Positions 1-64,000 of a stretch of 64,000 nucleotides of DNA are shown piece after piece. The position numbers were made by a program, and so were the translations under genes. This DNA is from an uncultured Bacteroidales bacterium (GTDB taxonomy: Bacteria > Bacteroidota > Bacteroidia > Bacteroidales > FEN-979). The notes beneath the pieces are model-generated. The model made no database searches. It was not told the DNA's origin and worked only from the letters and a program-made list of their open reading frames with translations. Numbering within the stretch: the stretch's first letter is position 1; each line of letters opens with the position of its first letter. The stretch covers positions 1 through 64,000 of the forward strand of contig CAJAUM010000070.1 of the NCBI GenBank assembly GCA_903945175.1, written 5' to 3'.

Positions 1-141
1 CAAGCCAATCACCGGGATAAAACAGAAACGCAGGATCTTTAGTCATTTTTCAATAATTTGAATCGAGTTAAAAAATTCTTCAGCACTGGTCAACGATTCG
101 GAACAATCAGAAACATTTTCCGATTATTTTCTGTTGGATTG

Positions 142-408
142 TTACTCCTGTTCTTTTTGGAATTGACGGTACAATTGGCCGGTAGTATAATAATCTGTCG
201 CCTTATGTTTGTGACTTACGGTATTGTACCAGGTTGATTGCTGGAATTGCCGCCATCCAAATGAATCGAGCCATTCGGAAAAGGCCGTGGCTTCTTGTTT
301 GGTGAATTCCTCCATTTCCACAGGGGTTACAACATATTCGCCGGTGAAACCATTGAAATTTTCAAGTTCATGTTTGCCTTTGCTGATTAGATATTCTTTT
401 GCTGACAT
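142..408 (-). CDS. small hypothetical protein of the integrated element
   Basis: 88-aa ORF, same strand as the downstream RecT/integrase genes; no recognised motif. Confidence 0.45.
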   Translation of the reverse strand: MSAKEYLISKGKHELENFNGFTGEYVVTPVEMEEFTKQEATAFSEWLDSFGWRQFQQSTWYNTVSHKHKATDYYTTGQLYRQFQKEQE

Positions 409-645
409 GGTTTTTGGATTTTATTCCGGGTTAGAAGCCCTGGATATTTCACCAAGCATTAAATTGCTATTATCCCATTCATTAAAGCGTGGAACAAGGA
501 AGTTGCTGATGAAAAATTGGCCAATAGGAATATGACTGTAGAATAATAGAAAAACCCTGTGGCCTGAAAGATTTGCCGCAGCAATGGTTTCTTTTGAGGT
601 GAAAATATTGATGCCGGCTTTCGCTGGAAAGGACTTTGAGTGTCA

Positions 646-1536
646 TCAGAAACCGGGTTCTTTAGGTGAAGCTTCATTTTTCCACTCACGTTTGTTTTCC
701 GGTTTGTCAGGGATCGGTATGCAAACTTCTTTCACCTCTTCTGCAACCTGAAAAAGTTCATCATCTGGAATGTCAATGACGCTGCCCTGATTTGCGACTG
801 CATCAATTTCAGCTTTCGCCCTGCCAATACGGCCATCCTCGCCCGGCTCCATGAGCACTGAATCATCGCTGGCTGCTATGAGTAGTTTACATGCCCGGTT
901 GATGACGGTTTTCTTGGCCATTTCGCCAGGAAAGTTGTTATGTGCCGGACTTTTGCCTTTGGTTGGGCCCTGTTCCCAGGATTTTTGAATCTGGGCCATG
1001 GTCATGATTTCGGTGTTGACGCAGCCATCGTCGAAGGCCACCACGGCATAGGCACCTATGATTTTGGCATCATCGAGGTTTTCCATCCGCTGCGCATGAA
1101 CGGTGATCTTCTTCATGCCCGTGGTTGTATCGATAGCATATTCAAACACATCGCCTTTGTAGATCACTCCGGCATAGATGTTCTTCATCGCGCTGTATCT
1201 GCGTGCCAGGGCAATGCTGCCTGCATACTCTCGCTGCATCGTCAGTTTATCACCATACACGATGAAGCTGCACTGGCGCTTGGAGGGATTCAGTCCCTGC
1301 ACGACCATATTAAACAGGGAGTTTGCGATTGAATCGGTTGTGCAAGCCTTTAAGACCGGCAGGTTGGACCTGTCTTTCAGATCCTGCAGGATGAGCCAGG
1401 CTGAACGGAGTGCATTTTCGGCGCTGTAGTCGGGCGGAAGCGCAATGCCACCTATTTCTTTGAGGCTGTTGACTTTGGTCAGCACCTTTTCGACCATGGG
1501 GAGTTCGAACTTTTTTACTGTTGTTTCTGTTGTCAT
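646..1536 (-). CDS. recT: RecT-family single-strand annealing recombinase
   Basis: 296-aa ORF with RecT-like segments: SLFNMVVQGLNPSKRQCSFIVYGDKLTMQREYAGSIALARR and SPAHNNFPGEMAKKTVINRACK. Confidence 0.85.
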   Translation of the reverse strand: MTTETTVKKFELPMVEKVLTKVNSLKEIGGIALPPDYSAENALRSAWLILQDLKDRSNLPVLKACTTDSIANSLFNMVVQGLNPSKRQCSFIVYGDKLTMQREYAGSIALARRYSAMKNIYAGVIYKGDVFEYAIDTTTGMKKITVHAQRMENLDDAKIIGAYAVVAFDDGCVNTEIMTMAQIQKSWEQGPTKGKSPAHNNFPGEMAKKTVINRACKLLIAASDDSVLMEPGEDGRIGRAKAEIDAVANQGSVIDIPDDELFQVAEEVKEVCIPIPDKPENKREWKNEASPKEPGF

Positions 1537-1547
1537 AAGTTATTGAT

Positions 1548-1587
1548 TGAATGGTTGAATGATTGATTAAGTGAGTGATTGAGCGAA
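1548..1587. repeat. tandem TGA-headed 8-bp words upstream of recT
   Basis: tgaatggt|tgaatgat|tgattaag|tgagtgat|tgagcgaa read directly in sequence. Confidence 0.7.
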
Positions 1588-1658
1588 TCTATCAAACAGA
1601 TGGGCCTGATGTTACGCGTTGCCATTTGAGAACGGCATGGGATAAGGGCCCTCACAGG

Positions 1659-1982
1659 TCATCGCCGGGATGTTTTCCGTGATGTTTCAGCATATAATTC
1701 TGCATAGGTCTTCTTTCGGCCAGAATTTAGCCAAGCATCGATCTCGCTTTTGAGGAAAAATAATTTCTTTGATTTTTTATTTACCGGTATGGCTGATTTT
1801 GCAACCCATGAATAAACGGTAAATTTTACAGGGTGATCAGGCAGGTAGTCGCAAAGTTCATCAATATTCATCCACCTGTCTGGCTGTGGTTGAGGTGGTT
1901 GTGGTACCTGTACTTTAAGGTTAACAAGCAATGTTTCGATATTGCTTAACCTGGCATTAATTGATTCAAAGGGATTGTCCAT
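1659..1982 (-). CDS. helix-turn-helix / excisionase-like DNA-binding protein
   Basis: 107 aa; RWMNIDELCDYLPDHPVKFTVYSWVAKSAIPVNKKSKKLFFLKSEIDAWL resembles the HTH_17 / excisionase layout common beside Bacteroidota integrases. Confidence 0.75.
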   Translation of the reverse strand: MDNPFESINARLSNIETLLVNLKVQVPQPPQPQPDRWMNIDELCDYLPDHPVKFTVYSWVAKSAIPVNKKSKKLFFLKSEIDAWLNSGRKKTYAELYAETSRKTSRR

Positions 1983-2049
1983 ATGGCTACATGTTAAAAT
2001 TCATGTAGCAAATGTACAGCGGTTTATCTGTTTAAGGTACTGATATTCA

Positions 2050-2081
2050 GTTGTTTAAAGTTGTCGACAACAATAAACAAC
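2050..2081. promoter_or_regulatory. 32-bp concentric dyad (candidate operator or hairpin)
   Basis: GTTGTTTA-aag-TTGTCGACAA-caa-TAAACAAC; outer 8-bp arms and the inner 10-bp palindrome share one centre. Confidence 0.6.
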
Positions 2082-2101
2082 TTTGGCAACTTTGGCAACT
2101 T
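2078..2101. repeat. iteron-like 9-bp direct repeats
   Basis: CAACTTTGG CAACTTTGG CAACTT. Confidence 0.65.
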
Positions 2102-2104
2102 GTA

Positions 2105-2788
2105 TTATATTGAATTATAGATATTTACAATTATACCTCTATAGTACTGCAATTCATTATTATAAAGTTTCAAGTGGCGCATTGGCCTATTTATAGACTC
2201 ATCACTGTTTATATCCCAGCCAAAAAACTGCCTCAAACTATTATACAAGGCTTTGCGCTTCCTGTCAATAATGCAAATGTGCCCTTCGGCCTCTATTGCT
2301 TTCAGTAATATTCCCAGTTCCTTACCGCCAATTCCCGGAAATTCCTTTTTCAATTTATCGGCAAATGGCTTCCTTTTGGATTTTTTAAGGATAAAAAGGT
2401 GATCAGTGAAAGGTTTGCCCGTTTTTGGTTCCCGTTGATCAGGCGTTTGTTGCATCTGTTGCGTCTGTTGCGAGGCCTCATTTAAATTATGTGTTTTACC
2501 TGGTTTTAGCTGGTCCAAACCCTGCTGCTGCATCCAGGTCTTAATGGTTCCTTTTACGTCTATTAATTTGTAGTAATTGTTGGAATAATTTTGGATTCCG
2601 AACTGACCGACTGGATTTAATTTTTGGGCTTTAAAAAATTCCTCCATTTCAATTCCGATTTGTTGTTCAAGGTATTCCAACATCCGGTTAACTTTCCTGA
2701 TCGTGAACCTGTGGCGATATTCATCAAGAAATGATGGCAGACTGTAAATCGCATTGATGCAAAATAAATCATCCTCTATTTGCTTCAT
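2105..2788 (-). CDS. hypothetical protein (mobile-element associated)
   Basis: 227-aa ORF overlapping the integrase ORF by 4 nt (same transcription unit). Confidence 0.7.
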   Translation of the reverse strand: MKQIEDDLFCINAIYSLPSFLDEYRHRFTIRKVNRMLEYLEQQIGIEMEEFFKAQKLNPVGQFGIQNYSNNYYKLIDVKGTIKTWMQQQGLDQLKPGKTHNLNEASQQTQQMQQTPDQREPKTGKPFTDHLFILKKSKRKPFADKLKKEFPGIGGKELGILLKAIEAEGHICIIDRKRKALYNSLRQFFGWDINSDESINRPMRHLKLYNNELQYYRGIIVNIYNSI

Positions 2789-3915
2789 AGATCAAGTTTT
2801 ATCCGGTTAGCCGCTTCGCGTTTCGACTTATCAATTACTTTGGCATAAATTTGTGTGGTGCTCAGATTGCGATGTCCTAACATTTTTGATATGGTATAAA
2901 TGTCGGTTCCATTGGTCAGCTGCAGGGTAGCGAATGTGTGCCGGAAACAATGGAAGGATATGTTTTTAGTTATACCGGCGGCCTTGGTCCATTGAGATAC
3001 CCGATAGTTATTTTTTGAACTGTTTTGCAGATTTTCAAATGGTTTGTTCTGTGGTTCTGTACGTTTGCCAAGAAAGGTTGCCGCCTGCTCCGATATTGGC
3101 AATGATTCAACGCCGCCGGTTTTTTGCTGGGTAAAATTAATCGAATAGTTTCCATTGGCACACTCGACTTCCTGAAAGGTGAGTTTTTTGATGTCGCAAC
3201 AGCGCAAGCCAGTAAGAGCAGAAAACAAAGCAGCCCGCTTTAACACCGGGTCATTACAAGGTGTACCCGCCAACTGGTTTAGCTCATCCATGGTAAGATA
3301 GTTGCGTCTTGTTTCGTTTTTTGAGATGGTGGCAAGTTTGGGATTTAAGAAGGTAGGCAGATAGCCGTCATTATATGCTCGTTTCAATACAAATTTAAAC
3401 TTATCGAAATATTCCCAAGCAGTATTTTTACTTAACGGCTTCTTGGTTCTCTTGACTATGGCTGATAAAAGATATTGCCGGAAATCATTGCAGAATTTTT
3501 CGGTAATGTCGGAAAATTTCATGTCCTGACCGGCGAAGTTTTGAAGGTGCATTGAAAATGAGACCCATATGTTATGGTCGGCCTTACGTCTGCTTACTTC
3601 CTTGTTGAAGTAATCAGTAAACGATAATTCTCCGATTTCTTTTTGTTTTAGTTGGTCGCGTTCAACATTGGTGTAAATTTCCGGCTTATTAAGATCATTG
3701 TATCGTTGAAAACGTTTCATTTCGGCCATTTTCAACGTTTCAATATTTTCATTACGCTCAAGCGGCGTATGAGGTTTATCGTAAAGATATAGTTTTAAAA
3801 ATTCCCGACGTGTTGGTTTGCCTGTTTTAGGGTTTGGGATAGCAGGATAAAAATCGAGGTATAAGGTATGACGATCTTTGCTTATCTTTGTCCGGAGCAA
3901 TTTAACTTTTATCAC
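2785..3915 (-). CDS. tyrosine site-specific recombinase / integrase
   Basis: 376 aa; catalytic-domain motifs SALTGLRCCDIKKL, FHCFRHTFATLQLTNGTDIYTISKMLGHRNLSTTQIYAKV; N-terminal SAM-like domain. Confidence 0.95.
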   Translation of the reverse strand: MIKVKLLRTKISKDRHTLYLDFYPAIPNPKTGKPTRREFLKLYLYDKPHTPLERNENIETLKMAEMKRFQRYNDLNKPEIYTNVERDQLKQKEIGELSFTDYFNKEVSRRKADHNIWVSFSMHLQNFAGQDMKFSDITEKFCNDFRQYLLSAIVKRTKKPLSKNTAWEYFDKFKFVLKRAYNDGYLPTFLNPKLATISKNETRRNYLTMDELNQLAGTPCNDPVLKRAALFSALTGLRCCDIKKLTFQEVECANGNYSINFTQQKTGGVESLPISEQAATFLGKRTEPQNKPFENLQNSSKNNYRVSQWTKAAGITKNISFHCFRHTFATLQLTNGTDIYTISKMLGHRNLSTTQIYAKVIDKSKREAANRIKLDL

Positions 3916-3955
3916 TGATTATATCGTTTTGACGTACAAATGTAATACAAAAGTA

Positions 3956-4004
3956 GTCATAATAACACTTAATAACGTCATAATAAAAAAATATTTATTA
4001 TGAC
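3956..4004. promoter_or_regulatory. three copies of GTCATAATAA(A): two direct, one inverted
   Basis: 3956-3965 direct, 3977-3987 direct, 3994-4004 inverted; the last two form an 11-bp perfect inverted repeat with a 6-nt loop. Confidence 0.65.
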
Positions 4005-4079
4005 ATTAAACGAAAATGTATCTTAAAACTATTGATAACAGTATGAATTGTACAAAATGATAGTAATTTGCTAATTATT

Positions 4080-4107
4080 ATCGACAATCGTAAATCGTAA
4101 ATCGTTT
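4080..4107. repeat. tandem heptamer words
   Basis: ATCGACA ATCGTAA ATCGTAA ATCGTTT immediately before the ATG at 4111. Confidence 0.75.
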
Positions 4108-4110
4108 ATA

Positions 4111-6120
4111 ATGCGCTTATTTATAATTTTAACTCTTTTTCTGTTCACCGGAGTCGCAGGGTTTGCCCAGGAGATACTGACGGGGTTACAAGTAAATCCC
4201 ATGGTGAAAGCCAAAGCAATGGAGTTGACCCGGATTAGATCCGGCATGGTTGACAATCAAATGCAGGGGAATGACTACTTAAATGCCGTTTCAGATACAA
4301 TCCCCATTCCCATGCCGTTTTTTGATGATTTTTCTGCGAATGGGGTCTTTCCATCCTCCCTGCGCTGGATTGATCATTTTGCATTTGAAAACGATGACCT
4401 TCCTGTATTTCCGATCAATATTGGCGCCATGACGCTTGATGCGATCAACGACTCCGGGAACATGTATCCTGAAGCCGTGCCTGGTCCATCGGCCTTCATT
4501 GCCGATCATCTCACCTCACGTTATATCAGGCTTGATTCCACCTTTGCCCCTATTCCCAGAACACTAACTCCTGCCGATTCCGTCTATCTTAGTTTTTTCT
4601 ATCAACCCCAGGGCCGGGGAAGGCCTCCTCAAAAGGCCGATTCACTGATTTTACAATTCCTGGCCGTTCCTGCGCATGACAGCCTTATCCCCGGGGGATC
4701 TATTCGGGTTCCCGATTCATGGGCAAAAGTCTGGTTTGCCAATGGAATGGCGCTCGATTCCTTTTATTTAAGAACAAATAAATGGTTTGTACAGGTTATG
4801 ATTCCTGTTACCGACCCCCGCTATTTCACGAATAAATTCCGTTTTCGCTTTTTTAACTATGTAAGCCTGGCAAGTGAGGCGGAGCCAAGCTGGCAAAGCA
4901 ATACCGACCAATGGAATATTGACAATGTATATCTCAACTCGGGACGTACACAAAACGATACCCTCTATCCGGAGCTTCGATTCATCTATCGGCCTCCATC
5001 TTTGTTAAAAAGGTATGAATCCATGCCATATCCGCAATACAGCGATGATCCGACCAATGAGATGCGCGACACCCTCGATATCCTGATGAGTAACCGGGAT
5101 GTCATCGACCACATGTCCTCCTACAATTATTTTGTGACCGAACCCGATGGCAGTTTTTCGAAATCCTACAGTGGGGGGAATTACGACATTCAACCCTATT
5201 CGGTAACTCCTTACGTAACCTGGCAGAAATTTGCTCATCCCGAAGTGCCTTTTTTAATTCCGATAAATCAGACCGACAGCGCCACCTTTCTGGTGAAGCA
5301 TGTGGTGAGGGATATAACCCCTGGATCTGTGATTGGCGACACGATGGTATCCTATCAGAAGTTGTATAATTATTTCGCCTATGATGATGGAACACCTGAG
5401 GCCAGTTACGGACTAACACCTGCCGGGTCGCAACTAGCCTATCGGTTCAGACTAAATAAATCGCCCGATACACTTCGCGCTGTCAGGATGTATTTTAATA
5501 AGACGCTTGGCTATGTAAGTCAGCAGTTTTTCTATTTATGTATCTGGAATGACAATTCCGGAAAACCCGGCGACACCATTTATTCAGACCTGGTATTTCC
5601 AAGGTATGCTGATAGTCTGAACAAGTTTGTTACCTATCACATTTATCCGCCACTTCGAATCACCGGGACCTTTTACGTGGGCTGGGTTCAAACCACCGGA
5701 GATAATTTATCCATCGGTTTCGATCGTTACAACAATAGCCAGAACGAAATTTTCTATAACTCAACCGGTGTGTGGAATAATTCGGCCTTTACCGGATCGT
5801 TGATGATCAGGCCTGTTGTTGGAAAGCCCATTCCACTTGGGATTGGAGATATCGCGCCCAGGGAATTGAAAATTACGCTCTTTCCAAATCCTTGTCCGCA
5901 AAGCGTTATCCATCTGCGTATACCGGATAACCTTCAAAATACCTTTGTTTCAGAATCAGCTACCCTCACTGTTTCAGATATTGTTGGCCGTGTCAGGATG
6001 ACAACCACCTTCAGGAATGAAATAGATGTTGCCGCCTTGCGCAGTGGAATCTATTTCCTTGAACTTAAAGACCGGTCGGGAATCCGCCTTGGCACAGCAA
6101 AATTTATTATTTCACGGTAA
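4111..6120 (+). CDS. T9SS type A sorting domain-containing secreted protein
   Basis: 669 aa; N-terminal signal peptide; C-terminal LFPNPC...VSDIVGRV...LRSGIYFLELKDRSG...KFIISR sorting domain. Confidence 0.85.
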   Translation: MRLFIILTLFLFTGVAGFAQEILTGLQVNPMVKAKAMELTRIRSGMVDNQMQGNDYLNAVSDTIPIPMPFFDDFSANGVFPSSLRWIDHFAFENDDLPVFPINIGAMTLDAINDSGNMYPEAVPGPSAFIADHLTSRYIRLDSTFAPIPRTLTPADSVYLSFFYQPQGRGRPPQKADSLILQFLAVPAHDSLIPGGSIRVPDSWAKVWFANGMALDSFYLRTNKWFVQVMIPVTDPRYFTNKFRFRFFNYVSLASEAEPSWQSNTDQWNIDNVYLNSGRTQNDTLYPELRFIYRPPSLLKRYESMPYPQYSDDPTNEMRDTLDILMSNRDVIDHMSSYNYFVTEPDGSFSKSYSGGNYDIQPYSVTPYVTWQKFAHPEVPFLIPINQTDSATFLVKHVVRDITPGSVIGDTMVSYQKLYNYFAYDDGTPEASYGLTPAGSQLAYRFRLNKSPDTLRAVRMYFNKTLGYVSQQFFYLCIWNDNSGKPGDTIYSDLVFPRYADSLNKFVTYHIYPPLRITGTFYVGWVQTTGDNLSIGFDRYNNSQNEIFYNSTGVWNNSAFTGSLMIRPVVGKPIPLGIGDIAPRELKITLFPNPCPQSVIHLRIPDNLQNTFVSESATLTVSDIVGRVRMTTTFRNEIDVAALRSGIYFLELKDRSGIRLGTAKFIISR

Positions 6121-6144
6121 GTATCCATATACCTGTGCACTATT

Positions 6145-7275
6145 TTGGCAGCACATTTAAACCCTGATAATACGAATACACCAAAGGAACAAAACGGCCA
6201 TTGTGGCGAGGTGCCTGGGCTCATCGAAAAAGATGAAATCCGGGAGGAATCAAATGATTTATTTGAACATTTCAGGTTTGTCGTCGACCGGAAACAGAGC
6301 CCGTTGCGGATTGACAAGTACCTCATGGCTAAGATTGAACATGCATCCAGAAACAGGATACAGAATTCGGCCCGTGCAGGGAATATACTGGTGAATGGGG
6401 TGGTGATCAAATCCAACTACAAAATAAAGCCACGAGATGTTATTTCCATCGTGCTTGCTTATCCGCCCCGCGATACGGAAGTTTATCCGGAAAACATCCC
6501 TATAAATGTTGTATATGAAGATGATGACATCATCGTTGTAAACAAGGCGCCGGGGATGGTTGTACATCCCGGGCACGGTAACTTTAGCGGGACACTTCAA
6601 AATGCGCTGTTGTTTCATTTACAGGAAAACAAACCTGGGGATCCGGATTCAAAACCATTCCTGGTTCACCGGATCGATAAAGATACAAGCGGGATCATGC
6701 TGATTGCTAAAAATGAAATGGCACAGACCAAGATAGCAAAACAGTTTTTCGACCACACCATCGATCGTGCCTATGTTGCCCTTGTTTGGGGAAATATCGA
6801 CCATGATGAAGGCACCGTTGATGCACCTATTGGGCGTGATATCCGGAACCGCCTTGTTCAGGCCGTAATCGATGATCCGGAAAAGGGCCGTCATGCTGTA
6901 ACACATTACCATGTACTCGAGCGGTTTGGTTATGTAACCCTCGTGGAATGCAGACTTGAAACAGGCCGGACACATCAGATCCGTGTTCATTTCAAGCACA
7001 TCGGACATCCCTTGTTCAATGATGAAAGCTATGGCGGCGCTGAAATCCTGAAAGGCACAACCTTTACCAAATACAAACAATTTGTACAAAACTGTTTTAA
7101 AATATTGCCCCGGCAGGCATTGCATGCCAAGTCACTTGGTTTTATTCACCCATCAACCAGGCAGTTCATTCATTTCGATTCTGACCATCCTGATGACCTG
7201 CAATCGGTAATTGAAAAATGGCGGCAATATTGCAGTTATAAAAATCTGGATGAATCATCAATACCGGAATTATGA
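6145..7275 (+). CDS. RluA family pseudouridine synthase
   Basis: 376 aa; S4-like N-terminus, LVHRIDKDTSGIMLIAKN and ETGRTHQIRVHFKHIGHPLFND motifs; TTG start in the ORF track, exact start uncertain. Confidence 0.93.
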   Translation: MAAHLNPDNTNTPKEQNGHCGEVPGLIEKDEIREESNDLFEHFRFVVDRKQSPLRIDKYLMAKIEHASRNRIQNSARAGNILVNGVVIKSNYKIKPRDVISIVLAYPPRDTEVYPENIPINVVYEDDDIIVVNKAPGMVVHPGHGNFSGTLQNALLFHLQENKPGDPDSKPFLVHRIDKDTSGIMLIAKNEMAQTKIAKQFFDHTIDRAYVALVWGNIDHDEGTVDAPIGRDIRNRLVQAVIDDPEKGRHAVTHYHVLERFGYVTLVECRLETGRTHQIRVHFKHIGHPLFNDESYGGAEILKGTTFTKYKQFVQNCFKILPRQALHAKSLGFIHPSTRQFIHFDSDHPDDLQSVIEKWRQYCSYKNLDESSIPEL

Positions 7276-8006
7276 AAACACTGATCCGTTATCTTGCATC
7301 CATCTACTTTTGGTTAGAACTCTATCTGGTATCTGCCGCCATGTTCCCCTTTATGACCCTGGTGTTTTTGCTGACTTTTCCATTTGATAAACGCCTCTAT
7401 ATTTTACATAAGTGCACTTGTATTTGGGCATTTACCGTACTGAATATCAATCCCATGTGGAGGATAAAAGTGACAGGTCGTGAAAAAATAGATCCCAAAC
7501 AGACCTATGTGATGGTATCAAATCACCAGTCGGGGGCAGACATCATTGTACTTTTCCTGCTTTGGGCTCATTTTAAATGGGTTGCCAAGACATCCCTCTT
7601 TTATTACCCATTTATCGGCTGGACCATGTGGCTAAACCGTTACATCGCACTCGACCGCGTTAAGGGAAGCAGCATGCGTAAGATGATTTCTGATGCAGCG
7701 CGAACCATCGAAGCAGGAAACTCCGTGATGATTTTTCCTGAGGGAACACGCTCAAAAGATGGAAAAATCCAGCATTTTAAAACCGGAGCGTTCCACATTG
7801 CCCTCAGCAACAAGACACCCATTCTGCCCATCGCCATCAAAGGCACATCAAAGGCGATCCGCAAGGGTGGATTTATTGTCAATAAGAATTTCGAAATCCA
7901 GGCCAAGGTGCTCGACCCTATTTCCTACGAATCATTTAAGGATCTTGATTCAAAGCAGGTTGCGAATAAAGTGCATGAAATTCTCAGGAGAGAACTTTTA
8001 GCATAG
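7272..8006 (+). CDS. plsC: 1-acyl-sn-glycerol-3-phosphate acyltransferase
   Basis: 244 aa; SNHQSGADI (HX4D) and FPEGTRSKDG motifs. Confidence 0.92.
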   Translation: MKTLIRYLASIYFWLELYLVSAAMFPFMTLVFLLTFPFDKRLYILHKCTCIWAFTVLNINPMWRIKVTGREKIDPKQTYVMVSNHQSGADIIVLFLLWAHFKWVAKTSLFYYPFIGWTMWLNRYIALDRVKGSSMRKMISDAARTIEAGNSVMIFPEGTRSKDGKIQHFKTGAFHIALSNKTPILPIAIKGTSKAIRKGGFIVNKNFEIQAKVLDPISYESFKDLDSKQVANKVHEILRRELLA

Positions 8007-9128
8007 TCATGCTTTCATCTCCTGATAATAGGAGTCCCGCTCAACGGGTGTTCGTTTTCCCTCCGTAATCATTGCAATCATTTGCGAAACAGTCATGGCC
8101 GGATTTTGATCCTCTGCTCCGGCCAGGGAATATATTTGGGTAGAATCATTGATGGTACCATCCATGTCATCAACGCCAAACGACATCGAAATTTGCGCCA
8201 GTTTCCGGCCAACAGCCGGCCAGTATGCTTTCAAATGGGGAAAGTTGTCAAGGTAAATCCGTGCGACTGCATACATTTTCATATCTTCCACTACTGAAAC
8301 TTCAGCAATATCGGACATTTCATTGTTTCTGTTTCGAAATTTCAACGGGATGAATGCATTGAAACCTCCCGTCCGGTCCTGAAGCTGCCGCAGGCGCTCC
8401 AGGTGATCGATACGGTGAAGGTAGGTTTCAAGATGACCGTAAAGCATCGTTGCATTGGATGGAATACCAATACGATGCGCTATTTCATGAATTTCAAGCC
8501 ATCTATTGGAGGATGATTTCATGCCACAGATGTTTTCGCGGATGGTCTCGTCAAAGATTTCAGCTCCTCCGCCAGGAATTGAACCGAGCCCGCACGATTT
8601 CAGATATTCCAATCCCTCGCTGATTTTCATTGCAGATTTTTCAATCATATAATCTAATTCAACAGCTGAATAGGCCTTCACATGCAGCCCGGGGCGGAGA
8701 GCCTTAATTTTTCTGAGCAGGTCGCCATAATAATAAATGTCGCGGTCGGGATGAACGGCCCCTGTTATATGCAATTCCAAAACGGTGTCATCCTGCAACT
8801 TGACCTTTTCAAGTATCTCATCTACACTAAGTTCCCATTTATTCGGGCTAAAATGATGCGAATAGGAGCAGAATTTGCACTTGTTGACACAGATATTGGT
8901 GGGTTCGATGTGAAAATTACGGATATAATAGGCGTTGGTCCCGTTATTTCTGGTTCTGACCATATCGGCCAGGAGTCCAAGGAGCCCCAGTTCAGCCTGC
9001 TCAAAAAGCGCTATCCCATCATCCGGAGAAATTCGCTCCCCAACAGATACTTTTCGGGCGATCTCCTTCAGAACATTTGGCTTGTCAATATAGTGCAGAA
9101 TTTTCTTATCACTGGTTCCGGTAGTCAT
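8007..9128 (-). CDS. mqnE: aminofutalosine synthase MqnE (radical SAM)
   Basis: 373 aa; FHIEPTNICVNKCKFCSYSHHF cluster motif; other futalosine-pathway genes in the window. Confidence 0.85.
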   Translation of the reverse strand: MTTGTSDKKILHYIDKPNVLKEIARKVSVGERISPDDGIALFEQAELGLLGLLADMVRTRNNGTNAYYIRNFHIEPTNICVNKCKFCSYSHHFSPNKWELSVDEILEKVKLQDDTVLELHITGAVHPDRDIYYYGDLLRKIKALRPGLHVKAYSAVELDYMIEKSAMKISEGLEYLKSCGLGSIPGGGAEIFDETIRENICGMKSSSNRWLEIHEIAHRIGIPSNATMLYGHLETYLHRIDHLERLRQLQDRTGGFNAFIPLKFRNRNNEMSDIAEVSVVEDMKMYAVARIYLDNFPHLKAYWPAVGRKLAQISMSFGVDDMDGTINDSTQIYSLAGAEDQNPAMTVSQMIAMITEGKRTPVERDSYYQEMKA

Positions 9129-9131
9129 GAA

Positions 9132-10793
9132 TTATTGTTTAACGATTTTTCGCATCACCCTCCGCTCGCCATCGCCGATGCTGATCAGATACATTCCTCT
9201 GGTCAATCCTGCCATGTCAATATGGCTTTCGCGGTTCTGTAGTGCATTTAATTCCATGGTCAGCAGGGCGCGGCCCCAAAGATCATAAAGGACAACCTGA
9301 ACATTTCCATCCTTTCCCAGGGTGTTCCTGATATGCAACTGATCGAAAACGGGATTCGGATAGAGGGTGATCCGATCCTGCATTTCCTGTTCATCAACTG
9401 AAAGTGCCCAGCCATTTAATGCCATGACGCCTGATTTGATCGGATCAAGCCATGGTTCAAGTTGTTTTGTGGGTTCTGAGCCGTTTTGATTCCAATGAAA
9501 GGAAAACATTCCATAATAATCGGGTAATCCGAGTGCGACTGAATCGCAGGAGGAGTCTCCACCGGTCAGGGTGCCGACCAATCTTCTTCCCGTGTCAAAA
9601 ATCGGGGAACCTGACGATCCGCCTTCTGTTGTTCCATATCCGTGGGTGGTGGCTGACCAGTAAACTTTCCAGTGTGCCTGATCCGGATTCCCGGGATAGT
9701 TTGATCGCTGCAGTGGCGCTGTATAGGTCGAAATTTTTTTGATATCTCCCTGTGGGTGATGGATACTTACACCTGATGAACTCGGCGTTTCATCGCGACT
9801 CCATCCATTGAAATACACATTGTATGAATCGGGAATGGTAGAATTCAGCAGCACCATATAAAAATCGGAACCGGTATATCCGTTGCCTCCGCTGCGTGAT
9901 ACGAGGGTGGCGCCGGTAATGGATTTCAAAGAGGGTTCAGCGGTGGGATTCGGACAGTCGGAGCTCTCATAGTTAAAATAAAAGATCCACTTGCTGAGAT
10001 CCGTTTCCGTGGCTGAACCGCCGCAATGATCGGCCGTAAGAATGTAGGGCTTCCCGTCATTCAGGGTATTGTTCACCAGTGAACCGGTACACCATGAAAT
10101 GGAGGTTCCCTTCTTTACCTCAATCCGGGCAACGCCCCGTTTTTGGGTAGCCCATTGGGCGCCTTCGCTACAGTTGACATTGACCATGCATTTGCCCGCT
10201 GAGCCAAATCCGGTTTTAAGAGATGTGTATTCCGCAACCCCCCGGTAAGCATAGGCCACTTCGGAAATATGAATTAAGGGAGGTTCCAATCCGTCGGGGG
10301 TGTTGTATTCAAGCGTAAGCTGATCGCCGTATATCAACCCGGTGGCAAAGGTGAACAGGCTATTGTTGTTCAATGAGGTAAATGCACCAAGCCATTGTGT
10401 CCGGTTTGGATTGTACACAAAGAGTTTTCCCCCTTCAGGAATTTGAAACTGATCAAAATACAGGGTTATTGCAAGCGCCCCGGGCGATGTCAAACTCAGC
10501 CGCCAGATATTTGTTCCATCCTTTGCTCTTTCCCATAATCCGGAAGAATCAATACCGAGACTGACCGGCAGGTTAACGGCAAAGCGGTATGGAAGCGGGT
10601 TTTGTTCATCTTCACGCGCCAGAACATCCATTTCAGGCGGGGTCAATGTCACTATATCCCGTTCCACTGGGGGCATGGAGAGTGCAAAACTTCGCGGAAT
10701 GCCACCCTGGCTTAATTGGGCTGAAACTTTGTTGGGGAACAAGGCCGCATGACAGAAAAACAAAATCAGTATAAAACGAAAGCCTTGGTTCAT
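9132..10793 (-). CDS. secreted trypsin-fold serine protease, lysyl-endopeptidase-like, with T9SS sorting domain
   Basis: 553 aa; SWCTGSLVNNT, LTADHCGG (His), GGSSGSPIFDTGRRLVGTLTGG (Ser), C-terminal LYPNPVFDQLHIRN...KIVKQ. Confidence 0.88.
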   Translation of the reverse strand: MNQGFRFILILFFCHAALFPNKVSAQLSQGGIPRSFALSMPPVERDIVTLTPPEMDVLAREDEQNPLPYRFAVNLPVSLGIDSSGLWERAKDGTNIWRLSLTSPGALAITLYFDQFQIPEGGKLFVYNPNRTQWLGAFTSLNNNSLFTFATGLIYGDQLTLEYNTPDGLEPPLIHISEVAYAYRGVAEYTSLKTGFGSAGKCMVNVNCSEGAQWATQKRGVARIEVKKGTSISWCTGSLVNNTLNDGKPYILTADHCGGSATETDLSKWIFYFNYESSDCPNPTAEPSLKSITGATLVSRSGGNGYTGSDFYMVLLNSTIPDSYNVYFNGWSRDETPSSSGVSIHHPQGDIKKISTYTAPLQRSNYPGNPDQAHWKVYWSATTHGYGTTEGGSSGSPIFDTGRRLVGTLTGGDSSCDSVALGLPDYYGMFSFHWNQNGSEPTKQLEPWLDPIKSGVMALNGWALSVDEQEMQDRITLYPNPVFDQLHIRNTLGKDGNVQVVLYDLWGRALLTMELNALQNRESHIDMAGLTRGMYLISIGDGERRVMRKIVKQ

Positions 10794-10806
10794 CCCTGTT
10801 GGTTGG

Positions 10807-12585
10807 TTAATTGATTATTGAAACTTTGCAGGTCAACTCCGCTGTGCCGTTACCCATTCTCAGGATATACATCCCGGGAGCCACGTCGCGTATATCCAGT
10901 GTTACTGCATCAGACATTAAAACCCTATCCCATACCCTGATCTCTCTCCCCAGGGCATTGATCAACCCGATTCGCCAGGTCTGCCCCCTTGACTGCCCAT
11001 ATTTCAGGGTTAACTGATCTTTGGTTGGATTCGGAAAAACGGAAGGATGTTCCATCCGCTTCACTTCACCAATACCCACCGTGGATTCGATTAAAATATC
11101 ATCGAGCATGAAGATAAACCCATTGTCGGTAATACACTGGATGCCAATGTAGACCTCCCTGTTGGTATACGCTGACAGGTCGTAACTGCGCTTTGTCCAG
11201 TCATTGGGAGCGCTATCAGCCACTGCATTCACAGGAATAAAGCTGGACGGTTTCAGATCAGTCACAGAAACTGCCACATGGTATTTCTCATAGCCATAAA
11301 ACGGATTATAGGTTTGTACCCAAAATTCGATGCGTGGATTGACACCAAGGCTCATCCTGGGTGTTATAAACCATTTATTATTTGGATTATACGGGGGTGG
11401 GGATGAAAAGCTACACCCAAGTTTCTGCCCCGATCGCGGCAGCAGGCTGGTCATGGGCGGCGTGGTGGTTGAAGGGTTAAAGCATATGTAAGCCATCGGC
11501 TCATTGGTGTGGGGGAATATGTATGGGAGGCCGCTTGGCTGGTCAATTCCATAGGTATTTCCACCCTTCACATCCATGGTCGTCCAGGGCCTAAAATCGA
11601 GCGTAAAGTCGGTAAGTGATTCAAAATCCATGGAGAGTGAAGAGGGGAAATCGGTCACGGTAAGGTACCCATCCTTTGTAATTGAATCTGATGATGTTCC
11701 ATTGCCGGCCTTCAGTTTAACAGGGTATTTGCCGGGAGCTGAATATTTGATCCCGGAGGGATTTTGCAGTGCAGAAAATGCCGGTGTGGCCCCGGTGAAC
11801 GTCCAGCTCCATGAGGTAGGGATTCCCGCAGATTGATCAGAAAAACTTACAGCCTCCCCTATTTTTACTGCGGTTTTATCTGAAGAAAAATCGGCTACAA
11901 CCGTCAATGATCCTTCTGCCTTCAGCTCCAGATCATCAATCATCATCAAAAAGTGATCGTTGGAAACGCAATGTATGGCTACAAAAATTTTCTGATTGTT
12001 AAAATTATTCAGGTTGAAGCTCTTTTTTACCCAGGCGGTTGTAGTATGCAACGTGTCTGTCCCGCTTATGGAGGTAAAACTTCCGGGATTGTTATCCGTG
12101 GTTGAAACAGCCACCTGGTAATCATCAACCTTGTAAGTGTCGTTGTACGATTTTATCCAGAAGGAAAAGCTGCCATTCATTCCCAGCTGAACCTGCGGGG
12201 AGATGAACCAGTCATCATTCCGAGGCGGGTTAGAGGAAAAGCAGGCTCCGAAACGGTTTCCCGAATGCGCTTGTATGGCTTGGTCAGTAGCCATAGAAGG
12301 AGTAACCAGCGCCGGGTTAAAACAGAGGAATGCCATTGGCTCCTCCTGATGAGGGAACGCATGGCTCAAAATACCATAGGTGTCATGCTTATCAACATCG
12401 TTTACCGTCCACTCATTGAAGGCAAGCGAGAAGTCAGGGAGATTTTCAAAGTCCATGACATAGTTCGTAAGCACCGGCCTTACAAGGGTATCCCCTGTTG
12501 CAGAAACCCCGCTTTTTAGGGCAAGCAATTGAAATACAAGCAGCAACTGCGAGATCAATAAAAATAGTCTCAACTTCATGGGCAA
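10807..12585 (-). CDS. secreted protein with two choice-of-anchor-J-like jelly-roll modules, PKD domain and T9SS sorting domain
   Basis: 592 aa; repeated DFESL..F/MAYICFNPSTTTP..WFI(S/T)P modules; PKD-like VSFSDQSAGIPTSWSWTFTGATPAFS; C-terminal VFPNPTKDQLTLKY. Confidence 0.8.
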   Translation of the reverse strand: MPMKLRLFLLISQLLLVFQLLALKSGVSATGDTLVRPVLTNYVMDFENLPDFSLAFNEWTVNDVDKHDTYGILSHAFPHQEEPMAFLCFNPALVTPSMATDQAIQAHSGNRFGACFSSNPPRNDDWFISPQVQLGMNGSFSFWIKSYNDTYKVDDYQVAVSTTDNNPGSFTSISGTDTLHTTTAWVKKSFNLNNFNNQKIFVAIHCVSNDHFLMMIDDLELKAEGSLTVVADFSSDKTAVKIGEAVSFSDQSAGIPTSWSWTFTGATPAFSALQNPSGIKYSAPGKYPVKLKAGNGTSSDSITKDGYLTVTDFPSSLSMDFESLTDFTLDFRPWTTMDVKGGNTYGIDQPSGLPYIFPHTNEPMAYICFNPSTTTPPMTSLLPRSGQKLGCSFSSPPPYNPNNKWFITPRMSLGVNPRIEFWVQTYNPFYGYEKYHVAVSVTDLKPSSFIPVNAVADSAPNDWTKRSYDLSAYTNREVYIGIQCITDNGFIFMLDDILIESTVGIGEVKRMEHPSVFPNPTKDQLTLKYGQSRGQTWRIGLINALGREIRVWDRVLMSDAVTLDIRDVAPGMYILRMGNGTAELTCKVSIIN

Positions 12586-12594
12586 GACAAACCG

Positions 12595-14088
12595 TTAAGT
12601 ACGCTTGTTTGGTAATTCCAGTCCATAGTTTTTAAGCCGGTCTTCCCGCCGCAGCAGAAAACCAAGAAAAATAGCGGCCACACCCAGGCTGGAAAAGACA
12701 AGCATGGGAACGGTATAGTCATAAACTGCCGTCGTATCCCCATTCTGAATGGCTTCGGCAACACCCGGGTTGACCATTTCAATGATGACCCCGATCAGCC
12801 AGGGGAAGAACATCAGTCCAATGTTCTGAATCCAGAACACAAGTGCATAGGCTGATCCGAGATACCGCTCCTCCACAATTTTAGGAACCGAAGGCCACAT
12901 GGAGGCAGGAACAAGGGAGAAGGCGATACCCAGCACGATGATGGCAATGATGGCCAGGGCCATGCTGTTGGGCAGAAATGCAAATGAAAGATGGGCCAGG
13001 GTAAGCAATACCGCGCCAAAAATCATAATGGTGGCTCCTTTCCCTTTTTTGTCAAGGAAATACCCGATGATGGGTGTAAGCAGAATGGTGCCGATGGGAA
13101 GGAGGCCGGAGATTTTACCGGCAATATGTGCATCAACGCCCAACTTCGACTGCATCATATGTACTGCATATTTCAGGAAAGGGAAAACACCGGAATAAAA
13201 AAGGACACACAAAAGGGAAATCAGAATGAATCCACGGTTTGTAATGATTTTCGCAAGATCCTTTAAATGGAATTCTTCGGTAGGATCTGCTCCGGGGCCT
13301 GCATTGCCTGTTTGTTTATCCAGCTTTTTATCCATGAATGTGTACATCAGGAAGGTCAGGAATCCAATGCAGATCAATGAAACCCCAACATAAACGGGAT
13401 TCAGTACATTGCCGGTCCTGATACCATCAACCATCTTTTCACCTGCCATGTCGGCAGAAAAGAAAAAGGCAACAGATGCGCCCAACCGGGCCGTTGCAAG
13501 CTGCATCCCCATGGCCAGGGCCATCTCTTTCCCTTTAAACCACTTGACAACTGTGCGTGAGGTGGTTATCCCCGCCATTTCAACACCAATGCCAAAAATT
13601 CCATACCCCAGGGCCGCTAACTTTGCAGTGGCTGGCATGGATGTCCAAAAAGAGTTGAAAAAATCAAAGCCGAATCCACCTTCATAAAAATAGGGAGAGA
13701 GACCGTACAATTTGATCATTCCACCAAAAAGCATCACCACGGTGGCCGTGAGACCTGTAAAACGGATTCCCATTTTATCAAGAATGATCCCTGAGATAAT
13801 TAAAAAACCAAGCACATTGAGCATGTACTCCGAACCGGAGAAAAAGCCGTAGTTGCTGGGTGTCCAGGCATAGGGCTTGATTTCAAGCAATGATTCAAGC
13901 GGGGCAATCATGTCGACAAAATAATAGGCCGACAACATGGTAAATGAGATCAGGGCCAGTGCAGACCATCGTACAGCCTTGGAATCACTCAGGAGCTTTT
14001 GAATTTTTTCAGTCATAAAGGGGGGTGGAATTAAATGATCAATAATGTAAATCAGCCACAAAGCTAAAAAATATTTGGGTTCAAACAT
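12595..14088 (-). CDS. MFS transporter
   Basis: 497 aa; about 12 hydrophobic segments, MFS-like loops. Confidence 0.8.
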   Translation of the reverse strand: MFEPKYFLALWLIYIIDHLIPPPFMTEKIQKLLSDSKAVRWSALALISFTMLSAYYFVDMIAPLESLLEIKPYAWTPSNYGFFSGSEYMLNVLGFLIISGIILDKMGIRFTGLTATVVMLFGGMIKLYGLSPYFYEGGFGFDFFNSFWTSMPATAKLAALGYGIFGIGVEMAGITTSRTVVKWFKGKEMALAMGMQLATARLGASVAFFFSADMAGEKMVDGIRTGNVLNPVYVGVSLICIGFLTFLMYTFMDKKLDKQTGNAGPGADPTEEFHLKDLAKIITNRGFILISLLCVLFYSGVFPFLKYAVHMMQSKLGVDAHIAGKISGLLPIGTILLTPIIGYFLDKKGKGATIMIFGAVLLTLAHLSFAFLPNSMALAIIAIIVLGIAFSLVPASMWPSVPKIVEERYLGSAYALVFWIQNIGLMFFPWLIGVIIEMVNPGVAEAIQNGDTTAVYDYTVPMLVFSSLGVAAIFLGFLLRREDRLKNYGLELPNKRT

Positions 14089-14141
14089 TACAATCCGGGA
14101 TTCTCAGGAGAAAAACCTAATTTTGTGAAAAAGCTATTTTT

Positions 14142-14837
14142 ATGCATTTTCTCATAGTCTCTGCCACCACGATGGAGATCAGGCCATTTCTTGAGGGGTT
14201 GCCCCTGATTGAAAAACAGAATGAGTACCTTTCGCGTTATCAATTGAAAAACAGCATCATTGATATCCTAATAACAGGGGTAGGCATGGTCCCGACAGCC
14301 TACTTTCTCGGCAAACAGCTTGAAAGGCGGCGCTACGACCTGATTATCAATGCGGGGATTGCAGGAACGTTTAACAGGGAACTGCCGCTCGGAACAGTTG
14401 TCAATGTCGTTGAGGACTGTGTTCCCGAATTGGGAGCGGAGGACGGCGACCAATTCCTGTCAATTTTCGAACTTGGCCTGGCTGATCCGGATTCACCCCC
14501 CTACCTTCATGGGAAATTGGTGAATGACATTTTGGAAAAGGATCTAGGGATCAACCTGGAAATTATCAGAAATCTTCCAAAGGTTACAGGCATCACATCA
14601 AACACCATCAGGGGCAATGCGGAAAGCATTATACGGATCAGGAAAATTGCCAAGGTTGATTTGGAAAGCATGGAAGGGGCGGCCTTTTTCTATGCCTGCT
14701 TATCCGCTGGTGTTCCCTGTCTTCAAATCCGGGCTATTTCAAACCTGGTCGAGGAGCGGAATAAAACACATTGGAAACTCCCCCTTGCTTTGAAAAATCT
14801 GAACAAACTGCTTATGGAATGTGTTAACTCCCAATGA
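14142..14837 (+). CDS. mqnB: futalosine hydrolase
   Basis: 231 aa; nucleoside-phosphorylase fold (NAGIAGTFNRELPLGTVVNV, VDLESMEGAAFFYAC); overlaps the mqnD fusion by ATGA. Confidence 0.88.
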   Translation: MHFLIVSATTMEIRPFLEGLPLIEKQNEYLSRYQLKNSIIDILITGVGMVPTAYFLGKQLERRRYDLIINAGIAGTFNRELPLGTVVNVVEDCVPELGAEDGDQFLSIFELGLADPDSPPYLHGKLVNDILEKDLGINLEIIRNLPKVTGITSNTIRGNAESIIRIRKIAKVDLESMEGAAFFYACLSAGVPCLQIRAISNLVEERNKTHWKLPLALKNLNKLLMECVNSQ

Positions 14838-16972
14838 TAAATTCAAACTCCATGTTAACGATCGGTATCTCTCCATGCCCCAACGACACCTTTATTTTTG
14901 ATGCGATCTTTCACCAAAGAATCGACCTGGAAGGATTACAATTTGAGTTCAGGTTTCATGATGTTGAAACGCTCAACCATAAGGCCATGTCAGTTGATTT
15001 AGACGTGATCAAGGTGAGCTTCTTTACCTATTTGCTGCTGCGGCAGAAATTTGAGTTGCTTGAGTCAGGAAGCGCCATGGGATTTGGCACCGGACCTTTA
15101 CTCATCAGTAAAAATGAATATACCCGCGAAGACCTTCCCCATCTTACGGTGGCCATTCCCGGCCATTTTACCACGGCACATATGCTGTTCCGGATGTTCG
15201 CACGGAGCGTGAAAAAAAAAGAATTCATGTTGTTTTCCGAAATAGAAGATGCCATTCTCAGGGGAGAGGTTGATGCCGGTGTGATCATCCATGAGAATCG
15301 TTTCACCTATGAAAAGAGAGGATTAAAAAAAATCGTTGACCTTGGCAGTCACTGGGAGAAACTTACCGGAGCCCCCATCCCGCTGGGTGGCATTGTTGCC
15401 CGGAAAGGACTGGGAGCCGATACCATCGAAAAGCTCAACCGCATCATGCATCGCAGTGTGAAATTTGCATTGGAACACCCCGAGGTGGCCATGCCTTTTG
15501 TGAAACAACATGCTCAGGAGATGGCTGAAGATGTGATGAAAAAACACATTCAGCTGTATGTCAATGAAAATACACTTAAAATCGGAACAGAAGGAAAGGC
15601 AGCCATTAAAAAACTTCAAGAGATCGCCAGCGAAATGGGGCTTCTGAGACAATCGAATCTGAAATCTGAATCAATCGAACAAGCGCTCCGATCTGCTATT
15701 CTGCAAGGCAGAATACGAAAGGAGGATACTGCAACAATCTTTTATGATCTCACATTTCTTGAAGAACGCATTCGCTACCTCACCTCATGCTTCCCTCCCG
15801 CCACCCTGCATGGATTGGCCATTAAAGCGAATCCCCTATTGCGGATCATGGAACATGTCAGGGGGGTTTCCCCCAACATCGGGGTTGAGGCAGCATCGAT
15901 TGGAGAGGTATCGCTGGCGCTGCAGGCAGGTTACCGGCCCGACCAGATTGTTTACGATTCTCCTGTAAAAACATTGGCTGATCTGGAGTTTGCGCTGAAA
16001 ACCGGCATCCATATCAACATGGATAATCTTTCAGAACTTGAACGGGTAGATAAAATACGGAATGAAACAAGTACAACTGGTGCGGGTAAGTTGGGAGCCT
16101 CACAGGAAAGCACCTCTACAATCGGGCTCAGAATAAATCCGCAGGTTGGTTTGGGAACCATTCAGGAATCAAGCGTAGCGGGTGAATATTCCAAATTTGG
16201 TGTTGCAATAAAGAATAACCGGAAGGAACTTGAACATGTGTTCCTCACCTACCCCTGGCTCACGGGAGTCCACCTGCATGTAGGTTCACAGGGATGTCCC
16301 CTGGGTATGCTGGCCGAAGGAATCGGCCTGTTGTACGATTTCGCCCAGGAGATGAACGAACGGCGCAGTGAAAAGGGGTTCCCTCACATCTCAATCTTTG
16401 ATATCGGCGGCGGACTGCCCGTTTCTTATCATTCAGATACGACGCCACCATTGATGGAAGATTACGTCACTGAAATCCTAAAGCGGGCACCGAAATTATT
16501 TGATTCTTTCAGGGTGATCACTGAATTTGGCCGTTGGAGCTATACCAATGCCGGCTGGACGGTCAGTCGGGTTGAATACGTGAAACACGACCCCGGCATC
16601 AATACAGCCATGCTCCATGTGGGGGCAGACCTGTTTGTAAGGGAGTGTCTGAATCCAAGAGACTGGCCACATGAATACAGCGTGTTTGATCAGGCCGGAA
16701 ACCTTAGGCAAGGCTGCGACGAGCACCCCTATAACCTGGCCGGGCCGCTTTGTTTTTCAGGGGATATCCTGGCCAAAGGGGTCATCCTTCCTGAAATAAA
16801 AGAGGGTGATTACCTGGTGATACACGACAGCGGCGGATATACCTTTAGCATGTGGTCGCGCTATAACAGCCGCCAAACACCCAGGATTTTAGGATATTAC
16901 AATGATGGTGAGCGTTTTGACCTATTGAAAGAGCGCGAAAGTCTGGAGGAACTTCACAGGTTTTGGAAGTGA
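14834..16972 (+). CDS. mqnD: fusion: 1,4-dihydroxy-6-naphthoate synthase (MqnD) + PLP-dependent DAP/Orn-type (alanine-racemase-fold) decarboxylase
   Basis: 712-aa uninterrupted ORF; aa 1-~275 MqnD (LTIGISPCPNDTFIFDA...); aa ~290-712 decarboxylase with AIKAN (Lys331), HLHVGSQ, DIGGGLPVSY, EFGRW, GPLCFSGD, GGYTFSMWSRYN. Confidence 0.88.
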   Translation: MINSNSMLTIGISPCPNDTFIFDAIFHQRIDLEGLQFEFRFHDVETLNHKAMSVDLDVIKVSFFTYLLLRQKFELLESGSAMGFGTGPLLISKNEYTREDLPHLTVAIPGHFTTAHMLFRMFARSVKKKEFMLFSEIEDAILRGEVDAGVIIHENRFTYEKRGLKKIVDLGSHWEKLTGAPIPLGGIVARKGLGADTIEKLNRIMHRSVKFALEHPEVAMPFVKQHAQEMAEDVMKKHIQLYVNENTLKIGTEGKAAIKKLQEIASEMGLLRQSNLKSESIEQALRSAILQGRIRKEDTATIFYDLTFLEERIRYLTSCFPPATLHGLAIKANPLLRIMEHVRGVSPNIGVEAASIGEVSLALQAGYRPDQIVYDSPVKTLADLEFALKTGIHINMDNLSELERVDKIRNETSTTGAGKLGASQESTSTIGLRINPQVGLGTIQESSVAGEYSKFGVAIKNNRKELEHVFLTYPWLTGVHLHVGSQGCPLGMLAEGIGLLYDFAQEMNERRSEKGFPHISIFDIGGGLPVSYHSDTTPPLMEDYVTEILKRAPKLFDSFRVITEFGRWSYTNAGWTVSRVEYVKHDPGINTAMLHVGADLFVRECLNPRDWPHEYSVFDQAGNLRQGCDEHPYNLAGPLCFSGDILAKGVILPEIKEGDYLVIHDSGGYTFSMWSRYNSRQTPRILGYYNDGERFDLLKERESLEELHRFWK

Positions 16973-16981
16973 ACGCATAAT

Positions 16982-17022
16982 CGTGACGCGTGACAGAAAA
17001 GCGTGACGCGTGACACGTGACG
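16982..17022. repeat. CGTGACG/CGTGACA heptamer words
   Basis: CGTGACG CGTGACA gaaaag CGTGACG CGTGACA CGTGACG between convergent genes. Confidence 0.8.
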
Positions 17023-17025
17023 GGT

Positions 17026-17559
17026 TCAGGTTCCCCGTTCCCCGGCGAACTGATCATCCCTATTCTTAAACAACACATTGAAGGTGGTGAGACTTCCGTA
17101 AACCCGCGTGATATATTGCTGCATCTCTACCTTTTCCTGATCTGTCAGTTCGCTTGCGTTCAGTTTCTGTTCAAGAACGCGAAGCCGGTCGCGTACCATA
17201 ACGATTTTATGAAAAAAGGTCTCCATGGGCACCTCTTTCTCTTTAAGCCCCGGATCACTTGGATACATTACCAGTCTCCCTCCGGTCCATTTCGAGCCCA
17301 ATGGAACTGTCTCCTGGATGTCACTGAAACGCTGGAGCACCCGGATAAGTCCCTTTTCGATTTTTTCATAGGTCACCAATTCCGAAGGAGTTTCAACAGC
17401 TTCTATTGTTTCCATTCCTTCATAATCACGCATGATGATGCGGGTACCATGTTCGATGAATGTGATCTCATACGCGTCGGAGCGGACCTGAATGACGACC
17501 CCTTTGCCAAACTGCGGATGTTTTACCCTGGAACCTATTCCCAACATGATTGCAGCCAT
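17026..17559 (-). CDS. hypothetical protein with N-terminal UvrD-tudor-like motif
   Basis: 177 aa; GSRVKHPQFGKGVVIQV motif similar to the PcrA/UvrD C-terminal tudor region. Confidence 0.65.
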   Translation of the reverse strand: MAAIMLGIGSRVKHPQFGKGVVIQVRSDAYEITFIEHGTRIIMRDYEGMETIEAVETPSELVTYEKIEKGLIRVLQRFSDIQETVPLGSKWTGGRLVMYPSDPGLKEKEVPMETFFHKIVMVRDRLRVLEQKLNASELTDQEKVEMQQYITRVYGSLTTFNVLFKNRDDQFAGERGT

Positions 17560-17642
17560 ATAAAGATGTTTAAAGATTGAAAAATCAAGGTGTAAAAATA
17601 GGCAAAATGAATCAATTATTATGTTTCCACCTGGTCATTGTG

Positions 17643-17650
17643 TACATTTG
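17643..17650 (+). promoter_or_regulatory. candidate Bacteroidota -7 box TACATTTG upstream of hldD
   Basis: matches TAnnTTTG, 25 nt before the ATG. Confidence 0.45.
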
Positions 17651-17674
17651 TGATCGGATTTAATTGCTGGAATT

Positions 17675-18685
17675 ATGATTGTCGTCACTGGCGCCGCAGG
17701 GTTTATCGGGAGCTGCATGGTAACCAAGCTTAACAACAAAGGGGTTAAGGATATTGTCATGGTTGATGATTTTTCCAGGACAGAGAAGCATCCGAATATG
17801 GCCAATAAAAGTTATCGTGAGAAGGTTGATCGCACGCAGTTCTTCCATTGGCTCAGGATGAATGCAGGCCAGGTTGATTTTATATTTCACATTGGCGCCC
17901 GTACCGACACCACCGAATTTAACATGGCGATCTTCGATGAGTTGAATCTGAATTACACCAAAGATGTATGGAAATCCTGTTGTGAATTTGGGATTCCCAT
18001 GGTTTATGCCTCATCTGCAGCCACCTACGGCGATGGTCTCCTGGGCTATAACGACGATGATCCGGCGCTGAGTTTTCAGTTGAAGCCCCTCAATCCTTAC
18101 GGCATATCCAAAAATGAATTTGACAAGTGGGCTTTGCAGCAAACCCATACACCCCCGCGTTGGTGCGGGCTTAAATTCTTTAATGTATTTGGACCCAACG
18201 AATATCATAAGGGAAGAATGGCCTCCGTTGTTTTCCATGCGTTTAATCAGGCGGTGGGTGGGATAAACGGGCAGGCTGAAAAGCAAAAAAACGGCCAAAC
18301 GGAGGGCATTGTAAAGCTGTTCAGGTCGCATAATCCTGATTATCCCGATGGCGGGCAAGTTCGTGACTTTATCTATGTAAAGGATGTGGTGGATGTGATG
18401 TATTTCCTGATGAACCAACCCGTTGATTCAGGTATCTACAACCTCGGCACTGGCAGGGCAAGAACATTTCTGGATCTTGCGAATTCAGTCTTTGCTGCCT
18501 TGAATTTACCAGCCGCCATTCAGTTTATTGATACGCCCATGGATATCCGTGACAAGTACCAGTATTTTACCGAAGCCCGCATGGAAAAACTCCGCCTGGC
18601 CGGTTACGTTAAACCATTTTACACACTTGAAGAAGCAGTTGAAGAGTATGTACAAGGGTTTCTGGTGGATGGCATCCATTATTAA
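17675..18685 (+). CDS. hldD: ADP-glyceromanno-heptose 6-epimerase
   Basis: 336 aa; SDR Rossmann VTGAAGFIGSCMVTKLNNKG, IFHIGARTDTTE, NPYGISKNEFD, FFNVFGPNEYHKGRMASVVFHAFNQ. Confidence 0.93.
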   Translation: MIVVTGAAGFIGSCMVTKLNNKGVKDIVMVDDFSRTEKHPNMANKSYREKVDRTQFFHWLRMNAGQVDFIFHIGARTDTTEFNMAIFDELNLNYTKDVWKSCCEFGIPMVYASSAATYGDGLLGYNDDDPALSFQLKPLNPYGISKNEFDKWALQQTHTPPRWCGLKFFNVFGPNEYHKGRMASVVFHAFNQAVGGINGQAEKQKNGQTEGIVKLFRSHNPDYPDGGQVRDFIYVKDVVDVMYFLMNQPVDSGIYNLGTGRARTFLDLANSVFAALNLPAAIQFIDTPMDIRDKYQYFTEARMEKLRLAGYVKPFYTLEEAVEEYVQGFLVDGIHY

Positions 18686-18710
18686 TCATTCCGGATTTTA
18701 TGCACGTTCG

Positions 18711-21626
18711 ATGATGGCAGGAGCAAGGAAGAAGATACTCATTCTGATCATCTTAATCCTTTGCCTGACGATCAGGAGCACTGCTCAATATTACAGCACC
18801 GGCCAGGATCCGGCATCTTTACGCTGGCTGCAGATAAAAACAGCGCGGTACAAACTCATTTTCCCAGGTCAGTTCGAGAAAAAAGCGCAATATCTTGCCA
18901 ATATCATGGATATTATCTGCCGAAATGAGACCGCCACCCTCTCGGCTAAAGTTCCACGGATCCCGGTCATCATGCATACACAGTCCGTTACTTCCAACGG
19001 ACTTACGGTGTGGGCCCCAAAACGAATAGAATTGTATTCATGCCCCCCACAACAAACCTATGCCGAAGAGTGGCTAGAGCAACTGGCCATTCATGAATAC
19101 CGCCATGCGGTGCAAATCAGCAAGATCAACCGCGGGTTTTCAAAAGCCCTCTATTATATTTTCGGAGAACAAATCACCGGTGGAATTCTCGGGCTATATG
19201 TTCCATCATGGTTCCTGGAGGGGGATGCCACCGTTACCGAAACTGCAATGACCAAGACCGGCAGGGGCCGGTCTGCGCTTTTTGAATGCACACTCAGGGC
19301 TCAGATTGTCGAAAAAGGAGCTTACACTTATGATAAAGCCACTTTAGGATCCTATAAAACGTTCACCCCCGACGCCTATTCCCTGGGATATTACCTTGTA
19401 GGGCAATCGCGGGCCCGTTATGGTCCTGATTTGTGGAATACAACCCTTGACCGTGTTGCCAAATATCCCTTCATGGCAGTTCCATTCAATAGCGGAATCC
19501 ATAAAGTAACAGGGATGTGGAAAACGCAACTTTATTCACAATCGCTCAAATCGCTTGACAGTGCGTGGACCCAACAGTTAAATGCCTCTGATCATTCGCC
19601 TCTTCGTGCCATAACCAAGCGTGATCCAAAAAATTATGTGATTTACAACCATCCGATTTTATTAAATGATTCCACGATACTGGCTGATAAAGCGAGTATG
19701 GACGATGTTGCCCGATTTGTACTTATCGATCGGAAAACCGGAAACGAAAAGATTCTCCTTACACCAGGGCACCATATAGGCGGGACCACCTCTATTGGAG
19801 GAGACTACCTCGTGTGGTCTGAAATGGAAAGGGATTCCCGATGGTCGAACCGGCAGTATGCCGAAATAAGGATATACAATTTTAAAACCCGCAAGCAGCA
19901 TGAACTGACATGCCAAACCCGATATTTTGCCCCAATTATATCCCAAGACGGGTCAAAGGTTGCAGCCGTTTTTATTTCCGAAGAGAACCAGTGCTACATC
20001 GATATTCTGAATGTCCCCGCTGGCCATCTTGTCAGACGATATCCTATTCCTGCTTATGGCCAGGCCATAACACCAAACTGGTCGCCCGATGATACCAGGA
20101 TCATTTTCACCCTGCTGACCGAAAAAGGAGAAACAGTGGCAACCCTTGATACCACCACGGGTACAATCCGCAACCTCCTTCCGGAATCCTTTAATGAGTT
20201 TTCCGGTCCTGCCTTCTTTTTCAAACAATATATCATCTATAGCGTTGATCATTCCGGTGCCGAAAATATCTATGCAATGGATACCCTTACACGTGCCATC
20301 TTCAGGATTACTTCAGGGCGCTTCGCCAATTTCGATCCCGACTTTACATCGGATAAAAAGTTTATGATCTGCTCCGATTACACCTCCGATGGATTGATGG
20401 TCGCTGAAATGCCGATAGATACTGCTGCCTGGTTGCCTTTGCACCAGGTCAACAACCATGCTTACAAATTATATGAAGTATTGGCAAAACAGGAATGTGC
20501 AAATATCCAGGACAGCGTAATTGAACGGAAGATCTATAAAATGAATGCATCTGACAATTATCATCTTGAACAAGATTCCATCCTTGGAAAAATATACCCA
20601 ATCCAAAAATATTCGAAATTTCTTAATCTCTTTAACCCACACAGCTGGGCTCCTGTCTCATTCAATTTGTCCAACCTGACCTTCAAACCAGGTGTGATGG
20701 TACTCTCACAAAATGCCCTGAGTACCATGTTTGCCGGTGCCGGATGGGAATATGACATCAATGAACAATCCGGGAAGTTCTACGCCAGTCTGAGCTACCA
20801 GGGATGGTACCCTGAATTCACTCTGCGGTTCGATATCGGAAACAGGGCATCCTACGCACGGTATCATGGAAGCAGTGAAACCTTCCGGTTTACATGGCAG
20901 GAATCAAATTTCACAGCATTGATCAGCATTCCCTGGAATTTCTCTCATGGCAGGTATTCCCGTTATCTGCGACCCGCTATCGGGACCACCCTTATCGGAA
21001 TTAACCACAACGCCTCCACCCCTGAGAATTTCAGTTCCGGCCTGATCCAAACCATGGATTACCGGGTAACGGCATCACAGAAACTTATTTCAGATCAAAA
21101 AGATGTATATCCGCGATTCGGACAATCCATAGATGTAAGCTACAGGCATACCCCGCTTGGCGGCAATGACATGGGGTCAATCCTGGGAGCTGAAGCCAAC
21201 CTCTATTTTCCCGGATTGGTCCGACATCAAGGTATCTGGATATATGCAGGATACCAGCAGCGCCATGACAACGACCTGTTGACCTATTCTTTTTCAAATA
21301 TCATCTCCTATCCAAGGGGATATATCGGAGCCTATGATGATGATTTACTGAGCATTGGCGTGAATTACACGTTCCCCTTCTGGTATCCTGATTTTAGTTT
21401 CGGATCGGTAATTTACCTGAAACGCCTTAAACTGAATCTTTACTACGATTGGGCCAACGGAAAAAATCCGGGATACCTGAACGAATATCAATCGATGGGG
21501 GGCGAACTTACAGCTGATTTTCATTTTCTGCGGATCGTTGCCCCCATAGAAATGGGCATTCGCAGCGTATACCACCCCACCACCGGCAATTGGGGATTTG
21601 AATTTCTATATTCCATCTCCTACTGA
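18711..21626 (+). CDS. secreted protein: HExxH gluzincin-like domain + TolB/PD40-like beta-propeller + C-terminal outer-membrane barrel-like region
   Basis: ORF track starts at 18528 inside hldD; better start is MMAGARKKILILIILILCLTIRSTAQ at 18711; HEYRH at 19092-19106, PSWFLEGDATVTE; C-terminus ends ...LYSISY. Confidence 0.7.
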   Translation: MMAGARKKILILIILILCLTIRSTAQYYSTGQDPASLRWLQIKTARYKLIFPGQFEKKAQYLANIMDIICRNETATLSAKVPRIPVIMHTQSVTSNGLTVWAPKRIELYSCPPQQTYAEEWLEQLAIHEYRHAVQISKINRGFSKALYYIFGEQITGGILGLYVPSWFLEGDATVTETAMTKTGRGRSALFECTLRAQIVEKGAYTYDKATLGSYKTFTPDAYSLGYYLVGQSRARYGPDLWNTTLDRVAKYPFMAVPFNSGIHKVTGMWKTQLYSQSLKSLDSAWTQQLNASDHSPLRAITKRDPKNYVIYNHPILLNDSTILADKASMDDVARFVLIDRKTGNEKILLTPGHHIGGTTSIGGDYLVWSEMERDSRWSNRQYAEIRIYNFKTRKQHELTCQTRYFAPIISQDGSKVAAVFISEENQCYIDILNVPAGHLVRRYPIPAYGQAITPNWSPDDTRIIFTLLTEKGETVATLDTTTGTIRNLLPESFNEFSGPAFFFKQYIIYSVDHSGAENIYAMDTLTRAIFRITSGRFANFDPDFTSDKKFMICSDYTSDGLMVAEMPIDTAAWLPLHQVNNHAYKLYEVLAKQECANIQDSVIERKIYKMNASDNYHLEQDSILGKIYPIQKYSKFLNLFNPHSWAPVSFNLSNLTFKPGVMVLSQNALSTMFAGAGWEYDINEQSGKFYASLSYQGWYPEFTLRFDIGNRASYARYHGSSETFRFTWQESNFTALISIPWNFSHGRYSRYLRPAIGTTLIGINHNASTPENFSSGLIQTMDYRVTASQKLISDQKDVYPRFGQSIDVSYRHTPLGGNDMGSILGAEANLYFPGLVRHQGIWIYAGYQQRHDNDLLTYSFSNIISYPRGYIGAYDDDLLSIGVNYTFPFWYPDFSFGSVIYLKRLKLNLYYDWANGKNPGYLNEYQSMGGELTADFHFLRIVAPIEMGIRSVYHPTTGNWGFEFLYSISY

Positions 21627-21670
21627 TACCCTGACCAGGTCCCCACCCTGACAGGGTAGTGAAAAAAGGT

Positions 21671-21678
21671 TACATTTG
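21671..21678 (+). promoter_or_regulatory. candidate -7 box TACATTTG upstream of the ClC gene
   Basis: matches TAnnTTTG, 8 nt before ATG 21686. Confidence 0.4.
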
Positions 21679-21685
21679 CAGCAAC

Positions 21686-23458
21686 ATGCTCCCAAAATCA
21701 ATAACCGGTAAACTCCTGGTATGGCGGTTGCGTCACATCAAACAACGGGAATTTGTATTGATTCTCAGCGTATTGGTCGGATTTGGCAGCGGGCTCGCTG
21801 CGGTGATCCTGAAAAACACCCTCTATTACACCAATTATTTCCTGACCAACGGATTTAGTTACCACGGCATTTATTACCTCTACCTCGCTTTTCCATTGAT
21901 AGGAATCATCCTCACCATCCTGTTTATCAGGTTTGTGGTTAAAGATAACATCAGCCATGGCGTAAGCAAAGTACTTTATGCCATTTCAAAAAACAACAGT
22001 CAGATCAAACCGCACAACACTTTTTCATCACTGATAGCATGTACGCTTACACTTGGATTCGGAGGGTCAGTCGGTCCTGAGGCTCCCATTGTACTTACAG
22101 GTTCGGCCATCGGATCAAATCTGGCCCGGTTGTTCAGGCTCGATTACCGGACAACCACCCTGATGATAGGCTGTGGTGCCGCCGGAGCCATTGCCGGGAT
22201 TTTCGAAGCGCCGATTGCCGGGGCTATTTTTGTGCTTGAAATACTGATGCTTGACCTTACCGTGACAACGCTGATTCCATTGCTGATCACCACTGTGACG
22301 GCCTCTCTGGTGTCGTACCTGCTGATGGGAAATGAGGTGCTGTTTTCGTTCACCCTGAATAGCCCATTTATCCTTCGTCACATTCCATTCTATCTTTTAC
22401 TCGGTGTTTTCACAGGGCTGGTCTCTGTATTTTTTATCAGGGGAAGTATTGGCATTGAATCGATTATGAAAAAGGCATCTCCTGTGGTACGGATCGGTAG
22501 TGCCGGTATTTTACTGTCTGTTCTTATTTTCGCCTATCCATCGTTATTCGGAGAGGGCTATACCATTTTGAAAGAGGTGATCAATGGCCATGGGGAAGTC
22601 ATTGGCAACTCAACTTTATTTGGCGCGCTGAAACATAACGATTGGTCATTCCTGGTAATCATCTTCGGCTTGATCATCCTGAAGGTGGTTGCCATGGCGC
22701 TGACACAGGGCAGTGGAGGCATCGGAGGCACGTTTGCCCCCGCTATTTTTGTCGGAGCCATCTGCGGGTATTTCTTTGCAAGTCTGCTGAATTCAGTTTT
22801 CGGTCTCCATATTTCATATGCCAACTTTGCTTTGGTCGGCATGGCCGGGGTGATGGCCGGGGTGATGCATGCCCCGCTCACAGCCATATTCCTCATTGCC
22901 GAGATTACCGGAGGGTACCTCCTGCTCACCCCGCTCATCATGGTCTCGGCGATTGCCTACCTCACCTCCCACATATTTGAAAGCCATTCCATTTATACCC
23001 GCCAACTGGCTGCCCGAAAGGAGCTGATAACCCATGACAAAGACAAAGCAGTGCTTTCGTTTATGTCGCCCCGCCAATTAATCGAAACAAACTTTGCAAG
23101 GGTTGATCCCAAGGCCACATTGGGCCAATTGGTAAAAGTAGTCGCTACCGCATCCCGCAATATCTTTCCAGTGGTGGATGAAGCGGGCACTTTCTATGGC
23201 GTTGTGATGCTTGACAACATCCGTCAGATTATGTTCGACCAGTCAATCTATGAGGTTACCTTCGTAAAGGACCTGATGTTTATGCCCGATTATTCCATCC
23301 ATCCCGATGATTCGATGGACACCGTCATTCAACTCTTTCAACGGAGCGATCGATATAATTTACCCGTACTCGAAAATGGGAAATACCTTGGGTTTATCTC
23401 CCGGGCAAATGTATTCTCGCAATACAGGGTGTTACTGAAGAAATTTTCAGAGGACTAA
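21686..23458 (+). CDS. ClC-family chloride channel/antiporter with C-terminal CBS pair
   Basis: ORF 21659-23458; GGSVGPEAPIVLTG and GSGGIGGTFAPAIFVGA selectivity motifs; CBS region at C-terminus; start reassigned to ATG 21686. Confidence 0.92.
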   Translation: MLPKSITGKLLVWRLRHIKQREFVLILSVLVGFGSGLAAVILKNTLYYTNYFLTNGFSYHGIYYLYLAFPLIGIILTILFIRFVVKDNISHGVSKVLYAISKNNSQIKPHNTFSSLIACTLTLGFGGSVGPEAPIVLTGSAIGSNLARLFRLDYRTTTLMIGCGAAGAIAGIFEAPIAGAIFVLEILMLDLTVTTLIPLLITTVTASLVSYLLMGNEVLFSFTLNSPFILRHIPFYLLLGVFTGLVSVFFIRGSIGIESIMKKASPVVRIGSAGILLSVLIFAYPSLFGEGYTILKEVINGHGEVIGNSTLFGALKHNDWSFLVIIFGLIILKVVAMALTQGSGGIGGTFAPAIFVGAICGYFFASLLNSVFGLHISYANFALVGMAGVMAGVMHAPLTAIFLIAEITGGYLLLTPLIMVSAIAYLTSHIFESHSIYTRQLAARKELITHDKDKAVLSFMSPRQLIETNFARVDPKATLGQLVKVVATASRNIFPVVDEAGTFYGVVMLDNIRQIMFDQSIYEVTFVKDLMFMPDYSIHPDDSMDTVIQLFQRSDRYNLPVLENGKYLGFISRANVFSQYRVLLKKFSED

Positions 23459-26376
23459 TAGCCAAATACATCCTTTAATTCCAGCGAATTTACCGGTCCG
23501 TAGGATGAAAGGGTTTTCATATCCAGTTCAGACTTTTTGCCCAGCACCATGATGGTGAAGTTTTTGTCCTTTATACACTTCTGTTGAAAAACTTTCAGGT
23601 CGGCAAAGGTCATCATTGGCACCTTCTCAAATACATCTTTGCGGATATCATAGGTGAGCCCGAATTTCATGGCATTGATATAATTGAACAACACCTGCGA
23701 TTTGGTGATCCGCTCAGTCCGAATCTTGTTTATGATCGCCTCACGGGATGAATTCAGGGCCTTTTCACTTTCCGGCATGTTGTTAAACAGGCCAACCATG
23801 GCCTTCATGGCTTCCGGAAGCTTGTCGATTTGTGTCCCGATATAGGAGAAGAGATAATAATTCTGATAGGGCTGCTGTGGCGGACGATAGCCGGCATACG
23901 CACTGTAGGCAAGCCCTTTTGATTCACGAATTTCCTGGAAAACAATTGAATTCATGCTGCCGCCAAAATATTCATTGAACAGGCGAACCACCGGAACGAC
24001 AGTCTTATCATATTTATCCGACTTTGAAAGCATAATGATCTCGGCCTGCTTCATATCGTAATCCACGGTATACACTTTATTGGCATCCGTCGGTTTCTGC
24101 TCAAACATTACTGCAGTAGGAACCGGCTTTAATACGGCCGGCACCTGGTGCTCCTGATCCATAAGTAAAGTCAGCTTATCTGTCTTATCAGGGCCATAAT
24201 AAAGCACTTTATGTTTATACCCATTCAATCCTTTGATCAGGGCAACCAGATCTCCGGCTTTGAGTGCATCCAATTCAGATGACGATAAGATATGCGTGTA
24301 GGGTGACTTTTCGCCATAAACGCCATAGTTGTACATCGCAGACCAGAGAATGGTTTGCTTTGAAAGTTTGTCATCATCCCTGCGTTTCTTGAGATCTGCC
24401 ACCAGGTTCTTCAGCGCCTGATCGTTGGGAAGGGCCGTTGAGAGTAAATGCTCAAACAGTGAAACTGATTTGGCCATATTTTCGCTCAATCCGCTGAGTG
24501 AAACCCAAACATCGACATCTGAACTGTTCACGCTGAATGAACAACCCAATTTGTAGAACTCCTCCTGAATCTGGTTGGGTGAATATTTCGAAGTGCCCAG
24601 GTACTTCAGGTAATCAAGGGCGATACCCAGCTCACGGTTACTGTTGGTGCCCATTTCAAAGAAATAGTACAGTGAAAAGGTTTCATTCTCGGTATTTTCT
24701 TTATATAGCACAGGAATGTTACTTTTGATATTGAACTTTTTAATATCCTTTGCATAATCAAGGAATACCGGTTCAATCAATGTACCAGGTTCCGACATTA
24801 TCTTCTTGAGGAAGGCTGACTCCTCATCACGGTTCATGGTAACCGGAGTAATCTGCGGTTTCTGGATTTTCGCCGTTTCTTTTGCCTGTCCATTGCGCTT
24901 GTAAACGATGACATAGTTGTCCCCATAATTTTTATTGGCAAAATCTATCACATCCTTTTTGGTGATCTTTGAAAGACGATTTACATTGTTCACTATATCA
25001 GCATGGGGTAGTTCCTTCACGAACTCGTCCACCAATTCCATGGTACGTCCGAAATTATTCTCATATTTCTTTATTTCAGCCAGTTTAAAATCATTGATGA
25101 TGGCCGGGATAAGCCAATCTGGAAATTCGCCTTTCCTGACCAGCCCGATTTGTGACATGATGAGGTCTTTCACCTCTTCAAGCGATTGGCCCTCTTTGGC
25201 CTTTCCTGAAAAAACATTCACGGAGTAATCTTTCAGAACATAAGAAAATGCACTTGCTTCCAGCACCTTTTGTGCCTGATTCAGGTTCAGATCCAGCAAA
25301 CCGGCCTTGCTGTTGCTTAATACCATATTGCACATCGTGACCAAATCCGCATCTTTCGTATCAACCCCACCCAGGCGATAGCCAATGGTCACCGATTCAG
25401 CATCAGGTCCGAGAACCTCCTTCACAATGGGTTTTGTTATAGGATCCTCTTTAGCCGGAACATACGGAGTAACGGGCTTAGAGGCAAGCTGTCCGAATGT
25501 GGCATCCACCAGTTTGATCATCTCATCTGGATTAAAATCGCCTGAAAGTACAATGGCCATGTTATTGGGAACATACTTTGATGCAAAATAATTCCGCAGG
25601 GAGACAAGCGATGGATTTTTCAGATGCTCCACAGTTCCGAGGGTCGTTTGGGTTCCATAGGTATTCTTCTGAAATAAACCGGAAAATAATTCATCAAAAA
25701 TCTTATCATCATCATTGTCAAGACTCATGTTCTTCTCTTCATAAACGGTTTCCAATTCGGTATGGAACAACCTAAAGACAGGATCCTGAAAACGTTCCCG
25801 TTCAATCTCCAGCCACTGGTTGGTTTTGTTCGACGGGATATCATTGATGTACACCGTCTCCTCAAAAGAGGTAAAGGCGTTGGTGCCTTTTGCCCCGATC
25901 ACCGAGAGCAGCTTATCATACTCATTGGCAATGGCATAGGTAGCTGCAACACCCGACAAACTATCGATTTCGTGATAGATTTTTTTACGCTGAAGGGTAT
26001 CCAACGTTTTTTTATACACCTCAAATTTGTATTCGATTTGATCGAGCAACGCCTTTTCTTTAACAAAATCTCTTGTCCCAAATTCATCGGTGCCCTTAAA
26101 CATGATATGTTCGAGGTAATGCGACATTCCCGTATTGTCCGAAGGATCGTTTTTACTACCGGTCCGCACAGCAATGGCAGTCTGGATACGGGGTGCATCC
26201 TTGTAGACTGTGAGATAGACCTTGAGGCCGTTGTTCAGTGTGTATATCCTGGCCTTGAGCGGGTCGCCCGGAACGCTGTCATATTTATACGGTTTCTGAC
26301 CAGCCTGAACGCTGAAGCTGAATGCCAGCGCAAACAACAATGCAATCATTGCAAAGCGTGTAATCGTCGTTTTCAT
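23455..26376 (-). CDS. M16 family (insulinase/pitrilysin-like) metallopeptidase
   Basis: 973 aa; signal peptide; HYLEH zinc motif (MSHYLEHIMFKGT) and downstream ETVYEEKNM. Confidence 0.94.
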   Translation of the reverse strand: MKTTITRFAMIALLFALAFSFSVQAGQKPYKYDSVPGDPLKARIYTLNNGLKVYLTVYKDAPRIQTAIAVRTGSKNDPSDNTGMSHYLEHIMFKGTDEFGTRDFVKEKALLDQIEYKFEVYKKTLDTLQRKKIYHEIDSLSGVAATYAIANEYDKLLSVIGAKGTNAFTSFEETVYINDIPSNKTNQWLEIERERFQDPVFRLFHTELETVYEEKNMSLDNDDDKIFDELFSGLFQKNTYGTQTTLGTVEHLKNPSLVSLRNYFASKYVPNNMAIVLSGDFNPDEMIKLVDATFGQLASKPVTPYVPAKEDPITKPIVKEVLGPDAESVTIGYRLGGVDTKDADLVTMCNMVLSNSKAGLLDLNLNQAQKVLEASAFSYVLKDYSVNVFSGKAKEGQSLEEVKDLIMSQIGLVRKGEFPDWLIPAIINDFKLAEIKKYENNFGRTMELVDEFVKELPHADIVNNVNRLSKITKKDVIDFANKNYGDNYVIVYKRNGQAKETAKIQKPQITPVTMNRDEESAFLKKIMSEPGTLIEPVFLDYAKDIKKFNIKSNIPVLYKENTENETFSLYYFFEMGTNSNRELGIALDYLKYLGTSKYSPNQIQEEFYKLGCSFSVNSSDVDVWVSLSGLSENMAKSVSLFEHLLSTALPNDQALKNLVADLKKRRDDDKLSKQTILWSAMYNYGVYGEKSPYTHILSSSELDALKAGDLVALIKGLNGYKHKVLYYGPDKTDKLTLLMDQEHQVPAVLKPVPTAVMFEQKPTDANKVYTVDYDMKQAEIIMLSKSDKYDKTVVPVVRLFNEYFGGSMNSIVFQEIRESKGLAYSAYAGYRPPQQPYQNYYLFSYIGTQIDKLPEAMKAMVGLFNNMPESEKALNSSREAIINKIRTERITKSQVLFNYINAMKFGLTYDIRKDVFEKVPMMTFADLKVFQQKCIKDKNFTIMVLGKKSELDMKTLSSYGPVNSLELKDVFGY

Positions 26377-26433
26377 AAAAGTGTCTTTTGGTGGAATTGA
26401 TGGGTTTATATAATTTTTCTATCGGTTTGATTT

Positions 26434-27819
26434 CTATTTATGGAACTTCCTGATAAAGTCCTCCACCTCCGGTACGCCACCCTGGTAAATCAGGTAACCG
26501 TTGTAAGGCTCCCTTTTCGTGATTTCATCGTTGATGGGGGTCAGCATGATCTCCTTCACTTTGGCCAGGTCGGAGGTTTGACCCAGCGCCCAGCTTAGCT
26601 TGATAAACGCAGTTTCAGGCAGCATATTTTCAGCCGGGATGATTCCTTTGGCCATCAGGTCGCGCCCGGTATCATATACAAACATATGGACATATCCCCA
26701 CAGGGTTTGCACGGTCATATAGATTGCGACACCCTTGGCAATGGCCCGTTCGATGGCGGGATAGATCGGCTTGTTCACATGACCCAACCCGGTGCCAATG
26801 ATGATGATCCCCTTATACCCTGCATCAACCAGTGCATCGATCACATCGGGTTGCATGTTGGTATAATAATAGATCATGGTCACCTTCTCTTCATAATAGG
26901 GCATGATCGTCACATTCCGGTCTTTACGCCTGTGGTGGTATTCCTGCTTGATGGGAGTAACTCCCTGCCGGGTTACAGTGGCCAGCGGGGTATCGCCAAT
27001 TGTGCGGAAGGTAGAGCGGTATGATGAATGCATTTTGCGGACGCGGGTGCCCTTGTGGAGGAATCCATATTCATCGGAGGTCGGCCCGAACATACAGACC
27101 ATCACCTCGGCAATGTCGCCATGTGCAGCAGCAGTGGCCGCATGCATCAGGTTCAGGGCGGCGTCGGAGCTGGGCCGGTCAGACGAACGCTGGGAGCCGA
27201 CCAAAACAATGGGTACCGGTGAATTCTGCACCATGAAGGTCAATGCCGCAGAGGTATAATGCAAGGTATCAGTTCCATGGCCGATGATGATGCCATCGAT
27301 CCCCTTTTCGATCTCATTTCCGATGGCGATGGCCAACTTTTTATATTGATCGGGTCCCATGTTTTCACTGAATACCGCAAACAACTTTTCGGTAGTCAGG
27401 TTACAGATATCGGCCAGTTCAGGAACGGCGCCATACAACTCTCCGGGTGAAAATGCAGGTATCACGGCCCCTGTGCGATAATCCAGCCTGGATGCAATGG
27501 TGCCGCCTGTCCCCAGCAATTTAACATTGGGTTTATCTTTTGAATAGGGGAACTCCTTTTCAGGTATTTTATATACTGCCTTCTTGTATCCCAGTTCTTC
27601 AATACCGGTAATCCCATCAATGGAAACACCGATGTTGTAACCGGTGAAAATTTTCAGTACGATGTGTTTGTCATCGGTGTTTTCGGCCCGGGGCAATATC
27701 GTACCTTCAAACGTACCCCTGCTGCTGTCGACCCGAACCTTTGCCCAGACCCTGGCGGTATATTTCTGCAGTACTTCGAGTGCGCGGCCTTTATATCCCT
27801 GGAATATATCTTCGCTCAT
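26434..27819 (-). CDS. gatD: Glu-tRNA(Gln) amidotransferase subunit D (archaeal type)
   Basis: 461 aa; N-terminal GatD-specific domain, then VKLLGTGGTIASRLDYRTGAVIPAFSPGEL, GHGTDTLHYTSAALTFM, GSQRSSDRPSSDAALNL; adjacent to gatE. Confidence 0.9.
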   Translation of the reverse strand: MSEDIFQGYKGRALEVLQKYTARVWAKVRVDSSRGTFEGTILPRAENTDDKHIVLKIFTGYNIGVSIDGITGIEELGYKKAVYKIPEKEFPYSKDKPNVKLLGTGGTIASRLDYRTGAVIPAFSPGELYGAVPELADICNLTTEKLFAVFSENMGPDQYKKLAIAIGNEIEKGIDGIIIGHGTDTLHYTSAALTFMVQNSPVPIVLVGSQRSSDRPSSDAALNLMHAATAAAHGDIAEVMVCMFGPTSDEYGFLHKGTRVRKMHSSYRSTFRTIGDTPLATVTRQGVTPIKQEYHHRRKDRNVTIMPYYEEKVTMIYYYTNMQPDVIDALVDAGYKGIIIIGTGLGHVNKPIYPAIERAIAKGVAIYMTVQTLWGYVHMFVYDTGRDLMAKGIIPAENMLPETAFIKLSWALGQTSDLAKVKEIMLTPINDEITKREPYNGYLIYQGGVPEVEDFIRKFHK

Positions 27820-27837
27820 GTTAGTTGGTGGTTTAAT

Positions 27838-27857
27838 CGTGACGCGTGACGCGTGAC
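27838..27857. repeat. CGTGACG heptamer words between gatE and gatD
   Basis: CGTGACG CGTGACG CGTGAC; shares 16-mer AATCGTGACGCGTGAC with the 16979 locus. Confidence 0.8.
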
Positions 27858-27860
27858 AAG

Positions 27861-29825
27861 TTATTCAATTTTAATTCCCTTGCTAAGTTCTCTCAGGGAG
27901 ATATTCCCGGTGGCCAGCTTGTTTAGGTTTCCCATAACCCAACGCAATCCTGCAGAATCATCGTGAGAGCTTCTGATCTCCTTGTATTTTTTGATAAGGA
28001 ATGGAACCTTACCAAGAAGTTCCTCCCTGGTCACCGCTTTGAAATTCAGGGTAATCAGAATGGAATCGAAATCCATCTTGGGGTGTTGGTACAGATGTAA
28101 CAGCATCCTTTTGGCTATGGCCAAATCCATATTCTTCTCAACAAGAAATTTCATCAAATCAAAAACCTTTTCATAGGTAAATTCAGGCAAAGCCGGATAT
28201 TTTCCCTGGATGTATTTCAATGTGTGAGCCAGCAATGAAGATGTAAAACGGGCCGGCACCCCCAACTCAGTCCAGGCTTTTTCCATGAGGGGGACAAGGT
28301 TGTTTTTAAGGATATAGGTATGGGTATCTTCAGGCACATTCCATTCCATCAATTGTTGAATGCGTTCGGAAACCAGTTTCGGAAGGCCTTTCATTGCTGC
28401 GTCAATCGTAGCATCCTCCAGCGGAATGGGTGCTGAGTCTGTATCAGGATACATGCGGTCGGCACCGGGCAGCACGCGCTCAAATATCGTCGTTCCGTCT
28501 TCAAATGATTTCCGTGTTTCGTTCGGCACACCCATGAAGGCCATCTTACAACGTTCTTCAATGGTTTCGAGGGCTGTTTTGATGTCATCTTCCGGCCCCC
28601 AGAATATCAGTTGTGCATCGCCCTCTTTGCTTCCCAGCAGGGAGCGGACTTTGGTCCAGGCCTTCTCACCAACTGCATCCTCAAACATTTCAGAATGAGC
28701 CAGATTGGGTTTTTCGATGCAGGCAATTACTTTTAGCCTGTCGGAAAATTCATCGGCAAACATTTTCCCTGGCTGGGTAAAGTGGGATAATATGCCATGA
28801 AATTGAGGCAGGTTTACCACATAGACTTTAACCAAGGCGTTTTTGGGCACCCCAAGGTTTTCCAGTTTGAAATCTTTGGCTTTGACCTCCTTCGACGAAA
28901 TTTTCCAAGTTACCGTATCCTTGATCCTTGCAATCAATAGATCTTTAATCGCGAGCAAAGCCCATTGCCGGTAAGCTTCATTGTGCGTGAGTTCGGGCAT
29001 CCAACCCGTATGGGCCACCCCCTTTATTTCAACTCGGGTTCCACCTTTACAGCTCACGTTCACATCGGCCCTGGTGGAGCCAATACCACTGCGTACTTTA
29101 CCGGTACTGCGATTCAGGAAGCGAATGTAATCAGCGCCCTCCTTTACCTCGTCCGGGTTTTTAAAATCGGGGTAGGTTACAGTCTCGATCAGAGGCATTC
29201 CAAGCCGGTCGGTGCGGTAAATACGAACATGCCCGATATCGGAAACTTCGCGACAGGAGTCTTCTTCAAGACTAAGCTGGATCAGTCTGATTTTCTTGTG
29301 TTTCAACTGGATCTCACCCTCAATGCCAATGATTGCCGTGCGCTGAAAGCCGGTGGGGATGGAACCATCGAGGTACTGTTTCCGTGTAATGTGAACCTCT
29401 CCCACCACCTTTAGCTTCGAGAGCAGTGAAATATCAATCGCCTGGAGCAAGGCTTCCTGATTCAGCGGGAAGGGGGGCGTATCGTCCACATCATAGGTGC
29501 AGGCTGTTTCATTTTTAATCCGGTAAATGATGTTTTTTCGCGTTCTGAACTCCATAAGCGCGGTACCATCGTATTCACCAAGTTCGCTCAGGGTTGGCCG
29601 CATATGGCGGACCAATTCGGCATCATAGTCATCTGCACTTTGAAAAATGCCGGCCGGACAATGGCAAAACAATTTTTCTTTGGTTTTTAACTGTTGGTGG
29701 ACCTCCAGTCCCGACATAAAACCAATGCGATCGTAATCAGCCTGGGTGGCTTTTTCGCGTGTGACATATCCCGTTTTTTGCTTTGTTTCGGCATGGTTGC
29801 GCCTTACGTCAAAGGTTTGTTTCAT
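27861..29825 (-). CDS. gatE: Glu-tRNA(Gln) amidotransferase subunit E (archaeal type)
   Basis: ORF to 29942; likely start MKQTFDVRRN at 29825; IGFMSGLEVHQQLKTKEKLFCHCP, RSGIGSTRADVNVS..GGTRVEIKGV, MGVPNETRKSFEDGTTIFERVLPGADRMYPDTDSAPIPL. Confidence 0.9.
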   Translation of the reverse strand: MKQTFDVRRNHAETKQKTGYVTREKATQADYDRIGFMSGLEVHQQLKTKEKLFCHCPAGIFQSADDYDAELVRHMRPTLSELGEYDGTALMEFRTRKNIIYRIKNETACTYDVDDTPPFPLNQEALLQAIDISLLSKLKVVGEVHITRKQYLDGSIPTGFQRTAIIGIEGEIQLKHKKIRLIQLSLEEDSCREVSDIGHVRIYRTDRLGMPLIETVTYPDFKNPDEVKEGADYIRFLNRSTGKVRSGIGSTRADVNVSCKGGTRVEIKGVAHTGWMPELTHNEAYRQWALLAIKDLLIARIKDTVTWKISSKEVKAKDFKLENLGVPKNALVKVYVVNLPQFHGILSHFTQPGKMFADEFSDRLKVIACIEKPNLAHSEMFEDAVGEKAWTKVRSLLGSKEGDAQLIFWGPEDDIKTALETIEERCKMAFMGVPNETRKSFEDGTTIFERVLPGADRMYPDTDSAPIPLEDATIDAAMKGLPKLVSERIQQLMEWNVPEDTHTYILKNNLVPLMEKAWTELGVPARFTSSLLAHTLKYIQGKYPALPEFTYEKVFDLMKFLVEKNMDLAIAKRMLLHLYQHPKMDFDSILITLNFKAVTREELLGKVPFLIKKYKEIRSSHDDSAGLRWVMGNLNKLATGNISLRELSKGIKIE

Positions 29826-29900
29826 TGGATGGGCAGAATAGTGGAAAGAGATTTCAAATTTACCCATTTTGCGGATATTTTGAAGTAAATGTTCATTTAT

Positions 29901-29928
29901 TTTGGTAAGATTGACTTTAGTATCTTTG
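29901..29928 (+). promoter_or_regulatory. candidate Bacteroidota promoter (TTTG ... TATCTTTG)
   Basis: TTTG at 29901-29904 and TATCTTTG at 29921-29928, 16-nt spacer, just upstream of the OstA-like gene. Confidence 0.45.
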
Positions 29929-29948
29929 CCGATGCTATGCATGAATAT

Positions 29949-31466
29949 ATGACCCGGATTTTCCGACTCCTTTCCCTGTTTTTTTTACTTGGTCATCTTG
30001 CCGGGTTTTCTCAGAAGGAGACTGCTCCTACCAAAATTCAATATTCAGGGACGATCTGGCAATTCAACAAGGACATCTACCCTGATGGTCCGCGGGTGCT
30101 TGGAAATGTGGTTATGAACCACGACAGTGCTTTCCTCTATTGCGACAGCGCCTATGTGAATGAAAAAGCCAACAGGGTTATCGCATACGGCAATGTGCGT
30201 GTCAAACTAAGCGATACGTTGAACCTATATGGCGATTCACTTAAATATGACGGCAATACAAAGATCGCCCATGCAAACAGCAATGTCAGGCTGATCGACA
30301 ACCAAACCACCCTTACCACGGACACCTTGGTCTATAATCGTAAAACGCAGATTGCGCAATACGACTATTGGGGTAAAATTGTCAACGCCAACAATTATCT
30401 GGTCAGCCAACATGGTTATTATTACACGGATAAAAAGGAATTTTTCTTTAAGCATAAGGTGGTGCTGATCAATCCCGATTACACCATGAACTCCGACACG
30501 CTCATGTACAATACCCTGACGAAAACTGCCTTCTTTTTTGGTCCTTCGCACATCATCAGCAAAGACAAGCGGGATTCGATCTACTGCGAAAACGGATGGT
30601 ACAACACCCATCTCGATATGGCGCGTTTCAGGAACCGTGCACGGATCTATCATGAACAGACATTCCTGACCGGCGACAGCATGTTTTATAAACGAAAATC
30701 AGGTTTCGGGCAGGTATTTCGGAAGGCATTGCTGATCGATACAAAAAACAACATCCTGTTAATGGGAAATTATGGAGAGATGCACCGGGAGGCAGGTTTT
30801 GCATTCATGACCGACAGTGCCGTTACAGTAATGGCTGAGAAGCGTGATTCACTGTTCATGCATTCCGATACGCTGCGTGCAACCTTTGACTCAGCGCAAA
30901 ACATTATCTCCGTATTTTGTTTTTACAAGGTGAAATTCTTCCGGCACGACATGCAGGGAATGTGTGATTCTCTTACATATCACCGCCGCGATTCATCGAT
31001 GACCATGTACCACGATCCGATCATATGGTCAGATTCAAACCAGCTCTCAGCCGATTCGATCAAACTTAAAATGCATAACGGGGAGGCCGATTCACTGAAA
31101 CTTTACAATTCGGCCTTCATTGTCTCAAAAGATGATACCGGAAGCTACAACCAGATCAAGGGACGCAATGTGCTGGCCAAATTCAGGAACAATGATCTTT
31201 ACAAAATCAATGTCCTTGGAAATGCAGAAACCATCTATTATTCCAGGGAGGAAGACCGTACTTTGATCGGGATCAATGTAACCTTATCAAGTGATATGCT
31301 CATATTTCTTGAAAAGAATCAAATACAAACCATCACCTACATCAACAAAGTTGAATCGCACCTTTATCCCGAAAAGGATGTGCCGTTTAATGAGCGGAAA
31401 TTAAAAAATTTCCGATGGGAGGAAAAACGAAGACCGCTTAGAAAGTCGGATATTTTTGTTTGGTAG
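29949..31466 (+). CDS. OstA/LptA-like organic-solvent-tolerance domain protein
   Basis: ORF 29889-31466; likely start MTRIFRLLSLFFLLGHLAGFSQ; repeated VMNHDSAFLYCDSAYV..., SDTLNLYGDSLKYDGNTKIAHA pattern. Confidence 0.85.
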   Translation: MTRIFRLLSLFFLLGHLAGFSQKETAPTKIQYSGTIWQFNKDIYPDGPRVLGNVVMNHDSAFLYCDSAYVNEKANRVIAYGNVRVKLSDTLNLYGDSLKYDGNTKIAHANSNVRLIDNQTTLTTDTLVYNRKTQIAQYDYWGKIVNANNYLVSQHGYYYTDKKEFFFKHKVVLINPDYTMNSDTLMYNTLTKTAFFFGPSHIISKDKRDSIYCENGWYNTHLDMARFRNRARIYHEQTFLTGDSMFYKRKSGFGQVFRKALLIDTKNNILLMGNYGEMHREAGFAFMTDSAVTVMAEKRDSLFMHSDTLRATFDSAQNIISVFCFYKVKFFRHDMQGMCDSLTYHRRDSSMTMYHDPIIWSDSNQLSADSIKLKMHNGEADSLKLYNSAFIVSKDDTGSYNQIKGRNVLAKFRNNDLYKINVLGNAETIYYSREEDRTLIGINVTLSSDMLIFLEKNQIQTITYINKVESHLYPEKDVPFNERKLKNFRWEEKRRPLRKSDIFVW

Positions 31467-31477
31467 AAAACCCGGCG

Positions 31478-31530
31478 AATGACCAATGACCAATTACCAA
31501 TTACCAATGACCAATTACCAATGACCAATT
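31478..31530. repeat. seven AATGACC/AATTACC heptamers
   Basis: AATGACC x2, AATTACC x2, AATGACC, AATTACC, AATGACC, then AATT. Confidence 0.9.
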
Positions 31531-31540
31531 TTAACTCCAT

Positions 31541-31705
31541 TACCTTGTTACCTTGTCACCTTGTTACCTTGTCACCTTGTCACCTTGTTACCTTGTTACC
31601 TTGTCACCTTGTCACCTTGTCACCTTGTCACCTTGTCACCTTGTCACCTTGTCACCTTGTCACCTTGTCACCTTGTCACCCTGTCACCCTGTTACCCTGT
31701 CACCT
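31541..31705. repeat. 20 full units plus a partial of an octamer tandem array (Y)ACC(Y)TGT
   Basis: TACCTTGT/CACCTTGT/CACCCTGT/TACCCTGT in perfect 8-bp register. Confidence 0.97.
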
Positions 31706-31706
31706 C

Positions 31707-32654
31707 TTAAAACACCGACACCTTCACGTATTTGCCAGGATTCTTCTTGATGTCTTCCAACAATAAATTCAGATCGCGGGCGGCTTTTTCAACTTCCTTA
31801 TAAAGTTGTTCATTTGTCAGCAATTGGCCAACCGTTCCCTCTCCCTTGTTGATTTTTTGAAGCACAAGGTCCAGGTCGACAATGGCATTGTTTAGCTGCG
31901 CAATGGTGTAAGGAATGCGGGCTTTTGCAAGGGAATCACTGATATCAGAAAAATTGGTGATCACATTGGTTATTTTATCATTGTTCTGTTTCAGGTTGTT
32001 GCTGATCGACTCTACATTGGTGATGATTTTTGCAAGGTTATTGCGCTGGGATCCCATCAGTGTGTCGAGATTTTGCGTAGTATGCGCAATGTTTCCAAGG
32101 GTCTGCTTCACATGTTCGATGGCTTCAACCAGGTTTTCACGGGTGTTTTTATTGAGCACCTGTTGAATAATGACTGCAATGGTATCAATGGAACTGATCA
32201 GATTTTCTGCTTTTGTTTTCAATGGAAGCAACTGTTTGTTCACCTCCTGGCCCAGGGTTGCTTCAAGTGCCGATAAAAGTGTATCCCCTGATACAGCCAT
32301 CACTTTTGAATCACCGGGAATAATCTCTACCTCCGGCGCTCCAAGCAGGCTGGAACTGAATATGCGTGCTTTTGAATTTTTCGCAATGGGATAATCTCCC
32401 AGGATATACAGCTCTACGATTATATTTTTGGGGTTATCCTTGTCGAAATAGAGTTTCTTGACCTGTCCGACTTTCAATCCCTTGATGGAGATTGGGTTCG
32501 CAGCAACCAGGCCATTTACCTGGTCATAAACGGCATAAAACGTTCGGCTGGTCTTAAGCAATTCAAGACCTTTCAGAAACATCAGACCCCAGATAAGTAC
32601 TGCAGTTGCGATTACAAAAGTAACGCCGACTTTTATCTCTTTCCTGATTTTCAC
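31707..32654 (-). CDS. MlaD/MCE family lipid transport protein
   Basis: 315 aa; single N-terminal TM, MCE domain YDQVNGLVAANPISIKGLKVGQVKKLYFD. Confidence 0.9.
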   Translation of the reverse strand: MKIRKEIKVGVTFVIATAVLIWGLMFLKGLELLKTSRTFYAVYDQVNGLVAANPISIKGLKVGQVKKLYFDKDNPKNIIVELYILGDYPIAKNSKARIFSSSLLGAPEVEIIPGDSKVMAVSGDTLLSALEATLGQEVNKQLLPLKTKAENLISSIDTIAVIIQQVLNKNTRENLVEAIEHVKQTLGNIAHTTQNLDTLMGSQRNNLAKIITNVESISNNLKQNNDKITNVITNFSDISDSLAKARIPYTIAQLNNAIVDLDLVLQKINKGEGTVGQLLTNEQLYKEVEKAARDLNLLLEDIKKNPGKYVKVSVF

Positions 32655-32689
32655 TGTATCTGTTTTTGCAAACTTACAAATAATAATAT

Positions 32690-33925
32690 TTACTTTCCCA
32701 GTAACCGGCGTGCTTCGTCCTGTGGAATTCGTTCTCCATCTCTGAATATAATGATGAATGCATCTTTTACCCCCTTGGTTTTCACCTGATCGAGCAATCG
32801 TTGCGCATCCTTTAGTGTAGACTCATCTCCTACAGTGTATTTGTACATTCCGCCATGCCGGTACATTTTAACCTTGGTGAAACGGGAAAAGTCAGGTGCA
32901 TTGACCCCAATATCCTGTGTGGTTACAGCGATCTGAATCCTGTACGATAATTCACCCCGTTTAACGACATCCTGTGGTTTTGTATAATCACCATTTGTGC
33001 GATCAATCACCGGGGTCACCTCCTTATTTTCACTGAATCCTTTGGTCCGCAGCGTTTCACGGGCCGGGATATATGTTTTTACCTCCGGCTCCTTAGCCAT
33101 TGAGGCATTGGAGACCGTCTCCCTGAAACTCTTGAATGCCCTGTAGATGGCTGATGCGATGTATTCCTGCCCCTTGTCTGTCACCAGGAATTTTTCCTCC
33201 GTTTGATTGCTCAGGTATCCTACTTCGACCAAAACGCTGGGCATGGCGGTTTTGTAAAGCACAATGAAACCGGCCTGCCTTACTCCACGGTTGTTCATAC
33301 CCACACGTTCCTCCATCTGATCCTGGATTAAAGCTGCAAAATCGGTACTCTGTTCCAGATTTGCATTCTGGTTTAATGAAAAAACGATATAGGATTCATC
33401 TGCATTTGGATCAAATCCATTGTAGGTCGATTGATAATTGGACTCAAGCAGGATGGCTGCATTCTCAAACTTGGCCACTTCCAGATTCGCCTGCGATTTA
33501 TGTAGCCCCATCACATAGGTTTCAGCTCCTTTAAAGGCATGATTGTCATTGGCATTGCAATGTATACTGATAAACAAATCGGCTTTTTTTTCATTTGCAA
33601 TTTCAGCCCTGCGGTACAATTCAACAAAATAATCCCTGTCGCGGGTATAAATAACCTTCACATCTTTCATGGATCGCTGAATCAGGTTTCCCAATTTAAG
33701 TGCGATGGCCAGGTTGATATTTTTCTCTTTCGCCAATCGTCCCACGGCCCCGGGATCATGCCCGCCATGACCTGCATCAATCACCACCGTGCGGATCGTA
33801 CTCCGTTGTTGTGCAAAAATTATGCAAGGCAGAAACAAAAAGATAAGAATGGGTAAAAACCAGATAAATCGGGGCATCCGCAACATTGGATTGTTAAAGT
33901 ATCTTAAAAAAAGCGAGAGTTTCAA
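32690..33925 (-). CDS. N-acetylmuramoyl-L-alanine amidase (Amidase_3) with C-terminal SPOR-like region
   Basis: 411 aa; VVIDAGHGGHDPGAVG, DLFISIHCNAND, SVLVEVGYLSNQTEE. Confidence 0.92.
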   Translation of the reverse strand: MKLSLFLRYFNNPMLRMPRFIWFLPILIFLFLPCIIFAQQRSTIRTVVIDAGHGGHDPGAVGRLAKEKNINLAIALKLGNLIQRSMKDVKVIYTRDRDYFVELYRRAEIANEKKADLFISIHCNANDNHAFKGAETYVMGLHKSQANLEVAKFENAAILLESNYQSTYNGFDPNADESYIVFSLNQNANLEQSTDFAALIQDQMEERVGMNNRGVRQAGFIVLYKTAMPSVLVEVGYLSNQTEEKFLVTDKGQEYIASAIYRAFKSFRETVSNASMAKEPEVKTYIPARETLRTKGFSENKEVTPVIDRTNGDYTKPQDVVKRGELSYRIQIAVTTQDIGVNAPDFSRFTKVKMYRHGGMYKYTVGDESTLKDAQRLLDQVKTKGVKDAFIIIFRDGERIPQDEARRLLGK

Positions 33926-34035
33926 TAATTTTGATTAGTTTTGAAACCCTAAGAATAACGGTCTTCACCGCCTTTTTATTCTGAATTTTTTATAAAACAA
34001 AGATAGAACTTAAACCACAGAATTCAGAAAAGAAG

Positions 34036-36741
34036 TTGTTAACGAAATTATTAACAAGGTCTTTCCCTTTTTGTCTTTTTTTTGTCCTTTCCTTCCTGCA
34101 AATCACACAAGTGATCGCACAGGATACAATCCGGCAGAAAAAGGGAGATTATGCCATCGTGCCTGACGGTCAGATTGTTTTTACCAGGCTCGATTCGCTC
34201 CGCAACGATTCCATCAAGAAACTGCTGATCCTAGTCGACTCCATTTCCACCGACTCAATAAAATCTGACACGAGTGCTGTTAAACCTGTCAAAAAAAGTA
34301 AACTGGAATCCAGGGTGGATTATTCTTCCAAGGACTCGCTTCGATTTGAAATAAAAGGGCAAAAAGTCTTTCTATATCAGGATGCAGATATCAAGTACCA
34401 GGACATCAGCCTTAAGGCAGCCTATGTGGAGATCGACTTTCCAAAAAACCAGGTTCATGCCACCGGGGTTCCTGATTCAACAGGCAAGCCTGTCGGAGTA
34501 CCTGATTTCACACAGGGATCTCAAAATTTCAAAGCCAAGGAAATTGATTACAACTATACCTCGAAACGTGGACTGATAAAAAAGGTTTTCACCAAGCAGG
34601 ATGAAGGTTACCTCCATGGAACCGTGGTAAAGAAGATGGAAAACGATGTGACTTACATGAAATCTGGCGCTTACACCACGTGCGACAATCAGGAGGATCC
34701 GCATTTCTCATTCCAATTCAGCAAAGGGAAGGTCATACCCGGGAAAAGGGTTATTACCGGACCTGCCTATATGGAAATTGCCAATGTCGGCACCCCCCTG
34801 TTTATTCCTTTTGGTTACTTTCCGAGTAAATCAGGACAACGCTCGGGCATATTGCTTCCCACCTATGGCGAATCAAAAGACCGTGGGTTTTATTTTGAAA
34901 ATTTCGGATATTACTTTGCCATAAGTGACTATTTTGACCTGCAGGTACAGGCCGACATTTACACACACGGAAGTTGGGCTATCAAGCCAACCATGAGGTA
35001 CAGCAAGCGATATCATTACAATGGGGCCTTTAACTTCAGCTATGCGGTGAATATTCTGGGGGCAGCCGATTCACCCGACTATCAGAAATCAAAGGATTTT
35101 CAGGTGCGGTGGGTTCACAGCCAGGATGCAAAGGCACGGCCCCGAAGCAGTTTTTCGGCCAATGTAAATATTGTCAGTAATACCTTTAACAAATATAATC
35201 TTGCATCCAGTGCACAATCGTACCTTTCAAATACATTTCAATCCAGCATAAACTATTCTACCAACTTCTCAGGAAAATATTATCTGAACTTAAACTTTAA
35301 CCACAGCCAAAACACCCTTAACAAAACGATAAATATCACCTTGCCTCAGGTCTCCTTCTCGGTTAACCAGTTTTATCCCTTTCGCCGGCAAAATCCAGTT
35401 GGGAAAATCCGCTGGTATGAACAGATCAGTATGAAATACAACATGGACGCTGAAAACCGGTATAACACACTTGATTCAAATTTTGCAAAGGGACAATGGG
35501 CCGATTCCATGCAGAATGGCATGCGTCATAGTGTTCCCATCAATGCCACATTCCGGATTCTGAAATTCGTCAACTGGTCGAACTCGATGAACATAACCGA
35601 CCGGATGTATCTTCAAACCGTAAGAAAATCCTATCAAGCCGACACCATCATCGAAGCAGGCGATACCATACTGCCCGGGTACAAAACCAACACGGTGTCG
35701 GGTTTTGCCAATGCCATTGATTTCAATGTATCTTCATCCGTGAATGCACGGCTTTATGGCATGTACCAATTCAAGGGGGGCTTTTTGAAGGCGATCAGGC
35801 ATATGGTCACCCCATCGGTTTCATTTTCCTATACACCCGACTGGGGTGCACCCGGACTGGGCTATTACCGATATATCGAAAATGATACCAATACCGTTAA
35901 TCCTGCCAGATATTCAATTTTTGAAAAATCCATTTATGGAGGCCCTCCGGGCCAGAAATCCGGCATGATCTCCTTTTCCATCAGCAATAACCTGGAAATG
36001 AAGGTCAGAAACAGGAAAGATACGCTAACAGGAGAGAAAAAAATTCCGCTCATCGATGATTTTGTAATTCGGTGTTCCTATGACATTGCCCGCGATTCAG
36101 TTAACTGGTCTCCCATCACACTCAGCGGACGAAGCACGATTGTCAAAGGGTTGACAATTCAGTATGCAAGCACCTGGGATATGTATACCCGAGACTCAAT
36201 AGGAAGACGTACCAATACCACTGAATGGGAAGCAAATCACCAGCTGATCCGGCTTGACAATACCACCTGGGATGCAGGGTTTAACTACACCCTTTCATCC
36301 GACAAGGTAAAGGGAAAGAAAACAACGGACAAGGGGACCCAGGGGGAACGCCAGGACATCGTCGACTATTATGACTATTATGTCGATTTCGATATTCCCT
36401 GGAGCTTTTCGGTGAATTATAATTTCCATTATGCGAAGGCATGGGATAACAGCAGTAAGATCCGGGTTGCAAAAATAACGCAGACCCTGGGATTTAACGG
36501 GCAACTGAACATCACCCCGAAATGGAAAGTCTCCCTTACCACCGGCTGGGATTTTGTGAACAACGAGTTATCCTATACCTCAATTGATGTTTATCGTGAC
36601 CTCCACTGCTGGGAGATGCGATTTGGCTGGATTCCCAAAGGCGGCCAGCAAAGCTGGAATTTCTCCATCAATGTGAAGGCATCCATCCTTCAGGATCTTA
36701 AACTGAACAAGAAACGAGATTTCAGGGATTTTGCATATTAG
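34036..36741 (+). CDS. LptD-like LPS-assembly outer membrane protein
   Basis: 901 aa; OstA-like N-terminus, YGESKDRGFYFENFGYYFAISDYFDLQVQADIYTHGSW (LptD core), beta-rich C-terminus. Confidence 0.85.
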   Translation: MLTKLLTRSFPFCLFFVLSFLQITQVIAQDTIRQKKGDYAIVPDGQIVFTRLDSLRNDSIKKLLILVDSISTDSIKSDTSAVKPVKKSKLESRVDYSSKDSLRFEIKGQKVFLYQDADIKYQDISLKAAYVEIDFPKNQVHATGVPDSTGKPVGVPDFTQGSQNFKAKEIDYNYTSKRGLIKKVFTKQDEGYLHGTVVKKMENDVTYMKSGAYTTCDNQEDPHFSFQFSKGKVIPGKRVITGPAYMEIANVGTPLFIPFGYFPSKSGQRSGILLPTYGESKDRGFYFENFGYYFAISDYFDLQVQADIYTHGSWAIKPTMRYSKRYHYNGAFNFSYAVNILGAADSPDYQKSKDFQVRWVHSQDAKARPRSSFSANVNIVSNTFNKYNLASSAQSYLSNTFQSSINYSTNFSGKYYLNLNFNHSQNTLNKTINITLPQVSFSVNQFYPFRRQNPVGKIRWYEQISMKYNMDAENRYNTLDSNFAKGQWADSMQNGMRHSVPINATFRILKFVNWSNSMNITDRMYLQTVRKSYQADTIIEAGDTILPGYKTNTVSGFANAIDFNVSSSVNARLYGMYQFKGGFLKAIRHMVTPSVSFSYTPDWGAPGLGYYRYIENDTNTVNPARYSIFEKSIYGGPPGQKSGMISFSISNNLEMKVRNRKDTLTGEKKIPLIDDFVIRCSYDIARDSVNWSPITLSGRSTIVKGLTIQYASTWDMYTRDSIGRRTNTTEWEANHQLIRLDNTTWDAGFNYTLSSDKVKGKKTTDKGTQGERQDIVDYYDYYVDFDIPWSFSVNYNFHYAKAWDNSSKIRVAKITQTLGFNGQLNITPKWKVSLTTGWDFVNNELSYTSIDVYRDLHCWEMRFGWIPKGGQQSWNFSINVKASILQDLKLNKKRDFRDFAY

Positions 36742-36810
36742 ACTGGGTAAAAGCGAACTAAATAGGTCGAATACATATAAACCGTATAGCATAAATCAAA
36801 AATCGTACCC

Positions 36811-37188
36811 ATGAAAAAAGTCATTTCAACCCCGAATGCCCCAAAAGCCATCGGTCCATACAGCCAGGCCATAGAGGCGAATGGCATGTTGTTCATATCC
36901 GGACAGATTCCCATCGATCCTCAAACAGGGAAAATTGTGGATGGAGGCATCACGGAGCAGACGGAACAGGTCATGAAAAATATCGGAGCCATCCTCAAGG
37001 AAGCCGGATTTGAGTTCAGGGATGTTGTAAAATCGACCTGTTTGCTCAGTGATATGGACAACTTTGCAGCGATGAATGTTGTCTATGGAACCTATTATTC
37101 CGAAAATCCTCCGGCACGGGCCGCCTATGCGGTGGTTAAATTACCCTTGGGCGCCCTGATCGAAATTGAAACAATCGTGGTCAGGTAA
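36811..37188 (+). CDS. RidA family (reactive imine deaminase)
   Basis: 125 aa; [53 protein letters not shown]. Confidence 0.97.
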
Positions 37189-37242
37189 ATAAACAACGAC
37201 ACATCCAAACAGCCATCCCTCATCAACAGTAGTTATCCGCTT

Positions 37243-38442
37243 CTATCTTGCGGTTAAAATGTACGGCGCCCAAATGGTCGGCAAAGCTGTTTCAGGGCAG
37301 CTGATCATCTGCAATTTAACTTCGCGCAAAGCCTGGCTGTATGTTTTTCCGCTAAGACATAATCGATAAAAATTGATCATAAAGTCTCCCGCAAGATGAT
37401 CAGTTACATTCCATAGCGTTGACAGGATATTTCTGGCACCTGCCTTTATAAACACCTCAGGCAGCGTATAGTCACGCACCCCCGAATTATGCTTTACAAT
37501 CCCTGAAGCACACGCATTCAAAACAATCAGGTCTGCTTGCAATTGCAATCCCTTAATTTCTTCAATGGTGAGGATGCCTTCATTTTTCCCATCCACTGTC
37601 ACGGCTGGATCATACCCGGAAAAAAGAAAGCCGCCATAACCTTTATTGGGCGCTTCTGCCAGATAATGAGTTGAAAGATGAACGATTTTCCCCATGCATG
37701 CAACGGTTTTAAAATATTCCTTTTCTGAATATTCTTCATATACCAGCCAGGATGTAAGTCCTTGCTGCCTGAACAAGGAGCCTATTTCGGCAATTTCCTG
37801 CCTTGAGTCAGGAAGTTCGGAAAGTCCGGCATTATTGTGAAAAACAGGAGAAAAGCCCATAAAAGAAAATTGGGCGTTAACCGGTATCATGGTATTTTCG
37901 TCCGCTGTATTAAATACAGCATCCTGACCAAAATCCTGTTTACTATGGTATATAATCTCGTAATCACGTATCAGATAATGAAGGGCGGTTCCTATGTGAA
38001 GCGACCGTTCATCATCCGGCCGGATTAAGGCTTCAAATGGCAGCTCCGACAACCTGTCGTCAGTTTTGATGATCAATCGCCTCTTCCCTATAATAAAATC
38101 CTGGATGGGCCGGATCAGGAACAAATACAATATCTGGCCTGCGATGTCAAAACCTCTTTTATCTGCAGATTTTATTTTTTTCCTGAATGATTGATGCGCC
38201 ATCCAGAACAGTGGATTCAAAGATTGAATTGCCAGCAATGTTGAATCACCAACTGTGGCAAAAACAATGGCTGTGGAATCAGTAACCGCGAATTCAAGCA
38301 AAGCCTCATCCTGTTTGAGACAATAGTTACCTCTATTGGCTTCCTTCGATGGCAGCGTGGTTTGGGCCTCAATGATTCCCGGAATAACCGGGATCATTAT
38401 TGTTGGAAGGATAATCGTAATCCAGGAAAAAATATGTATCAT
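37243..38442 (-). CDS. exported CHAT domain (caspase-like) protein
   Basis: 399 aa; N-terminal hydrophobic signal; KIVHLSTHYLAEAP (His) and ADLIVLNACASGI (Cys), TLWNVTDHLAGDFMINFY. Confidence 0.85.
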   Translation of the reverse strand: MIHIFSWITIILPTIMIPVIPGIIEAQTTLPSKEANRGNYCLKQDEALLEFAVTDSTAIVFATVGDSTLLAIQSLNPLFWMAHQSFRKKIKSADKRGFDIAGQILYLFLIRPIQDFIIGKRRLIIKTDDRLSELPFEALIRPDDERSLHIGTALHYLIRDYEIIYHSKQDFGQDAVFNTADENTMIPVNAQFSFMGFSPVFHNNAGLSELPDSRQEIAEIGSLFRQQGLTSWLVYEEYSEKEYFKTVACMGKIVHLSTHYLAEAPNKGYGGFLFSGYDPAVTVDGKNEGILTIEEIKGLQLQADLIVLNACASGIVKHNSGVRDYTLPEVFIKAGARNILSTLWNVTDHLAGDFMINFYRLCLSGKTYSQALREVKLQMISCPETALPTIWAPYILTAR

Positions 38443-38461
38443 ACTAAATGAAATTTATGGT

Positions 38462-39247
38462 TTAAAAAAGTGTGAGTTTACCCAGGAGGATCATTTCTTC
38501 ATCCAGAATGATTTTCCAGTAATAAATCCCCCCGGGCCAATCCTTCGTATTTAAAATATAGGAATCATCCAAAAGTGCAGGTGTTTCAAAAATCAAATTT
38601 CCAGCATTATTGTAAAACAAAATATTGACCGGAAGCACCCTGTTTTGGGAAACCCATTCAAATTTAACATCGTATCCTGCTGCTATTTTCCAATTGGACG
38701 CCGGGGATTTGATTGTAATTTGGGAAGACCTGGTAACCGAACCAACCAGCAATTCAAAATCAGGCAACGGCATATAATTCAATGAAAGATACTGATTCAC
38801 TGAATGTTCCTGCCATTTTTGCGTGACCATTTTCCTCTCCTGCACCGGAATTTTTAAATTATCTTTTGATAATAGCTTTCCTTCAGCTCCTTTCCATATT
38901 TCATTTTGATCTGAATTGGAACTGGATGCATAATCAACAGGATCATAATGCATCCTATTGAAAATTATAGCCAATGCCATGAGATAGAGAATGGATGCAG
39001 CCAACAGCAAATACCCCAGCTTACCTCCCCGCCGGTCAGACTTTTGTCTGGCATCCTGGATTTTTTTCACCAGATCCAGGGTCCCCTCATCCTGGTATAA
39101 TTTGTTCAGGCACTCGTCAATATAGACTTCGGTGCGTAACAATGGATTCACCTCCAACCGCTTTCGGAAGAATTCCTTTTCTTCTTCATTCAGTTCGTTT
39201 TCGTTGTAACGATCAATCCAATCATTTGTAATTTCCATGTCTTTCAT
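38462..39247 (-). CDS. putative single-TM anti-sigma factor-like membrane protein
   Basis: ORF to 39277; acidic cytoplasmic N-terminus, one TM (GYLLLAASILYLMALAIIF), C-terminal beta-rich domain; overlaps the ECF sigma gene and precedes CHAT. Confidence 0.65.
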   Translation of the reverse strand: MKDMEITNDWIDRYNENELNEEEKEFFRKRLEVNPLLRTEVYIDECLNKLYQDEGTLDLVKKIQDARQKSDRRGGKLGYLLLAASILYLMALAIIFNRMHYDPVDYASSSNSDQNEIWKGAEGKLLSKDNLKIPVQERKMVTQKWQEHSVNQYLSLNYMPLPDFELLVGSVTRSSQITIKSPASNWKIAAGYDVKFEWVSQNRVLPVNILFYNNAGNLIFETPALLDDSYILNTKDWPGGIYYWKIILDEEMILLGKLTLF

Positions 39248-39827
39248 ATTCAAAATATTGTTGATATTCAGGATCACCTATTATTCTCTTACGCAACATG
39301 TTTTTGCAACTATACTTGCGTGTTTTTACATACACTTCATCTTTGAAGTTCATAAGCCGGGCAATTTCCTTATAGGGGATCTTTAAAAAGTAAAGTTCCA
39401 GCAGCCGCTGACAATCTGCTGGCAGTGACAGCATGTTTTTGTACAGCAGGCGTCGTTTCTCATTGTTTTCTTCACGTGTTTCCATGTCGTCGGAATTATA
39501 GGTGGAATTGGGTTCATTCACTTCAAATTCGGCCTGGTAAAGCAGGCGGTATTTATTATCGAGGTGCTGTAACCACAGATTTTTACATATCGAGATGAAA
39601 AAGGTCTTCAGGCTGCACTTCAATTCAAAGGGCTGATTGAGTGATCGTTTATACAAAAGGATTATGGCCTCCTGAACCAGATCGCCCACGTCAGATTCAC
39701 TTCCGGAATTTTGCTTGACAAGATGTCTAACTACCGGGGTAAATTCCTGGTAGATATAATCGATATGACGCTGTTTTCTTTGCCGCAGGCCTTCAATTAG
39801 CGTTTCATCTGAATAACGGAGGATCAT
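39222..39827 (-). CDS. ECF-type RNA polymerase sigma-70 family factor
   Basis: 201 aa; region 2 DVGDLVQEAIILLYKRS, region 4 LPADCQRLLELYFLKIPYKEIARLMNF. Confidence 0.88.
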   Translation of the reverse strand: MILRYSDETLIEGLRQRKQRHIDYIYQEFTPVVRHLVKQNSGSESDVGDLVQEAIILLYKRSLNQPFELKCSLKTFFISICKNLWLQHLDNKYRLLYQAEFEVNEPNSTYNSDDMETREENNEKRRLLYKNMLSLPADCQRLLELYFLKIPYKEIARLMNFKDEVYVKTRKYSCKNMLRKRIIGDPEYQQYFEYERHGNYK

Positions 39828-39911
39828 GGTCAGGATATATAATGGTTAATCCGGAAAAGTCGAAAAGGTAACAGGGTTGTTAATAACTTTTTTATCCTGG
39901 CCAGACGGATG

Positions 39912-39933
39912 TTACATTATAAGGACAATGTAA
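39912..39933. promoter_or_regulatory. inverted repeat TTACATT-N8-AATGTAA
   Basis: 7-bp perfect arms in the divergent intergenic region between the ECF sigma gene and the 40049 gene. Confidence 0.5.
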
Positions 39934-40048
39934 GGGTGTAAAACGTTGCATCCGGAAAAAAATATTTTTAGATTTCGTGCCCTTCAATCTCAATATTTAA
40001 AGTAAATTTATCGCCACAATATGAAGTGATCATCCCAAAACAGGTTCA

Positions 40049-40756
40049 ATGAAGAAGAAAACCAAAAGCATTACCATTACACAATTTGACTATATCATCC
40101 GAAATGTCAATGATGAGGAGATCGATATCGAGGGGCATCCGCATCATTACACTGAATTTGACCAGGAGGGCCGACCTTTGACGGAGATCAGGTACAACCG
40201 GTTTGGTGATTTTGAAGAAAAGAGAGAATATGGTTACAATTCAAGTGGTAAACTCATCCGTGAATCCTACTTTTCTGAAGAGAATGAACTCGCTGAAGAA
40301 AAAACATTCGAGCTGAATGAAGCGGGGCTTGTAATTCGTGCATTCAAACATTATCAGGATGGATCGGTCGATACGTCAGATTTTTACTACAATGCGTTAA
40401 ACCAGTTGATTAAAAGAACAACGACCACGGATGAAGGAGAAATTGAACAGGTAGAGACCTTTGATTGGGAAAACGAGAAAATTGTAAACCATACCATCTT
40501 CGACAGTGAAGGAAATGAAGTAATAGAGCAGGATGCCCCCCCCATGAAACCAAATCAAACGCGTATCACGACGAATGAAAAGGGGCAGGTAGTTACCGAG
40601 GAGGAGTTGGATGGGCAGGGTGAAGTTATTATGACCATTAACCGCACCTATGATGAAGATGAAGAGCCCGATGAGGTGCAGGTATACATCGACGGCCGCG
40701 GCAATACCATCAGCCAGCATTATTTTCTCAAATACGAATACACCTATTTCGAATAA
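40049..40756 (+). CDS. hypothetical protein with YD/RHS-like short repeats
   Basis: 235 aa, acidic; F-D-x-x-G-x and Y-N-x-x-G/L-x-L-I-R/K patterns (YNSSGKLIRES, YYNALNQLIKRT); no signal peptide. Confidence 0.7.
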   Translation: MKKKTKSITITQFDYIIRNVNDEEIDIEGHPHHYTEFDQEGRPLTEIRYNRFGDFEEKREYGYNSSGKLIRESYFSEENELAEEKTFELNEAGLVIRAFKHYQDGSVDTSDFYYNALNQLIKRTTTTDEGEIEQVETFDWENEKIVNHTIFDSEGNEVIEQDAPPMKPNQTRITTNEKGQVVTEEELDGQGEVIMTINRTYDEDEEPDEVQVYIDGRGNTISQHYFLKYEYTYFE

Positions 40757-42747
40757 TCGCCAAGCAATGCGTCGTTGACCAAATTCGGCAATGTAACATG
40801 CAGCCTGGGTTCATGCTGCATGGCGCGTTTTATAGCAAAGATGGCTTCATCGTTTCGGGCCCAGGCGCGACGTGCGATTCCGTTGTTCACATCCCAGTGA
40901 AGCATTGACTTTAATTTTCGGGCTGCATCCGCTGTACCATCGAGCAACATACCAAAGCCGCCATTGATCACTTCGCCCCAGCCAACACCTCCGCCATTGT
41001 GGATAGAAACCCAGGTGGCTCCCCGGAATCCATCACCAATCACGTTCTGGATGGCCATGTCGGCTGTAAACTGCGAACCATCATAAATATTGGAGGTTTC
41101 GCGATAGGGTGAATCGGTTCCGGAAACGTCATGATGATCGCGACCAAGAACGACAGGTGCCGAAATCCGGCCAGCAGCAATGGCTTCATTGAAGGCTGTC
41201 GCTATTTTTGTACGCCCTTCACAGTCTGCATAAAGAATGCGGGCCTGCGACCCGACAACCAATTTATTCTTTCCGGCCTCACGGATCCAATGAATGTTAT
41301 CGCGCATCTGCATTTCGATTTCGCTGGGTGAGGTTTGTGCAATCTCTTCAAGGACGGTGGCCGCAATGTGGTCGGTAACAGCAAGGTCTTCCGGTTTTCC
41401 CGAGGTACACACCCAACGGAATGGGCCGAATCCATAATCAAAAAACAGCGGTCCCATGATGTCCTGAACATAGGATGGATAGATGAAGGTTCCATCAGCC
41501 TTCATCACATCTGCACCAGCCCGGGAGGCCTCGAGTAAAAACGCGTTGCCATAATCCCAGAAATACATGCCGTTTTCAGCCATTTTGTTGATGGCAGTCA
41601 CCTGCCGGCGCAACGATTCCTGAACGACACGCTTGAATTTTTCCGGTTCTTCAACCATTAGCCGGTTCGACTCCTCAAAGGTGAGGCCGACAGGATAATA
41701 ACCGCCTGACCATGGATTATGTAAAGAAGTTTGATCAGAACCCAGTTCAATCCGAAGGTTTTGATGGGCAAAATGTTCCCAAAGATCCACAATATTTCCC
41801 TGGTATGCCAGTGATACGGCTTCATGATTGGATATGGCCTGCTTCAGGCGGCCCTCCATCTCCTTGAGATCGGTAAATACCTCATCGACCCAGCCCTGCT
41901 GATGACGCTTTTTCACCACGGCCGGATTGATTTCTGCAACTACGGCAATGGCTCCGGCAATAACGGCTGCCTTTGCCTGGGCCCCCGACATGCCTCCCAA
42001 CCCTGAAGTGACAAAAACCATCCCTGCAATGGTATCGGATGTCACCTTGCGTGCAGCATTCAGAATGGTTATGGTTGTTCCATGCACAATCCCCTGCGGA
42101 CCGATATACATATACGAACCAGCCGTCATTTGCCCGTATTGCGTTACACCGAGTGCATTGAAGCGTTCCCAGTCGTCGGGTTTGGAATAGTTGGGTACCA
42201 TCATCCCGTTTGTAACGACCACACGCGGGGCATCGGCGTGTGAGGGGAAAAGACCCATCGGATGTCCTGAATACATTACAAGCGTTTGATCATCCGTCAT
42301 GTTGGCCAGGTACTTCATGGTGAGCAGGTACTGAGCCCAATTCTGAAATACCGCTCCGTTTCCGCCATAGGTAATTAGTTCATGGGGATGCTGCGCCACA
42401 GCCGGGTCAAGGTTATTCTGAATCATCAGCATAATGCTGGCAGCATGGATTGAACGGTGCGGATATTCATGTATGTTTCTGGCAAACATTGGATATGCAG
42501 GCCTGAAACGGTACATGTAGATACGCCCGTATTTTTTGAGCTCATCGGCAAATTCCGGCGCCAGCGCTGAATGATATTTTGGATCGAAATACCTCAACGC
42601 ATTTTTCAAGGCAAGTTTTTTCTCGTCGGATGATAAAATATCTTTTCTGACCGGGGCATGATTGGCCAGTGCATCATGGGGCAGCATTTCGGGTAGTCCG
42701 TCTGGAATACCGCGCAGGATTGCCTGCCTGAAATCGTTTGTATTCAT
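40744..42747 (-). CDS. hutU: urocanate hydratase
   Basis: 667 aa; GGNGAVFQNWAQYLLTMKYL, SGHPMGLFPSH, TSGLGGMSGAQAKAAVIAG, HNGGGVGWGEVINGGFGMLLDG. Confidence 0.95.
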   Translation of the reverse strand: MNTNDFRQAILRGIPDGLPEMLPHDALANHAPVRKDILSSDEKKLALKNALRYFDPKYHSALAPEFADELKKYGRIYMYRFRPAYPMFARNIHEYPHRSIHAASIMLMIQNNLDPAVAQHPHELITYGGNGAVFQNWAQYLLTMKYLANMTDDQTLVMYSGHPMGLFPSHADAPRVVVTNGMMVPNYSKPDDWERFNALGVTQYGQMTAGSYMYIGPQGIVHGTTITILNAARKVTSDTIAGMVFVTSGLGGMSGAQAKAAVIAGAIAVVAEINPAVVKKRHQQGWVDEVFTDLKEMEGRLKQAISNHEAVSLAYQGNIVDLWEHFAHQNLRIELGSDQTSLHNPWSGGYYPVGLTFEESNRLMVEEPEKFKRVVQESLRRQVTAINKMAENGMYFWDYGNAFLLEASRAGADVMKADGTFIYPSYVQDIMGPLFFDYGFGPFRWVCTSGKPEDLAVTDHIAATVLEEIAQTSPSEIEMQMRDNIHWIREAGKNKLVVGSQARILYADCEGRTKIATAFNEAIAAGRISAPVVLGRDHHDVSGTDSPYRETSNIYDGSQFTADMAIQNVIGDGFRGATWVSIHNGGGVGWGEVINGGFGMLLDGTADAARKLKSMLHWDVNNGIARRAWARNDEAIFAIKRAMQHEPRLHVTLPNLVNDALLGDYSK

Positions 42748-43352
42748 ATTTTTTCCTGTGAAGTTCGCAATATCTGATAGAGAAATTCCCTGGCCCTGAA
42801 GAGCTGGGCCTTCACAGTACCCAGAGGCAAATCGAGTTCCGTGGCAATTTCTTCATAAGACCATTCCTTGAAATAGCGCAATTCAATCAGTTGGCGGTAA
42901 TGTGGCTTGAGTTTTTCCACCACATCATGCATCAACTGAATCTTCTGCTTTTCGATGATTTTTTCTTCAGGATCAAGACCATCTGACGGAATGTTGGAAG
43001 GCGCATCCTGATATTCTCCGTCGTCGTCAAAAAAATTATCGGCAAACTGAATCCGCTTGTTCTTGCGTAAAAAATCAATGCAGTTATTGGCCGCAATCTT
43101 GAAAAGCCAGGTACTGAAAGCAAATTCAGGCGTATATTGCTTCAGGTTTTTAAATGCTTTTCCGAAGGCTTCAATGGTGAGATCATCGGCATCGGTGGCA
43201 TTGCTGGTCATCTTCAGCATCATAAAATAGAGGGAATCGCGGTATTTATTCAACAGTTCGGCATAGGCCTGCTGATCTCCCTGATCGAGGGCCAGTTGCA
43301 CGAGCACATAATCGTGTTGCGCCTTTTCAGTCAGATGAGCCGCTACTTCCAT
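42744..43352 (-). CDS. RNA polymerase sigma factor, sigma-70/ECF family
   Basis: 202 aa; DADDLTIEAFGKAFKNLKQYTPEFAFSTWLFKIAANNCIDFLRK, YEEIATELDLPLGTVKAQLFRAREFL. Confidence 0.93.
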   Translation of the reverse strand: MEVAAHLTEKAQHDYVLVQLALDQGDQQAYAELLNKYRDSLYFMMLKMTSNATDADDLTIEAFGKAFKNLKQYTPEFAFSTWLFKIAANNCIDFLRKNKRIQFADNFFDDDGEYQDAPSNIPSDGLDPEEKIIEKQKIQLMHDVVEKLKPHYRQLIELRYFKEWSYEEIATELDLPLGTVKAQLFRAREFLYQILRTSQEKI

Positions 43353-44476
43353 CGGGTCGGTTTATAAAACACATTGGAAATCCAGGTAGCTGCATTGAAC
43401 AGCAATAGCAAAATCTCAAAAAACAGAAGAAAGGGCACCAGGTCTCTTTCATTCAGTTGTTTCAGGCATCGGGCAAAGACGATATACTGAAAAACCAGCC
43501 TGATGATAAAAATCCCGGCCACCGGAATGACCGACCAGTTGAGCGATAAAAGAAGGATGAAAAGTCCGTAAAACAACACCAGGTTAAAAGAATACAAACC
43601 CAGCAGAAACTTATGGTTGAACCTGTAAAGATGACTTGCAGCAAGATGCTTTTTTTTCTGCGTTATCCAGCTCCCCAGAGTTTCCTTGGGATCCGAAAGG
43701 GTATGACTTCCCGGATCGACCATAATGGCCGTGTTCGATTTGCTGGCCACCCGGTTGACAAAGAGGTTGTCATCGCCGGAATGTATGCGGTAATGGGAGA
43801 TAAAGCCATTGTTCTTATAGAAAACCTGCTTCCGGTACGAAAGATTTCGGCCCACACCCATATAGGGAACACCGGCAAGGGCATATGAAAGATACTGGAT
43901 GGCAATGTGTGCGGTGTCAAACCGGATTAACTTGTTCAAAAGTCCGGGGCTGCGGAGATAGGGACCATAACCAACCACCACTTCAATTTTTGGCGTGAAT
44001 GCCGACTGCATCAGCCGAACCCAATCCTTTGATGCGGGTTTACACTCAGGATTGGTAAGCAGTACCAGATCATGCCTGGCAGATTTAATGCCAATTGAAA
44101 GAGGAAATTTTTTTCCCGAGAAAAAATTCAGCTCCTCCTTAATGGAAATGGTTTTTAAATGAGGGAACTTTTCTTCCAGATCGGCAAGCAAATAACGGGT
44201 ATCATCGTCGGATGAATAATCAACCACCAGTACCTCATAATCAGGATAATCCTGCTCAAGGATGAGCGGAAGGCTTTCTTTCAGATGATGGTATTCATTG
44301 TGGGCACAAATAACAACTGAAACCCCCTGGGGATTTTGTTCGGCAGGATGATGCCGGTAACGGCCGAGCCGCCAGTAAAAAACCCGGTAAAAAACAAGAT
44401 GCAAAATAAGCGTCAGGGTAAACACGCCCACCAGGATAAGTGGCAAAAACTGCGTATTTATCAGATTATCAGCCAT
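43343..44476 (-). CDS. membrane glycosyltransferase family 2
   Basis: 377 aa; VSVVICAHNEYHHLKESLPLILEQDYPDYEVLVVDYSSDDDT plus TM segments. Confidence 0.9.
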   Translation of the reverse strand: MADNLINTQFLPLILVGVFTLTLILHLVFYRVFYWRLGRYRHHPAEQNPQGVSVVICAHNEYHHLKESLPLILEQDYPDYEVLVVDYSSDDDTRYLLADLEEKFPHLKTISIKEELNFFSGKKFPLSIGIKSARHDLVLLTNPECKPASKDWVRLMQSAFTPKIEVVVGYGPYLRSPGLLNKLIRFDTAHIAIQYLSYALAGVPYMGVGRNLSYRKQVFYKNNGFISHYRIHSGDDNLFVNRVASKSNTAIMVDPGSHTLSDPKETLGSWITQKKKHLAASHLYRFNHKFLLGLYSFNLVLFYGLFILLLSLNWSVIPVAGIFIIRLVFQYIVFARCLKQLNERDLVPFLLFFEILLLLFNAATWISNVFYKPTRWK

Positions 44477-44525
44477 TTAAAAATATCACTTTTGAACGGT
44501 TCAAAGTTATTCATTATCGCATAAC

Positions 44526-44557
44526 AATAAGCAGGATTGTGTATAAATAAGCAGGAT
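44526..44557. repeat. two direct 12-mers AATAAGCAGGAT, 20-bp period
   Basis: 44526-44537 and 44546-44557. Confidence 0.6.
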
Positions 44558-44595
44558 GGTTGAAAAGAGTCCGCAGAAGAAAATGCAATAACGCT

Positions 44596-44603
44596 TACCT
44601 TTG
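44596..44603 (+). promoter_or_regulatory. candidate -7 box TACCTTTG of tgt
   Basis: TAnnTTTG match inside the predicted 5' extension of the ORF. Confidence 0.45.
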
Positions 44604-44628
44604 CCCCGAATCTTCTAATTTAACCTAT

Positions 44629-45759
44629 TTGCAATTCGACATTTTACATCGGGATACGGGCTCTTCGGCCAGGGCGGGAACCCTCACGACCGATCATGGC
44701 CCCATCGAATCCCCCTTTTTTATGCCTGTTGGCACGGCGGGAGCAGTAAAAGCCCTGCATGTCAAGGATTTACGGGAAGAAATCCAGTCCCAAATCATGC
44801 TTTCAAACACCTACCACCTCTACCTCAGGCCAGGGGTGGACATCATCTCCAAGGCAGGCGGACTTCACAAATTCAATGGATGGTCGAAGCCAATCCTTAC
44901 CGATAGCGGCGGTTACCAGATCTATTCGTTAAGCGACATCCGGAAATTCACCGATGATGGTGTCATCTTTCAATCACATATCGATGGGTCAAGGCATGTT
45001 TTCACCCCTGAAAAGGCTGTCGAAGTTCAGCGTGAATTGGGCGCCGACATCATCATGGCATTCGATGAATGTACACCCTATCCCTGTGATGAGGCCTATG
45101 CAAGAAAGTCGATGAAACGTACACATTACTGGCTTACCCGCTGTGTCTCCCACTTCGAAAAAACGGCCTGTCCTCATGGCTATTCGCAAAGTTTGTTCCC
45201 CATCGTGCAGGGCAGTGTCTATCCCGACCTGCGTGTTGAATCAGCCAGGTTCATCGCTGACCAGGGTGCACCGGGCAATGCCATCGGCGGATTATCCGTT
45301 GGCGAACCCGCTGCCATGATGTACGACATGACCGGCCTGGTTTGTGGCATTCTGCCGGATGAAAAACCACGCTACCTGATGGGCGTGGGTACTCCTGCCA
45401 ACATACTCGAATGTATCGCCTTGGGGGTGGATATGTTCGATTGCGTAATCCCTACCCGCAATGGACGAAATGGCATGCTTTACACCCGCCATGGGATTAT
45501 CAATATAAAAAATGAAAAGTGGAAGGATGATTTTTCTCCCCTGGAAGCCGATGGAGAAGTATTCGCTGATCTTCAATATAACAAAGCCTTCCTGAGGCAC
45601 ATGTTTGTTTCAAATGAGATCCTCAGCGCCATGATCGCAACCATGCACAACCTCGGGTTTTACATGTGGCTTATGAAAGAGGCGCGGAAGCAGATTTCAC
45701 AGGGAACTTTTTCACCCTGGAAGGAGAAGATGGTGAAACAACTGATGCAACGTCTGTAA
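44629..45759 (+). CDS. tgt: tRNA-guanine(34) transglycosylase (queuine/preQ1)
   Basis: ORF track from 44560; homologous part starts LQFDILHRDTGSSARAGTLTTDHGPIESPFFMPVGTAG at TTG 44629; DSGGYQIYSLS, GNAIGGLSVGEP, DCVIPTRNGRNG. Confidence 0.93.
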   Translation: MQFDILHRDTGSSARAGTLTTDHGPIESPFFMPVGTAGAVKALHVKDLREEIQSQIMLSNTYHLYLRPGVDIISKAGGLHKFNGWSKPILTDSGGYQIYSLSDIRKFTDDGVIFQSHIDGSRHVFTPEKAVEVQRELGADIIMAFDECTPYPCDEAYARKSMKRTHYWLTRCVSHFEKTACPHGYSQSLFPIVQGSVYPDLRVESARFIADQGAPGNAIGGLSVGEPAAMMYDMTGLVCGILPDEKPRYLMGVGTPANILECIALGVDMFDCVIPTRNGRNGMLYTRHGIINIKNEKWKDDFSPLEADGEVFADLQYNKAFLRHMFVSNEILSAMIATMHNLGFYMWLMKEARKQISQGTFSPWKEKMVKQLMQRL

Positions 45760-45793
45760 AGATTCAGGTGGCTCGATAAGAGAACAAAGAAAT

Positions 45794-47539
45794 ATGCCAG
45801 GGAGCTCATTTATGGCCAGATACAACACAAAAGACCTTTTCGTCCGGCACCAACACCTGTTGCCAATACTGATCATCCTTGGCAGTTGGTTTATCATTAA
45901 CCTTGTTCAGTCTGTGTTTACTGGTTTGTTTGATGACGAAGCCCTGTTCTGGATGTATGGCGAACGACTCGACTGGGGTTTTTACGAACACCCCCCGATG
46001 GTGGGGTTCATGATAAAAATGGGATATTCCATATTCCACAACGAATTGGGGGTACGCCTCTTTTTCGTAATGGCCTCAACGCTCTCCGTCTTTCTGCTGA
46101 TGAAGCTTTCTGATGTCAAAAACTATCTTTTGTTTGCTTCAATTTGCTTGTCAATCGGCATTATACAAGCGGGAGGCTTTATTGCTGCCCCTGATGTAGC
46201 CCTGGTGCTATTCACCCTGCTGTTTTTCCTGGTTTACCGCCATCTGATTGAGCATGATTCCATCCCGCTTGCCTTGCTGTGGGGAGTGATCATGGCTGCC
46301 ATGATTTACAGCAAATACAATGGGATCCTGGTGATCTTTTTCACCTTGCTCTCCAATCTGAAACTGCTTCGGAAAAAATCGTTTTACCTTGCTGCCTTCG
46401 TGGCCATTCTTTGCTTTGTTCCCCATATCATCTGGTCGTTCCGGCATGGCCACCCGACTATGTATTACCATCTGATTGAGCGTAATTTTGAACAATACAA
46501 CTACTTCAAATATTTCTTTTCATTCATTATCGGGCAATTTATCATTTATGGGCCCTTTATGGCTGCTTTTCTCTTTTGGTTCTCCTTTACCTATAAACCA
46601 GCCAATCAATTTGAACGCAGCCTTAAATTCACAGCGATCGGGATCGTGCTGTTTTTTCTCCTTTTCACTTTTCAGGGACAGGTCGAACCCAACTGGACTG
46701 TTCCCGCCTTTCTCCCCATGCTGATCCTTACCTATAAAGGGATTGAAAAGCGATTGTACCTTCATAAACTGATCTATATCCTTGCAGCAGTCGGCTTTGT
46801 GCTGATGTTATTCTTAAGGGTCTACCTTGTGTATGACTTTCTGAAATTGCCCCGAAAATTCGTTAACCTGTCTGAATTATATGATTGGAAGGATTGGGCA
46901 AAAGAGATGGAGAAGAGGGCCGATGGTCGCCCGGTTTTGTTCCTCAGTTCGTACCAGCGTGCTTCAAAATATTCATTTTATACAGGGGAAACAGCACATT
47001 CCGTTGATGGATTCGATGGGCACCGCACCCAATATTATTATTGGGACGACCTTGAAAAGAAGCTCCAGGGAAAAGAGGTGCTGGTAGCTGGCTATACGGA
47101 CTGGATGTATATTCCCGGCAAACAGCCTTATAAAGCCAAAAATGGGGTGGTGACCTTTTGGGGTATTGCGAAAAATTTCAGATCAAACTTTAACGTGACC
47201 ATTGAAACCAGTATCAGTCCATTAAAATTTCCGGCATCAACGTATGTAAAGATCCCCGTAAGAATATTCAACCCGGGAACCGATACGCTGCGCTTTGACC
47301 AGGATCCGGACCAGCCGTCAAGCCTTGTTTATCACATTCATCTTAAAGACAAATTCGTTGTTTACCAGGAAACGGCAGCAGATATTTCACACCTGTTGAT
47401 ACCAGGTGCCTACGCCGATACGTTAATGACCATTAAAACGCCCGATGAACCCGGAAAGTATTATTTTTGGGGTTCCATTCAAACCGGCTGGCTGATGGCG
47501 GGGAGGAACCAGAACTATCAGATTATGGAAATTTACTGA
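45794..47539 (+). CDS. ArnT/GT39-like membrane glycosyltransferase
   Basis: 581 aa; DDEALFWMYGERLDWGFYEHPPMVGFMIKMGY motif and multiple TMs. Confidence 0.85.
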   Translation: MPGSSFMARYNTKDLFVRHQHLLPILIILGSWFIINLVQSVFTGLFDDEALFWMYGERLDWGFYEHPPMVGFMIKMGYSIFHNELGVRLFFVMASTLSVFLLMKLSDVKNYLLFASICLSIGIIQAGGFIAAPDVALVLFTLLFFLVYRHLIEHDSIPLALLWGVIMAAMIYSKYNGILVIFFTLLSNLKLLRKKSFYLAAFVAILCFVPHIIWSFRHGHPTMYYHLIERNFEQYNYFKYFFSFIIGQFIIYGPFMAAFLFWFSFTYKPANQFERSLKFTAIGIVLFFLLFTFQGQVEPNWTVPAFLPMLILTYKGIEKRLYLHKLIYILAAVGFVLMLFLRVYLVYDFLKLPRKFVNLSELYDWKDWAKEMEKRADGRPVLFLSSYQRASKYSFYTGETAHSVDGFDGHRTQYYYWDDLEKKLQGKEVLVAGYTDWMYIPGKQPYKAKNGVVTFWGIAKNFRSNFNVTIETSISPLKFPASTYVKIPVRIFNPGTDTLRFDQDPDQPSSLVYHIHLKDKFVVYQETAADISHLLIPGAYADTLMTIKTPDEPGKYYFWGSIQTGWLMAGRNQNYQIMEIY

Positions 47540-48615
47540 TGCGAACGATCGACATTTATATCATTAAAAAATTTCTGGGAACATTTTTCTTTACCTTGAT
47601 ATTGTTGATATTTATTGTTATTGTATTCGACATCTCCGAGAAACTCGATGACTTCCTGCGCCACGATGCACCGCTCAATGCCATAATTTTTGATTACTAT
47701 CTCAACTTCGTCCCCTATTTTATTAACCTTTTCAGCTATCTGTTGACCTTTATAGCCGTGATATTTTTCACATCCCGCATGGCCTCTGATTCTGAAATCA
47801 TTGCGATCCTCAGCAGTGGCATCAGTTTCAAGCGGATGATGTTTCCCTACTTTATTTCAGCCCTGGCACTTGGTGTATTTTCGTTTTTTCTGGCCAATTT
47901 TATTATTCCCTACACCAACCGGAGCATGCTTGCCTTTGAAAAACGGTTTATAAACGACCCCAGGGAATTCAGCGACCAGAACATTCACAAGCAAGTCAGT
48001 CCGGGAACATTTATATATCTTGAAAATTACAACGTCAAGACCAACACCGGCTGGAAATTCACCCTCGAAAAATTTGAAAAAAACGAGTTGGTGTTTAAAA
48101 TGAAGGGGGAGCGCATTGAATGGGACAGTTTACGGCTGCGCTGGCGGATTACGAATTATTATAAAAGGAATATCAGCGAAATGAATGAATCTATAATCAA
48201 AGGAACTAAATTAGATACCTTGTTACCATTTAAGCCTGCTGATTTCACCGAAGATATTGAGGATGTCAAGATCATGAATTATTTCGTACTCAGGGAGCAT
48301 ATCCAGGACAAGGAGTTGCGTGGAGATCCGGATGTGATAAAATACAAGGTGAAAAAATATGAACGGATTGCATTTCCTTTTGCCACGCTTATTCTGACTG
48401 TGATTGGCGTTTCAGTTTCCAGCCGGAAAGTTCGCGGTGGCATCGGCTTTCACCTTGGATTTGGGTTGGCCCTGACCTTCATCTACATTCTTTTTATGCA
48501 GATATTCACCGTCTTTGCAACGTTTGGCGACCTCCCCCCGTTGATTGCAGTTTGGGTTCCCAACATCATTTTTGGTTTTATTGCCCTATTCCTGTTCAGG
48601 ATTGCACCGAAATAG
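47539..48615 (+). CDS. LptF/LptG family permease
   Basis: ORF 47467-48615; start MRTIDIYIIKKFLGTFFFTLILL at 47539 overlapping the upstream stop; LptF/G topology, FPFATLILTVIGVSVSSRKVRGGIGFHLGFGLAL. Confidence 0.92.
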   Translation: MRTIDIYIIKKFLGTFFFTLILLIFIVIVFDISEKLDDFLRHDAPLNAIIFDYYLNFVPYFINLFSYLLTFIAVIFFTSRMASDSEIIAILSSGISFKRMMFPYFISALALGVFSFFLANFIIPYTNRSMLAFEKRFINDPREFSDQNIHKQVSPGTFIYLENYNVKTNTGWKFTLEKFEKNELVFKMKGERIEWDSLRLRWRITNYYKRNISEMNESIIKGTKLDTLLPFKPADFTEDIEDVKIMNYFVLREHIQDKELRGDPDVIKYKVKKYERIAFPFATLILTVIGVSVSSRKVRGGIGFHLGFGLALTFIYILFMQIFTVFATFGDLPPLIAVWVPNIIFGFIALFLFRIAPK

Positions 48616-48617
48616 AG

Positions 48618-49451
48618 TTAAAGCAGGAATTCGGCTGTATACATCCCCCTGAAGACATCCCCAACCTCTGGTGGTTTGTTGAAAAGACCATACACAGCAG
48701 ACCCGCTGCCGCTCATTGAAGCATAAGCTGCACCCGCATCATATAATTTCTGCTTGATTTCGCCGATTACCGGAAATCTTTTAAATACCGGTTCTTCGAA
48801 ATCATTGGTCACCTTATCCTTCCAAAGTTCGACCGGAAGAAGAACCAGTTCTTTCAGCGAATTTACAGGTTTCGCCGGTATTACGGCCGGGTAGGCTTCC
48901 GCCGTGCTCACATGCACCCCGGGGACAACCAGAAGAAGGGTAAATCCAGCAAGATCAAGAGATATCGGCTCAAACCGGTCACCCCGCTCAAAGGCATAAA
49001 GCGCTCTGTTTTCAATGAAGAAGGAGCAATCGCTGCCCAGTACCCGGGCATACGATTTTAATTGATCGGTATCCAGTAAAAGGTTAAAATATTCGTTTAC
49101 CAATCTCAGGGTAAATGCGCCATCTGCTGAACCACCGCCTAGTCCGGCTCCCAAAGGGATCACCTTATGGAGGTGCATGTTAACTTCCGGCAATAAATAT
49201 TCAGATTGCAGCAAACGAAAAGCTTTGATGCACAGGTTAGTTTCAACCTCACCGGGGATGGGCAATCCCGTTGATTGGAATGAAAATATTCCATCGTCCG
49301 CAGAGATGATCTCCACGACATCGTGCATGGGAACTGGAACAAAGATGGTTTCGAGATTATGATAGCCATCGGGGCGCTTACCAACGATGTTCAGGCCCAG
49401 GTTTATTTTACAATTCGGAAAGTAGATCATCGCAATACATGTTAAAATCAA
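48618..49451 (-). CDS. ispE: 4-diphosphocytidyl-2-C-methyl-D-erythritol kinase
   Basis: 277 aa; NCKINLGLNIVGKRPDGYHNLETIFVP, PLGAGLGGGSADGAF, SMSGSGSAVYGLF. Confidence 0.96.
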   Translation of the reverse strand: MILTCIAMIYFPNCKINLGLNIVGKRPDGYHNLETIFVPVPMHDVVEIISADDGIFSFQSTGLPIPGEVETNLCIKAFRLLQSEYLLPEVNMHLHKVIPLGAGLGGGSADGAFTLRLVNEYFNLLLDTDQLKSYARVLGSDCSFFIENRALYAFERGDRFEPISLDLAGFTLLLVVPGVHVSTAEAYPAVIPAKPVNSLKELVLLPVELWKDKVTNDFEEPVFKRFPVIGEIKQKLYDAGAAYASMSGSGSAVYGLFNKPPEVGDVFRGMYTAEFLL

Positions 49452-49457
49452 TCTTCT

Positions 49458-50648
49458 CTATTTATCCGGAAAGCTAACCGGTCTTAAAAGATCCGGATTA
49501 GCCACAAAGGCGCTGTCGGTCAAAGTCAGCAGGAATGCTTTAATATCCGCAAGCTGCTTTGGATTGAGCCGGATGCCCCCGGTTCCGATGTGATGCATCA
49601 GCGGGCTGATGTAGGGTGACCAAACCAGGTTGTTGTTGTAAAATCCAAGAACTTCATCGAGGGTTTTAAAACGTCCATCGTGCATATAGGGCGCTGTGAA
49701 TGCCAGGTTCCTTAGGGTGGGTGCTTTGTATGCGCCAATATCCACCGGGTTCCCCGTAATAGAAAAACGGTCGGCCGGATCGGCGAAAACTGAATCTTTT
49801 CCATTGTTATAAAACAGGGTTGTAGTAAAAAGCGGGTTCCCATCACCTCCATGGCAATGGAAGCAGTCTCCGCCCTGTTCTGTCATAAAAAGCACATATC
49901 CATTTCGTTCATCATTGTTCAGGTTTGTTTCGCCCCGAAGGAAGCGGTCGAATTTGGAATTGGCCGATATCAGTGTGCGAACAAACTGGGCAATCGCCCG
50001 GCCCATATTTTTTACTGTAATCCTGTCGGACCCAAACGCCCTTTTAAAAAGACCGGGATATCCGGAAAGTGACTGGAAAAGCGCAGCAACCTTCGCCGTG
50101 TCGCCGTTTATTTCATGTGGCGCCGTAATGGCCATCCAGACAAAATCCTCCAGGCTCCTTGCCGAAACAGATGGATTTTCTTCTGAGACTTTTCCGTTCC
50201 ATAAATATCCGTGTGTAGACCAAACCAGGTTTATCATTGGCATCATGTAGTGCGGAGTAGGAATCCCGGTCAACCCGAACGGATGTCCTCCCAAAAATTT
50301 TGGATGGTCAATGCCACATTCGAACGAATGAGATTGCAAATGACAGGTACCGCAACTCATGAGCGAATCCGGATCTGTTCGTCCTGAAAGGCGGCCGTCA
50401 TAGAAGAGATATCGCCCCAGAGCGACTCCTTCAACGGTCATTGGATTATCGTTCGGGATGTTCAGTTCGGTGGGAAAAAACCGTGGAATTTTTATCTCAT
50501 ACGGTGTTGGAAGGCTCTCAGCAGCATCGGTTTGATCCTTTTTGCATCCGGAGGTCAGGAGAATCATTAAACAAAAAGCAACGGTCAGCAAAAACTGACC
50601 TGGCACCCATACTTTTGAATATAAATTAATTCGTATCAAATGATGCAT
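49458..50648 (-). CDS. di-heme cytochrome c peroxidase-like lipoprotein
   Basis: ORF to 50684; lipobox LLTSGC; heme motifs CGTCH and CFHCH; MHDGRFKTLDEVLGFYN. Confidence 0.92.
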   Translation of the reverse strand: MHHLIRINLYSKVWVPGQFLLTVAFCLMILLTSGCKKDQTDAAESLPTPYEIKIPRFFPTELNIPNDNPMTVEGVALGRYLFYDGRLSGRTDPDSLMSCGTCHLQSHSFECGIDHPKFLGGHPFGLTGIPTPHYMMPMINLVWSTHGYLWNGKVSEENPSVSARSLEDFVWMAITAPHEINGDTAKVAALFQSLSGYPGLFKRAFGSDRITVKNMGRAIAQFVRTLISANSKFDRFLRGETNLNNDERNGYVLFMTEQGGDCFHCHGGDGNPLFTTTLFYNNGKDSVFADPADRFSITGNPVDIGAYKAPTLRNLAFTAPYMHDGRFKTLDEVLGFYNNNLVWSPYISPLMHHIGTGGIRLNPKQLADIKAFLLTLTDSAFVANPDLLRPVSFPDK

Positions 50649-50668
50649 ATGGTTATTTTGTCCATGTT

Positions 50669-51349
50669 TCATTCCAACCGCCAATCTATCTCTTCAACGC
50701 CATTCTGATGCAATAAATTGTTGATTTGTGAAAAATGGCGGCAGCCGAGGAAACCACGGTATGCGCTCAATGGTGAAGGATGAACGGTGGTAAGAACATG
50801 ATGCCGGGAGGTATCGATCAGTGACTTTTTTGCAATGGCATAGCTTCCCCAGAGCACAAAAATCAGCCCCATCCTCCTGAGCGACAGTTGGGCAATGGCC
50901 GCATCAGTAAAGGTTTCCCATCCGTGATTCTGGTGCGATCCTGGCTGGTTCTCGCGAACGGTCAGTGTAGCATTGAGCAGTAAAACGCCCTGATCGGCCC
51001 ATTTCGTAAGATCTCCACTCCGTGGCAGTGCCACTCCGGTATCGTCCGTTAACTCCTTAAAAATATTGATCAGTGAAGGTGGCTTTGGTACGCCATCGGG
51101 AACTGAAAAGCACAGTCCATGCGCCTGACCGAGGCCATGATATGGATCCTGACCAAGCAAAACAACCTTCACCTTTTCAAAAGGGGTATGGTTAAATGCA
51201 TTAAAAATAAACTTCCCAGGAGGGAATATCCTGTATTTCTTCTTCTCTTCCAGCAAAAACGCCTTCAGTTCACTGAAATACAATTTATCAAATTCAGCTC
51301 CCAGCACCTCCTTCCAACGCGCTTCAATTACCGGATTCACCTTCTCCAT
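50669..51349 (-). CDS. ung: uracil-DNA glycosylase
   Basis: 226 aa; LLGQDPYHGLGQAHGLCFSVP, HPSPLSAYRGFLGCRHFSQIN. Confidence 0.97.
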   Translation of the reverse strand: MEKVNPVIEARWKEVLGAEFDKLYFSELKAFLLEEKKKYRIFPPGKFIFNAFNHTPFEKVKVVLLGQDPYHGLGQAHGLCFSVPDGVPKPPSLINIFKELTDDTGVALPRSGDLTKWADQGVLLLNATLTVRENQPGSHQNHGWETFTDAAIAQLSLRRMGLIFVLWGSYAIAKKSLIDTSRHHVLTTVHPSPLSAYRGFLGCRHFSQINNLLHQNGVEEIDWRLE

Positions 51350-51402
51350 CCTCTTATAAACTTTTGTCCGTTAATAACTTTACGCAATAAATATTGAAAT
51401 TG

Positions 51403-51434
51403 TTTGTTCCTTAATTGGGGAAAATGTAATTTTG
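51403..51434 (+). promoter_or_regulatory. candidate Bacteroidota promoter TTTG-N20-TAATTTTG
   Basis: TTTG 51403-51406, TAATTTTG 51427-51434. Confidence 0.5.
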
Positions 51435-51469
51435 CCCGTCTAATTCAACGAAAATCAGGAGTAACCATT

Positions 51470-51592
51470 ATGAAAAAAGCCCTTTTTGTTATTCTGGCCA
51501 CTGTTCTTTTAGGTATTGTTTCATCATGCACTTCAAACCAGCATTGTGCAGCCTATGGCGAAAAGCAAAGATACCAAACGGAACGTCGATAA
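51470..51592 (+). CDS. 40-aa small lipoprotein
   Basis: MKKALFVILATVLLGIVSSCTSNQHCAAYGEKQRYQTERR; lipobox GIVSSC; own promoter-like and terminator-like flanks. Confidence 0.7.
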   Translation: MKKALFVILATVLLGIVSSCTSNQHCAAYGEKQRYQTERR

Positions 51593-51622
51593 AAAAACTT
51601 TTCCATTTGTTTTATATTTTTA

Positions 51623-51659
51623 ATGGGAGGCCCTGGCTTCCCATTTCTTTTTTCTTTTG
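51623..51659 (+). terminator. Rho-independent terminator
   Basis: ATGGGAGGCC-CT-GGCTTCCCAT (9/10 arm pairs) followed by TTTCTTTTTTCTTTT. Confidence 0.75.
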
Positions 51660-51691
51660 TACATTTGTTTCCTTCCAGATTTTCCTTACCC

Positions 51692-52456
51692 ATGAAACAC
51701 ATCATCCTCTTTCTATCGTTCATTTTCACGACAGCGGGAGGATATTTTGCAAGTGCACAATATGAAGCCATCCCCGACACAACACCCGACAATGTATTAT
51801 TTGAGCAGCAATGGAGCCTGGGTGCGATGCTTCATACCAATGGATGGGGACTTAAATTCCGCAAGGGGCATAATGTAGCTGCCTTAAGGCAATTTATGTG
51901 GGAATTGGAATTTTCCACCTACAAATCATCCAAAGAGGTGCGAAGCATCAATCCCTATTTCTCCGATTCGAGATCCTATTTTTATGGTAAACTAAACTAT
52001 GTGTGGTTTTTCCGCGGCGGCGTGGGACAGCAGCACATATTAAACCGAAAACCCTATTGGGGCGGTGTTCAGTTAAGCTGGCTATATTACGGAGGGCTAT
52101 CCCTGGCACTCACAAAACCGATTTACCTCTATATCATCCACTTTAACAGCGGATTTACCGATTATGAAGTCAAAGAGGAAAGGTACGACCCTGAAGTGCA
52201 TTTTATTGATAATATATATGGAAGGGGGTCATTTTTAGCCGGATTTACAGAGATGGGATTTCATCCCGGTGTTTATGTTAAAACCGGGCTGGATTTCGAA
52301 TTTGGCGTAAAAAACAAGCAGATCAACTCACTTGAAATCGGAGGGATCTTTGATTATTCACCTATTCCCGTTCCAATTATGGCGTACAATCCCAAACAGT
52401 CTTTTTTCCTTACACTTTATCTGAGCGTTATGTTTGGGAAGAGGTATAATAAGTAA
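51692..52456 (+). CDS. exported hypothetical protein, probably beta-barrel
   Basis: ORF track start at 51623 lies in the terminator; better start MKHIILFLSFIFTTAGGYFASAQ at 51692. Confidence 0.75.
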   Translation: MKHIILFLSFIFTTAGGYFASAQYEAIPDTTPDNVLFEQQWSLGAMLHTNGWGLKFRKGHNVAALRQFMWELEFSTYKSSKEVRSINPYFSDSRSYFYGKLNYVWFFRGGVGQQHILNRKPYWGGVQLSWLYYGGLSLALTKPIYLYIIHFNSGFTDYEVKEERYDPEVHFIDNIYGRGSFLAGFTEMGFHPGVYVKTGLDFEFGVKNKQINSLEIGGIFDYSPIPVPIMAYNPKQSFFLTLYLSVMFGKRYNK

Positions 52457-53261
52457 ACTCAATTTCCCCGTGATTGAAGTATCGCATTTCACCGCTGCGT
52501 GTTTCGACCATGAGCCGGCCAAGGTTATCGACCCCACCAATTTTTCCTTCCATTAAGGAGCCGGAGCAAATATATTTCCGCCATTGACCATACCCAAGCA
52601 TAGATTCCTGATAATCCCTGTTTAGGTTATCAGGACCTTGTTCTCTCAAAGCATGGTATCGGATTTCAAGACATCGGCATACCTCCGGCAGCACCTCCTT
52701 CAAGTCCATCTCCTTTCCACCTATTTGCATAAGTGAAACAGGATTTGGCAGGGTGGATGAAAACCGGATTTGATTGATATTGATCCCAATACCGGCAAGA
52801 GATGTTTCCAGGGAGATTCCCATTATTTTATGCTCAATCAGGATCCCTCCGATTTTTTTATTCCCGATATACAAATCATTGGGCCATTTAATGCTGATCC
52901 CCTGGGGATGACCGGAATTTGAATGAGCTGCAGTATTCGACCCGGCAGGTGAAATGTTGTTCAATAAAGTTCGGATAAAGTCGAGAACCCCAAGTGAAAT
53001 CGCTTTATTTAACAGGAATTGCTGCTCAGGATCAATAAATCCGGGTTTCAGGATAACAGTGAATGTAAGGTTTTTTCCGGGTTCACTGATCCATGAATGC
53101 CCATGCTGTCCCCGACCTGCAAATTGCTCATGAGCCCATATAATTGTTCCCTCCTCCACGGGTCCTCCTGAAAGCAACCTATTTGCATAGGCGTTGGTCG
53201 AGTCAACCCGGTCGAGTTCAAGGATGGTTTTACCGATCATGAGATGCAAGGTTAATATCAT
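52428..53261 (-). CDS. birA: biotin-[acetyl-CoA-carboxylase] ligase
   Basis: 277 aa; DSTNAYANRLL, EQFAGRGQHGHSWISEPGKNLTFTVIL, ISIKWPNDLYIGNKKIGGILIE. Confidence 0.94.
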   Translation of the reverse strand: MILTLHLMIGKTILELDRVDSTNAYANRLLSGGPVEEGTIIWAHEQFAGRGQHGHSWISEPGKNLTFTVILKPGFIDPEQQFLLNKAISLGVLDFIRTLLNNISPAGSNTAAHSNSGHPQGISIKWPNDLYIGNKKIGGILIEHKIMGISLETSLAGIGININQIRFSSTLPNPVSLMQIGGKEMDLKEVLPEVCRCLEIRYHALREQGPDNLNRDYQESMLGYGQWRKYICSGSLMEGKIGGVDNLGRLMVETRSGEMRYFNHGEIEFTYYTSSQT

Positions 53262-53403
53262 CCAGAGAAAATGATCTGCCGATGATCAGGATTATAACGG
53301 ATTACCCTGATCATTTAGTGTCATTGTCCGGGGTATTTTGTTTAAAAATATTTTCTTGACCGACAGCACCTTTCTATGGTTTGCCCGATTAAGCATAAAA
53401 AAC

Positions 53404-54102
53404 ATGGAAACATACGAAAATCGAATTGCCATCAAAAACTGGGCGGAAGATGACCGTCCGCGTGAGAAATTACTGCTGAAAGGGCGGCAAAGTATGAGTG
53501 ATGCAGAGCTTCTGGCAATCCTCATCGGATCGGGAACAAAGCAGGACTCGGCGGTTGATTTGGCAAAAAACATCTTGCACCGGGCACACGACAACCTGGC
53601 TGAGTTATCGAAAATGAGCATAAATGACCTGGTTACGGTGAAGGGTATCGGTAAGGGTCGGGCGACCACGATTCTGGCAGCCCTTGAACTGGGTCGGCGC
53701 AGAAATGAATCGGAGGTACTGGCCAGAGACAAAATAAAAACCAGCAGGGATGCCTATGAGATATTCCGAAGTACACTTGGAGACCGGCCGTATGAAGAAT
53801 TCTGGATCATCCTGCTCAACAAGGCAAACAAAGTGTTGAAGAAGTGCAATATCAGCGAAGGAGGCATTTCGGGAACAGTGGTTGATCCAAAGAAAATTTT
53901 CAAAATCAGTCTCGATCATCATGCGTCATCTATCATTCTGGGTCATAATCATCCTTCAGGGGTCGTAACTCCAAGCGAAGCAGATCAACGGATTACAAAA
54001 AAAATTTGCGAAGCAGGTGCCATGCTGGAGGTGACGGTGCTTGACCATCTGATCATCGGTGATGACAGCTATTATAGCTTCGCAGATGACGGGGCTTTGT
54101 GA
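53404..54102 (+). CDS. radC: RadC family JAB-domain protein
   Basis: start METYENRIAIKNWAEDDRPREKLL; HhH region, ILGHNHPSGVVTPSEADQRITKK. Confidence 0.95.
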   Translation: METYENRIAIKNWAEDDRPREKLLLKGRQSMSDAELLAILIGSGTKQDSAVDLAKNILHRAHDNLAELSKMSINDLVTVKGIGKGRATTILAALELGRRRNESEVLARDKIKTSRDAYEIFRSTLGDRPYEEFWIILLNKANKVLKKCNISEGGISGTVVDPKKIFKISLDHHASSIILGHNHPSGVVTPSEADQRITKKICEAGAMLEVTVLDHLIIGDDSYYSFADDGAL

Positions 54103-54710
54103 AGACTATCAAATGTGTAACCCAAACGCGAAAAGTGTTCCAGAAATCGCGGGAGGGCATGCCTGGCCTTTTCCAAAGCCTTCAGGCTGTCGTGAAAAAC
54201 GACAATAGAACCACAACAGGTATGATCAAGCACATTTTTCAAACATTGTTCCGGTGTAGTATTGCGGTGAAAATCGTAGCTAAGCACCGACCAAAGGATA
54301 AAACGGAAATCCTTCCGGAGAAGGAAATATTGCGAAGGTGTAAACCTCCCGTAAGGTGGCCTGAAGAGGTTTGTGCTGACATATTCCCGGCACCGGTAAA
54401 CATCCTCGATGTAAGCGCCAGGTGACGTGTGCCATCCATTGAGATGATGAAATGTATGATTTCCGATCGCGTGTCCATCGGTTCTGACCATTTCGCAGAG
54501 ATCAGGATGTTTTCGGATATTGTCACCAACCATGAAAAAGGTAGCAGTGGCGCTGAAGTTCCTAAGGATCCCAAGAATTTCCGGGGTGGCCTCCGGAATA
54601 GGGCCATCGTCGAATGTAAGGTATATCACCTTGGCGTCACCCGGAATGTCACACAGGAGGTATTCGGGGCTTAACCACCTGAAAAATAACGGCGTTCTGG
54701 CAGAAATCAT
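54072..54710 (-). CDS. polysaccharide deacetylase (NodB) family protein
   Basis: 212 aa; VIYLTFDDGPIPEATPEIL, HAIGNHTFHHLNGW, FRPPYGRFT. Confidence 0.94.
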   Translation of the reverse strand: MISARTPLFFRWLSPEYLLCDIPGDAKVIYLTFDDGPIPEATPEILGILRNFSATATFFMVGDNIRKHPDLCEMVRTDGHAIGNHTFHHLNGWHTSPGAYIEDVYRCREYVSTNLFRPPYGRFTPSQYFLLRKDFRFILWSVLSYDFHRNTTPEQCLKNVLDHTCCGSIVVFHDSLKALEKARHALPRFLEHFSRLGYTFDSLHKAPSSAKL

Positions 54711-57700
54711 TGATTTGAAGGCTGATACACCTTTTCAACATATAAGTCGTAATATTTTTTCAGGGTTGCTTCGGTTTCTGCTGCCAGTTTGGCCTGTTTT
54801 GCCTCGCTGGTAATCACGCTGAGTCTTTGCATTGTAAAAACAGCTTCCTGAATGGTCATATCCATCGCCTTGAGATCCTTGTCAGGAAATGAAAAGAGAT
54901 AGACCAGCTCTTCTGTCACTGTCTTGTTGAGCTCGGCAGCAATCTGGTTTGCTTTGGCCAGGTCGCCGGTTTTGTAATAACCACTGATGAGGGGTACCGT
55001 AAAGAAATCATAGGGGACGACCGACTCAGGCATCACTTCGAAACATTGATCCAACACGCGTCTGGCCGAATCCAATTTGCCTCCGCCAATCAGGGCGTCA
55101 GCAAGCCTTCCGAAGAGACTGCGCATGTTCATGACCATCCGGGCATTGGTTTCATCGATATAAACTCCGGGTTTATTCATGTTCCCCCATTTAAAACGGT
55201 TCATCAGATTATCGTACATCACATCGGTATTCACCTCGCCTACCTGCCCTTCAGTTGTTTTTGCCCGAACCGGAATTAACCTGTATGCAAGTCCTTCGAG
55301 ATGAAAATATTTCTCAAGACCTATATAGGTATCAACACCAGTGGTCATTACAAAATAGACCGGACGTTCCCAATTGTTTGTGGCAAGCAGATCCAGGATC
55401 ATGAGATTGGCCTTCTCAACACCCTGGGCTTTGATTTCCCAACGTATTGTATCGAGCCTGTCTGCCATCTTCGGTAAAATCGAACCCGTCTTCATCAGGG
55501 CTGCAGCGTCATAGGTTACCATGAACTTCTTGGTTGGAAAGTAATCAATCATCCCAATCTGTGAAGTATTCATTTTCAACCTGGAATCATCCTGGGCCAG
55601 GATGCCAAAAAGCGCTTTTACATCTACATAGGTATTTTTAAGTCCCTCGTCCTCTATGAGATAGGTCACGTCATGGCTACCCTGGCGATATTTCTCCTTT
55701 GTGAGTGAGAATGGGACAGGATCTGAGTCGTACGCTTTGCGTTTCATCTGATCAATATACCATTCCGTGTTAAGCAGGCTGAGGTTGACCACGCGCACAT
55801 CGGTACGGATTCCCTCCACCTCCTGGGCATACCAAAGAGGAAACGTATCATTGTCCCCGTTTGTGAAGAGGATGGCATTCGGAGCGCATGAATTCAGATA
55901 ATTTTCGGCGATGGCCAATCCGGTATATCGGCCCGAGCGGTCATGGTCATCCCATCCCTGTTGTGCCATCAGGGTTACCACTCCCATCCCGAACAGAAGG
56001 GAGAGGATCATGGCCATGTTTTTTCCGGTCAATTTACTAAGCCACTGCATGATCTGAATGATTCCAAGTCCGATCCAGATTGAAAAAGCGTAAAAGGAGC
56101 CGGCAAATGAATAATCACGTTCACGGGGCTGCGGTGAATGCGAGTTGAGATACAACACAATGGCGAGTCCGGTCATCAGGAAAAGCAAAAACACCACCCA
56201 TGCGCTGTGCTTGTCGTTTCGCAGGGTGTAAAATATGCCGATTAAACCAAGAAGAAGCGGCAGAAAATAGAAGTTGTTATCGCCTTTACTTTTGCGGCTC
56301 TCCGGAACATCCTGCGGGCCGAGTCTCATTGTATCGATAAATGGAATTCCGCTTTTCCAGTTTCCATCGAGTTTGTTGCCCATTCCCTGGATATCATTTT
56401 GCTTTCCGGCAAAATTCCACATGAAATAGCGGTAATACATATGGACCAACTGGTAATTCCAGAAAAAAGCAAAATTTTCAGAAAACGTAGGCAGATTCAG
56501 CGTTTCACTGCGTTCCCCTTGCTGCATCTGAACAGGTCTTCCCTTTACCTTTCCCCAGCGTATATATTCCTGCTCAAAACGTGGCTCTGACTGGTCCCAC
56601 ATCCGAGGAAAAATTGTTGTAAAACGTTCATCGTAGACCGGGATCACATTCTCCCGTTTATCTGTTACTAAATATTTCCCTGATTTGGTATCTTTTGCAT
56701 ACACCGGGTTCCCATCGGCCCTATCAACAACAGGGGCATTGTAATACTGTCCTTTGAGCAGTGGCCAGTCCCCGTATTGCTCCCGGTTCAGGTAGGCAAG
56801 CAGGTACATGGCATTTTCAGGATTGTTCTCATCGATGGGTGTATCGGCATTGCTGCGTATGACCAGCATCAGGAATGAAGAGTATCCGATAATAATGAAG
56901 GTCAGGGCAAGGACAATGGCATTCCATACTGGTTTTCCCTTTTTGCTTGTATAATATAGACCCCAGATGATCAACCCGATAAGCAGCACGAAATAAATCA
57001 TGGTACCGGAGTTGAACGGAAGACCGATGGAATTGATGAAAAAAAGTTCAAAAAGTCCGGCCAATTTGATGATCCAGGGAATGATAAGGTACATCACTAC
57101 GGCCAAAATCAGGATTGACAGGATAGCCGTTACAACCATGCCTTTCCATCCGGGATTTGGATATTTTTTAAAATAATAGACGAATGTAATTGCCGGAATG
57201 GCGAGCAGGTTAAGCAGGTGAACCCCAATGGAGAGCCCCATCAGATAGGCGATCAGGATAAGCCAGCGATAGGCGTGCTTTTCATCGGCATGCTCCTCCC
57301 ATTTAAAAATGGCCCAGACCACGATGGCCGTAAAGAAAGATGACATGGCATAAACTTCGCCTTCGACTGCCGAAAACCAGAATGAATCGGTGAAGGTATA
57401 AGCCAGGGATCCGACCAATGCAGCCCCCATGATCATCCACATTTTCTGATCAGTCATCTCTCCCTGTCGAAGGACAATTTTTTTTGCGATCAGGGTAATC
57501 GTCCAAAACAGGAAAAGTATCGTAAACCCACTGGAAAGTGCCGACATGGTATTGACCATTCGGGCAACATGCGTCACATCTCCGAAGGCAAACAGTGAAA
57601 AGAAACGGCCAATTATTTGAAAAAGCGGTGCCCCCGGCGGATGACCCACCTCCAGTTTAAACGCAGTTGAAATGTATTCTCCGCAATCCCAGAAGCTCAT

Positions 57701-57868
57701 GGTAGGCTCGGAGGTGATAATGTATACGGCAGAGGCAATGGAAAACACGATCCAGCCGAGGATGTTGTTGATCTTTTTATAACTGTTCATGGAGAAAGGC
57801 ATTGAAGCGCCGCAAAGGTAGGAAAAATAGAGACATTTTTGTATTTTTGCCAGGTAACGAAAAACCAC
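54707..57868 (-). CDS. DUF2723 membrane protein (putative GT-C glycosyltransferase)
   Basis: 1053-aa [49 protein letters not shown]; likely start nearer 57790-57803. Confidence 0.88.
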
Positions 57869-57872
57869 TCAC

Positions 57873-58619
57873 ATGAACAAACTTGTATTGATCCGCCATG
57901 GTGAAAGCACCTGGAATAAAGAGAACCGATTTACCGGATGGACAGATGTTGAATTATCGGAACGCGGAATAAAGGAGGCCATGGAGGCCGGAAAAATCCT
58001 GAAGAAGGAGGGTTTTGAATTTAAAATAGCCTATACCAGTTACCTCTCCCGCGCCCTCCGAACGTTGTGGCTCTTGCTTGAACAGATGGATCTTCAATGG
58101 ATCCCGGTAGAGAAAACCTGGAGACTGAATGAAAAACATTACGGGGTACTCCAGGGATTGAACAAATCGGAGATGGCAGAAAAATATGGCGATGAGCAGG
58201 TTCTTATCTGGCGCAGAAGTTATGATGTGCGTCCTCCCGCGCTTGATATGGACGATCCACGTCATCCGCGCTTTGATCATCGTTACCGTGACCTCAACCC
58301 AAGAGACATCCCGGGAACTGAGGCGCTGAAGGACACTGTTGAACGTATCGTCCCCTATTGGCAGCAGGAGATGGCCCCTGCCCTTGCAAAACACAAACAG
58401 GTGGTTGTTGCAGCCCATGGAAACAGCCTCCGTGGAATTCTGAAATATCTGAAAAACATTTCCGACGAGGATATTGTGGGAATTAACCTTCCGACCGGCA
58501 TTCCCTACGTTTTTGAATTCGACGAGCAAATGGTTCTGCAGAAGGACTATTTCCTGGGCGATCCCGACGTCATTAAAAAACTGATGGATGAGGTTGCCAA
58601 CCAGGGCAAAAAGAAATAG
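57873..58619 (+). CDS. gpmA: 2,3-bisphosphoglycerate-dependent phosphoglycerate mutase
   Basis: 248 aa; [46 protein letters not shown]. Confidence 0.97.
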
Positions 58620-58629
58620 CAAACATGCG

Positions 58630-59193
58630 TTAGTCTTCCATCATAAACGCCTTGATGGTACTTTCATCAACCCTTGTAAGCAGGTTGGCTGCAAGATTTT
58701 CATGTGAACCAAAGTATCCCTGTACTTTTTCTTTGGCTACCAAGGTCGGGCTGCTTGTAACGGTGGCCCTGAATGAGGAAAACCGGTAATTTGCAGGATG
58801 TTCAGTAACACCGTGCCGCCAGGGATTTTGATTGACATACCTGATCATCTCAAAAAAATATAGAAGATTCCTGATCTCCATCCGTTTGAGCTTGAATTTA
58901 AAAACCCGGCCCTCTTTTCCGTTGTGAATATTATAGCCTTTGGAATAGGCGTTGAACAACAGGGCAAACGGTTTGAAGAGACTCCCGGCTGCCTCGTCCC
59001 GGATCCGGATCAGCAAGTGAAGGTGATCGCTTAGCAAGCAATAGGCATACGTCTCCGCGATGGGGTAAATATGCACCTGGTATAGTTTCATAAAGAAGCG
59101 ATAGGCCTCTTCGTTTTCAAACAGCGGGTCGCCGTTTTTTGCCCGGTTGTATACATGGTAATACTTTCCCGGTTCCAACAATGTTGTTTTCAT
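58630..59193 (-). CDS. Y1/HUH transposase-like protein (RAYT family)
   Basis: 187 aa; YYHVYNRAKNGDPLFENEEAYRFFMKLY, HUH motif LLSDHLHLLIRI, single-ORF isolated copy. Confidence 0.85.
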   Translation of the reverse strand: MKTTLLEPGKYYHVYNRAKNGDPLFENEEAYRFFMKLYQVHIYPIAETYAYCLLSDHLHLLIRIRDEAAGSLFKPFALLFNAYSKGYNIHNGKEGRVFKFKLKRMEIRNLLYFFEMIRYVNQNPWRHGVTEHPANYRFSSFRATVTSSPTLVAKEKVQGYFGSHENLAANLLTRVDESTIKAFMMED

Positions 59194-59210
59194 AAGCAGT
59201 TTTTCTGCTT
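59194..59210. other. perfect hairpin AAGCAG-TTTTT-CTGCTT next to the RAYT start codon
   Basis: 6-bp arms, 5-nt loop. Confidence 0.55.
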
Positions 59211-59251
59211 AATCGGAGGAAAAAGAAAAGGTGAGTGGATTGTTAATAACT

Positions 59252-62221
59252 TTACGGTTTAAACACCACCCCAAAGTTTTTCTTCCCGTCAATCTCAATA
59301 CGAATAGGCTTTTCGAAGCGGATATGCCGGATATATTCGTCCTCATAAATGGCAGGTTGTGCATTGAGGTAATCCAGATCATAAAAACCCTCATTGATGT
59401 AAGGGTTAATCGTGAAATAGCCCACCCTGAACGAAGTCAGGTTCTGGAAGAAGTGCGTCCCCTGGCTGGGGTCGATGCGGTAATGTTCAAGTCCCGATTC
59501 AACAATTAGACGGGCCGCGCTGATTTGCGGCCATTTCACAGGAATGCCAAGCCATGGATCGCTCGATCCCCAACGCCCTGGCCCAACAAGCACATAAAAC
59601 TTCTTCTCATGCAGGAATTTATCATTCAGATTCTCAAGAAGATGAGCGATCTCCATGCTTTTGGATGCATTAAACATGCTGGGTTTCACATACACAAAAT
59701 CGTAAATTCCCGTAATAATTCCATTGCCAAGTGCTGTATTCGAAATCATCAGGGCCTCATCCCTATTGATGGATTCTGGCTTGAGATCAATGGTTTCATC
59801 GCGGCCGGCAATCGGACGGATTTGCAGAAGGCTGAATACTTTTGGCTCTCCTTTAGGCATGTCAAGATTCACGGCAAATTCAATTTCGACCGGTTTGTTC
59901 ATCTCACGCTGCCCTATCTCAAGGACCTCCTTCAAAATTTCAGCCAAAGGGAACGTGGCGTGGTTGAGCAACTGTGAAAAAGTGATGATCCGTTTCCCCT
60001 CTGCCATTGTTCCCTCCTTCAACTGATGGCTGTCATAATCAAAGGTAGAGGCGACCAGTTTCAAGGCATGGTCCGATTCCGCATCCTTGATACGAAGCTT
60101 CATCAGATTCACCGTTTCATCTATATCGGGAGTAAAACTTTCCGGCCTGAGATCAAGTGCATAGAAGAATTTCTGTGTTTCGCTCAGCGCAAGTTCAGGT
60201 GTTGAGAGTTGCAGGATTTTTTTGGGATATTTAGGTGAAAACCGGATGCCATTTCCCCCATCAACAATGTATTTGCCTAATCCATAGGCAATATTCGCAA
60301 TCCCATCATCCGGCTTTTCCGGGGCAATCGGATAAAAATTGATCGATCTCGCCACTCCGGAGATGGCCGGATAAAACCGGTCTCCATACTGCCGGCCTGT
60401 AACCTCCTGCAATACAATGCCCATCTTCTCCTCATCGATCATGTTCAGCGTTGCTGCCATATAGGATTTGCTGTCCTTGAAATAGGCCGAAGCATACACA
60501 CTCTTTATGGCTTCACTCAATTTGTCGATCATGACCCGCTCGTTGAATTTGATATTTGGGATCATGTAGGTGGAATATATTCCTGCAAATGGTTGATAAT
60601 GTGAATCTTCCAGCAAACTTGATGATCGGATGGCAATTGGATTATTCACGCACGAAATAAAGCGATACAGATCTTCATGGATACGGAATGGCAACCGTGA
60701 TTTGACAAAACGCGTGAGTATTTCTTTATCACTGCGGTCGGAAAGGGCGATTTCATAAAGGTTGTTTTCCTCCATGAATTCATCAAAAATATCAGTACCC
60801 AATACAACAGTGCGGGGAATGGTAATAACGACCTCTTCATATTTATCGGTGAGGCGATTCCGCTTGATGAGCGAATCGAGAAAGGCCAGTCCGCGGGCTT
60901 TTCCCCCGATGGAGCCTTCGCCGATCCGTGCAAACTGGAGATATTCATCATACCGATCGCGGTCAAAATCGGCAATAACCCCTTTGGCCTTGTTAATCCG
61001 AAAAGCAGTGATGGCATCGAACAGATAACGTTTGGCCTGGTCCATATCATCGGAAAAGGAGGTAACCGATACCTCCCTGAACATTTCAGCAATCGGAAAA
61101 AGGGCACGGGCATTGAGCCATTTCGAAAAGTGATTGCGCTGCATGTGATAAAGCAACGAATAATCGGGGATTTCAAAAATTTTATCCTGAAGCGATTTCA
61201 GATCAACGGCACGGGTGATCTCACGACCGTTTTTGGGATCGATGAAAATAAAATCACCAAACGAAAAATATTCTGTGATATAATTTCTTAATTCAATGGA
61301 GAGTGTTTTGGAATTCTTGTTCAGAAACCCGACTTTTAATTCATGGGCCAGTGATTCATATTCGATATCCGTCGACTGAAAAAGGATGGGCATGTATTGA
61401 TCCTCATCGCGAACCTTTTCAACAAATTTAATCCCTGCGGTTTTATCGGTTTCGCCGGCCCGCATGAATGAAATATCGGTAATGATTCCCAGGAGGTTGT
61501 TTTTGTATTTTTCCCACATCTTCACGGCCTCCTCATAATTGGTCGCCAGCAGGATTTTTGTTCGCCCGCGCATCCTGAGCATCTTATTGTGCTCGTTCAA
61601 TCCTTCGGCCATGAAGGTTTTCGACTGCTTGAGCAGGATCTTATAAATATTGGGGAGATAGGATGAGTAAAAACGGATGGAATCTTCAACCAATAAAATG
61701 GCCTGCACCCCCTGCTTCACATCCTGGTCGATGTTCATTTTATCTTCAATCAACTTGATGATGGCAAGCAGGATGCCTGCATTTCCAAGCCAGCTGAATA
61801 CATAATCGATGGCGCTCAAGTCTTTTTCGGCAAGTTTCAGGTTAACCTCGCGCGAAAAAGGGGTCAGCACGACGATCGGAATCTTGGGGTACTGCTTTTT
61901 GATGCGCATGGCCAAATCGAACGTGTCGGCCTTTTCAATGTTGAGCATCGAAATAACCAGCTCGATCCTTTTGTCCTCCAGCACCTCGAACGCCTCTTCT
62001 TCTGAAGTCACCTTCAGAAATTGCGGCGGGTAACGCAGGTTTAGTGAGACATATTCGAGGAAAATGGTTTCATCGATACGCCCATCCTCCTCCAACATAA
62101 ATGAATCATATGTACTGGAAATGAGGAGGATCTGGTAAATCCTCCGTTTCATCAGCAAATTAAACGAAGTATCAATGAAATAATACTTCTTTGGATCGAG
62201 GGCATTTTGTGATCCCGGCAT
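59252..62221 (-). CDS. receiver-like domains fused to PEP-synthase/PPDK N-terminal (PEP/pyruvate-binding) domain
   Basis: 989 aa; N-terminal receiver-like segments (LVISMLNIEKADTFDLAMRIKKQYPKIPIVVLTPF; AILLVEDSIRFYSSYLP...IITDISF), then GSIGGKARGLAFLDSL, NPIAIRSSSLLEDSHYQPFAGIYSTY, KVFSLLQIRPI. Confidence 0.82.
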   Translation of the reverse strand: MPGSQNALDPKKYYFIDTSFNLLMKRRIYQILLISSTYDSFMLEEDGRIDETIFLEYVSLNLRYPPQFLKVTSEEEAFEVLEDKRIELVISMLNIEKADTFDLAMRIKKQYPKIPIVVLTPFSREVNLKLAEKDLSAIDYVFSWLGNAGILLAIIKLIEDKMNIDQDVKQGVQAILLVEDSIRFYSSYLPNIYKILLKQSKTFMAEGLNEHNKMLRMRGRTKILLATNYEEAVKMWEKYKNNLLGIITDISFMRAGETDKTAGIKFVEKVRDEDQYMPILFQSTDIEYESLAHELKVGFLNKNSKTLSIELRNYITEYFSFGDFIFIDPKNGREITRAVDLKSLQDKIFEIPDYSLLYHMQRNHFSKWLNARALFPIAEMFREVSVTSFSDDMDQAKRYLFDAITAFRINKAKGVIADFDRDRYDEYLQFARIGEGSIGGKARGLAFLDSLIKRNRLTDKYEEVVITIPRTVVLGTDIFDEFMEENNLYEIALSDRSDKEILTRFVKSRLPFRIHEDLYRFISCVNNPIAIRSSSLLEDSHYQPFAGIYSTYMIPNIKFNERVMIDKLSEAIKSVYASAYFKDSKSYMAATLNMIDEEKMGIVLQEVTGRQYGDRFYPAISGVARSINFYPIAPEKPDDGIANIAYGLGKYIVDGGNGIRFSPKYPKKILQLSTPELALSETQKFFYALDLRPESFTPDIDETVNLMKLRIKDAESDHALKLVASTFDYDSHQLKEGTMAEGKRIITFSQLLNHATFPLAEILKEVLEIGQREMNKPVEIEFAVNLDMPKGEPKVFSLLQIRPIAGRDETIDLKPESINRDEALMISNTALGNGIITGIYDFVYVKPSMFNASKSMEIAHLLENLNDKFLHEKKFYVLVGPGRWGSSDPWLGIPVKWPQISAARLIVESGLEHYRIDPSQGTHFFQNLTSFRVGYFTINPYINEGFYDLDYLNAQPAIYEDEYIRHIRFEKPIRIEIDGKKNFGVVFKP

Positions 62222-62226
62222 AGAAT

Positions 62227-62682
62227 TTAGTTTTCTTTCAGGATAAAATCATCATATTCTATTTCAAAGCGAAGTTTATGTTTGGATTCTTCCTGGGCCA
62301 GACTCAGAAATGTCGCCTTGACAGATGGATCTTCGGCTTTTTCAGCCAGCATGGTATACATGCGGAAAGCTGCCTTTTCTTTTTTCATGGCCAGGATCAA
62401 TGCGTCAGGATAAGACATATTTGCCGAAGGTTTTACATCCACAAGGTATTCAGCAATTTTCAGGTCCCTGACCTTTTCATCGGATAATTGGAAACTTCCA
62501 TTCTCCTTAACCCCCAGAATAAATGCTTTATGCCGCATCTCCTCTTCGGCATATTCGAGAAAGGCTTTTTTGGTTTGCTGATTCTTTGATTGGGCTGCAA
62601 GTTGCAAATAAAAATCAACGGCGGCCTGCTCCTCCCCGATGGCAAAATCAAGGATCTCTGTTATGTTGGTGAACTCTTTCAT
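62227..62682 (-). CDS. ferritin-like/rubrerythrin-type protein
   Basis: 151 aa; two EExxxxxFY...E..EExxH blocks (AIGEEQAAVDFYLQLA...YAEEEMRHKAF; AMKKEKAAFRMYTMLA...LAQEESKHKLRFE). Confidence 0.88.
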   Translation of the reverse strand: MKEFTNITEILDFAIGEEQAAVDFYLQLAAQSKNQQTKKAFLEYAEEEMRHKAFILGVKENGSFQLSDEKVRDLKIAEYLVDVKPSANMSYPDALILAMKKEKAAFRMYTMLAEKAEDPSVKATFLSLAQEESKHKLRFEIEYDDFILKEN

Positions 62683-62685
62683 ATG

Positions 62686-62713
62686 ATTTACGATTTATAA
62701 ATGACGAATGACG
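62686..62713. repeat. four heptamer words ATTTACG ATTTATA AATGACG AATGACG
   Basis: exact 7-bp register; overlaps the 3' end of the NuoG-like ORF. Confidence 0.75.
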
Positions 62714-64000
62714 TTAAATTCTTCCTGAAACCTTTTAGTAACAGCATCACAACCATGGTTATATTGGCGTTTATTGTTATCCTCTTTGGTCGGGCGCATC
62801 AGCAATTTTCCATGCTCCTTTTTTGCAGGTAAAAGCGCGATGATCTCCATGAATATATCGTGCGGGTTATCGGGTGAATGAATCCCAAATTCCTTAAGAA
62901 TGGCAGCAAATTGCTGCAGAGAGGTCATCTCAGTTCGTGACTTCATCTCCTTTTCAAAATTCTGGATTACCTTTTGGGCGTTTGTATAGGTGCCGCCCGT
63001 TTCAGTCGGGAAAGATGCCGGCAAGATAAGGTCGGCTGCCCTGGCTGTTTCCGTTAGAAAATAGTCCTGAACCACTTTAAAGGATGGCTGCGAAAAGATC
63101 TTGTCAAAAGCCTCCCGGTTGATAGCACATCCGGCGGGATCCTCCCCGAAGATGAAGATATTTTGAATAGCTCCCGCGTTCAGACAACCATGAAGACAAT
63201 CGGTTTCTTCGGATGCGATTTCCGACACACCCCATTTTTCCTTCTGTCGTTGCATGTAATCCGGATCTGAGAGCTCCTGTCCGCCAATTCCCAGATGCGG
63301 ACTGATGCCCATATCGAATAAACCCTGAGCATTGTTTTTCTCCTTCAGGGCCATAAGGCCGTTGGCAGTTTTACCCAATTTTCCGGTAATCCTTGCCAGG
63401 TTGAACAACTCCTTGCAGGTATTTGCGGAGCTTTCTTTCTCTGAAAAAATCAGGATCGCATTCAATTCATTGTTGTAGGTCTCCGCAAAGGCACCTATTT
63501 CCTGTGAAGAGATACCGGAGGCAGCTACCAGCGTATTGTAATCCTCCTTGAGCAGCATGGCTTTATAACCTTCAAATCCCTCGGTACGATCACGGAGGAA
63601 CAGTGCATTTTCCAATCCGTTTGAGAGGATGTAATGGTTCAGGGCCTTCACAAAATGATAGTAGGATTTCACCACAATCTGCTGGCTTACCTTATGCGAC
63701 ATCCTGTTTTCCGGTTTCTCAGTGACCATGATAACCGGTGTTTTCTTCAGGTAGTGTGCATTCTGAACCATGAATCCAACCACTGCATGATCCTGATTTA
63801 TTTCGGTCCCGAGAAGATAAATGGCGCTGGCTCCACTCATTTCGGCAAAGGGAACATTAAGGTCACAATTGGCGCGATAACCTTCACCCCTTCCGAGGTA
63901 ATGAAAGCTGCCGATATTGTTGGTCTTTGCAGCGGCGCGTGCGAGTTTATGCACCATGTAGAGTTCTTCATTTGAAAGACGGGCTCCTCCGAAAAAGGCA
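62695..64000 (-). CDS. molybdopterin oxidoreductase/NuoG-like large subunit (C-terminal part; 5' end beyond window)
   Basis: frame stays open to 64000 (AFFGGARLSNEELYMVHKLARAAAKTNNIGSF); VQDYFLTETARAADLILPASFPTETGGTYTNAQKVIQ typical of NuoG/FdhA. Confidence 0.85.
   Translation of the reverse strand, partial: AFFGGARLSNEELYMVHKLARAAAKTNNIGSFHYLGRGEGYRANCDLNVPFAEMSGASAIYLLGTEINQDHAVVGFMVQNAHYLKKTPVIMVTEKPENRMSHKVSQQIVVKSYYHFVKALNHYILSNGLENALFLRDRTEGFEGYKAMLLKEDYNTLVAASGISSQEIGAFAETYNNELNAILIFSEKESSANTCKELFNLARITGKLGKTANGLMALKEKNNAQGLFDMGISPHLGIGGQELSDPDYMQRQKEKWGVSEIASEETDCLHGCLNAGAIQNIFIFGEDPAGCAINREAFDKIFSQPSFKVVQDYFLTETARAADLILPASFPTETGGTYTNAQKVIQNFEKEMKSRTEMTSLQQFAAILKEFGIHSPDNPHDIFMEIIALLPAKKEHGKLLMRPTKEDNNKRQYNHGCDAVTKRFQEEFNVIRHL

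Follow-up and report, generated by a model that had tools for sequence, protein, structure and literature searches.

A minus-strand operon of three genes, encoding an ECF sigma factor, a single-TM protein resembling an anti-sigma factor and an exported, caspase-like CHAT protease (Table 1), was found in the window, the whole 64-kb stretch of DNA analysed here. The sigma and TM genes overlap by 17 nt, and a gap of 19 nt separates the stop codon of the TM gene from the start of the CHAT gene. Gene order, strand, coordinates, overlap and gap, all given in a preliminary description of this DNA, were borne out on re-reading, and there is very little doubt that the operon is present and that its products are of the kinds assigned to them. 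Conservation was followed in 43 genomes of the GTDB family to which the window belongs (hereafter the family), all of them uncultured MAGs, and the counts obtained from them are not phylogenetically independent. Two further features of the window are a second ECF sigma gene, SigW/RpoE-like and without an adjoining anti-sigma gene, located 3 kb upstream of the operon (42744-43352), and a long tandem array of an 8-nt unit, (ACCTTGTC)n, preceded by an ACCAATK-type prelude (31478-31741).

Table 1. Features of the operon, of its predicted promoter and of a predicted regulon member in the window
Feature	Position	Strand	Evidence and remarks
ECF sigma factor, 201 aa	39222..39827	-	TIGR02937 E=5.4e-19; ortholog in 42/43 family genomes
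Single-TM anti-sigma-like protein, 258 aa from ATG 39238	38462..39238	-	AlphaFold model pLDDT 80; Foldseek Ig/FnIII; between sigma and CHAT
Arg170 codon (LVGSVTR/SSQ), candidate site of CHAT cleavage, in the loop joining linker helix and Ig domain	38729..38731	-	conservation of 90% or more among 36 family proteins; putative cleavage
Exported CHAT protease, 399 aa, without TPRs	37243..38442	-	PF12770 E=1.2e-40; Foldseek best: Csx29/TPR-CHAT, DdvA, separase
Predicted signal peptide of CHAT, residues 1-26	38365..38442	-	hydrophobic N-terminus ending IEA/QTT (MIHIFSWITIILPTIMIPVIPGIIEA/QTT)
Catalytic His motif HLSTH (His255/His259)	37666..37680	-	invariant in 34 family CHATs
Catalytic Cys311 (LNACASG)	37510..37512	-	invariant in 34 family CHATs
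Promoter-like motif TTACCTTTT-N11-GATTAA	39846..39871	-	exact match, 18 nt before sigma ATG; common to 26/30 family sigma genes and comEC/comM/dprA
Second motif copy, TCACCTTTT-N11-GATTAA	59209..59234	-	1 mismatch to first pattern, exact to degenerate pattern; AAAGTTATTAACA element upstream as at first copy
Predicted regulon member, 187 aa, HxHLLI motif, transposase-like	58630..59193	-	no Pfam match; ATG 15 nt after motif

Protein products of the operon

The match of the sigma protein to the ECF superfamily model spans residues 22-181, with Sigma70_r2 (E=2e-6) above its cut-off and r4_2 below it. The presence of sigma-2 and sigma-4 regions without sigma-3 assigns the protein to the ECF (group IV) factors, and its own predicted promoter shares a motif with putative targets.

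Comparison of the TM protein with Pfam and NCBIfam gave no meaningful match and, in Pfam, no anti-sigma match, and a sequence search of solved structures with the anti-sigma alignment returned linker artefacts only. The structural model, built from an alignment of 36 family sequences, begins with four N-terminal helices (residues 5-69, in a cytoplasmic domain 1-69), followed by a TM helix (73-98) and, after a disordered linker, by an outer domain (174-257), the latter being an eight-strand Ig/FnIII-like sandwich with pLDDT mostly above 90 and Ig/FnIII matches in Foldseek. The protein thus has the cytoplasmic helical domain, single TM segment and outer domain of a membrane anti-sigma factor, and it is encoded together with a sigma factor; the cytoplasmic N-terminus, one TM segment and beta-rich outer domain that had been described from the sequence agree with this model.

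In the CHAT protein, PF12770 (clan CD) covers residues 101-396 with 140 bits against a cut-off of 24, and this is the single CHAT gene detected in the genome of the window. The N-terminus is hydrophobic in 37 of 40 family CHATs, and His255, His259 and Cys311, the predicted His-Cys dyad, are invariant across the 34 family CHATs that were aligned and across a wider set of 23; these residues were scored by alignment, since strict regular expressions for His and Cys miss valid sites. The N-terminal signal and the His-Cys pair (HLSTH, LNACASG) proposed in the preliminary description are thereby confirmed. Foldseek matches of the CHAT model (pTM 0.82) are led by Csx29 (E about 3e-15), followed by DdvA (E=1.5e-12) and separase. 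When the CHAT alignment was run against the sequences of solved structures, TPR proteins dominated the results, and a search of genome contigs with the window CHAT alone gave no match, while the sigma alignment used as a query did find loci. The lack of TPRs, also described previously, holds for the window CHAT, which has no N-terminal TPR repeats of the kind that define TPR-CHATs, but it is lineage-specific: sister genera carry TPR-CHATs of 824-951 aa at the same locus, and CHATs without TPRs (about 373-457 aa) are found in several genera. The TPR-less form was therefore dropped as a novelty, the repeats having been lost in some genera only.

Conservation of the locus and of an extracytoplasmic arginine

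The sigma, TM and CHAT genes stand in a row at 35 of the 37 family loci with enough downstream sequence. Of the 151 CHATs listed across 295 genomes in the order, 35 are at most 6.5 kb away from a sigma factor of this type, where 0.5 would be expected. The refuting outcome named in the preliminary description, namely that CHAT homologues mostly occur without these partners, was not observed: the three genes are linked in the family and, in various arrangements, in several other families. In two family genomes (L350 and L368) that keep the sigma gene, the TM gene and the promoter motif, tblastn detected no CHAT at the locus; these genomes provide natural tests of the requirement for CHAT. In other Bacteroidales families, Aquimarina and Saprospiraceae, the sigma and TM genes are divergent from, or adjoin, a gene for a TPR-CHAT; these TPR-CHATs have N-terminal, and often also C-terminal, hydrophobic segments, and the outer domain of the corresponding TM proteins is usually TPR-like, not Ig-like.

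A related pair of sigma and Ig-type TM genes without CHAT is located directly beside ftsA/ftsZ-like genes in another family (L069, L074, L087). Peptidase_C39 ABC exporters neighbour the sigma/TM/CHAT loci of other families (L072:10893-13079, L085:4737-6929, L088:9388-11577), and sites of the promoter motif described below precede small ORFs for short GG-leader-like peptides in L158 and L203; these exporters and peptides could belong to a branch of the switch devoted to peptide export or signalling. At L073:6202-7440 and L096:10144-11397, the gene located between the divergent motif and that of the TPR-CHAT encodes a type IX secreted protein, parts of which are of the CarboxypepD_reg and dockerin-like kinds.

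An arginine is conserved in the extracytoplasmic part of the TM proteins of both classes, and the residue after it is mostly small or polar. In the Ig class, this Arg occupies the loop before the sandwich (Arg170 in the window) in 44 of 49 proteins by a strict pattern, with 15 expected, and in the TPR class it lies 18-34 residues past the TM helix in 47 of 49, with 8.5 expected; because the windows for these counts were picked after data inspection, the sequences are related and the two classes are not alignable at the Arg, the conserved residue is to be taken as a lead. Separase, which is a structural relative of the window CHAT according to Foldseek, cuts after Arg. A near-invariant Arg in two outer-domain classes is a plausible candidate for the CHAT cut site, and cleavage of the anti-sigma at this very residue is put forward tentatively, at slightly less than even odds.

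The promoter-like motif and the predicted regulon

The sequence preceding the sigma genes of the family is conserved to a striking degree; its consensus consists of an A-tract and GTATYACYTTTT-N9-CSGATTAAG, after which the ATG usually follows at a distance of 18 nt. The exact degenerate pattern TYACYTTTT-N11-GATTAA occurs eight times in the genome of the window and 11, 27 and 9 times in three relatives, with no occurrence of the reversed pattern; across the family, it is present in 40 of 43 genomes, typically in about ten copies each, against three occurrences of the reversed pattern in total. The motif is rare elsewhere in the order, and the genomes with at least three copies mostly have a close ortholog of the sigma factor (11/14; Fisher p=3e-11, uncorrected for ancestry). 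As a search allowing two mismatches came near its reversed control (36 versus 27 sites in one genome), the counts reported here are limited to the exact degenerate pattern or to gene-start windows. With a 400-nt window, at most one mismatch and a spacer of 10-12, sites were found at the starts of comEC (27/29), comM (28/30), dprA (14/30) and sigma genes (26/30), compared with 0/119 windows inside the same genes even at two mismatches and 0/595 shuffles at one mismatch or fewer; 12 of the 30 dprA genes are without a good site. Exact sites are scarce in L366, L367, L370 and L372, which represent a genus whose sigma promoter has a variant spacer. In genomes of genus g188, the spacer of the sigma promoter differs from that of comEC.

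Outside the family, the motif was found at one of 21 comEC genes, in a genome that carries the sigma factor, and an ancient origin of competence control by this sigma was accordingly dropped. Sites in other families face the sigma gene on one side and, on the other, a divergently transcribed operon running into CHAT (divergent sites at 13 loci), and it is this retention of the motif at the sigma/CHAT divergon, in families whose comEC has none, that ties the motif to this sigma.

Genes downstream of about 100 family sites were sampled, and a selection of them was named using Pfam and NCBIfam. The putative targets encode ComEC, ComM/YifB (TIGR00368), DprA (TIGR00732), ComF (TIGR00201, below cut-off), RadC, RecJ, SSB and YraN, together with a two-gene operon for an exported PorV-like protein and an HhH protein resembling ComEA (PF12836, weak), LTD/CHU_C proteins with a type IX-like signal and a secreted Exo_endo_phos_3 nuclease; integrases, PIF1, TopA, DUF2851, a dinB-type operon and a DnaE-like operon are also among them. 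The apparent common promoter on comEC, comF, dprA, comM, ssb and radC is that of a predicted competence regulon. In a transformation screen in Riemerella anatipestifer, ComEC, DprA, ComF, RecA and a periplasmic HhH protein are reported as essential (PMC8459023), and the motif-bearing genes cover much of the set required there.

Many mobile or accessory small genes also have the motif right at the start codon, as if tuned for expression in competent cells; they encode transposase-like, ORF6N, 23S IVP four-helix, GxxExxY and RhuM proteins and were seen in L104, L105, L113, L144, L173, L176, L179, L182, L188, L243 and L470, as well as in the window (58630-59193); a sister-genus homologue of the 187-aa protein encoded there likewise has the motif (L104, L196). 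In L232, L226 and L473, the motif is followed by genes for PIF1-like helicase or DUF2851 proteins, and DUF2851, so placed in two genomes, may represent an unrecognised competence gene.

The proposed switch, its alternatives and known systems

The highly specific promoter common to the operon and to DNA-uptake genes suggests that the operon is probably the missing master switch of competence. Specifically, the operon is proposed to act as a sigma switch operated by proteolysis and governing natural competence, meaning the uptake and processing of DNA, in the Bacteroidales family of the window, a reading to which a probability of about 0.64 is assigned. In the resting state, the N-terminal helical domain of the TM protein would hold the ECF sigma at the inner membrane, sigma binding by the N-terminal domain being typical of membrane anti-sigmas. 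Some extracytoplasmic signal would activate the exported CHAT cysteine protease, which would cut the extracytoplasmic part of the anti-sigma, most plausibly after the conserved Arg just before the Ig-like domain, and subsequent intramembrane and cytoplasmic proteolysis, as established for RseA/RsiW, would free the sigma. The freed sigma would recognise GTATYACYTTTT-N9-CSGATTAAG and raise expression of its own operon and of comEC, comM, comF, dprA, radC, recJ and ssb, along with the PorV-like/HhH (ComEA-like) operon, the exported LTD/type IX proteins and the secreted nuclease. Control of the motif regulon by the sigma is considered quite likely and, given such control, competence is very likely to be the output; cleavage of the anti-sigma by CHAT is rated as reasonably likely. 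The generic envelope-sensing role assumed in the preliminary description is not what the regulon suggests, as the promoter motif points to competence control. That description picked out a genuine, conserved system and anticipated its logic well; the most probable output is competence rather than a general envelope response.

The sigma operon might instead be one target, and not the master, of the competence regulon, with another sigma or activator reading the motif and the CHAT switch forming a side branch. The proposed control is based on motif sharing rather than binding, and the difference between the sigma and comEC spacers in g188 would fit such an arrangement; however, most of the genomes rich in the motif have a close ortholog of the sigma, autoregulation is frequent among ECF factors, as stated for CASP-sigma (PMC10028731), and the families that keep the motif at the sigma/CHAT divergon and not at comEC leave the sigma as the common denominator, so that this alternative appears unlikely. 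'DNA stress' is a possible alternative label because accessory genes of mobile type and DNA genes of a general kind (topA, PIF1, the dinB-type operon) also belong to the regulon, besides RecJ, SSB, RadC and the DnaE-like operon; comEC, dprA and comM would then belong to a general DNA-damage or envelope-stress ECF regulon through a role in recombination, and the output would not be competence. This is rather improbable, given that no role in repair is apparent for comEC, comF, the HhH periplasmic operon and the exported proteins of the PorV-like and type IX kinds, which match the kind of DNA-uptake set presented in the Riemerella study (PMC8459023).

Other alternatives concern the protease itself. 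CHAT could serve as an adaptor or act on another envelope protein, with the anti-sigma inactivated by DegS/site-1-like proteases or by ligand binding, and this would be compatible with the two loci that keep the sigma gene, the TM gene and the motif without CHAT, and with CHAT being a separate transcription unit in most other families. The invariance of the catalytic residues, the constant linkage, the conservation of the Arg in an extracytoplasmic loop of two outer-domain classes and two precedents, namely DdvA, a CHAT-containing anti-sigma, and Csx29, which cuts the sigma inhibitor Csx30 between residues 427 and 429 and frees CASP-sigma (PMC10028731), make a non-cleaving CHAT doubtful. A type III-E-like, CRISPR-linked CASP system would comprise the same three kinds of proteins as Csx29, Csx30 and CASP-sigma; at the window locus, however, there are no CRISPR arrays and no cas genes, Cas7-11 included, in agreement with the CRISPR independence claimed previously, the CHAT is exported, the TM protein is membrane-bound and the NCBIfam Csx29 model scores 11 bits against a cut-off of 300, leaving this origin with a negligible probability. 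A link to CRISPR or phage defence was rejected on the same grounds, no PADLOC match of weight having been obtained.

For the competence switch favoured here, the broadest formulation has about even chances: a CHAT-gated ECF sigma would be the family-wide master regulator of transformation, the first for the phylum in the searched literature, its regulon would single out uncharacterised exported proteins (PorV-like/HhH, LTD type IX, secreted nuclease) as candidates for the outer components of the DNA-uptake machinery, and CHAT would cut after Arg in two unrelated kinds of outer domain. The open-access literature searched yielded only the CASP paper for CHAT with an ECF sigma or anti-sigma factor and nothing relevant for competence regulators in Bacteroidota.

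Type III-E CASP/Craspase, which serves as the model for the proposed mechanism, and DdvS/DdvA come closest among the known systems. Like CASP/Craspase, the system has a CHAT protease, a sigma inhibitor and an ECF sigma encoded together, with the sigma motif in its own locus, and Csx29 is the top structural match of the modelled window CHAT. Craspase, however, is RNA-activated through Cas7-11, whereas the window operon is without cas genes and has an exported CHAT, a membrane-bound inhibitor and a predicted competence regulon. The link between CHAT, anti-sigma and ECF sigma is less isolated than the preliminary description had pictured it: DdvS/DdvA of Myxococcus xanthus combines an ECF sigma with a transmembrane anti-sigma that has a CHAT domain and a solved structure, and its activating signal is unknown as well (PMC4374960; DdvA PDB 8rot/8rw5). 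Anti-sigma and CHAT form one protein there and are encoded by separate genes in the window operon. DdvS is reportedly tied to CRISPR-Cas expression, whereas competence is proposed here. The regulated intramembrane proteolysis of the RseA/RsiW type (DegS-RseP-sigmaE) is similar in that a membrane anti-sigma is thought to be cut outside the cytoplasm and an ECF sigma is freed, but the initiating protease is a PDZ serine protease in that case and would be a clan CD CHAT cysteine protease from the same operon in this one. In Gram-positive bacteria, the competence sigmas ComX/SigX and SigH drive late genes of the comEC, comF, dprA, ssb and radC type; they resemble the proposed switch as alternative sigmas for com-type late genes and differ in belonging to an unrelated sigma group, in their upstream control and in having no known anti-sigma/CHAT protease.

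The transformation machinery of Riemerella anatipestifer, with ComEC, DprA, ComF, a periplasmic HhH protein and exported surface proteins, resembles the predicted regulon, although this organism is a flavobacterium and the accessible part of that study mentions no sigma/anti-sigma/CHAT regulator (PMC8459023). The switching of DNA uptake and the outer uptake machinery are largely unknown in Bacteroidota, and the screen found essential genes of unknown function; the locus supplies a regulator that can be put to the test, a precisely defined promoter motif and a set of exported proteins listed as co-regulated. The principle of coupling CHAT to a sigma factor, represented by one CRISPR type and one myxobacterial anti-sigma, would thereby be widened to a common CRISPR-free envelope switch in Bacteroidota.
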